38,970 nt of DNA from Deltaproteobacteria bacterium (GTDB lineage Bacteria > Myxococcota > Myxococcia > Myxococcales > JAHFDP01), in the NCBI GenBank assembly GCA_023248955.1, contig JAHFDP010000040.1, positions 1 through 38,970 on the forward strand, read 5' to 3'. A model generated the notes under the pieces. It made no database searches. It worked only from the letters and a program-made list of their open reading frames with translations, and had not been told where the DNA came from. Of the stretch, positions 1 to 38,970 are shown in pieces. The position numbers were made by a program, and so were the translations under genes. Within the stretch, counting starts at the first letter, position 1. Every line of letters starts with the position of its first letter.

Positions 1-2
1 CC

Positions 3-116
3 GAGCATCTTTTGGATCCGCGTTGGAAGCGCGTTGGCGTTGGAACGCACTACGCGACGACGGCGAAGCACGGCGCGGGGCGGTTGTGGATTGCGATCGT
101 GTTTGCGGCGCCGTAG
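3..116 (+). CDS. C-terminal end of a CAP/SCP-domain protein (partial)
   Basis: Only the last 37 codons are in the window, reading in frame 3 to a TAG at 114-116. The peptide contains LLDPRWKRVGVGT, then a Gly-rich turn and GRLWIAIVFAAP before the stop. This matches the end of CAP (cysteine-rich secretory, SCP/PR-1) domains, which usually read N-[IL]L-P-x(4)-[VI]GVG followed by a strand of the type W-x-[TV]-x-x-F. Bacterial CAP proteins are normally secreted, and their function is mostly unknown. The gene is convergent with the minus-strand gene ending at 362. The call rests on a short peptide without the catalytic-type His/Glu residues, so it is tentative. Confidence 0.5.
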   Translation, partial: EHLLDPRWKRVGVGTHYATTAKHGAGRLWIAIVFAAP

Positions 117-125
117 GAAACACAA

Positions 126-330
126 AAAGCAAAAGCAAAAACTCACTGGGAGGATGGGAGGGAGGGAAGGATAGGAGATTTATTCTTTGGCACATCCAAC
201 ATGTTGATTTCAAATAGGATTCACACTTCCTTTTGGATTCCAGAAATCATATTAATCTGGGATTCCTAACCCAAAACCTTGCATACTCCCCCTACTCCCA
301 TCCTCCCTGTGAGTTTTTGCTTTTGCTCTT
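126..330. repeat. Palindromic element 1: long inverted repeat with purine-rich arms and AT-rich loop
   Basis: The left arm (126-160) and right arm (295-330) are near-perfect inverted copies. Read outward-in, each has an A-rich GCAAAAGCAAAAACTCAC part followed by GGGAGGATGGGAG, with one mismatch in the core. The 134-bp interior is strikingly AT-rich for this genome and holds a smaller inverted repeat (ATTCCAGA / TCTGGGAT). The element fills the gap between two convergent genes (stops at 116 and 362). A related element lies at 27113-27266. No ORF of note is inside. It could be a bidirectional terminator-like palindrome or a non-autonomous mobile element. Confidence 0.75.
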
Positions 331-361
331 TTCCGATAACGAATCGCTAGCTGATTATTCC

Positions 362-2065
362 TTACGCGTCATTCAGGCGCCCTTCAAACACCAGGTGCTT
401 CCACTCGGGATCGCTCGAACGCACCCGAATCTCTAGCGCGTTGCCCGGCCCCGCCTGAAGATCCACCGATTGGCTGCTCACCTCGCCCGGTCGGCTCAGC
501 TCCAACACGATCGGAGCGTTGCCACGCGGCCGCAACTCAATCTCCACAACACCCGCATGGGTGACATCACCAAGGGCAAAGTCCACGGTAAGGTGGCGCC
601 CGGGAAGCGTTGGAAAAACCATGCTTCGCCAACGCCGGCTTGGGCTCGGATGCATCCAAACGCCACGCCTTGGCTGGCCATTCACACTTTCGGCGTCGGC
701 GGGAATCGAGCCGGTCATTGCCCAGCTTCCCGGATCTTCATGGCTACACTCCCAGCGCTCCGCGTTGGGGTTGAAGTAGTCGCAGGGAATGTCGCCCAGA
801 AATACGCGCGCCTGCTTGACATGGGAGCTAAGCAGCTGCGGATTGGGCTTTCGTACCGTGCGTACCACCACCCCCATCAGGAGCACGGCGAGTGCAACAG
901 CCATCGAAATCCGCCAACCCGGCGTCGGAAGCGTCTCCATCGATTTCGGTGGCAGGACTCTTCCGGCCAATGCAGCTAGTCCCACCGCAGAGACACCGAA
1001 AACCGCATTGAGAAAATGGGGACGATACCAATCGTAAGTGGCGAAGGCGAGAATCGGTAGAACACCGAAAAGGGCCAGCCCCAAGGCAAGGAGAACCCGG
1101 CGGCGAAAGAGCAACACCAGGCCTACCGCACCAGGAACCAGCGGCCAGCAGAGCGACCATGCGCCCGCATAGTCACCGCCGAGTAGAATCTTCCTAAGCC
1201 CGTCCATAAACGGGACTCGGAAGAGACGTACGTGGGAAGCTACGATGGCAGTGCCCTGTTGGCGCACCATCACGCGCTGGTACGACGTTATCCAAGGCGC
1301 ACCGAACATCCAAGTATTGAGCGCCCCATATATTCCGAGCGGGATTAAAGCGAACGCGGCCGCTCGACGCACGGCCACACCGCCACCAGCCTCTAGAACG
1401 ATCACGCCGAGTCCAGGCACGAAAGCAACGTTCATCACGCGCGACCAGAGGGCCAAACCGCACAGAATGCCAGCCCAAGCAAAGCGTTTCGCCAGCGTGA
1501 GTTCTATCGTGCCAAGAAGAAGCACGGCGCTCAGCACATCATTGGAAAAGGCGTACGATTGTTCGCGAACAAAGGGGAGCGCAGCGATGGCGACGGCTGC
1601 GATAGCAGCGGGCTCGGGGCGGCACAGTCGCCGGCAGACGAGAAACACCAGAAGCACGAAAACGAAGTTCAGCAAAACATTGATCGCCAGCGTCCCTGTT
1701 GGGCCAAACAATAGGTAGAGCGGCACGGCTAAGAGGGGCAACAGAACGGGATGCTTCGGGTACCACCCACCATTTTTTCCGAGGGAGACGTTGCTCCAGT
1801 CGTCGCCAAGGTCACGGTTCCATCCAAGGTCGCGGAGGTACCAGCTTTCGGGTTGCAGCGCTCGCTGTTCGAGGCTGCCGGTTTCGGCGAGCGCGCGCAA
1901 GGTGGTGAAGTAGAACGCGCCGTCGCGGTAGAGCCAGGTGTTGGGCTGCCACTTGTCGGCAATGGTGCGGCCATGAAGAACGGCGAACGCGAGCGCAACC
2001 GCAACCGCGCAGCGGGCGGTGATGGGGAAGCGGCCGAAGAAACGGCGAGCGTGGGGAGCGACCAT
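362..2065 (-). CDS. Polytopic membrane glycosyltransferase-like protein (GT-C type)
   Basis: This 567-residue protein probably moves a sugar from a polyprenyl-phosphate donor in the inner membrane. An Arg-rich N terminus leads into a first membrane helix near residues 17-32. A loop with YRDGAFYF and, further on, WYPKHPVLLPLLA follows, a D-x-x and Y-P-K-x-P arrangement typical of GT-C loops. About nine more hydrophobic segments run to roughly residue 400. The last 160 residues are soluble and beta-rich, with no recognised motif. Start: ATG at 2065; no strong ribosome site is seen. It stands alone between a convergent gene and the transpeptidase upstream. Family membership (GT39/DUF-type) is inferred from topology; substrate unknown. 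Confidence 0.6.
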   Translation of the reverse strand: MVAPHARRFFGRFPITARCAVAVALAFAVLHGRTIADKWQPNTWLYRDGAFYFTTLRALAETGSLEQRALQPESWYLRDLGWNRDLGDDWSNVSLGKNGGWYPKHPVLLPLLAVPLYLLFGPTGTLAINVLLNFVFVLLVFLVCRRLCRPEPAAIAAVAIAALPFVREQSYAFSNDVLSAVLLLGTIELTLAKRFAWAGILCGLALWSRVMNVAFVPGLGVIVLEAGGGVAVRRAAAFALIPLGIYGALNTWMFGAPWITSYQRVMVRQQGTAIVASHVRLFRVPFMDGLRKILLGGDYAGAWSLCWPLVPGAVGLVLLFRRRVLLALGLALFGVLPILAFATYDWYRPHFLNAVFGVSAVGLAALAGRVLPPKSMETLPTPGWRISMAVALAVLLMGVVVRTVRKPNPQLLSSHVKQARVFLGDIPCDYFNPNAERWECSHEDPGSWAMTGSIPADAESVNGQPRRGVWMHPSPSRRWRSMVFPTLPGRHLTVDFALGDVTHAGVVEIELRPRGNAPIVLELSRPGEVSSQSVDLQAGPGNALEIRVRSSDPEWKHLVFEGRLNDA

Positions 2066-2183
2066 GTCGCATCAGCAAAGCAACCACGGTGCCACAGAGA
2101 GGAGCTGTGAAATTAGCAGGATACTGTGTTGACCGTTCCGTCCAGGCCGCCCGATCGCGGAAAAAATCTACGATTCGCTGACA

Positions 2184-3437
2184 TTACCGCCTAGAAACCG
2201 ACGCGGTCCGCTTGTGGTGCCGATGCACCTGCGCGACTTCCATCGGATGCGTCGCGGAGCCGAGCAGAAACGTCCGAAACGCCTCGCGCGCGACGTAGGA
2301 CGCGTGAATCCGCCAATGCTGCTCGTTCACCACCAGCGCGGCCACGGCGATGGTCGGATGATCGGCCGGCGCGTAACCGACGAACCACGAATAGTCTTGA
2401 AACGGTTGGTGCGAGGAGAGCGAGCCGGTCTTCCCCGCCACCTGAACGCCGGGCAGCGCCCAGCCGCGCCGCTCGCGGAATGCACGCCGCGCCGTACCCT
2501 CTTCGACGGTGAGCTTCATCATTTCGCCGAGCTCGGTGGCGGTAGCGGTCTCCAGGAATCGCCGTGTCTCGCTGGGAGCGACAGGCTCGCCGTCGATCGA
2601 CTCCACCAGCGTCGGCATGTGCGCCAGCCCGCCATTGGCAACCGCGGCGGCGATCAGCGCGCCATGGAGCGGCGACAGATGGACATCGCCGAAACCGGCG
2701 GCGCTCTCGGCAAACCCAAAATCATCGTCGGGAATTTGCGCCTTGGAGACGGCCACCACCGGCGACGGCGACGGCCAGAGTGCAATCGGCGCATTGAAGA
2801 GAAAGCGTTCCGCCATCGCGCGCAACTCCGTCGGTTCGAGATTGCGCTGCGCCAGCTTGGCCACTGCCACGTTGGTGCTCTTGGCCAGCGCGTCTGACAA
2901 AGTAATACAACGATGATCGCGCCGCGTGTCCTCGAGGAGCCGCTCCTGCAGGCGGTGGCGACCGCCGTGGTAGCAAATTTCCTCGTCGCCCCGAATGCCG
3001 GCTTCCAAGAGCGCCGCCGTGGTGACCAGCTTGAACACCGATGCGGCTGGTGCAATCGCGGTGAGCGCCACATTTCCGTTGACGCGACGCTCGGTGTGCT
3101 GGGCCAGCGCAAGTACACGGCCGGTGCGCGGATCGATGGCCACCAGCGCGCCCGCAGGGACGCGGTAGTCGACGAACAACTTCGTGGCCGCGACTTGTAA
3201 GCGCACATCGAGTGAAAGCTCGGCGCGGCGGCCGTCTTGGAGTGGCGCAACGTAACGGCCCGCGGAGAGATCGAGCTGGGCCGCGGAAAGCAGATCGGCA
3301 CCAGGTGGCAACGCCAACGGCGTGACCTCAACAACGACGGGTGCCACACTCGGTTTCGATTCGTCGGCGGCCACGCTCCCGACCGCCAGCGTCACGAGAA
3401 CGGCGAAGGTGCGTAGCGCTGGAGCAGGCGTCGGCAT
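2184..3437 (-). CDS. Secreted penicillin-binding transpeptidase-domain protein
   Basis: A 417-residue protein with a signal peptide (about residues 1-24, ending SVAADE). All three active-site motifs of the serine acyl-transferase fold are visible: SVFK (Ser133-Lys136), STN (187-189) and KTGS (336-339). The family cross-links D-Ala-D-Ala stem peptides of peptidoglycan and binds beta-lactams. It lacks the long N-terminal pedestal of a class B PBP and any glycosyltransferase domain, so it is close to a bare transpeptidase, resembling the C-terminal half of FtsI/PBP2. The motif order and the preceding ALVAIDPRTGRVLAL strand match that group. The 102-bp gap upstream holds a small dyad (GTGGA-TGTT-TCCAC) just before the ATG. 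A regulatory or BlaR/OXA-like role cannot be excluded. Confidence 0.85.
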   Translation of the reverse strand: MPTPAPALRTFAVLVTLAVGSVAADESKPSVAPVVVEVTPLALPPGADLLSAAQLDLSAGRYVAPLQDGRRAELSLDVRLQVAATKLFVDYRVPAGALVAIDPRTGRVLALAQHTERRVNGNVALTAIAPAASVFKLVTTAALLEAGIRGDEEICYHGGRHRLQERLLEDTRRDHRCITLSDALAKSTNVAVAKLAQRNLEPTELRAMAERFLFNAPIALWPSPSPVVAVSKAQIPDDDFGFAESAAGFGDVHLSPLHGALIAAAVANGGLAHMPTLVESIDGEPVAPSETRRFLETATATELGEMMKLTVEEGTARRAFRERRGWALPGVQVAGKTGSLSSHQPFQDYSWFVGYAPADHPTIAVAALVVNEQHWRIHASYVAREAFRTFLLGSATHPMEVAQVHRHHKRTASVSRR

Positions 3438-3538
3438 TGGCGGGTGGATGTTTCCACTCTACCAAACCAGCCGACCGACCGCCAAAAAGACGCGAGGCGA
3501 GAACACAGGCCGCCGCATACTTGCGGCAATTGACTATA

Positions 3539-5143
3539 TTAAATGTCGTACACTCGACGTCGGCGCCGGAACCCGAGAAACACCAGCGCGGCGGCAAGTG
3601 CGCCATGTGACCCAAAACAGCCTCCTGAGGAATGCCCCGTTCCGCTCGCGCCGGCGGTCGCTCCAGCGTCGGCGCCATTCGAGGGGTGACAAATCGCGGC
3701 GTCGTTGCAAAGGCCACCACAGCCGTCGGGGTCGTAGCAGCCGAGGCCCTCGCAATTGGGCTTGCATGGGCCCGGGTCGGTGCCGGCGTCTGGCGTGGGA
3801 TGCGATCCACATGCAGCGGTTGCCGTTTTTTTGAAGCAAGCGCCGGTGACCTTGTCGCAAGTCCACTTTCCCACCGCCGCGCCTTCGCAGTCGTGGTCGG
3901 TCTTGCACGACGCCCAGCAGACACCCTGCCCGGCTTGCCCAAGCGGCTGGCACTGCTGGCCCTTTTCGCATTGGATCGATGCGCAGGTGGCCGCGTCGTA
4001 GGTGCAGGTTCGCAAACAGGCCGACGTTCCGGCCGCCACGAACTCGCGGCCGACGCAAACCGCCGAGCCAGGGCAAGTTCCACCACAGCTGGCCACGGTG
4101 CAGTAGCCGCCCGGTACCGAGGTTTCACAGGTCTCACCGAGGCCGCAATCCGCATCCGCTTTGCAAACAGCGCCCATGGGTTTGTGGCTCACACCATTGG
4201 TGTCACAGCTGAGGCTGGTACGGGTGGGCACGCCCTTGCTCGCGGTGCCAGGGTAAAAATCAGGGAGGCAGAACCCGGTCTGACCGCACACCGATCCACT
4301 CGGGCAGGCTTGCGTTGCGGAACAGGCCGCCGTGCAGATTTTTCCAACGTCTGTGCATTGGCAATCCAGCGCAGGGCCGCAATCGGGGACGGTGAAACCA
4401 TTGAGATCGGCACCGTCGCAAGGGCGGCCGATGCCGTTCACCGGATAGATTTGGCAGAAGTTGTCCTGGTCTCGTCCGTCGGGCAGGTTTGCCGTGAAAC
4501 CCGTCTGCGCGAAGGGAAACATCACGCTTTGGAAATCGACGTCGGGCCCGTTGCATGGCGGCTGCCCATCGCCACGGCTCTGCTGGCAAACGTGGTGCAA
4601 GCCAAAACAGTGCGCGGTCTCTTGCATCGCCACGCCCTGCAGATCGATCGAGTCCTTGTCGCCGTCCGAGGCGAAGTCTTCGTCCACCGCGTTGTAGACC
4701 GTGTCGCAATCGTTGACGTAGCTGTCTGGATCCGTCGACGGGTTGGCGAAGGCGATCGCGCCGCCCTGCATGTACTGGTAGGTGGGATCGCTCGCCAGCG
4801 TGACGAAGATGCCCTCGGTGTTCTTGCGATCCGATTGGTCGTTTCGTTCGGTGGCGCCGCCTGGAGGCGTGACTTCGCGAAAGAAGAGCGTCGAGCAGGC
4901 CTTGCCCGCGGCGTCCTTCGGACCACCAGCATCGAAAGCCGTAAACGTCGCGGCGATGGCCGTCCGAACGGCATCGACCGTGACGTGCTTACCGCTGTAG
5001 GGCTTCCCGTCGGTGCCGAGGCCCGAGTACTGCCAAGGGAAGCTCCCGCCGCGCACTTGCGTGCCAATCCAATAGAGCGGATAGGCCGACGCCGTGCCCG
5101 CGGAGAGAAGAGATGCCGCGACGATCGCGACAGCGCGGTTCAT
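3539..5143 (-). CDS. Secreted matrixin-like metalloprotease homologue with altered zinc motif and MYXO-CTERM tail
   Basis: 534 residues. Signal peptide 1-20 (ends TASA). The N-terminal half resembles myxobacterial matrixin-type metallopeptidases: a zinc-site helix at 174-184 reads QETAHCFGLHH, followed by a Met-turn-like SVMFP. The usual HExxHxxGxxH first His is Gln174 (codon CAA); Glu175, His178 and His184 remain. Residues ~240-470 are Cys-rich with repeated C-x-x-D-x-D-C and C-x(3)-Q-x-C patterns, as in Myxococcota surface proteins. The C terminus has a Gly/Ser/Ala linker, one Cys, a hydrophobic helix and RRRRR, matching a MYXO-CTERM sorting signal for surface anchoring. Its ATG overlaps the upstream stop (ATGA, 5140-5143), so the two genes are translationally coupled. 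Protease activity is doubtful given Gln174. Confidence 0.8.
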   Translation of the reverse strand: MNRAVAIVAASLLSAGTASAYPLYWIGTQVRGGSFPWQYSGLGTDGKPYSGKHVTVDAVRTAIAATFTAFDAGGPKDAAGKACSTLFFREVTPPGGATERNDQSDRKNTEGIFVTLASDPTYQYMQGGAIAFANPSTDPDSYVNDCDTVYNAVDEDFASDGDKDSIDLQGVAMQETAHCFGLHHVCQQSRGDGQPPCNGPDVDFQSVMFPFAQTGFTANLPDGRDQDNFCQIYPVNGIGRPCDGADLNGFTVPDCGPALDCQCTDVGKICTAACSATQACPSGSVCGQTGFCLPDFYPGTASKGVPTRTSLSCDTNGVSHKPMGAVCKADADCGLGETCETSVPGGYCTVASCGGTCPGSAVCVGREFVAAGTSACLRTCTYDAATCASIQCEKGQQCQPLGQAGQGVCWASCKTDHDCEGAAVGKWTCDKVTGACFKKTATAACGSHPTPDAGTDPGPCKPNCEGLGCYDPDGCGGLCNDAAICHPSNGADAGATAGASGTGHSSGGCFGSHGALAAALVFLGFRRRRRVYDI

Positions 5144-5670
5144 CGGGCACCTCCCAGTTGCACGCGGGCTCTCAACTCCTCGAGCGTGCTGGGCGCAACC
5201 GGCCCAGCCGTGCCGCCCCTGAGCGTCAAATCGGTGAGATCGTGCTCGAGGTGGGCGCCCTTTCCGTCATGGTTCACGCTGTATTTTCCCTGCGCGAAAC
5301 CGAGCAAGAAAAACGCGCCCTTCTGCGGCCCGACGCCGGCCTTGAGAAACAGAATGACCTCTTCGCCGGGCGTGAAGTGGGCGTCGCCGGGAATGTTGAC
5401 CAGCGCGCGGCCCTGAATCGAACCGATCTGCTGCACGGTCACCACCGAGGGCGCCGCACCTTTCCACGACTCGAGAACTTGCACGTTGGTGCGCAGCACA
5501 CGCAGGTGCGCCGCGCGATCCTCGCCCGGCTCCTGCGCCATCACCTTCCCGTGGATGACGACGGTGGCAATGCGCGCCAACTGCTCCGGCGACTGGTGCC
5601 GCGCGAGCGCCGCCCGCGCTGGCGCGGAGAGGAAACAGCAGGACAAGAGGGCGTAAAGGAGAGATCGCAT
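5140..5670 (-). CDS. Small secreted partner protein of the matrixin-like protease
   Basis: 176 residues, starting at ATG 5670 with GGAG eight bases upstream. An upstream in-frame ATG at 5778 has no signal peptide and is rejected. The signal peptide is about residues 1-20 (CCFLSAPARA). The mature part is a single beta-rich domain with IVIHGKV-like start, a central V-x-V-L-E-S-W-K-G segment, then GEEVILFLK and a FAQGKYSV strand. From general familiarity with Myxococcota genomes, proteins of this look occur next to matrixin/MYXO-CTERM proteases; their function is unknown and could be chaperone, inhibitor or adhesin. Here the stop overlaps the protease start by four bases, which strongly supports joint expression. 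Confidence 0.7.
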   Translation of the reverse strand: MRSLLYALLSCCFLSAPARAALARHQSPEQLARIATVVIHGKVMAQEPGEDRAAHLRVLRTNVQVLESWKGAAPSVVTVQQIGSIQGRALVNIPGDAHFTPGEEVILFLKAGVGPQKGAFFLLGFAQGKYSVNHDGKGAHLEHDLTDLTLRGGTAGPVAPSTLEELRARVQLGGAR

Positions 5671-5702
5671 CCGTAGCTCCGTATTTAGGACGGCGGGAAA
5701 GC

Positions 5703-5718
5703 CTGGGGAATTCCCCAG
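5703..5718. promoter_or_regulatory. Perfect 16-bp dyad upstream of the protease operon
   Basis: CTGGGGAATTCCCCAG is a perfect palindrome located 33 bp upstream of the start codon at 5670, in the 154-bp gap after the 5825-6202 gene. It could be an operator for the two-gene protease operon or the stem of an RNA hairpin. A clear promoter was not found beside it, so the role is open. Confidence 0.35.
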
Positions 5719-5824
5719 CACCATCCATGCCAACGAGTCAGCCGGATAACGTTTACATAACAATGCGAGATTTTTCACAAGGGGCGCATTCCCCTGGCGA
5801 AAAGCGTTAGCCGACTGGTGGCAC

Positions 5825-6202
5825 TTATGTCGCGCGGCGGCGGAGTGCGACTAGCGCCACCAAAACAACCAACGCGGCGGCGATTCCGGGAACCGCCGTC
5901 TGGCAACCCTGCGCAGGTGGCGTGACGAGTCGCTGGTAGGCCGTCGAAGCCGCCAAGCCAGAGAGATGGACGCGGTGCTCGAGGCCATTGTCCGTCTCGT
6001 CGGCAAACGATTCGGCGCCGGTTGGCTTGGACCAAAGTTTGAGTCGATCCATCGGTTCGATGTCCACGCTGTCCGTGGCCCAGGTCACCCAAGCCTCGCT
6101 GCTGGTGACGCCTGTGATGACGGGGCCTTTCACCACGCCGGGATCGGCGAATGCGGGGACGGACGTCACGAGAACGACGAAGAGAATCGTTGAGCGATGC
6201 AT
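5825..6202 (-). CDS. Small surface protein: fibronectin-III-like domain plus MYXO-CTERM-like tail
   Basis: 125 residues from ATG 6202, which places a good signal peptide (MHRSTILFVVLVTSVPAFA) at the N terminus; a longer frame from 6235 adds 11 charged residues before it and is less likely. The middle reads like one fibronectin-III/purple-phosphatase N-domain-type strand set (GPVITGVTSSEAWVTWATD, then HRVHLSGLAASTAYQ). The end has Pro-Ala-Gln-Gly-Cys, a hydrophobic helix of about 20 residues and RRR, a single-Cys form of the MYXO-CTERM signal. Such a protein would be cell-surface anchored. It lies just upstream of the protease pair and may share regulation with it. Partner and ligand unknown. 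Confidence 0.65.
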   Translation of the reverse strand: MHRSTILFVVLVTSVPAFADPGVVKGPVITGVTSSEAWVTWATDSVDIEPMDRLKLWSKPTGAESFADETDNGLEHRVHLSGLAASTAYQRLVTPPAQGCQTAVPGIAAALVVLVALVALRRRAT

Positions 6203-6284
6203 CACGCGTGGGTACATCCCGGGGCGGCCGGGCACACTCGGACAACTGGCGATTTGTCAAGTGAAAACCACTGACCGTAAACCG

Positions 6285-8276
6285 CTATTTCCGCTCCCAG
6301 ATTTGCCAGCCGTGTTCGATTCGGGCCGGCCGATAGTGCGGCGACAGCCGGCGACCGAGGCGCGCAAAGAAGGCCTGCACTTCGGCGGGACCGGCCCCTT
6401 CGGTGTGCGGATCGTCGAAGAGAATTTGCGGCGGACCCAGCGCCAAGGTCGTCTTGGCCAGCGCCTCGAAATCAGCCGGCGTGAACGTACCCGCAAAAAC
6501 ATCCTGATCAGGAAGTTGATTGTCGAGCCCGGTCAAGAGGGGCAGAAGATAGCAGTCGTTCGTGAAGTAGACCGGCCGATTCAATGATCGAAGGAGCGTG
6601 GCTTTCTCCTCGAGCGCCGCCGCGACAGTGGGCGACAGCCAGACGCCCGAACGAAGAACCGCGGCACCACGTGGATGCAGAAACGGCAACCGATCAAGCA
6701 CACCATTGTTGGCGTTGGCGTGGGCAAGGACCGTGACTGGCGCGAGCGCCAGGGTCAGCACCGCGATGGGCAGCGGCACAAAACCCCGGCGCCACTGTTT
6801 TCGAAAGAGATTCCAGAGACGTCCCTCGAGAAGCGGCGCCAACAAGAATCCGTACAAAAAATAGAGGGTCCACAAATTCCACTCGTGCGGACGGGCCACG
6901 TAATAGGCAAACCAGACCAGCGTGATGGCCGAAATCGCCGCTCGAAACGCGCCACCAAAACTGAGCGCGCCGTCGCTTCGCCGCAGCGCCGCGTGCAACG
7001 CGACGAACGTGGCGTGCAAAAAAATCAGCAGCGCCACCGGATCGAGCGAGAGCGCAAGGCCGCGCAAGTTGGATCCCTGCTCGCCGTAACGACGAAACAG
7101 CTGCACCATGCCGGTGAGCTTCGGGAGAAGCGCCCAATCGCCCAGACCCACGCCGAGCAAGAGCCAAAAGAGACCGAGCACAACCGCAGCGCCAATGGCG
7201 AACGCGGCGGCGATCGAGGCCGCGTATCGAAGAAGCGGCGTTTCGATTCGAACGGCCAAGAAAACGATCGTGCCGAGCGTTACGCAAATTCCGGTTTCGG
7301 TATTGAGGAGGAGAACCAGCGTCGTGGCGAATCCGAGGATCATCGCCGCGCGAACGAGAGAAACGCGACGCGAAAGAAGCAACGCCAACGTGGCCACCGG
7401 AAAGCCTAGCGATCGCCACGCGGATTGGTTCGGAAAGAGAACGGCATTGAAGTTGGTGCCGAGCCACGGCAGGAGCACCAGCAGCGGTGCGATCCACAAG
7501 AGCGGCGCGCGCGGTTTCCAGAGGTAGTAGCTGAGGGCAGCGAGCACCAGAAACGCGAGCTGCAAGAGCTGCATCAGCCGGATGTGCTCACCGAAATCGA
7601 GCCTACGAAAATGGAGCTGCACCGCGGCCAGCGCGGCCGGTGGCAGGAGGCCGTAGTAGGGCGCAGCGCCGTCAAACCAAGCGCGACCCATGGCCAACCG
7701 ATCGGCGGCGCCCACCACGATGCTGAAATGGTGGCCAACTTGGGCGATGAAGGCGGACTTCTCGCCGCTGAAGTCGGGTGTTTCCAAGAGCCCGGGCAGC
7801 ATTAGGAAGAGGACGTCGATCACCAAGAAAGCGATCAGGACTTTGACGTCCACGCGCGTCCGAAAAAACGGCAAAAGCCAGAGGACAACGAAAGCGCCGA
7901 CCGCGCAAAAAAGCGCGGGCACACTGCGATCGCTCGGGTGAGTGATGACAAAAAAGAGCAGCGCCACGGCGACCAAAATTCCACCTTGACGCTTGAGCGG
8001 TCGCGCCATGCCCGAGAGCCGCCGAACGGTCCTTGAGGCAGCCGCGCGTTTCCAGCCGAGCGCACCGACCGCGGCGAAAAGCACGATGCACACGAGCGCC
8101 ACACGGTGGGCCTGGCGTTGCGCCGTCACGTCGACGGCCTGCATCGATTCGACTTGCTCGGGAGAAAAAACCGTCGTCAGCGGCGCCGCGTGTCTCGGAA
8201 AATTCAGCACCACGAGCGCCACCGCTAGCGTTACTGCCGTCAGCAGTATCGCGATGTCCCGAGCAGACGCGATCAC
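6285..8276 (-). CDS. Polytopic inner-membrane protein with soluble C-terminal domain, glycosyltransferase-like
   Basis: 663 residues, assigned a GTG start at 8276 because it forms a GTGA overlap with the stop of the upstream gene (8273); the longer frame to 8378 lies inside that gene. It has about 14 hydrophobic segments to residue ~530 and then a soluble ~130-residue C-terminal domain (…VYFTNDCYLLPLLTG… ending HGWQIWERK). The closing phrase, with a predicted extracytoplasmic alpha/beta domain after the membrane part, resembles GT-C/GT39-like or O-antigen-ligase-like proteins, but no diagnostic motif was identified. Translational coupling to the GT87-like gene suggests the two act on the same lipid-linked glycan. 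Confidence 0.6.
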   Translation of the reverse strand: MIASARDIAILLTAVTLAVALVVLNFPRHAAPLTTVFSPEQVESMQAVDVTAQRQAHRVALVCIVLFAAVGALGWKRAAASRTVRRLSGMARPLKRQGGILVAVALLFFVITHPSDRSVPALFCAVGAFVVLWLLPFFRTRVDVKVLIAFLVIDVLFLMLPGLLETPDFSGEKSAFIAQVGHHFSIVVGAADRLAMGRAWFDGAAPYYGLLPPAALAAVQLHFRRLDFGEHIRLMQLLQLAFLVLAALSYYLWKPRAPLLWIAPLLVLLPWLGTNFNAVLFPNQSAWRSLGFPVATLALLLSRRVSLVRAAMILGFATTLVLLLNTETGICVTLGTIVFLAVRIETPLLRYAASIAAAFAIGAAVVLGLFWLLLGVGLGDWALLPKLTGMVQLFRRYGEQGSNLRGLALSLDPVALLIFLHATFVALHAALRRSDGALSFGGAFRAAISAITLVWFAYYVARPHEWNLWTLYFLYGFLLAPLLEGRLWNLFRKQWRRGFVPLPIAVLTLALAPVTVLAHANANNGVLDRLPFLHPRGAAVLRSGVWLSPTVAAALEEKATLLRSLNRPVYFTNDCYLLPLLTGLDNQLPDQDVFAGTFTPADFEALAKTTLALGPPQILFDDPHTEGAGPAEVQAFFARLGRRLSPHYRPARIEHGWQIWERK

Positions 8277-9727
8277 GCGTGCGCCGTCGCCGGTTCCATG
8301 GTCGGCGATTTCCAAAGCAGGCGAACGGCCCACATCGCCAGCATTCCGTTGCGCAGGACGATGAGCGCCGAGACCCACGGCACCAGACGCTCGGCGTCCA
8401 TATAGGCCGCGGGATAAATCGTTTGCGTCATCAGCATGAGCATCAAGAAAAACCAGCGCCCTTCGCGGCCCTGCGCATTGGAGAGCAAGACCCCGAGCGG
8501 CACCAGCCAGACCACATACTGCGGACTAAAGACTTTGCCGCACACCATGAACGCCACCAGCGCGCCCAACGCGCCGGCGGTGACGATGGCGTTGCGGTCC
8601 GCGGACGTGCGCGCGCGGGCCAGCCGCAGCCACGTGATGGCATAGACGGCGAGCAGTCCCAGCACCGTGAGCGGCGCCGCCAACTTCAGAAAAAAATCGG
8701 AGTAGCCGCCGACGACGTTGGTCGATCCGTAACTTCGTGACACCGACAGCGAGCTGGGATCGATTACGCGCCAGAGCGAAAGCAACGCAGCGGGGGTGCT
8801 CTCGATCTGCAGCGGGCGGTTGGCGTGGTAGCCGAGAAAATCGAAAAAATGAGAACCGGCGAACAACGCCGCGGGCAAGAGCACCGCCGCCAGCGCGAAA
8901 AACGCGGCGTAAACCGCTAGACCAAGGTCGCGCCAACGCCGCTCTTGCACCAGTGCGATAACCAAGACGGGTGCCACAATCACAGGAACTAACTTCGCGG
9001 CAATCGCCACGCCGAGCGCCGCGCCCGCCACTTTCGGCTTGTTCGTGAACATCGCCCAGAGCGTTAGGCAGAGAAGAAACGACACCACGGCATCGAACCG
9101 GTGCGTGCAGACCGCGCCGAGCGCGATCACGGCCATGGCCGACCAGCGCACCAACGTCTCGTCGCGGCGCATCGGTAAAAGGCGCGCGATCCGCAAACAC
9201 AAAACGAGCGCGAGTGTCAGAAGCAACGCCATGGCGCTCCCGAAAAGAACGCGGAAGACATCTTGATCATGCGTGAGCAACGCCAGAGGCACGGCGATCA
9301 AGAAGAGCCCGGGTGGATATTCCACGACGTAGTCTTGGTATGGAACAAGTGGCGCGAGCGGATCGACGAACCCCGCGGCGTCGGTATCGATCTCCTTGGG
9401 CGACGCCTGAAATTCGGCCAGCCATTCCGCGGACGATCGAATGTAAAACTTTTGATACCGCCGCCCCAGCGCAGCATTGGCGTAGGCGAAGTAGCGCAAG
9501 ATGTCGCCGTCATCGGTAAACGGCGCGCGCAAAATCCGGACGATGTTCGCGGTGGTCGGCGTGAAAGTTAGCGTCCGAAAAACTTCGTTGTTGGCATGCA
9601 CGTCGGCGTGCGGCCCGCCAGCGTTGTAGAGGAGAAATAAAACACAACTCCAAGCAACCCAGCTGAATCGTCCCGTGGCCGTAGCTGCAGACGTCGCCGT
9701 CGCCGGCTTTTCCAGGGCACGATTCAC
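8273..9727 (-). CDS. GT87-like polyprenyl-phosphate-dependent glycosyltransferase
   Basis: 484 residues from GTG 9727. The first membrane helix starts near residue 23. An extracytoplasmic loop carries VEYPPGLFLIAVPLALL, and a later segment reads FSPQYVVWLVPLGVLL. The YPPG loop and the FSPQY-x-x-W-L-x-P motif are typical of the GT87/DUF2029 family, whose known member PimE adds mannose from polyprenyl-phosphate-mannose in the periplasm. About eleven hydrophobic segments fit. It overlaps the 663-residue membrane protein downstream by GTGA and is divergent from nadB with only 29 bp between start codons. The sugar and acceptor cannot be told from sequence. Confidence 0.75.
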   Translation of the reverse strand: MNRALEKPATATSAATATGRFSWVAWSCVLFLLYNAGGPHADVHANNEVFRTLTFTPTTANIVRILRAPFTDDGDILRYFAYANAALGRRYQKFYIRSSAEWLAEFQASPKEIDTDAAGFVDPLAPLVPYQDYVVEYPPGLFLIAVPLALLTHDQDVFRVLFGSAMALLLTLALVLCLRIARLLPMRRDETLVRWSAMAVIALGAVCTHRFDAVVSFLLCLTLWAMFTNKPKVAGAALGVAIAAKLVPVIVAPVLVIALVQERRWRDLGLAVYAAFFALAAVLLPAALFAGSHFFDFLGYHANRPLQIESTPAALLSLWRVIDPSSLSVSRSYGSTNVVGGYSDFFLKLAAPLTVLGLLAVYAITWLRLARARTSADRNAIVTAGALGALVAFMVCGKVFSPQYVVWLVPLGVLLSNAQGREGRWFFLMLMLMTQTIYPAAYMDAERLVPWVSALIVLRNGMLAMWAVRLLWKSPTMEPATAHA

Positions 9728-9741
9728 CTCGCGGAATTACG

Positions 9742-9748
9742 CTATAAG
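9742..9748 (+). promoter_or_regulatory. Possible -10 box of nadB close to the start codon
   Basis: TACGCTATAAG sits 9-14 bases before the nadB ATG (9757). A start site 6-7 bases downstream of this box would fall at about 9755, giving a leaderless or nearly leaderless mRNA. The bases before the ATG are CCGCCCCC, with no Shine-Dalgarno match, consistent with that reading. No good -35 box is seen, so this is weak. Confidence 0.3.
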
Positions 9749-9756
9749 CCGCCCCC

Positions 9757-11364
9757 ATGCAACGCGACGTCGACTTCCTCGTCATCGGCGGCGGCATCGC
9801 CGGGCTCACCTTTGCCCTCGAAGCCGCGCGCCACGGCCGCGTCCTGGTGCTCACCAAAGCCGGCCGCGCCGAGTCCAACACCCGCTACGCGCAGGGAGGC
9901 ATCGCCTCCGTGCTCTCGACGGAAGACTCCTTCGACGCGCACGTCGCCGACACGCTCACCGCGGGCGCCGGCCTCTGCCGCAAGGACGTCGTCGAGATGT
10001 GCGTCCGCCAGGGCCCGGAACGCGTCCGCGAACTCATTGCGTTCGGCGTGGCCTTCGATCGCGCTGGCGACGACTACCACCTCACACTCGAAGGCGGCCA
10101 TTCGCGGCGCCGTATCTTGCACGCCAAAGATCTCACCGGCGCGGAAGTCGAACGCGCGCTCGTCGCCGCCGCCGAAGCGCGCGGCGTGGAGTCGCTCGAG
10201 CGTCACCTCGCCATCGACCTCATCACCAGCGAGAAACTGGGCCAGCCCGGCCCCAACCGCTGCATCGGCGCCTACGTCCTCAACACCGATAGCGGCGACG
10301 TGGTCACCATCCGCGCCAAAGTCACGCTTCTCGCGAGCGGCGGCTGCGGCAAAGTCTATCTCTACACCACCAATCCCGACGTGGCCTCGGGCGACGGCAT
10401 CGCCATGGCCCACCGCGCCGGCGCGGCCATCGCCGACATGGAATTCATTCAGTTTCACCCGACCTGCCTCTTCCATCCGCAGGCCAAAAATTTCCTCATC
10501 TCGGAAGCGCTGCGCGGCGAAGGGGGCGTACTCAAACGGCGCGATGGCGCAACGTTCATGGAGCGCTACCACCCGCAAAAAAGCCTGGCGCCGCGCGACA
10601 TCGTGGCCCGCGCCATCGACAGCGAGCTGAAAAAAACCGGCGACGATCATATCGTGCTCGACATGACGCATCTGCCGAAAGCATTTCTGGTCGAGCGGTT
10701 TCCGCACATTTACCAGACGTGTTTGGCGTTCGGCATCGACATGGCCGTACAACCAATTCCCGTGGTGCCAGCCGCGCACTTTTCTTGCGGCGGCGTGGCC
10801 ACGGATCTTTCGGGTGCAACGACGTTGCCGTTCTTGCTCGCTGCCGGTGAAACCGCCTGCACCGGGCTCCATGGTGCCAATCGCCTCGCTTCCAACTCGC
10901 TGCTGGAAGGGCTCGTCTTCGGCCACAACGCATCCGCGCTGGCCGCCAAGCTCGTTCGCGAAGCCGCGCCGCTGCCGCCCGCCCCCGACTGGAACTCCGG
11001 GAGCGCGGTGCCGCCCGACGAAGGCGTGGTGGTCGCGCACAACTGGGACGAAGTGCGCCGAACGATGTGGAACTACGTCGGCATCGTGCGCACCAACAAG
11101 CGGCTGGACCGCGCCCAGCGCAGGCTAGCGCTGCTTCGCGACGAAATCCGCGACTACTACTGGGGAACGCACGTGACCGCGCCGACGCTCGAGCTGCGAA
11201 ATCTTGCGGACGTGGCGATGCTCATCGTGACGAGCGCGCGGCTGCGGCGGGAGAGCCGCGGGCTGCACACCACGCTGGATTTTCCGGAGCGCGACGACGC
11301 GCGGTGGCTCAAGGATACGGTGCTGGTGCGCGGCGTGGTGAACGACGCGGCGTGGCGGCGTTGA
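9757..11364 (+). CDS. nadB: L-aspartate oxidase
   Basis: 535 residues. The enzyme oxidises L-aspartate to iminoaspartate with FAD, the first step of de novo NAD synthesis, in the cytoplasm. Visible family landmarks: the FAD dinucleotide-binding GGGIAGLTFALEAA near residue 10, the SNTRYAQGGIASV loop, LTLEGGHSRRRILH, the ASGGCGKVY and SGDGIAMAHRAGA segments, EFIQFHPTCLF, the SCGGV active-site loop, and GANRLASNSLLEGLVFG. Length is that of E. coli NadB (~540). The helical C-terminal domain (WNYVGIVRTNKRL) is complete. No nadA or nadC is next to it. The start ATG has no ribosome site (see the -10 box entry). Confidence 0.97.
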   Translation: MQRDVDFLVIGGGIAGLTFALEAARHGRVLVLTKAGRAESNTRYAQGGIASVLSTEDSFDAHVADTLTAGAGLCRKDVVEMCVRQGPERVRELIAFGVAFDRAGDDYHLTLEGGHSRRRILHAKDLTGAEVERALVAAAEARGVESLERHLAIDLITSEKLGQPGPNRCIGAYVLNTDSGDVVTIRAKVTLLASGGCGKVYLYTTNPDVASGDGIAMAHRAGAAIADMEFIQFHPTCLFHPQAKNFLISEALRGEGGVLKRRDGATFMERYHPQKSLAPRDIVARAIDSELKKTGDDHIVLDMTHLPKAFLVERFPHIYQTCLAFGIDMAVQPIPVVPAAHFSCGGVATDLSGATTLPFLLAAGETACTGLHGANRLASNSLLEGLVFGHNASALAAKLVREAAPLPPAPDWNSGSAVPPDEGVVVAHNWDEVRRTMWNYVGIVRTNKRLDRAQRRLALLRDEIRDYYWGTHVTAPTLELRNLADVAMLIVTSARLRRESRGLHTTLDFPERDDARWLKDTVLVRGVVNDAAWRR

Positions 11365-11422
11365 CCCAAACGGTCATCCGTCGCACCATTTGGATGTCAG
11401 ACCCTTGTGATAGAAAACCTCC

Positions 11423-11923
11423 ATGCCTCGCAAATCGTCCTCAACTCGCAAATCTCCCGGCGAGACGCCGATGGGTCGCGTCGCCGTTCTTCTCGAGAAG
11501 ATGCGCGCCGACAACCGCGTCACGCGCGAGGCACTCTTCAGCTTTCGCGATGAGCTAAATCGGAAGATCGACAAGAACCACGAAGAGGCAAAGGCAGAGT
11601 TCGCGTTGATCAAAGGCGTGCTCAATTTTCATTCCACGCAAATCGGGGAGCTCAAGCAGGACGTCGCCGAGCTCAAAAAGGACGTCGCCGAGCTCAAGCG
11701 CGATGTGGCGGAGCTGAAAAGCGATGTGGCGGAGCTGAAAAGCGATGTGGCGGAGCTGAAACGCAATGTGGCGGCGCTCAACGCACGGGTCACAGCCATC
11801 GAACATCGGCTCGATCGCATGGAGCCGCAATGGGAAGACGTTCGCGCGGAGCGCGCCGAGCTGGTGGATCTAAAGCGTCGTGTGGCCGCGTTGGAAGCGG
11901 CAGCTTCGCAGTCGCGATCGTAA
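11423..11923 (+). CDS. Small coiled-coil protein with heptad tandem repeats
   Basis: 166 residues, cytoplasmic (no signal peptide or membrane segment). A basic N terminus (PRKSSSTRKSPG) precedes a short helix with VAVLLEKMRADNRV. Residues ~75-125 are tandem seven-residue units of the form D-V-A-E-L-K-x (six copies), then a second helix with VTAIEHRLDRMEPQW and a Leu/Val heptad to the end. This should form a parallel coiled coil or a long antiparallel hairpin. Function is not recognised; the repeat region may vary in length between strains. The 58-bp gap after nadB has no clear promoter. It is convergent with the next gene, whose stop lies 4 bp away. Confidence 0.7.
   Translation: MPRKSSSTRKSPGETPMGRVAVLLEKMRADNRVTREALFSFRDELNRKIDKNHEEAKAEFALIKGVLNFHSTQIGELKQDVAELKKDVAELKRDVAELKSDVAELKSDVAELKRNVAALNARVTAIEHRLDRMEPQWEDVRAERAELVDLKRRVAALEAAASQSRS
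11660..11785 (+). repeat. Six tandem 21-bp units encoding heptads
   Basis: Six consecutive 21-bp units run from 11660 to 11785. Units 4 and 5 are near identical (GATGTGGCGGAGCTGAAAAG), while units 1 and 2 use GAC-GTC-GCC-GAG-CTC codons for the same peptide. The codon choice separates an older pair from a more recently amplified set, as expected for slippage within a coiled-coil gene. Confidence 0.9.
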
Positions 11924-11927
11924 GCGA

Positions 11928-13604
11928 CTAACGCACAAGGGTCACGTAGGCGCCCGCGCCATTGCGAACCACTATCCGTCCGAGCGCGCCAAGCTGCGAC
12001 GTGAGTACCGAATTCACGTCCAGCAAGATCAGCCCATCAAACGACGGCGCCACGGCAGCGATATCCGGAAACTGCCCCGCCTTCCCTCCGGCCACCGCGC
12101 GCGATTTCCACGGAATACACTCAATGGCTTTATCGATTGCAACGAGCGGCATCGCTAGGGTCCCGACACCGCCCGTTGGCGAATAGAGGTCGTCGCAATT
12201 CGCGTCATCGAAGCCGACCTGATTCCAGGGCGTGTTGAGATCCGCCAGCGGAATTCGTCCCGGATATTCGCGCTCGCGAATCAGATGGTACCGGTACCTG
12301 AAAAGATACGGGTAGTAGCTGGCGCCGCGGGTGAGCTCGCGTGCGGGGAGATGAATCAGCGGATTCACGCGGCCCAGTGCGTGCAAACCGATCACCGGCA
12401 AAACGCGCGCGCCCACTGGAGCCGCATCCACGACCGCGTTCAGCTCGGTCGCCCGCGCGGACCAGTGCGTAAAATAGACGGCCTGTTCGCTGAGCGTGAG
12501 GAGCGCCAATGCCACCGAGGCTTTCGCAGCCACGCGCGCCCAATCACCGACGAGATTTTTGCCGAGCAGAAAAAACAGGAGCGCAAAGGGCAAGCAGCGG
12601 GTGTCTAGCTGGTAGGTGACGTGCCCGATGTCGTACGGGACGACGTAGAAGAGCACCAAGCTGGCCGCGGCGCAGAGTGCGAGCGCGCGGTTGCCGACCG
12701 GCGCGCGCCAGAGCTTGGCGATGAGCCATCCGAGCACGCCGAGCTTGGCCAGCCCCAAGACGTAGCTGTACGGCATACAAGTCATGAAAATTCCGGCGAC
12801 CTTCACCGCGGGATAAGTCCACCAGAGCACCGGCGGCACCGAACGGGTGCTCCAATCGAGCGCGGCGGTTTCCGGAAGATTTAGGAACGCCACCAGAAGC
12901 GCCGCGCCGGGGAGCAGCGCCAAGGCCGCCATCGCAGCCGTGGAAAAATCGCGGCGCCAAAGTGCGCACAAGATCGCGGCACCGCCAAAAAGTGCGAACG
13001 GTTCCGCGTGGCAAAAATAGGTAAGCGTGGCCAGCAGCAGTGCGACGGCGAAGCGCCAAAGGCTGTGCAGCCCGCCGTCGGCCAGCGCGAAAAACATCAA
13101 GCCCAGCGCGAAACCAAGCTGAAAATTGAAAAAGCCTTCGACAAAAAAAAGCGACATCCCGAACACCACCGCCCAGGCCAGATGCAGTGAAAAACGAGCG
13201 CGCAGCCACGAGAAGGCGGCGGCATGGGCGAGAACAATCAGGGTGAGCAGCGCACGCCCCGCGGCGTCAGGAGAGAGGACGCGCAGAAACCCCATGAGCA
13301 AAAGCTCCGTTCCCAAATTGGGAACAGGGTTCCAAGCCAGCGAATAATTCCTTGAGAGGACCGAATCGCCAGCTAGCAACTTGTTCGCGACAAACGCCGA
13401 CGCAACGTGGTTCCAATAATCCTGCAGCGGCAAAAACGATGGCAACCAAATCAGCGCTAACGCCGCGAGGAGAAAAAGAGAGGCGAGCAGTAACTCCCGC
13501 CTACCTGCCTTCTTAATAAGAATTTTACGCCGCCTTACGAATCTGCAGCGCCCGCTCGTAAATCCCCGCCAGCCGAGCACCCACGCGGTACAGGTCATGC
13601 TCAT
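11928..13604 (-). CDS. Polytopic membrane protein, last gene of the glycosyltransferase operon
   Basis: Up to 558 residues. About ten hydrophobic segments begin with LLLASLFLLAALALIWLPS and end near residue 400; a soluble tail of about 150 residues follows (…LARELTRGASYYPYLFRYRY…). The loop PLQDYWNHVASAFVANKLL after the first helix is like the first extracytoplasmic loop of GT-C enzymes, but no family is recognised with confidence. The start is uncertain: ATG 13604, ATG 13598 or GTG 13580 all overlap the upstream gene (stop at 13525) by 56-80 bp, and after the upstream stop no ATG, GTG or TTG precedes the first helix (a non-standard ATT at 13523 is possible). Its position in the operon suggests a role in lipid-linked glycan assembly or transfer. 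Confidence 0.6.
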   Translation of the reverse strand: MSMTCTAWVLGWRGFTSGRCRFVRRRKILIKKAGRRELLLASLFLLAALALIWLPSFLPLQDYWNHVASAFVANKLLAGDSVLSRNYSLAWNPVPNLGTELLLMGFLRVLSPDAAGRALLTLIVLAHAAAFSWLRARFSLHLAWAVVFGMSLFFVEGFFNFQLGFALGLMFFALADGGLHSLWRFAVALLLATLTYFCHAEPFALFGGAAILCALWRRDFSTAAMAALALLPGAALLVAFLNLPETAALDWSTRSVPPVLWWTYPAVKVAGIFMTCMPYSYVLGLAKLGVLGWLIAKLWRAPVGNRALALCAAASLVLFYVVPYDIGHVTYQLDTRCLPFALLFFLLGKNLVGDWARVAAKASVALALLTLSEQAVYFTHWSARATELNAVVDAAPVGARVLPVIGLHALGRVNPLIHLPARELTRGASYYPYLFRYRYHLIREREYPGRIPLADLNTPWNQVGFDDANCDDLYSPTGGVGTLAMPLVAIDKAIECIPWKSRAVAGGKAGQFPDIAAVAPSFDGLILLDVNSVLTSQLGALGRIVVRNGAGAYVTLVR

Positions 13605-14559
13605 CGGCCATCTTGCGCGCCGCCGCTGCTAGCCGCGCCCGCAACTCAGGCCGCGCCGAGAGATCGCGAAGATGCGCCGCCATACCCGCGGCGTCGTGGA
13701 AGAAGAGCGCGTTTTCACCGTGTCGCAGCCAACCGCGGTAGACGCCGATGTCACGCACCACCAGCGGAAGACCCGAGGCCGCGGCTTCCAAGGTCACGAT
13801 GCCCTGGTTTTCCTCGAGGGACGGAAAGGCGAAGGCATCCGCGCCGGCATAAACATCGCGTACATCGTCCACGAATCCGAGAAAGCGGCAATTGCTCGGT
13901 GGACGCCGCACCAACATGCGCAAGCTCGGCGCCAGCGAAATCAGCGGCGACGGAAGCTCTCCGCCCCAAGTGAAGAGCGCCTCCGAAAAACGTCCGGCGG
14001 CTTCGGCGAAGTCGCGCACGCCTTTGCGCTCGAGGAGAAGTCCCACCGCAGCAACCACCAGCTGATCGCTACCCGCAAGCACGCGCGCGCGCTGGAGTCG
14101 CCGCCGCCGCTGGGCCGCTTCGTTCTCGGGCGCAAAAGCAGCCACGTCGACGCCGTTGGAAATCACTTCGATAGGCCGCTGCAAGTTGTAACGGTCGAGG
14201 AGATTGGCGGTGTAGATGCTCGGCGCCACCACCAAGTCCGCGGCTCCGTAGACTCGCCGCAAATGGGGCTTGGCGCCATGGCGCCACACATCGGAAAGCG
14301 TAAAGCTCCCCGCCATGTCCTCGGCGGTCGTGTGCGCGTGGGCAACCACCACGGCACCACGCTCGCGCGCCTGCGCAAAGAGCCGCGGCGCCATCGGCGA
14401 AATTGTATTCGCATGCAATACATCGTACGGCGCCCGCGGATCGTCAACGACAGTGAGCCCAGCCCGCTGCGCGGCCAGCCGCTGGTGGCGCCGAACGGTG
14501 AGCGGCCCGCAGCCTTTGACGAAAGGAAGATCGTCGTAGTGAAAGTGAACGCGGATCAC
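13525..14559 (-). CDS. GT4-family glycosyltransferase (glycolipid type)
   Basis: 344 residues from GTG 14559, which overlaps the preceding stop as GTGA (14556-14559). A longer frame to 14658 lies inside that gene. GT-B fold: the N-terminal half has AHAHTTAEDMAGSF; the C-terminal half has VISNGVDVAAFAPE, VAAVGLLLERKGVRDFAEAA and the donor-site SLEENQGIVTLEAAASGLPLVV. The E-x-NQGIVTLEA sequence resembles 1,2-diacylglycerol 3-glucosyltransferases and related lipid glycosyltransferases more than it does polysaccharide enzymes, so a membrane glycolipid product is plausible. No membrane helix is seen; such enzymes bind the inner leaflet. Donor and acceptor are not determined by sequence. Confidence 0.8.
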   Translation of the reverse strand: MIRVHFHYDDLPFVKGCGPLTVRRHQRLAAQRAGLTVVDDPRAPYDVLHANTISPMAPRLFAQARERGAVVVAHAHTTAEDMAGSFTLSDVWRHGAKPHLRRVYGAADLVVAPSIYTANLLDRYNLQRPIEVISNGVDVAAFAPENEAAQRRRRLQRARVLAGSDQLVVAAVGLLLERKGVRDFAEAAGRFSEALFTWGGELPSPLISLAPSLRMLVRRPPSNCRFLGFVDDVRDVYAGADAFAFPSLEENQGIVTLEAAASGLPLVVRDIGVYRGWLRHGENALFFHDAAGMAAHLRDLSARPELRARLAAAARKMADEHDLYRVGARLAGIYERALQIRKAA

Positions 14560-15473
14560 TGACCCACCTCTAGCGCGCGCCGTGCGGCTGCTACGGGAGC
14601 AGCGGCTGCGGCCTCCGTCTTGTGGCGATGGATTTGCACCGCCGGAACGCCTGCCCACACTTCGCCTTTGCCGATAACCGTCCCCGGTTGCACCAGCGAA
14701 TTGGGTGCCACCGTGGCGAAATCTCCGACGGTGGTGCCGCCCAAAATCACCGCGTGCGTCCCGATGGAAACGCCTCGTCCGATTCGCACCGGCGAGAGCC
14801 GAAATGAACCGCGCGTGGCTTGATGACAGATGATGACCGCGTTGGAGCCGATCACCACGTCATCGCCGAGCGTGAGCAGGGGCAGATCCGAGAAGCCAAC
14901 GGGATTGGCGCAAAAGAGGCGCTTTCCGCAGCGGCCGCCCATCAGGTTGATCCAGAGACCAGCAAGCGGACTCATACGCGGGAGCAGCAGGAGATGCACC
15001 ACGCCCATCACCACACCATACGCGCCATAACGCTGAACCTGCGGCGAGTAGAGCGGCCACTTTCCCTCGACGAGCGCACCGCGAAATGGCCACGCCAGAA
15101 GCGATCCACCGAAGACCGCGAAAAGCGCAAAGAGGAAGTAGGCCGGTGCCACCAGCATTCCGACCAGCAAAAGGCGGGCCACTAGCGGAGCTGAGACAAG
15201 TCCGTCCCAGGTGGAGCAGAGAAGTATCACCGAGGGCGTCGCTGCCGCAGCCATCATCGCCACGGTGACGACAACAAAGCTAGGGAGTCCGACGGCGAAC
15301 CAAAAGAGGTGTAGCCAACGATCGCCCGACGAGGATTTCGCCGACGTTGACGTGGTCGTTGACGCTAACGGCGACGTGAACGTGGCAGTGGGCGACTTGG
15401 CTGGAACATCCACGGCCATGTCGCCGTTCAGGTCGCCGTCCACGCTCACGTCCACGACAACGTCAACGCTCAC
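14556..15473 (-). CDS. Membrane-anchored left-handed beta-helix acyltransferase-like protein
   Basis: 305 residues from GTG 15473, with GAAGGGG six bases upstream and 14 bp after the preceding stop. Residues 1-50 are low complexity: acidic Val/Asp repeats then Ser/Thr (see palindrome 15345-15468). Two to four membrane segments follow (FWFAVGLPSFVVVTVAMM… and AYFLFALFAVFGGSLLAW). The C-terminal ~120 residues carry hexapeptide repeats of the left-handed beta-helix: DDVVIGSNAVI, GVSIGTHAVILGGTTVGDFATVAPNS, VIGKGEVWAGVPA. This fold transfers acetyl or other acyl groups from CoA. The protein ends in AAPVAAARRALEVGQ, related to the repeat in the 21368-24019 gene. It probably acylates a sugar or lipid made by the flanking glycosyltransferases. 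Confidence 0.75.
   Translation of the reverse strand: MSVDVVVDVSVDGDLNGDMAVDVPAKSPTATFTSPLASTTTSTSAKSSSGDRWLHLFWFAVGLPSFVVVTVAMMAAAATPSVILLCSTWDGLVSAPLVARLLLVGMLVAPAYFLFALFAVFGGSLLAWPFRGALVEGKWPLYSPQVQRYGAYGVVMGVVHLLLLPRMSPLAGLWINLMGGRCGKRLFCANPVGFSDLPLLTLGDDVVIGSNAVIICHQATRGSFRLSPVRIGRGVSIGTHAVILGGTTVGDFATVAPNSLVQPGTVIGKGEVWAGVPAVQIHRHKTEAAAAAPVAAARRALEVGQ
14559..14606 (-). repeat. Diverged single copy of the APVAAAR hairpin repeat at a gene end
   Basis: On the minus strand this 48-bp stretch encodes AAPVAAARRALEVGQ right up to the TGA. It aligns with the 57-bp repeats at 21944-22114, with a net loss of three codons. The loop CCCGT is identical, and the stem has changed on both sides (GCTGCT/AGCAGC here, GCGGCT/AGCCGC there), which keeps the pairing. 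Confidence 0.75.
15345..15468. repeat. Imperfect 124-bp palindrome of CGTTGACG/GACGTG units
   Basis: The outer arms 15345-15364 and 15449-15468 match as inverted copies at 18 of 20 positions (CGTTGACGTGGTCGTTGACG on the left). Weaker pairing continues inward to a centre near GGAACATCC at about 15407. The stretch encodes residues ~3-43 of the acyltransferase-like protein: an acidic V-D-V half, then a Ser/Thr/Ala half. It looks like a palindromic repeat that became the N-terminal coding sequence. Confidence 0.65.
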
Positions 15474-15487
15474 GGTCGCCCCTTCGA

Positions 15488-16633
15488 TCAGAGCCAGAGA
15501 TCGTGGAAAAACGCCTGCACCGGCGCCGAACGCCGCTCGTGGTCCGCTTTGGCGCGCGCGCCCATGGCCTTGCGTTCGCCGTCGCCCGCGAGCAACTCCG
15601 AAACCGCTTCGCCGAGCAGATCCGTGCGTCCCGCCGCAACCAGCCGGCCGCAATCGCTGCCGCGAAGTTGCGCCGTTACACCGCGATCATCGTCGAACGC
15701 CACCACGGGAAGCGACGCGCGCTTGGCCTCCTCGACGACCAATCCGTGAGTCTCCGAAAGGCTGGTGAACATGAACAGGTCCGAATAGGAGAGCCACGAG
15801 TGGACTTTCTCGTTCGGAACCATCCCCACGAACTTCACGTTGGGGTTGCCGTTGGCGCGCTTCTCCAGCATTGGCCGTGCAGGCCCGTCGCCCATCATGA
15901 TGAGGTGCGCGTCCTTGTGCTTGGGATAGATGTGCTCGGTGAACGTGTCGACTGCCGCCTCGAGGTTCTTCTCCGGCGACAGACGAGACAGCACCGCGAT
16001 CCGTTTGCCGCGCGGGATGCCAACCAGCGGATCGCCATTGACCCGTCCAGCCGGGAGCGGCCGCGGAGGGATGACAATCACCTTCGCTTGTGACCGATCC
16101 GCGACATAATTGGCACAGCTCTCGTTAGCAACGACCGCGTAGGGAACGTGGCGGAGAAAATGCTCCCAAGCTTTGCCCATCAGCTTGGAGACGCCGCGCG
16201 CCGCGTAATTGGCTACGCGCTTTCCGACGTAGGGCGCCGCGTAATCGTGAATAAACGACTCCGCGTGCCGCAAATAGTCTGGCACAAATGTCGTGAATCG
16301 CCACACAAAACGCTGGCCCAAGAGCCTCGCCTGCGCAAGGCAAGAATAGGCAAAAGACGGCGTAGTTCCATGATAATAAACGAGATCGTAGCCACCAACC
16401 TTGGTCAGGAACGACGGCGGCGGCAAAAAAGCGACGGCGTGGTCTTTGTAGTGCGGAACCGGAAGCGACAGCCAAGTATTGACGGCGGTACCCTTGGTCA
16501 CGCCCGGGAGCTTGGGGACGTAGACCGTAACATCGTGGCCTTGCTCCTGAAGTCGGAGATAATCGGCCATGGCGCTCACGGCTACGCCATCGATGGTGGG
16601 GAACCAGCTATCTGCAAAGAGCGCAATCCGCAT
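15488..16633 (-). CDS. GT4-family glycosyltransferase, first gene of the operon
   Basis: 381 residues; ATG 16633 preceded by GGAGAAAGA. The N terminus MRIALFADSWFPTIDGVAVS is typical of GT4 enzymes related to GDP-mannose-dependent alpha-mannosyltransferases (PimB/MgtA group) and diacylglycerol glucosyltransferases. The C-terminal domain shows IAVLSRLSPEKNLEAAVDTF, MMGDGPARPMLEKRA and the nucleotide-sugar motif SLSETHGLVVEEAKRASLPVVA (split here for length: ESETHG-type turn followed by EEAKRASLPVV). Complete length. It starts the operon 16633-11928 and faces the exporter operon across a 222-bp gap. Likely substrate is a lipid or lipid-linked sugar; the exact one is not known. Confidence 0.8.
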   Translation of the reverse strand: MRIALFADSWFPTIDGVAVSAMADYLRLQEQGHDVTVYVPKLPGVTKGTAVNTWLSLPVPHYKDHAVAFLPPPSFLTKVGGYDLVYYHGTTPSFAYSCLAQARLLGQRFVWRFTTFVPDYLRHAESFIHDYAAPYVGKRVANYAARGVSKLMGKAWEHFLRHVPYAVVANESCANYVADRSQAKVIVIPPRPLPAGRVNGDPLVGIPRGKRIAVLSRLSPEKNLEAAVDTFTEHIYPKHKDAHLIMMGDGPARPMLEKRANGNPNVKFVGMVPNEKVHSWLSYSDLFMFTSLSETHGLVVEEAKRASLPVVAFDDDRGVTAQLRGSDCGRLVAAGRTDLLGEAVSELLAGDGERKAMGARAKADHERRSAPVQAFFHDLWL

Positions 16634-16855
16634 TCTTTCTCCAGGCCTCGGCTACCAGCGTCTCCTCTGACGCCGCAGTGTTCAGCAATTTACGGGCCAA
16701 CCGCTCGGCTCTTCGTATCCGGCATGTAACCGAGCTAGCCCCCAACAGCCCGCTCAAACGTCAAGGGGGCGAACAAAGGCCGCGTACCCTACTTGCATGG
16801 GTTAGACGCGTCAAGCTACGAAACTTCCCCAACTGTTTGGCGTACAAGAGGGTCT
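16634..16855. promoter_or_regulatory. Shared divergent control region of glycosyltransferase and exporter operons
   Basis: A 222-bp non-coding gap between two outward-facing start codons. It must hold promoters for both operons, but no convincing -35/-10 pair was found by eye. An in-frame TTG at 16793 could extend the permease, but the GTG at 16856, preceded by AAGAGGG, fits the first membrane helix better. Confidence 0.4.
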
Positions 16856-17977
16856 GTGCCCGTCCCGTTAGCGCGAAGATTGCTGTTCCAAAACAAGCTG
16901 CGACTGGCGGCCAGCGTCGTTGGCGTAGCCGTGGCCGTCTTGCTCGTTTTGCAGAATCTGGCGCTCTACCGTGGCATCCAGCGCTACGCCTCGGTGCTGG
17001 TGCAGCGCGAAGGCGGCGATCTCTGGATCGTCTCCAAAGGTACGGCCTTCTTCGAGTTGGGCGACTCCATTCCCGAGAGCACGCTCTACAAGGTGCGCTC
17101 GATTGCCGGCGTGGCCGCGGCCGAACCCCTGCTCTACTACCCGACTGGATTTAACTGCCCGGGCGAAGGCAACGGCGGCCCCATCAACTTCGTCGGGGTC
17201 GATCCGCGCACCTCGGCGCTGGCCATGAGCGCGGTAGAGGGGGATCCGGGGCGGCTCATCGAAAACGGCGGCACGGTGGTCGACCGATCCATTACGCGAA
17301 AATGTCCGTTGGAGCTGGACAGCGAATTCAAGGTGCACGGAGTGAAGTTTCACGTGGTCGGATTCACGCATGGAATTAAGCCGCTCCTGACCATTCCCTA
17401 CGCGTTCGTTTCGCTGGACACGATTCGGATGTACGCGCCGCAGCGCAAGGACGAGATCACCTATGTCGCGGCCAAAGCAGTACCGGGCGTGGACTTGAAG
17501 CTACTCCAGAGCGCGGTGGCGCGGGCAGTGGCGCCAAACCAGGAGGCACTGACGTACGAGGAATTTCTGGAGCGGCACGATGCGTATTGGAAACGCACCG
17601 CGGACATTCGCATCATCCTCTTGGTCACCAGCGTGCTGGCGCTCTTCGTGGGCCTGCTGGTCGTCGGGCAGACGGTCTACTCATCGACGTTGGAGCACTT
17701 GAAACAGTTCGGGACACTCAAAGCCATCGGGGCGTCCAATGCGTTCGTCACCCGCGTGGTGCTGCGGCAGGCCATGCTGGCGGGGGCGCTCGGTTTTGGG
17801 AGTGGATTTATTTTGTCAATTGGCGCGGGATTCGTGGTGCGGCGATTTTTGCCGAGCGAAATGACCACCACACAGGTGGTTTTCGCGGCGGTGATCGTGA
17901 CGGGGATCTGCGGCGTTTCAGCGCTAGCGCCCATTTTGCGCATCGTTCGGCTGGAACCGACGGAGGTGTTTCGATGA
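16856..17977 (+). CDS. ABC exporter permease, FtsX/DevC-like
   Basis: 373 residues from GTG 16856. Topology: one N-terminal membrane helix (LAASVVGVAVAVLLVLQNLALY), a ~210-residue periplasmic domain (…GGDLWIVSKGTAFFELGDSIPESTL…), then three C-terminal helices (IILLVTSVLALFVGLLVVG, the GFGSGFILSIGAGFVV region and VVFAAVIVTGICGVSALAPIL). This is the MacB/FtsX/DevC layout, without a fused ATPase, as in DevC. DevC-type permeases work with a DevB adaptor, DevA ATPase and TolC; in cyanobacteria they export glycolipids. All three partners follow on the same strand. The gene ends with an ATGA at its stop, and the present ATPase start is 183 bp further on. Confidence 0.8.
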   Translation: MPVPLARRLLFQNKLRLAASVVGVAVAVLLVLQNLALYRGIQRYASVLVQREGGDLWIVSKGTAFFELGDSIPESTLYKVRSIAGVAAAEPLLYYPTGFNCPGEGNGGPINFVGVDPRTSALAMSAVEGDPGRLIENGGTVVDRSITRKCPLELDSEFKVHGVKFHVVGFTHGIKPLLTIPYAFVSLDTIRMYAPQRKDEITYVAAKAVPGVDLKLLQSAVARAVAPNQEALTYEEFLERHDAYWKRTADIRIILLVTSVLALFVGLLVVGQTVYSSTLEHLKQFGTLKAIGASNAFVTRVVLRQAMLAGALGFGSGFILSIGAGFVVRRFLPSEMTTTQVVFAAVIVTGICGVSALAPILRIVRLEPTEVFR

Positions 17978-18041
17978 CGCCCGCTTTCGTCATGGCCCGC
18001 TCAATCCGCAGTGCCGGCCACTCAAGCGAAAAAACGCTCCT

Positions 18042-18146
18042 TTTCCCCTCCCCCCTTTGCGGGGGAGGGCTAGGGAGGGGGGACCGAGTCCAAGTGCCAA
18101 CGATTCGCACCCCCACCCTGACCCTCCCCCGTCAAGGGGGAGGGGA
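18042..18146. repeat. Paired GC-rich hairpin repeat inside the exporter operon
   Basis: Two hairpins sit 50 bp apart: 18046-18069 (stem CCCTCCCC, short loop TTTGC, GGGGGAGGG) and 18122-18145 (stem CCCTCCCCC, loop GTCAA, GGGGGAGGG). The outer sequences GGGAGGGGGG and CCCCCACCCT also tend to pair. Repeats of this look (CTCCCC…AAGGGGGAGGG) occur in many high-GC Proteobacteria. Here the element separates permease from ATPase in an operon whose other joints overlap. Confidence 0.8.
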
Positions 18147-18160
18147 CTCTGGATAAACCT

Positions 18161-18832
18161 ATGACCCCCGTCCTCGAATTGGCCAACGTCGAGAAGACTT
18201 ACGGATCCGGCGCCATGGCGGTCCGAGCGGTCAAACGTGCCGATCTGCGACTTCACCAGGGCGAGTTGATGCTCATCATGGGGCCATCGGGCAGCGGCAA
18301 AACAACGCTGCTCTCACTGATGGGCTGCTTGACCAAACCCTCCGAGGGCCGCGTGCTGGTCGAAGGACGCGAAGTGCAGGCCTTGCGCGAGGAGCAGCTC
18401 CCCGAAGTGCGCAGCGGTTCGTTCGGATTCGTCTTTCAGGATTTCAACCTTTTTCCCGAGCTCACGGCCGAAGAGAACGTGATGCTGGCACTTGACATTT
18501 CCGCAAGACCATCGCGCACCAGCGCCGCCGAAATGCTCGGCAAGCTCGGACTCGCGGACAAGGTGAAACGCAGCGTGCGCGAGCTGTCCGGCGGGCAAAA
18601 ACAGCGCGTGGCCATTGCGCGCGCGCTGGTGACGGCGCCGCCGATTCTCCTCTGTGACGAACCGACCGCAGCGCTGGACACCGAGACCGGGCTCGCCATC
18701 ATGGACCTGCTCCGCGCGGCGGCAGAGGAGGGATGCGGCGTGGCCGTCGTTTCGCACGATCCTCGGCTGACTCGCTTTGCGGACCGCGTCTTGCGCATGC
18801 AGGATGGCGTGCTCCTGGAGGCCGCCGCGTGA
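18161..18832 (+). CDS. ABC exporter ATPase, MacB/LolD/DevA-like
   Basis: 223 residues. Nucleotide-binding domain with every motif intact: Walker A GPSGSGKTT, Q-loop VFQDFNLFPELTAEENV, signature LSGGQKQRVAIARAL, Walker B ILLCDEPTAALD and the switch His in VVSHD. The NLFPELTAEENVMLAL stretch is typical of the MacB/LolD/DevA type, which drives substrate extrusion from the inner membrane rather than uptake. It powers the permease encoded just upstream. A purine stretch GGATAA lies six bases before the ATG. The stop overlaps the start of the adaptor gene as GTGA (18829-18832). Confidence 0.92.
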   Translation: MTPVLELANVEKTYGSGAMAVRAVKRADLRLHQGELMLIMGPSGSGKTTLLSLMGCLTKPSEGRVLVEGREVQALREEQLPEVRSGSFGFVFQDFNLFPELTAEENVMLALDISARPSRTSAAEMLGKLGLADKVKRSVRELSGGQKQRVAIARALVTAPPILLCDEPTAALDTETGLAIMDLLRAAAEEGCGVAVVSHDPRLTRFADRVLRMQDGVLLEAAA

Positions 18833-20124
18833 AAATTGGAATCTCGACTGCAGAGGCGCATGCTGAGCACGCTTCCATGCCCGCCGCAACAGAACCCGCT
18901 GCACCGCAACGCCGTCTCCTTTTGTGGGGGGCTGCCAGCGTAGGCATGGTGTTTGTTCTCGTCGGTATTTGGTTTTCCGTGCGGCCCGCCGACATCCCCG
19001 CGGTCGCCGCCCGGAGGCGTACGCTCAAGCAGCAGATTCATGCACCCGGACATGTGGAAACCACGCGTTCCGTTTTGCGCGTGCCGGCTCCGGCAGCAGG
19101 AATCGTGCGATCGGTGGAGGTGCGCGAGTCCCAAGAAGTCGCCGCGGGCGCGCCGTTGGTCATTTTGCAAGACGACGAAGCGCACGCGCAGCTTCAACTG
19201 GCGCAGGCGGACGTTGCCACCGCGCGGGCCAACGAACGGCGGCTCCTGGCCGGAGCGCGGCGCGAGGAAGTTGCGCAAGCCCAGGCACGTTTGGCCGAAG
19301 CGCAAACGGGACTTGCGGCGGCACGCGATGCGCGCACGCGGGCGGATGCACTCTTTGCGAATCAATCCATCACCCGCGCGGCGCACGATGAAGCGCGGCG
19401 CAACGAAGAGGTCGCGGCTTCCCGTGAGGAGCAGGCCAAGAAGGCGTTCGACCTGGTGGTCGCCGGCGCGCGGGCCGAGGACATTCGCGCGGCGCACGCC
19501 ACGGTGGAAGCGTCGGAAGCGCGGCTCTCGATCGCGCAGTTGCAGATCGCCGGCCGCACGATTCGCGCGCCGTTCGCGGGCACCGTGCTGGCGCTTTTTG
19601 CGCATCCGGGTGAGGCCGTGGCGCCCGCGCAGGCCGTGGCTCAACTTGCGGATTTGTCAACTTTGCAAATTCGCGCCGAAGTGGACGAGCTCAACATGGG
19701 CGTGGTGCAGGTCGGGCAGAAAGCCTGTGCGCACGCCGATGCCCTGCCCGGTGAAGAGTACTGCGGCGCCGTCACGTCGGTGGCGCGTTCACTCGGACGG
19801 CGCCACTTCGAGGCGGGCAATCCCGGCGGCGCCACGCAAGACGTGAAGATCGTCGAGATCACCAGCTCGCTCCCAAGTGTGAAAGGCACGCGGCTCATCG
19901 ACGGCATGGCGGTGGAGCTGGTGGTGGAAGCAGCAGCGCATGAGGGCGTCATCGCCGTGCCGCTGGCGGCCGTCCGTCAGGAAAAAGGGAAAGCGATTGT
20001 GAAAGTGCGCACGGCGGCGGGCGCAGTGGTGGACCGCGAAGTCGAGCTGGGCGCGACGGACGGGATGTACCGCGAGATCACGCGCGGATTGGAGAGCGGA
20101 GAACATGTTGTCATCGAGCCGTAA
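18829..20124 (+). CDS. Periplasmic adaptor (membrane fusion protein), HlyD/DevB-like
   Basis: 431 residues from GTG 18829; the upstream extension of the frame lies inside the ATPase gene. One membrane anchor at about residues 28-49 (LLLWGAASVGMVFVLVGIWF). Then come a first lipoyl half-motif (APAAGIVRSVEVRESQEVAAGAPLV), a long Ala/Gln/Arg-rich coiled-coil hairpin (~residues 110-230), the second lipoyl half (IRAPFAGTVLALFAHPGEAVAP), a beta-barrel and a membrane-proximal domain. The adaptor joins the inner-membrane permease to a TolC-type channel. It overlaps the ATPase by four bases and the TolC-like gene by 20 bp. Confidence 0.88.
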   Translation: MKIGISTAEAHAEHASMPAATEPAAPQRRLLLWGAASVGMVFVLVGIWFSVRPADIPAVAARRRTLKQQIHAPGHVETTRSVLRVPAPAAGIVRSVEVRESQEVAAGAPLVILQDDEAHAQLQLAQADVATARANERRLLAGARREEVAQAQARLAEAQTGLAAARDARTRADALFANQSITRAAHDEARRNEEVAASREEQAKKAFDLVVAGARAEDIRAAHATVEASEARLSIAQLQIAGRTIRAPFAGTVLALFAHPGEAVAPAQAVAQLADLSTLQIRAEVDELNMGVVQVGQKACAHADALPGEEYCGAVTSVARSLGRRHFEAGNPGGATQDVKIVEITSSLPSVKGTRLIDGMAVELVVEAAAHEGVIAVPLAAVRQEKGKAIVKVRTAAGAVVDREVELGATDGMYREITRGLESGEHVVIEP

Positions 20125-21385
20125 GCACGTCGCGTTTTTTCTTCTCGTTGCAGGCGCGGCAAGCGCGCGCGCCGAAGCACCGATCACGCTCGACGAACTC
20201 CAATCGCTCGCTCGAATCCATTCTCCGAAATTGAAATCCGCGCGCGCCGCAGTCTCCAGCGCCGATGCGGACGTCCGCGCTGCTGGCGCGCTGCGCGGTC
20301 CGCGTGTCGATATTGGTGTGTTCGGACGCGCGGCAACGCCATTTAATGTATCCGTCGCCAATGGAACGGTGCCCTTGCAACTTCCGCTCTCCGGCGGCGC
20401 CAATGCCATGCTTACACAGCCCATCAGCGATCTTTACGCGTTGACGCAAAATCACGCCGCCGCTGAGCACTTGCGGGACGCGACCTCGCTGCGTGCGCAG
20501 GCTGCCGAAAACGATCTCGCCGCAACGGTAGCCGCGCTCTACTTCCGGCACGCCGCCGCGGCCGCGCAGGTCGATCACGCGCGCGCCGAGGTGGCTGCCG
20601 CACAAGCGCGGCGCGATGTTGCTGCGTCACTCGCCACACAAGGCCAGGGCGACATGGCCGCTGTGCTCGATGCCAAGTTGGCCGTCGCCACCTCCGAAGC
20701 ACAGACGGCAACTGCCGAAGCTGCGCTAGACGACGGGCGCGCGGAGATCGAAGCGCTGATCGGAATTTCGTTTCCCGCTGGACGCGCACTCTCAACCACG
20801 CTCGAAAAACCGCAACTTCTCAGCGTTCCCGAAAAGGCGGAAGAGACCGCAGCCCAAGCGCGTTTCGACGTGCAAGCGGCCGAAGCCGATGCCGCCGCGG
20901 CCGAGCGACGTTGCAGCGCGGCCGCACAAGATCTCTATCCTCAGTTGGCGATCTCGGCGGAAGCGGGTCCCGTTGTCGATGCGATTCATCCACCGCTCTG
21001 GGCCGCCGCCACCGCCAACGTTCGCTGGACCGCGCTCGATTGGGGACTGTCACGCGCGCGTGAGGATGCCGCTTGTGCGCGCGCGGCGCAGGCTCGGCAA
21101 GCCGCGCTGGACACCGCTAGCGAAGCACGAACCGCCGTCCGCCAAGCGATGCGTGCCGACCAAACCGCGCAGCGTCGCGTCGATGCGCAAGAGCGCGCGT
21201 TGGCATTGGCAACGGAGCTTTCACGCGTGGTTGCCGACAAAGCGGCGCGCGGCTCAGCAACGAAAGCGGAAGCGTTGACCGCGCAGGCGCGCGTCGCCGA
21301 CGCCAACGCGCAACTGGCCGCGGCGACGGCCGAGTGGTTAACGGCGCGCGTGCGAATCGAGCTTGCGCTAGCTCGGCAACGGTGA
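20105..21385 (+). CDS. TolC-family outer-membrane efflux channel
   Basis: 426 residues, with ATG 20105 preceded by GGAG and a signal peptide to about residue 24 (AASARAEAP). Two similar halves show the family layout: ITLDELQSLARIHSPKLKSARAA near the N terminus, long Ala-rich helices, a central strand pair (LYPQLAISAEAGPVVD), and a second helical half ending AEWLTARVRIELALARQR. The length is slightly short of E. coli TolC mature (471) but normal for the family. It should trimerise into the outer-membrane exit duct for the DevCAB-like pump. The last 18 bp overlap the convergent gene 21368-24019. Confidence 0.88.
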   Translation: MLSSSRKHVAFFLLVAGAASARAEAPITLDELQSLARIHSPKLKSARAAVSSADADVRAAGALRGPRVDIGVFGRAATPFNVSVANGTVPLQLPLSGGANAMLTQPISDLYALTQNHAAAEHLRDATSLRAQAAENDLAATVAALYFRHAAAAAQVDHARAEVAAAQARRDVAASLATQGQGDMAAVLDAKLAVATSEAQTATAEAALDDGRAEIEALIGISFPAGRALSTTLEKPQLLSVPEKAEETAAQARFDVQAAEADAAAAERRCSAAAQDLYPQLAISAEAGPVVDAIHPPLWAAATANVRWTALDWGLSRAREDAACARAAQARQAALDTASEARTAVRQAMRADQTAQRRVDAQERALALATELSRVVADKAARGSATKAEALTAQARVADANAQLAAATAEWLTARVRIELALARQR

Positions 21386-24019
21386 GCTGTCCGCGTTTGC
21401 GCGCGCCACCACCCACCACGCCCCTGCCGCAACCACCAGCGCCAAGAGCGCGTGCGGCAAATCACCCAGCGCGTGAAGTGATGTCCAAAACGATCCGCGG
21501 CAAATGAGCAGATGCGCCGTGAGCACTGCGGCGCGCGCGGCCTCGGCGATGACGAGCCCACGTGCCACCGACACGCGGCTGGTTTTCCGAAGCGGCGTAA
21601 GCACCGCGAAAACCAACCCGGTCACGGCGAGCGCGTGCTTGAAGCAAACCGCGGAAACCAACCGCCACATCGGCGCACCGGCTTCGCGAAACGAACCGGC
21701 GCCAAAATCGAGACTGGTGAATTCGACGCCGAGCTGCACGCCGATCCGCTGAATAAAAATCCAGGCGAAAAGAAACGTCACCAGCGCCAGCACCGCCGCG
21801 GGATGAAGGGGCTTCTGCGCATCCCGATCCTGTTGGGCAAACGTTTCGCCGACCAGCGACGCCACGACGTAAGTGAGCAGCAGGGCCGGAATTTCTGCAT
21901 CGCGCGAAACCCAGGAGTAGGAGGCAAGCGCGAGAAGCTCGGACTGGCTTACCTTTACGCGCGTCAGCGCGAGCCGTGCCGCGGCTACGGGAGCCGCGGC
22001 CTGGCTTACCTTTACGCGCGTCAGCGCGAGCCGTGCCGCGGCTACGGGAGCCGCGGCCTGGCCCACCTTTACGCGCATCAGCGCGAGCCGTGCCGCGGCT
22101 ACGGGAGCCGCGGTCTTCAACCAGGAACCACGACGCCAAACCAGTGGCACAGCGATGGCGCAACCGAGCCAACCGGTGATGCAGACCGCAGCCGGCGCGA
22201 AACGCCGCAGCACGAGCGAGGCGACCGCGAGCGCGGTCATCGAAACGACGGCTAGCGCCGAAACTTGATATTTTGTTGTCTTGACAAAAAATCTAGTCGC
22301 TGAAAACAGCACCATCGAAGCAACCGCGAGTCCGAGAAGCAAATCCGGACGGGCCATCAGGGAATCGGGGAGATAAGCGTCACGAACAAACGCGAGCGGC
22401 GAAACAAAAAAAAGCAGCCCCAGGGTCGCCACGGCACGCTTCGGAACCTGCCACCGGATCTTCGCGGGCGTGGAGGAAAAATCGGTGATCATCGGAACAA
22501 TCGCGATCAGCGCAGCCAAACCAAAAGCCTCGCCGCGCAGCGACCATGTGGACGTGGCCACCAGCAGGCCCGGCAAGAGCAGCGCACCTAACCACGGCTC
22601 GCGCGCCAGCCACGCCAACGCGCGCCGCGACTGCGTCAGAGCACCAATCAGTGCGCCGTTGAGCGACACGGCAAGCGCGGCGACACCGACCGCCTGCCAT
22701 GCGCCCGGCGGAAAATCCAGAGCGAAAATGATCGCGGTGCCGAGCGCGGCTAGCACGATTCCAATCGCGGTAGCGCGCGCCACGGCGAAGCTCATCGGTC
22801 GAACCGTCAGCCAAACGATCACCAACGCTCCGAGCACCGCGAACAAGAGAACCAGCGACCCGCGAAGCACACCGGATGGACGCGCCTCTCCGATCGCCCG
22901 ATCGAGTAGCTGTGCCGCACTGCGCGCGGCCTGCACACGCTGGCGCGGCTCGTTCGTCAGGCATGCTTGTTCAGCGCCGGAGGCAAGGACGACCCGCTCG
23001 GAGGCCACCTGGCGCGCGTAAACAAAGAGCCGCGCCAAATCCGCGCAGGCCAGCTGGGCACGTGCAGTGTCCGTCACGTCGAGCCACTCGGCCAGCAGAT
23101 GGCCGCGGCTCGTCGCGGGAGGCGAGACGCCGAGCAAGACCGCGAACATCGTGGCGAGATCGATCTGATCCAGCGGGCGCTGCTCGGCGCGACCGTGCAC
23201 GATGCCGGGGCCGTAAGCGTAGAGCGGAGAACGGCGCTGTTCCGGTGTGTCCCAGCCGTGCTGACCGTCGGCGCGCGCGCCGTGATCGCTGGTGACGAAG
23301 ACAGTCCAATCGGGCGGCAGATCGGTGAGGAGCGCGGCCAAATCGCGATCGAACGTTCGCAAAAATTCGCGGTACTCCGGTGAGGCCGTGCCAGTGCGAT
23401 GGCCCTGGTGATCGGGCATGACAAAATGAGCAACCAGAAACGCGGGCGTACGAGACGCCATCTCGCGCGCCGCCGCAAAAATCTCCGCGTCGTAGTCGAC
23501 GTCGATGCCCACGGAGGGATCGGGATGCGCCTCTGTCCACCCATCGGGGTACAGATGAAACCACGGGTGCGCACCGGTAACGGCGGTGGTGAGACCCGCC
23601 GCGCGCACGCTGGCCGGAACGTTGGCGAAGAGCACCGGACTTCCGCGCTCGTCATTGGCGACTTGATCGAGCTCACCGCGTTGACCCGTCCCGTACGCCA
23701 GAACCGCCGAGGCCGTAACGGAGATCGGACTCGACCAGATCTCGCCGTGCGACTCCCGCTGCATCCGCTGCGCGAAGGCGGGCATCACCGTTGCGTCGGT
23801 GGCCAAGTCGTAGCGAAGTCCGTCCACAACGATGAGCGCGAGGTGGTGCGTCAGCGCGGGGCCAAGCGGCGCGACGGAGGGAAGGCTGGGCGGCGGCGGC
23901 GGTGGAAGCGCGATGTCCATTAGCAATGCGGCGAGCACGCCCGCAAAGGCGATTGAGAAGAAAAAGACAACAGCTGGCCGACTGACTATCCTCAAATGTT
24001 TACCCTTCGTGCTGCCCAT
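21368..24019 (-). CDS. Alkaline-phosphatase-superfamily membrane protein, GPI ethanolamine-phosphate-transferase-like layout
   Basis: 883 residues. Helix 1 at ~14-36 is followed by a Pro run and a periplasmic catalytic domain. Its metal-site motifs are VVDGLRYD (Asp66), the nucleophile region SPISVTASAV (Thr102 or a nearby Ser), MPDHQGH (Asp203/His207) and TSDHGARADGQHGW (Asp245/His246/His254). From ~residue 395 to the end there are about 12 hydrophobic segments. A catalytic phosphatase-fold domain followed by a large polytopic domain is the layout of eukaryotic PIG-N/O/G proteins; bacterial EptA-type enzymes have the reverse order. It may transfer phosphoethanolamine or a similar group onto a glycolipid. 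Residues 636-692 are a three-copy 19-residue repeat between two membrane parts. Start: ATG 24019, 29 bp from the divergent rapA-like gene. Confidence 0.7.
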   Translation of the reverse strand: MGSTKGKHLRIVSRPAVVFFFSIAFAGVLAALLMDIALPPPPPPSLPSVAPLGPALTHHLALIVVDGLRYDLATDATVMPAFAQRMQRESHGEIWSSPISVTASAVLAYGTGQRGELDQVANDERGSPVLFANVPASVRAAGLTTAVTGAHPWFHLYPDGWTEAHPDPSVGIDVDYDAEIFAAAREMASRTPAFLVAHFVMPDHQGHRTGTASPEYREFLRTFDRDLAALLTDLPPDWTVFVTSDHGARADGQHGWDTPEQRRSPLYAYGPGIVHGRAEQRPLDQIDLATMFAVLLGVSPPATSRGHLLAEWLDVTDTARAQLACADLARLFVYARQVASERVVLASGAEQACLTNEPRQRVQAARSAAQLLDRAIGEARPSGVLRGSLVLLFAVLGALVIVWLTVRPMSFAVARATAIGIVLAALGTAIIFALDFPPGAWQAVGVAALAVSLNGALIGALTQSRRALAWLAREPWLGALLLPGLLVATSTWSLRGEAFGLAALIAIVPMITDFSSTPAKIRWQVPKRAVATLGLLFFVSPLAFVRDAYLPDSLMARPDLLLGLAVASMVLFSATRFFVKTTKYQVSALAVVSMTALAVASLVLRRFAPAAVCITGWLGCAIAVPLVWRRGSWLKTAAPVAAARLALMRVKVGQAAAPVAAARLALTRVKVSQAAAPVAAARLALTRVKVSQSELLALASYSWVSRDAEIPALLLTYVVASLVGETFAQQDRDAQKPLHPAAVLALVTFLFAWIFIQRIGVQLGVEFTSLDFGAGSFREAGAPMWRLVSAVCFKHALAVTGLVFAVLTPLRKTSRVSVARGLVIAEAARAAVLTAHLLICRGSFWTSLHALGDLPHALLALVVAAGAWWVVARANADSSPLPS
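21944..22114 (-). repeat. Three 57-bp in-frame tandem repeats with a hairpin core
   Basis: Copies at 21944-22000, 22001-22057 and 22058-22114 encode AAAPVAAARLALTRVKVSQ (or close variants) three times. Copies 1 and 2 are identical and copy 3 differs at a few positions. Each unit holds a perfect stem: GCCGCGGCT, loop CCCGT, AGCCGCGGC (one end base changed in copy 3). A diverged relative is at 14559-14606. Confidence 0.95.
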
Positions 24020-24048
24020 TCACCGCTAGCTCGCTTACGGAACCTACG

Positions 24049-27039
24049 ATGTCCGCCTTACGCCCCGGTATGAAAATCATCCACGCGCACCAGCAGAGCT
24101 GGGGTGTGGGTGAAATCCTTGAAATCGACGACGACCATCCACCGCGGCTCCTGGTGCGGTTTGCCGGACGCGACGAAGCGGTGCTGGTCTCTTCACGCGA
24201 TCCCGCTGTGCGGCGCTTTCGTTTTCCCGCTGGCGCCGCCGCGCTGTTCAAGGGCGCGCCGGTCACCATTCTCGGCGACGCGCCGCTGGGCCGTTACCGT
24301 GCGCGCACGGCGGAGGGGAACGAGTTGTCGCTCCGCGAGCAGGACCTCACCGCGCTGGCGCCGCGGCCCGGACCACTGGACCGCTTGGCCGAAGGCCGTT
24401 GGGGCGATGTGGCCGCGTGGAAATTGCGCGCGGAGATCACGGCGCTCGATCACGAACGGCGCGGCGATCTCTCCGCGCTCTTCGGCAGTCGCGTCCTGGC
24501 ATTGCCGCACCAACTCGGCGTGGTGCAACGCGTGCTCGCCGCGCGTGAGCCGCGCTTCGTCCTTGCGGATGAAGTCGGACTCGGTAAGACGATCGAAGCG
24601 GGCTTGGTGTTGACCGCGTTGCGGCAGGCGGGGCTGGTGCGGCGCGTGCTCGTGTTGGCGCCGGCGCATCTGACGTTGCAGTGGCTGGCCGAGCTGTACC
24701 ACAAGTTCAATTTGCTCTTTACGCTCATGGACACCGCGCGCCACCAGGGCGCTAGCGCTGACGATCCGACCAAGTCGCCGTGGGCGCAGTTTTCGCTGGT
24801 GATCGCTTCGCACGAGCAGATCCGAAGCGGCGATCACGCCCAAGAAGCGGCGCAAGCGGGATGGGACCTCGTCATCATTGACGAAGCGCATCACCTGCTC
24901 GGCGAGAAAATTCACGCCTCCGTCGCGGCGATCGCCGAGCGTACATGGGGCCTCTTGCTGCTCACGGCCACGCCGCTGCAACTTGGCGCGCGCGCCTATT
25001 TCAATCTCCTTCAACTGGTTGATCCAACCAGTTCATCCACCGAAGAGGCGTTCGCCGCGCGGCTCTCCGCGCAGGGTTCGCTCGCTGGCGAGCTTCGCGC
25101 GATGCTGGCCGGCGACACGTCGGCAGGCACGCGCATCAAAGCGCTTTTCGCCGAGGACGACGAGCTGCAAGCGCTCGAAGGCGATGCATTGTTGGCGCAC
25201 TTGGCGGAAAATTATTCGCTCTCGGCGCGGCTCATTCGCAATCGGCGCGCGGTGGTCGGCGGATTTACCGCGCGCCAACTGCATATCGTCGAGGTGGCCG
25301 ATTCGTCGGAAGAGCGCGCGCTAGAAACGGACATCACGGCGGCGTTGGCGCGCGCGGCTGCCGAGGGTAGTTTGCCCACCGGCGCTCCGCTCGCTTCGCT
25401 GCTGCGCCGTTTCGGTTCTTCGCCTGAAGCATTGGCCGCCGCGCTGGATCGTCGCAGCGAAACAGCGCTTTCCGCATTGGCGCCGCGTGCGCGCTCGCTC
25501 GGCGCGGGCGGCCGGTGGGACGCCTTTTCCGATCTGCTCAAATCGCTGGGTCGCGAAAAAGCGCTGGTCTTCGCGGAGTCGCGCGAAACGTTGGAAGCGC
25601 TGCGCGCGCGGCTCTCCGTGACAGGCGTCGAGGCGCTCGTCTACCACGGCGATCTTTCATCGCTCGATCGCGATCGCGCCGTGGCCCGGTTTCGCGATCC
25701 CGACGGACCGCGCGTGCTGCTCTCCACCGAGCTCGGCGGCGAAGGGCGTAACTTTCAGTTCTGTCACGTGCTCATTCACTACGACCTGCCGTGGAGCCCG
25801 GCGGCCATCGAGCAACGCATCGGACGAATCGATCGCGTGGGCCAGACGCGCCCGGTGGATCAGTATGTCTTCCGTGAAAAAGGCGATCGACTCAACGCGC
25901 GCGTGGTTGATCTTTTGTCAAGTTCGGTGCGCGTTTTCGAGGAGACCGTCGGCGGCCTCGACGAAATGCTCGAAGATGTGGAACCGGCTCTGTGTACGTT
26001 GGCGCTTGGCGGCAATTGGACAAAATACGGCGCGGACTTGGAGCAGCGCGTACGCACCGCGCGCGAGCAGATTCGCGTTAGCTACGATCCGCTGCTCGAT
26101 CGCCGAAGCTTCGATCCCGACACCGTGGCGAAGATGGCACGCGAGACGGGAAAACGACTCGGGCTTTCCGCTTTACCAAGCGATCTCACCGCCGCGCTCG
26201 CCGCGATCGGCGATGCTTATGCGCAGCGCCTAGAACGCGCCACGCTGGACGTCGCGCTCCGTATCGGTCTGGGCGCGGACACCGACGTCGATGTTCTCCC
26301 CGGCCAGGCGGCGTTTACCGTCGGCCCCGAGCTGAAAGTCGATGCGCTGGCCGGCTTTGAGCTGCACGACGAACGCGTGGTGCTGGGAACTTTTCGACGC
26401 GCGGTGGCCGTGCAGGCCGAGGACATCGAATTTTTCACCAGTGGCCATCCGCTGATCGAAGCGCTCTTCGGTTGGGTGCGCGACGGCAGCCTCGGACGCG
26501 CCACGGTTGCCCGCGCGACTCGCCCGTCGGAGGGCGCGGCACTCGTTGCGCGGTATTTGCCGCGCTGGCCCGAAGCAGCCGATCTGGCCATGGGCGCGGG
26601 CGTGCCGTCGCGGCGCGCAGAACGGGCGCTGGGTGTGGAGGCTATTTCGGCGACGGTGCAGCTTGCGGGATCGACCGTGCTCGACGATTCGTCGCTCGCG
26701 CAAACGCTGCGATCGCTCACGCTCACCGATTTGCCCGCGCCAGGTCGCGCCACGCCGCCCGGGTTTCGCGCGGTGGTGGAGCGTCTGGCCCACGCCGCGC
26801 AAACCCAGGCCCAGCGCGGGCTAGCTGTTGCAGTCAAGGCGGCGGTGACGCGACTCGAAACGGATCGAGATGCCGCAAGTGCTCGCCTGGCGCGCCATCT
26901 CGCGCATTTGGGTACGCCACTGAAGGAGCGCCTGGAGCTGCTTGCGGCGGAAGGGCGCCCGTATGACGATGCGCTCGAAGCGTTGCGGGCGGCGAGGCTG
27001 GAGTTAGACACGGCGTGTGTGCTGCAACTCGGGGCGTAG
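24049..27039 (+). CDS. RapA/HepA-like SNF2-family ATPase
   Basis: 996 residues, a typical RapA length (968 in E. coli). N-terminal Tudor-like region (PGMKIIHAHQQSWGVGEILEI) and then the SNF2 motor: motif I DEVGLGKT (174-181), motif II DEAH (278-281), LLLLTATPLQLG, helicase-C with STELGGEGRNFQFCHVLIHYD and QRIGRIDRVGQTRPVDQYVF. The C-terminal ~350 residues match RapA in position (spacer and Rpb2-binding domains) but are poorly conserved. RapA recycles stalled RNA polymerase after termination. Start ATG 24049 with GGAA nearby. The gene is divergent from the phosphatase-like gene and convergent with the transglycosylase, separated from it by palindromic element 2. Some distant SNF2 relatives act in phage defence; nothing in the neighbourhood suggests that here. 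Confidence 0.88.
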   Translation: MSALRPGMKIIHAHQQSWGVGEILEIDDDHPPRLLVRFAGRDEAVLVSSRDPAVRRFRFPAGAAALFKGAPVTILGDAPLGRYRARTAEGNELSLREQDLTALAPRPGPLDRLAEGRWGDVAAWKLRAEITALDHERRGDLSALFGSRVLALPHQLGVVQRVLAAREPRFVLADEVGLGKTIEAGLVLTALRQAGLVRRVLVLAPAHLTLQWLAELYHKFNLLFTLMDTARHQGASADDPTKSPWAQFSLVIASHEQIRSGDHAQEAAQAGWDLVIIDEAHHLLGEKIHASVAAIAERTWGLLLLTATPLQLGARAYFNLLQLVDPTSSSTEEAFAARLSAQGSLAGELRAMLAGDTSAGTRIKALFAEDDELQALEGDALLAHLAENYSLSARLIRNRRAVVGGFTARQLHIVEVADSSEERALETDITAALARAAAEGSLPTGAPLASLLRRFGSSPEALAAALDRRSETALSALAPRARSLGAGGRWDAFSDLLKSLGREKALVFAESRETLEALRARLSVTGVEALVYHGDLSSLDRDRAVARFRDPDGPRVLLSTELGGEGRNFQFCHVLIHYDLPWSPAAIEQRIGRIDRVGQTRPVDQYVFREKGDRLNARVVDLLSSSVRVFEETVGGLDEMLEDVEPALCTLALGGNWTKYGADLEQRVRTAREQIRVSYDPLLDRRSFDPDTVAKMARETGKRLGLSALPSDLTAALAAIGDAYAQRLERATLDVALRIGLGADTDVDVLPGQAAFTVGPELKVDALAGFELHDERVVLGTFRRAVAVQAEDIEFFTSGHPLIEALFGWVRDGSLGRATVARATRPSEGAALVARYLPRWPEAADLAMGAGVPSRRAERALGVEAISATVQLAGSTVLDDSSLAQTLRSLTLTDLPAPGRATPPGFRAVVERLAHAAQTQAQRGLAVAVKAAVTRLETDRDAASARLARHLAHLGTPLKERLELLAAEGRPYDDALEALRAARLELDTACVLQLGA

Positions 27040-27112
27040 ATCCGGCCGCCCACTCGATACAGCGGTGTTCCAGAAACGGACTTGTAGCGATCAGGGTCAG
27101 CCCATCCGTTGA

Positions 27113-27266
27113 CGGGTAAAAAGCTCAAAGGAGGATGGGAGGAGAGGAGGATGGAAGGTTTTGATTTGCAATGGCGCCCTGATTCACGCTCCGCCAACAA
27201 CCCACAAAACCAACGCCAAACCTCACCTCCCTTCCCTCCTCACGTCCTCCCTGTGAGCTTTTACTC
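27113..27266. repeat. Palindromic element 2: purine-rich inverted repeat
   Basis: The left arm begins GGTAAAAAGCTCAAAGGAGG and runs on as a purine tract; the right arm, read on the other strand, begins GAGTAAAAGCTCACAGGGAG and also runs on as a purine tract. The arms therefore pair over about 45 bp with a few mismatches, around a loop of about 65 bp. The arm core CTCACAGGGAGGA is shared with element 1 (126-330), but the loop sequence is different. It occupies the gap between the convergent rapA-like gene (stop 27039) and transglycosylase gene (stop 27334); the rest of this 294-bp gap shows nothing else. Confidence 0.75.
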
Positions 27267-27333
27267 GTTCTCGTAAGTCACAAATCGATCGTTCCGAGCC
27301 TGTTCCCGAAACCCACTCGTTCGCCGGCACGAG

Positions 27334-27933
27334 TTATTTTGCGAACGCGGCTGCGTGAACGCTGTACCGCCGCTTCCACGCGGCCAGCACGCGCGGGACG
27401 TAAAACTCTGTCTCGCCATTGACGGGAATCGTGCCGTGCACCGCGCCAGGCCCCGCGTTGTAAGCAGCCACCGCCAGCGCGCGGTTGTGAAAGTGATCGA
27501 GGTTTTCGCGCAAGAGGCGCGCTGCGCCGTCCAGCGCCGTTGGTGGATCAAACGGATCGACGACGCCAAGAAGCCGCGCTGTCGAGGGCAAAAGCTGCGC
27601 CGGACCGCACGCACCGCGCCAGGAGATGCGGTGCGCCACCGTTCCCGATTCCACTTCAACGACGGCCGCGAGCAGCGCGGGGTCGACGCCGTGTCGACGC
27701 GCCGCGGTGCGCGCCAGCCGCTCGAGATCGCCATCACCGCGAAAAAAACACCCTGGGCGATGACGCGCATAGAGCCACAGCGCGGTGACTTTCTCCCGCA
27801 TCGATCGAGGATCGAGAAGAAAGGGACCGCTCCCAGAAACGAATCGAACCGCGCTGTTGACCGTGATGACCGCCAGCACCAACGTCGCTCCGGCGATAAA
27901 GAGCCAGCGGCGGGCGAAGGCAACCATCCTCAC
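27334..27933 (-). CDS. Lytic transglycosylase (SLT-domain)
   Basis: 199 residues. One N-terminal signal anchor (WLFIAGATLVLAVITVNSAV), then a complete SLT domain from residue ~70: HGVDPALLAAVVEVESG (catalytic Glu95), GACGPAQLLPSTARLLGV and LAVAAYNAGPGAV. These enzymes cleave the MurNAc-GlcNAc bond of peptidoglycan to form 1,6-anhydro ends. The protein is short and single-domain, like MltC/EmtA-type or Slt catalytic cores. The start is either GTG 27933 or ATG 27927. It lies 70 bp downstream of lysA on the same strand and may be in the same transcript. Confidence 0.88.
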   Translation of the reverse strand: MRMVAFARRWLFIAGATLVLAVITVNSAVRFVSGSGPFLLDPRSMREKVTALWLYARHRPGCFFRGDGDLERLARTAARRHGVDPALLAAVVEVESGTVAHRISWRGACGPAQLLPSTARLLGVVDPFDPPTALDGAARLLRENLDHFHNRALAVAAYNAGPGAVHGTIPVNGETEFYVPRVLAAWKRRYSVHAAAFAK

Positions 27934-28003
27934 GAGCGTAGGCCGATTCGTGCCGATGGTCTTGTTTTCGGACGCGGGGCCAACTCTTGCCTTCGGACCC
28001 GAC

Positions 28004-29245
28004 TCACTCCCCGCGCGTCAGATCGGCATAGGTCTCGCGCCGCCGCACCAGGCTGGCCCGTTTTCCATCGACTAGCACCTCCGCCGCGCGCGGCCGCGAG
28101 TTGTAATTCGAGGCCATCGAAAATCCGTACGCGCCCGCGCCACCAATAGCCAGCAGATCGCCCGGTTGTGGCTCTGGCAAATCACGGCCGAGCGCCAGGA
28201 AATCCGCGCTCTCGCAAACGGGACCGACCACGTCGTAGCGGCGCGTCGGCTTTTCCGACCGTATTACAGGTATGATCGAATGTATTGCATCGTAAAGTGC
28301 CGGGCGGAGCAGGTCATTCATGGCGGCATCGACCACACAGAAGCGCCGCGCCGCGCCCTGCTTGGTCAAGAGCACGCGCGTGAGCAAAACAGCCGCGTTG
28401 CCGACGAAGAGGCGACCCGGTTCGAGGATGATGCGAACGCCGAGATCGCCAAACGCTTGGCGAATGATTTCTGCGTAGCGCTCCAACGACGGCGTGGCGT
28501 CGCTCGTGCGATAGGCGATTCCCAATCCGCCGCCGACATCGACCGTGCGAACGTTCACGCCGCGCTCGCGAAGCTCGACAACAAGTCGCCGCACGCGCGC
28601 CAGCGCCTCCGCCAACGGCGCCAACATGGTGAGCTGCGATCCAATGTGGCAATCGACGCCCACGACCTCGAGGTGCGGAAGCGATTGGGCCAGCGCATAC
28701 GCCGCGCGCGCCCGCCGCATGGGGATGCCGAACTTCGAGGTGTTGAGTCCAGTGGCAACGTAGCGGTGCGTTCGCGCATCAACTTCCGGATTCACACGCA
28801 ACGCCACGCGCGCACGGCGGCGCGCCCGTGCGGCGACCGCATCGAGAATTCGCAACTCCGCTTCGCTCTCCACGTTGAACTGCAAGACGCCCGCGCGCAG
28901 CGCCTCGGCGATCTCCCGCTCCGATTTTCCGACACCGGAGTAGACGATGGGCGCCGCGCCCGCGCCGGCTTTGCGCACGCGGTAGAGCTCGCCGCCGGAG
29001 ACGATGTCGAAACCGCATCCGGCGTCGGCGACGAGTTTTAGGAGCGCCAGGTTGGACGAAGCTTTGACGGCGTAACAGGTGAGGTGATCGACGCCCGCGA
29101 GCGCCGTTTCAAATGCACGCACCTGCGCGCGGATTGCGCTCGCGGAATAAACATAGAGCGGCGTCTGGTGCGCCTGGGCCAAACTTGCGAGCGAGACCGA
29201 TTCGCAAAAAAGCGATCCGCGGCGTTCGTGAAAAAAGATTTTCAA
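28004..29245 (-). CDS. lysA: Diaminopimelate decarboxylase
   Basis: 413 residues with a TTG start at 29245 that overlaps the stop of the small gene upstream (TTGA, 29242-29245); a second TTG at 29251 is possible. Longer frames to 29608 run into the neighbouring genes. It makes lysine from meso-diaminopimelate with PLP. Family landmarks: TPLYVYSASAIRAQ near the N terminus, PLP-lysine in CYAVKASSN, NVESEAEL, HIGSQ, DVGGGLGI, ILEPGRLFVGNA, and the C-terminal GPVCESADFLALGR with active-site Cys from the partner subunit, then GAGAYGFSMASNYNSRPR. All are present. Because the start has no good ribosome site, translation probably depends on coupling to the upstream gene. Confidence 0.95.
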   Translation of the reverse strand: MKIFFHERRGSLFCESVSLASLAQAHQTPLYVYSASAIRAQVRAFETALAGVDHLTCYAVKASSNLALLKLVADAGCGFDIVSGGELYRVRKAGAGAAPIVYSGVGKSEREIAEALRAGVLQFNVESEAELRILDAVAARARRRARVALRVNPEVDARTHRYVATGLNTSKFGIPMRRARAAYALAQSLPHLEVVGVDCHIGSQLTMLAPLAEALARVRRLVVELRERGVNVRTVDVGGGLGIAYRTSDATPSLERYAEIIRQAFGDLGVRIILEPGRLFVGNAAVLLTRVLLTKQGAARRFCVVDAAMNDLLRPALYDAIHSIIPVIRSEKPTRRYDVVGPVCESADFLALGRDLPEPQPGDLLAIGGAGAYGFSMASNYNSRPRAAEVLVDGKRASLVRRRETYADLTRGE

Positions 29246-29349
29246 TGGCAACGAATCTGAACTGCTTTTTGCGGCGATCGCGGTGGACCTTTCACGCCGC
29301 ACGCAAATGCCAGCGCCAGGATCAAGACCGCCTGCCATCGTAAGTACAT
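29242..29349 (-). CDS. lptM: LptM-like tiny lipoprotein
   Basis: A 35-residue protein (ATG 29349): a hydrophobic signal (LRWQAVLILALAFA), then Cys-Gly-Val-Lys-Gly-Pro-Pro. The C-G-x-K-G-P motif right after the lipidated Cys is the hallmark of LptM (YifL), which assists disulfide maturation of the LPS translocon LptD in E. coli. In many Proteobacteria an lptM-like gene stands directly before lysA or dapF, as here: the stop overlaps the lysA start. The lipobox (AFAC at -3 to +1) is imperfect, and the tail is only 17 residues. It follows the 29358-31286 gene by 8 bp. Confidence 0.65.
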   Translation of the reverse strand: MYLRWQAVLILALAFACGVKGPPRSPQKAVQIRCH

Positions 29350-29357
29350 TAAATAGA

Positions 29358-31286
29358 TTAAAACGGAATCGCCGCGATGAAGCGAAGCGTCTGTGCCAGC
29401 GACGCGGATCGCGGCTCCACCTGAAAGGTATTTCCGCCGCGGTTGTCGAGGCCACCGAGCGGAAAGAGCGCACCGTAAGCGAGCGAGGCGAAGAAGCCGT
29501 CGCCCGCGGTGTAACGAAGAAACGCATCCGCCTCGACACCGAGCGGCGCCTGCCCACCCGGCGTGGACGAAGCGTTGGTGGCCTGCGCGTACACGAGCTG
29601 GACCACACCTTCGAGGCCGATGTCCTCGCCGCCGCCGCTCTTCCGACCGCCGAGTTTGTACGAGAGCGATGGCCGCAAATACCAAGCGCCGGTCACCTGC
29701 GTCACGATCTGCCGAAACAGAATGAGGTCCAAACGGTAGTCGCGGTTGAAGCGAAAATTGTTGATGGCGAGATCGCCGGTCGAAGCGTTCCACTTGGGGC
29801 CGTCGATATCGCCGGCCGCCGTCGCGCAAACGGCGGGCGTGGCAAAGGGGGTGGCGGGCGCCGCTCCTGGTTTCGCCGCGCAGCTCGTCGACGAACCCGA
29901 TCGATTCGGTCGCGCACCAAAGCCTGGTGCGGGATCGCCGGAAGCGAAACCGACCTCCATGCCCAAAAGCAATGCGTCGGCGCCGAGGAACGCATAGTCG
30001 CCCTGCAAAACGCCGCCGAGCTGCTGGAAGGTCAGCGCGCCATCTTGCTGCGGATCGTTGAACGTCGCCACCGTGGCCGCGCGGTGGTTGACGTGCCCAA
30101 GCTGTCCCGCGAGCTCCGACTCCAGACGCAGCTTGGTCCAGCGGAGCGAGCCCCAGAGATCGAGCGCGGTGTACTGCGCGTCACGCTTAACCGCTGCGGC
30201 GTGAAGATCGTCGATGCCACCCGGCCGATTCGCCGAAAGTGACGTGGCGCTGCTCTGCGCAAACACCCATGGCTGCGTGACGTAGTCGAGGCGCGCGCCC
30301 CAATTGGTTGCTACCTCGCCATTGGCCACATGGCGGCGAATCTCTTCGTCGTTGTCGAGGCGGCTCACCGCTAGCGCAAGCCGCAGCGAATCGCCGAGCG
30401 TGTCCTCCGCCAGCGCTTGACCGTACGCGCCCTCCGCCGTGGTGGACGGGCTCTTAAGCAACAAATCCACCATGGGCACCACCAGGTAGCCCTTCAAGTT
30501 GAAGGCGAACGCGACGCGATCCACGGTGTCGCCGTAGTCGCAATCGAGGCAATTGCCGTCGTTGTGCAAAATACCGAGACCGAAGTGATCGCCCATGCGG
30601 CCGAAGAGAAATTTTCCGGCCGGCGTTCCAACCTCGCCCCAGGCGCGGCGAACGTTGATGCGTTGGAGAAGACGCCCGGTCGAGAGCGACGAAGCCGGTG
30701 TGAAGGGATCGAGCAGCGGATCGGCGAAGGGATCGCTGCCGAAGAGAACGTTGTCGAGCAGATCGATCTGCGTGTGAATGGAGAGCTGCTCGGCCACGTT
30801 GATGAGCGGCTCCAAGCGAAAACGCAAGTTGGTGTCGGAGAGCGATTGCGAATCCGGGCCGATCACCGGCACCGGCGCTAGAAAATGTCCCGTGGGATCG
30901 GCGCCCCGCCCAAGATCAAGGTTGTGAAAATAGTCGCCGCGCCAACGCAGATACCCGTGCGGCACGAGCAGTTCCACGCGCCGCTTCATCTCTTGCAATG
31001 CCTCGGCGTCTTGCACCCGCGCGGTCGAATCGGCCTCCGTGAACTCCGCCTGTTTGCGCGCGGCGTCCTGCTCCTTGTCCATCTCCTTGCGCACTTCTTC
31101 CAGCACTTCGCGGCGAATGCTCTCCTTCAACTCCGCAGCGGATGGAGGCGCTTCGGCCGGCGGTGGCGTCGCCAGTGCCGGAGCCGGTGGCGTCGCCGGT
31201 GCCGCGGGCTTGGTTTCATCGGCAGCGAACGATGGTGCCGACAAGGCGAATAGTGCAACGAGAGCGAGCAAAAGATGAGAGCGCAT
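29358..31286 (-). CDS. Predicted outer-membrane beta-barrel protein (myxobacterial family)
   Basis: 642 residues. Signal peptide 1-21 (LFALSAPSFAAD), a Pro/Ala-rich linker, a short coiled coil (SAAELKESIRREVLEEVRKEM… to residue ~90), then a ~530-residue region of alternating strands with aromatic girdles (YLRWRGDYFHNLDLGRG, LRFRLEPLINVAEQLSIHTQ, RRAWGEVGTPAGKFLFGRMG). It ends in Phe (…TLRFIAAIPF), the BAM-recognised terminal residue of outer-membrane proteins. I believe it belongs to the deltaproteobacterial family annotated TIGR04551, from memory and unchecked. ATG 31286 is preceded by GGAGA. It is the first gene of a probable operon with lptM and lysA; an outer-membrane protein beside an LptD-maturation factor is a sensible pairing. 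Confidence 0.75.
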   Translation of the reverse strand: MRSHLLLALVALFALSAPSFAADETKPAAPATPPAPALATPPPAEAPPSAAELKESIRREVLEEVRKEMDKEQDAARKQAEFTEADSTARVQDAEALQEMKRRVELLVPHGYLRWRGDYFHNLDLGRGADPTGHFLAPVPVIGPDSQSLSDTNLRFRLEPLINVAEQLSIHTQIDLLDNVLFGSDPFADPLLDPFTPASSLSTGRLLQRINVRRAWGEVGTPAGKFLFGRMGDHFGLGILHNDGNCLDCDYGDTVDRVAFAFNLKGYLVVPMVDLLLKSPSTTAEGAYGQALAEDTLGDSLRLALAVSRLDNDEEIRRHVANGEVATNWGARLDYVTQPWVFAQSSATSLSANRPGGIDDLHAAAVKRDAQYTALDLWGSLRWTKLRLESELAGQLGHVNHRAATVATFNDPQQDGALTFQQLGGVLQGDYAFLGADALLLGMEVGFASGDPAPGFGARPNRSGSSTSCAAKPGAAPATPFATPAVCATAAGDIDGPKWNASTGDLAINNFRFNRDYRLDLILFRQIVTQVTGAWYLRPSLSYKLGGRKSGGGEDIGLEGVVQLVYAQATNASSTPGGQAPLGVEADAFLRYTAGDGFFASLAYGALFPLGGLDNRGGNTFQVEPRSASLAQTLRFIAAIPF

Positions 31287-31400
31287 CGGGCAAATCTCCG
31301 AGAGAGCGAAAGGACGAATCGGGTACCACGGGAGCGAAGAGCTGTCGATTTAATCCGACGTGCGGGGAAGTTGTGAAAATTGACGCGCCGCCCCGGGGAC

Positions 31401-31988
31401 TTGAAACTCGTTTTCGTGAACGCCGTCTGGGTCATTCTCCTCACCATCTCGCTTCTCGCCGGCGCGCTTTCCGGGAAGCCGGCGGCGGTGGGCGAAGGCG
31501 CGCTCAACGCCGCCGGCGACGCCGTGAAGCTGGCCATCGGACTGGTCGGCGTCATGTCGCTCTGGCTCGGGCTGATGCGGGTGGCCGAGGAGGCGGGCCT
31601 GGTGAAGTTGCTCGCGCGCGCCGTGCGCTTCGTGCTCGCACCACTCTTTCGCGAAGTGCCGCGCGATCATCCCGCGCTCTCGGCCATCTTCATGAACATC
31701 TCCGCCAACGCGTTTGGTTTAGGCAATGCGGCCACCCCGCTCGGCATCAAGGCCATGGAGGAGCTCCAGACGCTCAATCCGCAAAAGGAGCGCATCACCA
31801 ACGCGCAAGCGCTCTTCGTGGCCATCAACACCGCGTCGGTCACGCTGATCCCGGCCACCGTGATCGCGCTGCGCGTCTCCGCGCATTCCAAAAATCCCGC
31901 CGAAATTATTTTGCCAACGCTCGGCGCCACGGCCTGCGCGCTAACCGCGGCGATCGTCACCGCGAAGCTGCTCGAAAAGCGCACATGA
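31401..31988 (+). CDS. spmA: Spore maturation protein A-like, nucleoside-recognition (Gate) membrane protein
   Basis: 195 residues from TTG 31401, close to the B. subtilis SpmA length; GTG 31416 is an alternative. Four to five hydrophobic segments, with the Gate-domain signature MNISANAFGLGNAATPLGIKAM and a later NAQALFVAINTASVTLIPATV. SpmA and SpmB are needed for spore core dehydration in Bacillus, but homologues are common in non-sporulating bacteria, where the transported molecule is unknown. It overlaps spmB by ATGA (31985-31988), so the two proteins are made together and probably form one transporter. Confidence 0.88.
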   Translation: MKLVFVNAVWVILLTISLLAGALSGKPAAVGEGALNAAGDAVKLAIGLVGVMSLWLGLMRVAEEAGLVKLLARAVRFVLAPLFREVPRDHPALSAIFMNISANAFGLGNAATPLGIKAMEELQTLNPQKERITNAQALFVAINTASVTLIPATVIALRVSAHSKNPAEIILPTLGATACALTAAIVTAKLLEKRT

Positions 31989-32515
31989 CATTTATCGAGC
32001 GGGTGTCACCGTGGATCATTCCTGCCCTACTCGCCGCGATCCCGCTCTACGGCTACGCGCGCGGCGTCAAGGTGTACGAAGTTTTCGTGCAGGGCGCCCG
32101 CGAAGGATTCGACGTCGGCGTGCGCATCATTCCCTATCTCGTCGCCGTGCTGGCCGCGGTTGGCGCCTTCAAAGCGTCGGGCGCACTTGATGTTTTGCAA
32201 ACCGCGCTGGGTCCCTACACCGCACCGCTCGGGCTTCCGCCGCAGGTCATTCCGATGGCGCTGGTGCGGCCACTCTCGGGCAGCGGCGCCACCGGCGTGA
32301 TGGCGGGCATCTTCCAGACCGACGGCCCCGACAGTTACGCCGGACGCTTGGCCAGTGTGCTCATGGGTTCGACGGAGACGACGTTTTACGTGATCGCGGT
32401 CTACGGCGGCGCGGTGGGCTTGAAACAGATGCGCCACGCCATTGCAGCAGGACTCGTCGCCGATGCGGTTGGCGTGATCGCCTCCGTCGCCATCTGCCGC
32501 GCGCTTTGGGGCTAG
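31985..32515 (+). CDS. spmB: Spore maturation protein B-like membrane protein
   Basis: 176 residues from ATG 31985, coupled to spmA. The N-terminal helix is SPWIIPALLAAIPLYGYARG; the diagnostic segments are VYEVFVQGAREGFDVGVRII and RPLSGSGATGVMAGIF, then GSTETTFYVIAVYGGAVG. These match SpmB of the nucleoside-recognition family. The length is that of B. subtilis SpmB (178). In Myxococcota, spore formation is by a different route than in Bacillus, so the role may be general solute movement; this is an inference. Confidence 0.88.
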   Translation: MTFIERVSPWIIPALLAAIPLYGYARGVKVYEVFVQGAREGFDVGVRIIPYLVAVLAAVGAFKASGALDVLQTALGPYTAPLGLPPQVIPMALVRPLSGSGATGVMAGIFQTDGPDSYAGRLASVLMGSTETTFYVIAVYGGAVGLKQMRHAIAAGLVADAVGVIASVAICRALWG

Positions 32516-32554
32516 CTGATTTTCCCGCGCAGAGCAGTTACTCTCCACGACCCG

Positions 32555-33538
32555 ATGCGATTTCTTGCCAACTGCCTCGCCCTCCTTCCGTTGCTCGCCT
32601 GCTCCAGCCATCCGGGCGACGCGGCGGCCAAGCGCCGGCTCTTCGCTCCCGAGGAGCCGCGCCACCCGACGCCTGCGCCGCTCGACGCCTCGAAGCTCGA
32701 CGATCCCGCGCAGACCGCGCGGGCCTTGACGATGCGCGGCGACGAAATAGCCACGCGGCTTTCGGCGTTTCATCTGTCGAGCGCGCTTTCGTTCACCTGG
32801 AAACGCGGCGCCAGCACGGTAACGCTCAGCGAAGACCACCTACTCGAACAGGCTGCAAACGGCGATTTTCATGCCCGCGTGGACAACGATCACGGACGCG
32901 GGGTCGAGCTCTTCTGGATCGCCGGCACGCCCTATTTGCGGCAACGCTTCGGGACGTTTCGCAAGCGGCGCAGCGACCGCACGCCCGTCGACGATCTGCG
33001 CGACGAAGCCGCCGGCGGTCTGCGAAGCGCGCAAACGATATTAAATGGAGCGTTGCGCTTAGCGCCCGCCGGAACCGGCGAAGTGAACGGCCGTCGCGCG
33101 GTGAAATACACGTTCGAGCTGGGCGAGCCCACGGAGAAAGTGGACACGAAAACGCGCGCGGTTATCGCTTATCCGTCGGGCGGACCGGATGCTTCGTTGC
33201 AACGGCGGCTGGCGTTTACGGAGCAGAAAAAACCCGTCGCCGCCAGCGGCCATCTCTTCGCCGATGCGGAAACAGGCGCCGTGCTCAAAGCGAATCTCTC
33301 GGCCACGCTGCTGGTCGGCGACGCCGATTCCGCGGACACAGCAACGCTGGAGCTCACCGTTCGCACGACCGTCACCGACGTGGGAGCGGACCCGCGGTTG
33401 CAAGTCCCCGCGTGGGAATCCGATCCCGCCACGGTTCACGCCGTCAAAGATCCACTGCGCTTCTGGGGAAAGACGCCCAACGCAACGACGGCCGCGTCGC
33501 AAGCGGACCCGACCGATGAAGGTGAATCGGGGGAATAG
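32555..33538 (+). CDS. Predicted lipoprotein
   Basis: 327 residues. Signal peptide with lipobox LLAC (Cys16), then a Pro-rich spacer and a large soluble domain. Segments such as LSSALSFTWKRGASTVTLSEDHLLEQAANGDF, then a strand pair around YTFELGEPTEKV and a later GHLFADAETGAVLKANLSATLL, suggest a beta-sheet sandwich of the LolA/LppX-like kind, which binds lipids; the resemblance is only in pattern, not in a known motif. No Asp at +2, so outer-membrane sorting is likely. It lies 39 bp after spmB on the same strand and may be cotranscribed. Confidence 0.65.
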   Translation: MRFLANCLALLPLLACSSHPGDAAAKRRLFAPEEPRHPTPAPLDASKLDDPAQTARALTMRGDEIATRLSAFHLSSALSFTWKRGASTVTLSEDHLLEQAANGDFHARVDNDHGRGVELFWIAGTPYLRQRFGTFRKRRSDRTPVDDLRDEAAGGLRSAQTILNGALRLAPAGTGEVNGRRAVKYTFELGEPTEKVDTKTRAVIAYPSGGPDASLQRRLAFTEQKKPVAASGHLFADAETGAVLKANLSATLLVGDADSADTATLELTVRTTVTDVGADPRLQVPAWESDPATVHAVKDPLRFWGKTPNATTAASQADPTDEGESGE

Positions 33539-33631
33539 TAGGTATGGTCGAAAAATTGCCTTCTAAGTCGCCGCGCGTAGAGTCTTTGCACGACGTGAAT
33601 TCAAAGGTTCCTCACGAAAGGTGAAACGCCG

Positions 33632-33925
33632 ATGGATCGCAAAACGGAAGTCCAAGTGAAGACCGTCACCCGCGAGCAGGTGCGCTCGCTTTTGCAAACA
33701 GCCGCCACCCGCCTCAGCGCGGAAGAGGAACGCGTGCTTCGAGCGCGCCACAGCGCGACGCTGACCCGCGAACCGCTCAGCCAAAAAGGCGAAGGCCACG
33801 CCGAGGCGCAGGCGGAGATGTTGGCCATCGAGTTGGCGGCTTTCCGCGAGCGGCGCACGTCGACGCTGGCCCGCGATTCGGATACCAAGGACAAGATCGT
33901 TCGCGCGCTTCGGAAGAAAAGGTAG
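33632..33925 (+). CDS. Small conserved-looking basic helical protein of unknown function
   Basis: 97 residues, ATG 33632 with AAAGGTGA eight bases upstream, a strong ribosome site. No signal peptide or membrane segment. It is rich in Glu, Arg and Ala and predicted fully helical (TREQVRSLLQTAATRLSAEEERVLRAR, then AEAQAEMLAIELAAFRERR), ending in a basic tail (RALRKKR). I do not recognise the family. A candidate promoter TTGCCT-(16)-TAGAGT lies in the 93-bp gap upstream. It is 16 bp before the VanX-like gene. Confidence 0.6.
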   Translation: MDRKTEVQVKTVTREQVRSLLQTAATRLSAEEERVLRARHSATLTREPLSQKGEGHAEAQAEMLAIELAAFRERRTSTLARDSDTKDKIVRALRKKR

Positions 33926-33941
33926 CGACTAAGGAAGCGGT

Positions 33942-34520
33942 GTGTGCTCGTTGCTGACCGCGCTCCTCTCCGCCGCCGTTGTGGCGCAACCAGCGTTGGT
34001 CGATGTCGCCCACGTCATTCCGCTGGCGGTGATCGATCTGCGTTACGCCACCGCGGACAATTTCGTCGGCACGCCTCTTTACAAAAACGCAAGTTGCCGA
34101 CTGGTCGCGCCAGTGGCCGATCGTCTGGCGCGCGTTGAAAAGCGCCTCGAAGAAAAAGGCCGGCGCCTCGTCTTGTGGGATTGCTATCGTCCGCTGTCGG
34201 TGCAACGCGAAATGTGGCGACGCTTTCCGCACAAGGGTTACGTGAAAGATCCGGCGGAGGGATCGATTCACAACCGCGGCGCGGCGGTGGACGTTTCCGT
34301 GGTTGCGCTCGACGGAACGCCGGTACCTGTGCCCACACCATTCGATACGTTTGATCCGCAAGCTTGGGCCGACGCACCAACTTCGCCAGACGCCGCCAAG
34401 AATCGTGCGTTGCTACGCGCGGCGATGGAGGCGGAGAATTTTTCCGGTAACCGGCACGAATGGTGGCACTTCGCGGCGCGAAACGGACGGAGATTTCCAC
34501 TGCGGGATGAACCGAACTGA
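33942..34520 (+). CDS. D-alanyl-D-alanine dipeptidase, VanX/DdpX-like
   Basis: 192 residues from GTG 33942, with AAGGAAG upstream. Signal-like N terminus (LLTALLSAAVVAQ), so probably periplasmic. The VanX family zinc and catalytic residues are all present: YRP (Arg83, transition-state Arg), SIHNRGAAVD (His110, Asp117) and EWWH (Glu173 catalytic base, His176). The enzyme hydrolyses free D-Ala-D-Ala. In vancomycin-resistance clusters it acts with VanH and VanA, neither of which is here, and in Gram-negatives it serves D-Ala recycling (DdpX-like). It stands next to a small unknown gene, upstream of rho. No sign of a vancomycin-resistance operon is seen. Confidence 0.9.
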   Translation: MCSLLTALLSAAVVAQPALVDVAHVIPLAVIDLRYATADNFVGTPLYKNASCRLVAPVADRLARVEKRLEEKGRRLVLWDCYRPLSVQREMWRRFPHKGYVKDPAEGSIHNRGAAVDVSVVALDGTPVPVPTPFDTFDPQAWADAPTSPDAAKNRALLRAAMEAENFSGNRHEWWHFAARNGRRFPLRDEPN

Positions 34521-34571
34521 TCCCCAAAAACGCAATTCACCGCTAGAGAACACACCAACGCATTGTAATAC

Positions 34572-34600
34572 TTGACTTCCGCCGCCCGCTTCCCTAGCTT
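34572..34600 (+). promoter_or_regulatory. Sigma-70-type promoter of rho
   Basis: TTGACT (34572-34577), a 17-bp spacer and TAGCTT (34595-34600) form a good housekeeping promoter. The leader to the ATG at 34691 is ~83 nt and strongly C-rich and G-poor at first (CGCCGCTTTCCACCACCCCA), the composition of a Rho utilisation site, so autoregulation by premature termination, as in E. coli rho, is plausible. Confidence 0.6.
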
Positions 34601-34690
34601 CGCGCCGCTTTCCACCACCCCATCGACCGAGCCTTTCGCGGTGCTCATTCCGAGCGCGCAGCCTGGTCTCTCCTCGAGAAAACCGTCTCC

Positions 34691-35944
34691 ATGAATCTGA
34701 ACGAACTGAAGTCGATGCGCATCGTCGACCTCACCAAACTGGCCAAAGATCTCAAAATCGAAGCGCCCGGATCGTTGCGCAAGCAGGACCTGATCTTCGC
34801 CATCTTGCAGCAGCATCCCGACGCCATCAAAGGCGAAGAGATCGAAGCCTCCGGCACGCTGGAAGTGCTCGCCGACGGCTTCGGCTTCATGCGGTCGCCC
34901 GATTTTTCCTACCTGGCCGGCCCCGACGATGTTTACGTTTCGCCCTCACAAATCCGTCGCTACAACCTGCGCACCGGCGACACCGTTCACGGCATCGTGC
35001 GCGGGCCCAAGGAAAACGAGCGCTATTTCTCGCTCGTGAAAGTCGACAAGATCAACTTCGACGAGCCCGACGAGCAGCTTTCGAAAATCATCTTCGAAAA
35101 CCTGACGCCGCTCTATCCGCACCGGCGCATCAAGCTCGAGTACGACAAGGACAACCTCTCCACGCGTGTCATCGACATGATCACGCCCGTTGGGTTCGGC
35201 CAACGCTGCCTAATCGTGTCGCCGCCGCGCGCAGGCAAAACGGTGCTGATGCAGGACATCGCGCACGCGATTTCCAAGAACCACAAAGACGCCTACCTCA
35301 TCGTGCTCTTGGTCGACGAACGGCCCGAGGAAGTCACCGACATGCAGCGGTCGGTGAAGGGCGAGGTGGTCTCGTCGACGTTCGATGAGCCGGCCACGCG
35401 CCACGTGCAGGTGGCCGAGATGGTCATCGAGAAAGCCAAGCGGCTGGTCGAGCACAAGAAGGACGTGGTGATTCTTCTCGACTCCATCACGCGTCTGGCG
35501 CGCGCCTACAACTCGACCGTGCCGCCTAGCGGAAAAATTCTCTCCGGAGGCGTGGACTCCAACGCACTTCACCGGCCCAAGCGGTTTTTCGGCGCGGCGC
35601 GCAACGTCGAAGAAGGCGGATCGCTCACCATCATTGGCACCGCGCTCATCGACACAGGTAGCCGCATGGACGAAGTGATTTTCGAAGAGTTCAAAGGCAC
35701 CGGCAACTCCGAAATCGTGCTCGACCGAAAGCTCATGGAGAAGCGGATCTTCCCCTGCCTCGACATCAACAAATCGGGCACGCGCAAAGAGGAGATCATC
35801 ATGGAGGCGAGCCAGCTCAAGCGGATTTGGATTCTGCGGCAGCTCTTGCATCCACTGAATGTCATCGATTCAATGGAATTCCTGCTCTCCAAAATGCGTG
35901 GGAGCAAGTCCAATAACGAATTTTTGGATTCGATGAATCGGTAA
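34691..35944 (+). CDS. rho: Transcription termination factor Rho
   Basis: 417 residues (E. coli 419). N-terminal helical domain [20 protein letters not shown], cold-shock RNA-binding domain with [24 protein letters not shown], then the RecA-like hexameric ATPase: P-loop [10 protein letters not shown], the [14 protein letters not shown] Walker B-region, secondary RNA-binding Q-loop ([19 protein letters not shown]) and R-loop ([13 protein letters not shown]). Nothing is missing or inserted. Its own promoter lies at 34572-34600. After the stop there is no clear hairpin terminator; a group II intron remnant lies on the other strand. Confidence 0.98.
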
Positions 35945-36078
35945 AACAGCGACCGGGGCGATTGGGATAGGGGAGCTGAAACGAGGTCTGCAGACCCGTC
36001 CTTGGCCGTATCCAGCGTTTCCGCCTTCGTGCCCGTGTAGAACGTGCCATGGATCTCGTTCAGCGGCCCCCCCCCGCA
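35945..36078. other. Gap after rho: palindrome and probable 3' part of a group II intron
   Basis: Holds the perfect 12-bp palindrome GGTCTGCAGACC (35985-35996) and, nearer 36078, a run of nine C (nine G on the minus strand) just after domain V. On the minus strand 36078 downward should be domain VI and the intron 3' end, but the exact boundary could not be placed. No gene is supported here. Confidence 0.4.
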
Positions 36079-36111
36079 GATCCGGACGTGCAGATTTCCC
36101 GCATCCGGCTC
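36079..36111 (-). ncRNA. Group II intron domain V
   Basis: On the minus strand this 33-nt stretch starts GAGCCGGATGCGGGAAAT and ends ACGTCCGGATC. It folds as domain V does: a lower stem (GAGCCGGA with TCCGGATC, one G-A mismatch), a two-base bulge and an upper stem with a GAAA-type loop. The catalytic AGC triad is in the first strand. It lies directly after the maturase fragment, in the order expected for an intron on the minus strand. Confidence 0.75.
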
Positions 36112-36116
36112 CTCGG

Positions 36117-36370
36117 CTACGGATTCGCTGCGCGGCGGTAGAGCGAGTGGGGGCATCTGGGCGGCGGAAGAGGAAAGCGCTTCATGAGTTGCTCAAAGCG
36201 TTTCCACGGCATGTGCCGTTGCTGGGACCGTCTATCCAGCCATTTCCGCCAAATCCATTTCACCCAGTACGAGAAGCGCCCGATAGCCCGTGAGTTTCCG
36301 GTTATCCCGTAGTACCCGTTGTGCCCCGTGAGCTTCAGCGCAAGGACCTTCTGCTGCTTGCGCACCGGCA
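36117..36370 (-). pseudogene. ltrA: C-terminal fragment of a group II intron reverse transcriptase/maturase
   Basis: About 83 residues to a TAG at 36117-36119. The peptide has LKLTGHNGYYGITGNSRAIG, then RFSYWVKWIWRKWLDRRSQQ, and PLPPPRCPHSLY before the end. These are the standard closing sequences of bacterial group II intron maturases (YYGITGN, W-R-K-W-L-x-R-R). The rest of the protein is absent: reading upstream, the sequence stops at 36371 where the IS21-family element begins, so the start codon seen at that point is an accident of the junction. The remaining ORF would lie to the right of the IS, outside the window. Domain V at 36079-36111 follows. The element is dead unless the IS is removed. 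Confidence 0.8.
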
Positions 36371-36386
36371 TGTGCGTATTCCGGCC

Positions 36387-36444
36387 AAGCCGATCACCTA
36401 TTCCGGTCGAAGCCGATCACCTGTTCCGACGCAAGGCGATCGCC
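36387..36444. repeat. IS21 left terminal repeats
   Basis: Two direct copies of AAGCCGATCACC-(T/N)-(A/G)TTCCG start at 36387 and 36410, and the second is followed by CGCAAGGCGATCGCC (36430-36444). Such multiple repeats are the transposase-binding sites of IS21-family ends. Confidence 0.85.
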
Positions 36445-36469
36445 CGGAGCGTGACGCCGCTGGGTGACT

Positions 36470-37228
36470 TTATTTCGCCCTTTTGTTTTCCTTCGTCAAG
36501 CCAGTTTTTGTCTTCCGAATGGACTCGCCGTCGAGTGTGATCCGGTGCGCGTTGTGAACGATGCGATCGCAGATCGCGTCGGCGATCGTCGCGTCGCCGA
36601 TGACGTTGTGCCACTCGCTCGGTTCGAGTTGGCTCGTGACGACGGTGGCGGAAACGTCGTAACGATCTTCCATCACGTTGAGCAGATCGTTTCGCTGCGC
36701 CGCGCTGAGCATTTCGAGACCGAAGTCGTCGATGACGAGCACCTGCATTTTCGCCAGGTGACGCAATAATAGAAGATGCGTTCCGTCGGCGCGCGCCTGC
36801 GCGAGTTCGTCGAGCAGCCGCGACATTCTGCGGTAGACGACCGTGAGGCCATCGCGGCACGCCTTCTGTCCGAGCGCGCAAGCCAGGTAGCTTTTGCCGA
36901 CGCCGGTGGGTCCGGTGAGGATTACGTTTTGGTGCGCCGTCGCCCAGCGCGACGAAGCGAGATCAAGCATCACCGCTTTCACGAGGCCGCGCGGATGGGC
37001 GTAGTCGATGTCCTCAATCGCGGCCGACTGCCGCAGTTTCGCGTTGCGTAGACGTGCGGCCAGCTTGCGTTCTTCGCGGTGGTGCCACTCAGCATCGACG
37101 AGAAATCCGACGAGATCGGCCGGCGCAAGATCTTTGTCCTTGGGTTTCGAAAGCCACTCGCGCAGCTCCGTCGCGGCGCCGTGCAACTTCATCGCGTTCA
37201 TCTTTTCGATCGTTTGTTCGACGAGCAT
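36470..37228 (-). CDS. istB: IS21-family helper ATPase
   Basis: 252 residues, ATG 37228 preceded by GGAGAGAAA. AAA+ ATPase of the DnaA/DnaC clade: Walker A GPTGVGKSY, Walker B VLVIDDFGLE, sensor and arginine-finger regions (SATVVTSQLEPSEW, DATIADAICDRIVHNAHR). It assembles on target DNA and stimulates the IstA transposase. Normal family length, no frameshift. It follows istA by 69 bp on the same strand. Confidence 0.95.
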   Translation of the reverse strand: MLVEQTIEKMNAMKLHGAATELREWLSKPKDKDLAPADLVGFLVDAEWHHREERKLAARLRNAKLRQSAAIEDIDYAHPRGLVKAVMLDLASSRWATAHQNVILTGPTGVGKSYLACALGQKACRDGLTVVYRRMSRLLDELAQARADGTHLLLLRHLAKMQVLVIDDFGLEMLSAAQRNDLLNVMEDRYDVSATVVTSQLEPSEWHNVIGDATIADAICDRIVHNAHRITLDGESIRKTKTGLTKENKRAK

Positions 37229-37297
37229 TTTCTCTCCATGTGATGGGCCTCGAAAAAAAATGGCTGCGTCGCGAGGCCGTGGCGGCGCAGACTTTTT

Positions 37298-38836
37298 TCA
37301 GTGGTAGTAAGCGGCGCCGCGTACGTTGCCGTGCAGCGGCAGCCTTCCTTGGCGCTCCTCGATGACCGGGACCGTGTCGAGGTTGTGCTTGAGAATCGCG
37401 ACGACGCTTCGGTAGCTGCACGTGCGGTATTTCACGGCGCGGGCGCAGGCGCGTTCGAGGCGCTCAATCGGGAATTTATCGCGCAGCCGCATGATCCCAA
37501 GGCAGGGTCTAAATCCATGCTCGGGATATTTTCGGCTCTGCAAGATCTCCTCGACGAGCGTTGCCGTGGACGGGCCGACGCTCTTCGCCCAATTCACGAT
37601 CCGCGAAGGCGTCCACTCGGCGTACTCGCGGTGACCGCGCGGCATGTGCTCTGGCTTGGTTGTGTAGCCATGCGCCAAAAGGCTGCGCGCGTGGCTCGTC
37701 ACGCGGGTGCCACGACGGAAAATCTCAATCGTCGTTTCGGTGGCGCGAAGGTCGACCCGTTCACCGAGCAGCTGATACGGCACGCTGTAAAAATGCTCGT
37801 CGAATACGACGTGGTAATCGAGGCTGACTTTGGGTTGCGCCCAATCAGCGAGCTCGTACGCTTTGTCCGGCAGCGGTTTGAGCGCGGTGCGTTCGGTCTC
37901 CTCGAAGAGCTGCCGACGCGATTTCTTGAGGCGTCGCATCGGCCGTTCGTTGAGCTTCTCGGCAAGCTCCTTCACAGCGGCGGCGAGCTCAATCAACGAA
38001 TAAAAAGTGCGATTCCGCAGCACGGCGATAATCCACCGTTCCGCGAGCAAGACCGCCGCTTCGACTTTCGCTTTGTCTCGCGGCCGATAGGGTCGCGCCG
38101 GAATCACCGTCGTGTCGTAGTGGCGCGCCCATTCCGCGTAGGTTGGATTCAACTCCGGGTCATATTTGTCGGCCCGCGTCACGCCGGCTTTGAGGTTGTC
38201 CGGCACCACGATTTCGCTCACGCCACCGAAATATTCGAAGGCGCGGACGTGGCATCCGATCCACGTCGCAAGCTCCTCGCTCAGCGCCGGCTCGACGTAG
38301 GTGAGACTCGATCCGCCAAGCACCGCGACGAACAGCTTCGCCGTGCGACATTCGCCGGTATTTGTATCGACAATGTCGATACCGTCTCCGCTGAAATCCA
38401 CGAAGCACTTCTCGCCGGCGCGGTGCTCCTGCCGCATCGTCGCGAGCAGCGGCCGCGACCAGGCTCGATACCGCTCGCAGAATTGACTATATTGAAAACC
38501 GTCTGGATGCGTCTCCCGGTACTCTTGCCAGAGCAAGAGCTTCGTCACGTGCTTGCGCCGAAGCTCCCGGTGGACCCACGTCCAGTCGGGCTCCGGCCGG
38601 TCTGCCGCAAGCGTCTGCTCGTCCGGAAACAGCAACCGATCCAGCGCCGCATCGTCGTCCAATTCCGGCGGCAATGGCCAGCTCAGCTTCGCGAGCCGAA
38701 CGCGCCCGAGATACTCCGACACCGTCGACGCCGAAATATTGCAACTCCGCCCGATGGCCCGACCCGACAGGTCGCCTTGGAGTTTCAGTCGAATGACTTC
38801 TCGCAACTTCCGCATGGGTAGCCTCTCTGCCGCCAT
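37298..38836 (-). CDS. istA: IS21-family transposase
   Basis: 512 residues from ATG 38836, with AGAGAGGTGG just upstream; ATG 38815 and GTG 38842 are also possible. An N-terminal helix-turn-helix (MRKLREVIRLKLQGDLSGRA… with ASTVSEYLGRV) precedes the RNase H-like DDE core: CFVDFSGDGIDI (first Asp), VPDNLKAGV (second Asp), and the Glu in DKAKVEAAVLL. The C terminus has the SLDYHVVFDEHFYSVPYQLLG region seen in IstA of the IS408-like subgroup. It binds the terminal repeats and carries out strand transfer. It is intact. Confidence 0.95.
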   Translation of the reverse strand: MAAERLPMRKLREVIRLKLQGDLSGRAIGRSCNISASTVSEYLGRVRLAKLSWPLPPELDDDAALDRLLFPDEQTLAADRPEPDWTWVHRELRRKHVTKLLLWQEYRETHPDGFQYSQFCERYRAWSRPLLATMRQEHRAGEKCFVDFSGDGIDIVDTNTGECRTAKLFVAVLGGSSLTYVEPALSEELATWIGCHVRAFEYFGGVSEIVVPDNLKAGVTRADKYDPELNPTYAEWARHYDTTVIPARPYRPRDKAKVEAAVLLAERWIIAVLRNRTFYSLIELAAAVKELAEKLNERPMRRLKKSRRQLFEETERTALKPLPDKAYELADWAQPKVSLDYHVVFDEHFYSVPYQLLGERVDLRATETTIEIFRRGTRVTSHARSLLAHGYTTKPEHMPRGHREYAEWTPSRIVNWAKSVGPSTATLVEEILQSRKYPEHGFRPCLGIMRLRDKFPIERLERACARAVKYRTCSYRSVVAILKHNLDTVPVIEERQGRLPLHGNVRGAAYYH

Positions 38837-38934
38837 TTCCACCTCTCTTTCGAGCGGCGGATACGGCGGCGACTACCCAGCGACGTCAACGCTCCGATGC
38901 GCTCACGACTGCCGGCGAACTGCCCGGCTGTTCA

Positions 38935-38968
38935 GCGATCGCCTTGCGCCGGAATCGGTGATCGGCTT
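38935..38968. repeat. IS21 right terminal repeat (inner copy)
   Basis: The reverse complement reads AAGCCGATCACCGATTCCGG followed by CGCAAGGCGATCGC, matching the left end at 36410-36444. The outer copy and the terminal bases lie outside the window. Confidence 0.85.
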
Positions 38969-38970
38969 GC

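Follow-up and report, generated by a model that had tools for sequence, protein, structure and literature searches.

Palindromic elements that lie within protein-coding genes are best documented in Rickettsia and Wolbachia, and the way in which they move has been an open question since 2000. These elements—the RPEs and the Wolbachia palindromic elements—are small, dispersed palindromic DNAs that occur in frame in protein genes as well as in intergenic regions, with no known transposase (PMC2229807, PMC10969869, PMC4224334). REP and REPIN sequences, which occur with RAYT, are short, hairpin-forming, and lineage-specific, sometimes stand in tandem clusters, and are inferred to move as single-stranded DNA (PMC3116915). 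ERIC, Correia/NEMIS, YPAL, and similar MITEs are non-autonomous, shorter than 200 bp, and sometimes fused in frame to genes (PMC2229807).

The repeat described here, a 57-bp unit (hereafter the 57-mer), comes from a 38,970-nucleotide stretch of myxococcotal DNA (the window), which is contig C86 of a draft genome of 3.83 Mb in 116 contigs, 95.6% complete. Judged by the features that define those groups, the 57-mer is not an RPE, a REPIN, or a MITE. The original prediction had compared it in principle to the RPEs of Rickettsia, and in one respect the parallel is apt: like those elements and their Wolbachia counterparts, the 57-mer extends proteins in frame and also lies between genes. RPEs, however, are stem-loops of 105-146 bp with terminal inverted repeats from Rickettsiales, whereas the 57-mer measures 57 bp, consists of two separate hairpin domains with no terminal inverted repeat, and belongs to the Myxococcota; membership in the RPE family is thus not supported, on the grounds of size, architecture, and taxon. 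With REPINs it shares short length, hairpin formation, restriction to a lineage, and, at some sites, tandem arrangement. REPINs are instead inverted pairs of one REP, extragenic, and accompanied by a RAYT gene in the genome, while the 57-mer combines two unlike hairpins, lies in coding sequence at 9 of 16 sites, and has no Y1_Tnp match in its genome at E<=0.001. Hairpins close to both ends, the lack of a target-site duplication, and a scarless empty site recall IS200/IS605 elements, but the fixed 4-5 nt target found directly 5' of those is absent at the 16 sites of the 57-mer. In most MITEs, terminal inverted repeats are accompanied by target-site duplications; the 57-mer has neither at the sites examined. 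Finally, the SDRs of Nostoc and other cyanobacteria, described by Elhai et al. in 2008, are reportedly about 21-27 bp long, precisely inserted, and mobile by inference, with the enzyme unknown. The 57-mer is likewise very small and precisely inserted, and is set apart by the size of its 57-bp unit, the comparison being with the description of the SDRs only.

Compared with the palindromic elements of Rickettsia and Wolbachia, the 57-mer is a smaller element in an unrelated lineage, and its natural empty sites, exact boundaries, occurrence in both orientations, and covarying structure put tests of the intermediate, the enzyme, and the target within reach. The element further illustrates one way in which bacterial proteins can be extended by exactly 19 residues, be it within loops, in signal peptides, or at their ends.

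Copies in the window and in the genome

Three tandem in-frame units had been read from the letters of a gene for a phosphatase-like membrane protein (Table 1), and both the ORF translation and TRF (57-bp period, 3.1 copies, 21940-22113, 96% matches) confirm an array of exactly three at 21944-22114, on the minus strand. The array encodes residues 636-692 of the protein, that is, 57 extra residues opening with TAAPVAAARLALMRVKVGQ and continuing with two near copies, and a phosphatase paralogue in the same genome (C32:7-1818) lacks exactly these 57. The stem proposed around a CCCGT loop (GCCGCGGCT/AGCCGCGGC) is present in all three units, with A rather than G as the outermost base of the first. 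The diverged relative proposed at the end of an acyltransferase-like gene is also real: it is a degenerate copy of 48 nt in the same frame, encodes the last 16 residues of the protein (AAAPVAAARRALEVGQ), and is directly followed by TGA. A 9-nt internal deletion takes out most of its second hairpin and leaves the first in place. Its loop is identical to that of the array, and one stem pair, 6-18, has changed from G-C to T-A on both sides, but the copy also has one C.C mismatch besides the deletion.

The core motif, allowing up to two mismatches, occurs 5 times in the window versus 0.30 expected (0 of 100 shuffles). Across the draft genome, BLAST with the 57-bp unit found 19 places at E<1e-3, and a covariance model found 26 at E<0.01; of these, 25 reached E<=2e-6, and the remaining one, the weakest at 0.0077, is the degenerate copy of the window. 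The element is thus dispersed, as had been predicted: 22 of the 26 copies lie elsewhere in the genome, and the total corresponds to about 16 independent sites, in both orientations and both inside and between genes, when each tandem array is counted as one and all copies within MITEs together as one. Identical 57-nt boundaries are found in all full copies (consensus GCCGCGGCTCCCGTAGCCGCGGCACGGCTCGCGCTGNNGCGCGTAAAGGAAGGCCAG), and many of the non-coding copies sit within one MITE family.

The search for the element among related Myxococcota, which the original prediction had proposed, covered 144 further genomes of the order, all from other families. In these the covariance model returned nothing at E<=1e-4, and we judged the weaker matches in these relatives (E 0.004-0.1) to be due to chance. 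Pattern scans of GTDB and viral sequences returned 14 and 6 stretches, respectively, with a best full-model score of 34 bits against 75-84 bits for most full-length copies in the own genome, and as the scanned stretches had been preselected by the core motif, these too were judged chance. BLAST against plasmid and phage collections gave no match, and a scan of six loci against Rfam 15 gave no family at E<=1. We consider it highly probable that the 57-mer is a small, lineage-specific, non-autonomous mobile element present at unrelated sites.

Table 1. Copies of the 57-mer and their host genes in the window, and the nine coding sites in the genome (CM R1, covariance model)
Feature	Position in window	Strand	Units and orientation in gene	Evidence
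Host gene, hexapeptide-repeat acyltransferase ORF (true start uncertain)	14556..15653	-		PF00132 E=6.4e-8
Degenerate 48-nt copy, 9-nt internal deletion	14559..14606	-		CM R1 E=0.0077 genome-wide; sequence
Degenerate copy, hairpin 1	14584-14606	-		
Host gene, 883-aa alkaline-phosphatase-superfamily (Phosphodiest) membrane protein	21368..24019	-		PF01663 E=2.1e-17
Unit 1 (first in the reading direction of the gene)	22058..22114	-		CM R1 E=6.6e-13; TRF
Unit 1, hairpin 1	22092-22114	-		
Unit 1, hairpin 2 and closing helix	22060-22089	-		
Unit 2	22001..22057	-		CM R1 E=5.8e-14
Unit 2, hairpin 1	22035-22057	-		
Unit 2, hairpin 2 and closing helix	22003-22032	-		
Unit 3 (sequence identical to unit 2)	21944..22000	-		CM R1 E=5.8e-14
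Unit 3, hairpin 1	21978-22000	-		
Unit 3, hairpin 2 and closing helix	21946-21975	-		
Coding site, phosphatase			3 units, sense	
Coding site, acyltransferase C-terminus			sense	
Coding site, 1251-aa oxidoreductase			sense	
Coding site, BatA-type protein			sense	
Coding site, LolD-like ABC ATPase C-terminus			3 units, sense; stop TAG supplied by last unit	
Coding site, signal peptide of outer-membrane-like protein			sense, another frame	
Coding site, YggS/PLPBP			antisense	
Coding site, type II pseudopilin leader			one full and one 42-nt unit, antisense	
Coding site, 521-aa exported-looking protein, directly after ATG			antisense	

Two hairpins and nine coding sites

Without prompting, RNAalifold folded the unit into a stem at 1-9/15-23, a second stem at 30-34/39-43, and a helix at 26-29/52-55 that closes the second hairpin. 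The unit is therefore more than the single palindrome first described, which corresponds to hairpin 1; hairpin 2 and its closing helix had been missed. Together the helices cover positions 1-23 and 26-55 of the 57, and the ends of the unit do not pair with one another. Six of the 18 pairs are changed on both sides, and the covariation score (0.230, compared with 0.110 for shuffled alignments; 0 of 500) is lost when partners are slid. Subfamilies of the element differ by matched changes in the first stem (GCCGCGGCT/AGCCGCGGC, GCCGTGGCC/GGCCACGGC, GCCGGGTCC/GGACCCGGC), and a matched change also distinguishes them in the closing helix (GGCT/GGCC vs GCCC/GGGC). As DNA, both strands fold better than shuffles (z = -3.3 to -3.9), and the RNA fold reaches -32.9 kcal/mol (z -2.9). 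Because the subfamily changes keep pairing, we infer that the form recognised is a folded single strand, either DNA or RNA.

All nine coding insertions among the 16 independent sites are in frame, in agreement with the proposal that the element spreads through coding sequence without frame breakage. The further impression of one strand and one frame is correct for the two window genes but does not extend to the genome: the unit is read in the sense direction in six of the nine cases, five of which share one frame and nearly the same peptide (AAPVAAARLAL), while the insertion at C70 uses another sense frame and those at C45, C110, and C14 are antisense. Reading frames survive insertion because 57 is 3x19, or 19 codons, and because five of the six frames are usually open; these five are open in most copies, and the sixth, closed in every copy, is never used.

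In alignments of the host genes, the gap opposite the insert is mostly an exact multiple of 19 residues, and the added residues are not a constant part of these proteins. The YggS insert is missing from 19 of 19 orthologues in the order (in 13 the gap is exactly 19 aa long, in the rest 20-22 aa), and a 19-aa gap likewise falls at the insert when YggS is compared with the solved PipY. For the oxidoreductase, the gap is exactly 19 aa in 11 of 13 orthologues, and for BatA it is of about equal length among 14 relatives; the phosphatase paralogue, as noted above, differs by exactly 57. Judging from the sequence, the genes at C70, C14, and C110 would encode a normal signal peptide or prepilin leader if read without the unit. 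Insertions in genes may persist where they fall in loops, signal peptides, or protein ends, such that the protein would be lengthened and not destroyed.

Insertion mode and candidate enzymes

Wherever comparable empty sites are available, the insertion amounts to exactly one unit or to tandem units, with no target-site duplication. The flanks of the 16 sites gave no sign of a target preference, as no column rose above the null (maximum relative entropy 0.40; null median 0.40, 95% 0.66). Each of the arrays at C86, C92, and C110 has shared substitutions found nowhere else; they therefore expanded in place, by whole units at a time. The first tandem step looks unlike random slippage on a single copy and may instead reflect insertion at the boundary of the unit itself or an intermediate that is multimeric.

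The most likely mode of movement, in our view, is a single-strand transposition in which the hairpins are recognised by an enzyme that may belong to the host, have been lost, or lie in an unassembled part of the genome—at 95.6% completeness, its gene could be missing—with RNA-mediated insertion second. An enzyme acting in trans would recognise the folded single strand, whether DNA or RNA, and tandem arrays would then extend locally by exact unit steps. A narrower form of this reading names the enzyme and regards the 57-mer as derived from, or a remnant of, an IS200/IS605 or REP/RAYT (HUH-Y1) system. Among enzymes, a Y1 transposase would come to mind first, given hairpins at or near both ends, no target-site duplication, scarless filled and empty pairs, and tandem clusters of the kind described for REPINs (PMC3116915). 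We nevertheless hold such an origin to be possible but rather unlikely: Y1_Tnp (PF01797) has 0 matches at E<=0.001 in the own genome (95.6% complete), compared with 5 of 14 control genomes positive, the insertions have no conserved 5' tetranucleotide such as IS200/IS605 elements need, and REPs are extragenic whereas the 57-mer is often intragenic.

The second mode, movement by way of an RNA copy, would have a folded transcript reverse transcribed, for example by a group II intron-type RT such as that of C11, and inserted in a SINE-like manner. The strong RNA fold is consistent with this, as are a frequent U.G pair at 29-52, which pairs only on this strand, and the one intact RT ORF of the genome, which is also its single match to RVT_1 (G000:C11:21064-21681; L112). 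Yet insertions have neither a target duplication nor a tail, the covariance model has no match at the C11 RT locus, and A.C mispairs, which would pair on the other strand, are present as well, so that we regard an RNA route as improbable. The C11 ORF itself was rejected as a linked enzyme, having no link to the element.

A fixed site within a MITE family

The MITE family that holds many of the non-coding copies is about 260 bp long, has terminal inverted repeats of its own, and occupies at least 31 loci (L169-L198 and L077; for example, L086:1620-1873). It comprises two subfamilies, with terminal inverted repeats TAGGGCSTGTCCTCAAATTC and AGCCGGAAAACCACAATTGCCG, and some copies of subfamily A have CTAG at each end. 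The 57-mer lies at one fixed position of these MITEs; 6 copies carry it there and 25 do not. The filled copy at C49 and the empty copy at C105 are 97% identical over 197 bp, and at the junction (CGCCCG[57]CATTCGG vs CGCCCGCATTCGG) they differ by exactly 57 bp, with no duplication and no scar. On the MITE tree, the six filled copies are scattered, implying 6 changes (5-6 in the bootstrap), but branch support is low; well-supported branches force only 2 of these changes, and the mis-trimmed C114 gives a long branch. The 57-mers of filled MITEs are less diverged than the MITEs that carry them in 10 of 10 pairwise comparisons (P 2e-5 to 0.028, the pairs not being independent), as would be expected if the unit had moved recently, been converted, or been under constraint. 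The history of this site may be one of repeated gain, of repeated loss, or of transfer by conversion.

Conversion raises a broader alternative, namely that the 57-mer was inserted once or a few times only and owes its later spread to homologous recombination and gene conversion among repeat copies. The identical position occupied in the six MITE copies, where conversion could insert or delete the unit, accords with this, as do the locus-specific substitutions common to the units of tandem arrays. As an account of the whole distribution it is very unlikely, however, for the fifteen other sites have no flanking similarity in common, and the flanks within 3-4 bp of the junction in filled MITEs retain the alleles found in the corresponding empty sister. 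Least credible of all, and in practice dismissed, are the views that the copies are GC-rich repeats arisen by chance or that selection on the protein maintains a functional Ala/Pro-rich peptide repeat: the predominance of sense insertions in one frame with nearly one peptide would suit the latter, but the same DNA also occurs antisense and outside genes, compensatory changes keep its pairing, and covariance-model E-values go down to 6e-14.

The main unexplained point is the repeated occupancy of one MITE site alongside no target preference elsewhere, a combination that no simple insertion model fits. We tentatively raise, as something short of an even prospect, that the 57-mer with its two hairpins represents miniature mobile elements of a new class, marked by insertion with no target preference or duplication, scarless loss, exact tandem multiplication (suggesting a circular or multimeric intermediate), an enzyme other than Y1 HUH, and repeated appearance and disappearance at one site in an unrelated MITE.

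Several other repeats were noted in passing. Subfamily B MITEs (L187, L188, L190, L192, and others) have an optional hairpin-rich block of about 64 bp (TTGCTCGCCGCAAGCGG...CTCCCCCGGTACCGGGGGAG); some copies carry it and others do not, at one and the same exact position, much like the 57-mer. In the window itself, 21-bp tandem repeats at 11647-11781 encode heptads (for example, SDVAELK) in a 166-aa ORF and probably form a coiled coil. A 58-nt inverted repeat pair lies near the contig start (124-331), and one of its arms has a 72% relative at a distance of 27 kb (27212-27272); the dispersed repeat at 18041-18144 has relatives at L078:6560-6655 and L081:2071-2157. At the contig end (36377-38970), ORFs that we take to resemble IstA and IstB of an IS21-type element are flanked on both sides by repeated motifs (AAGCCGATCACC).
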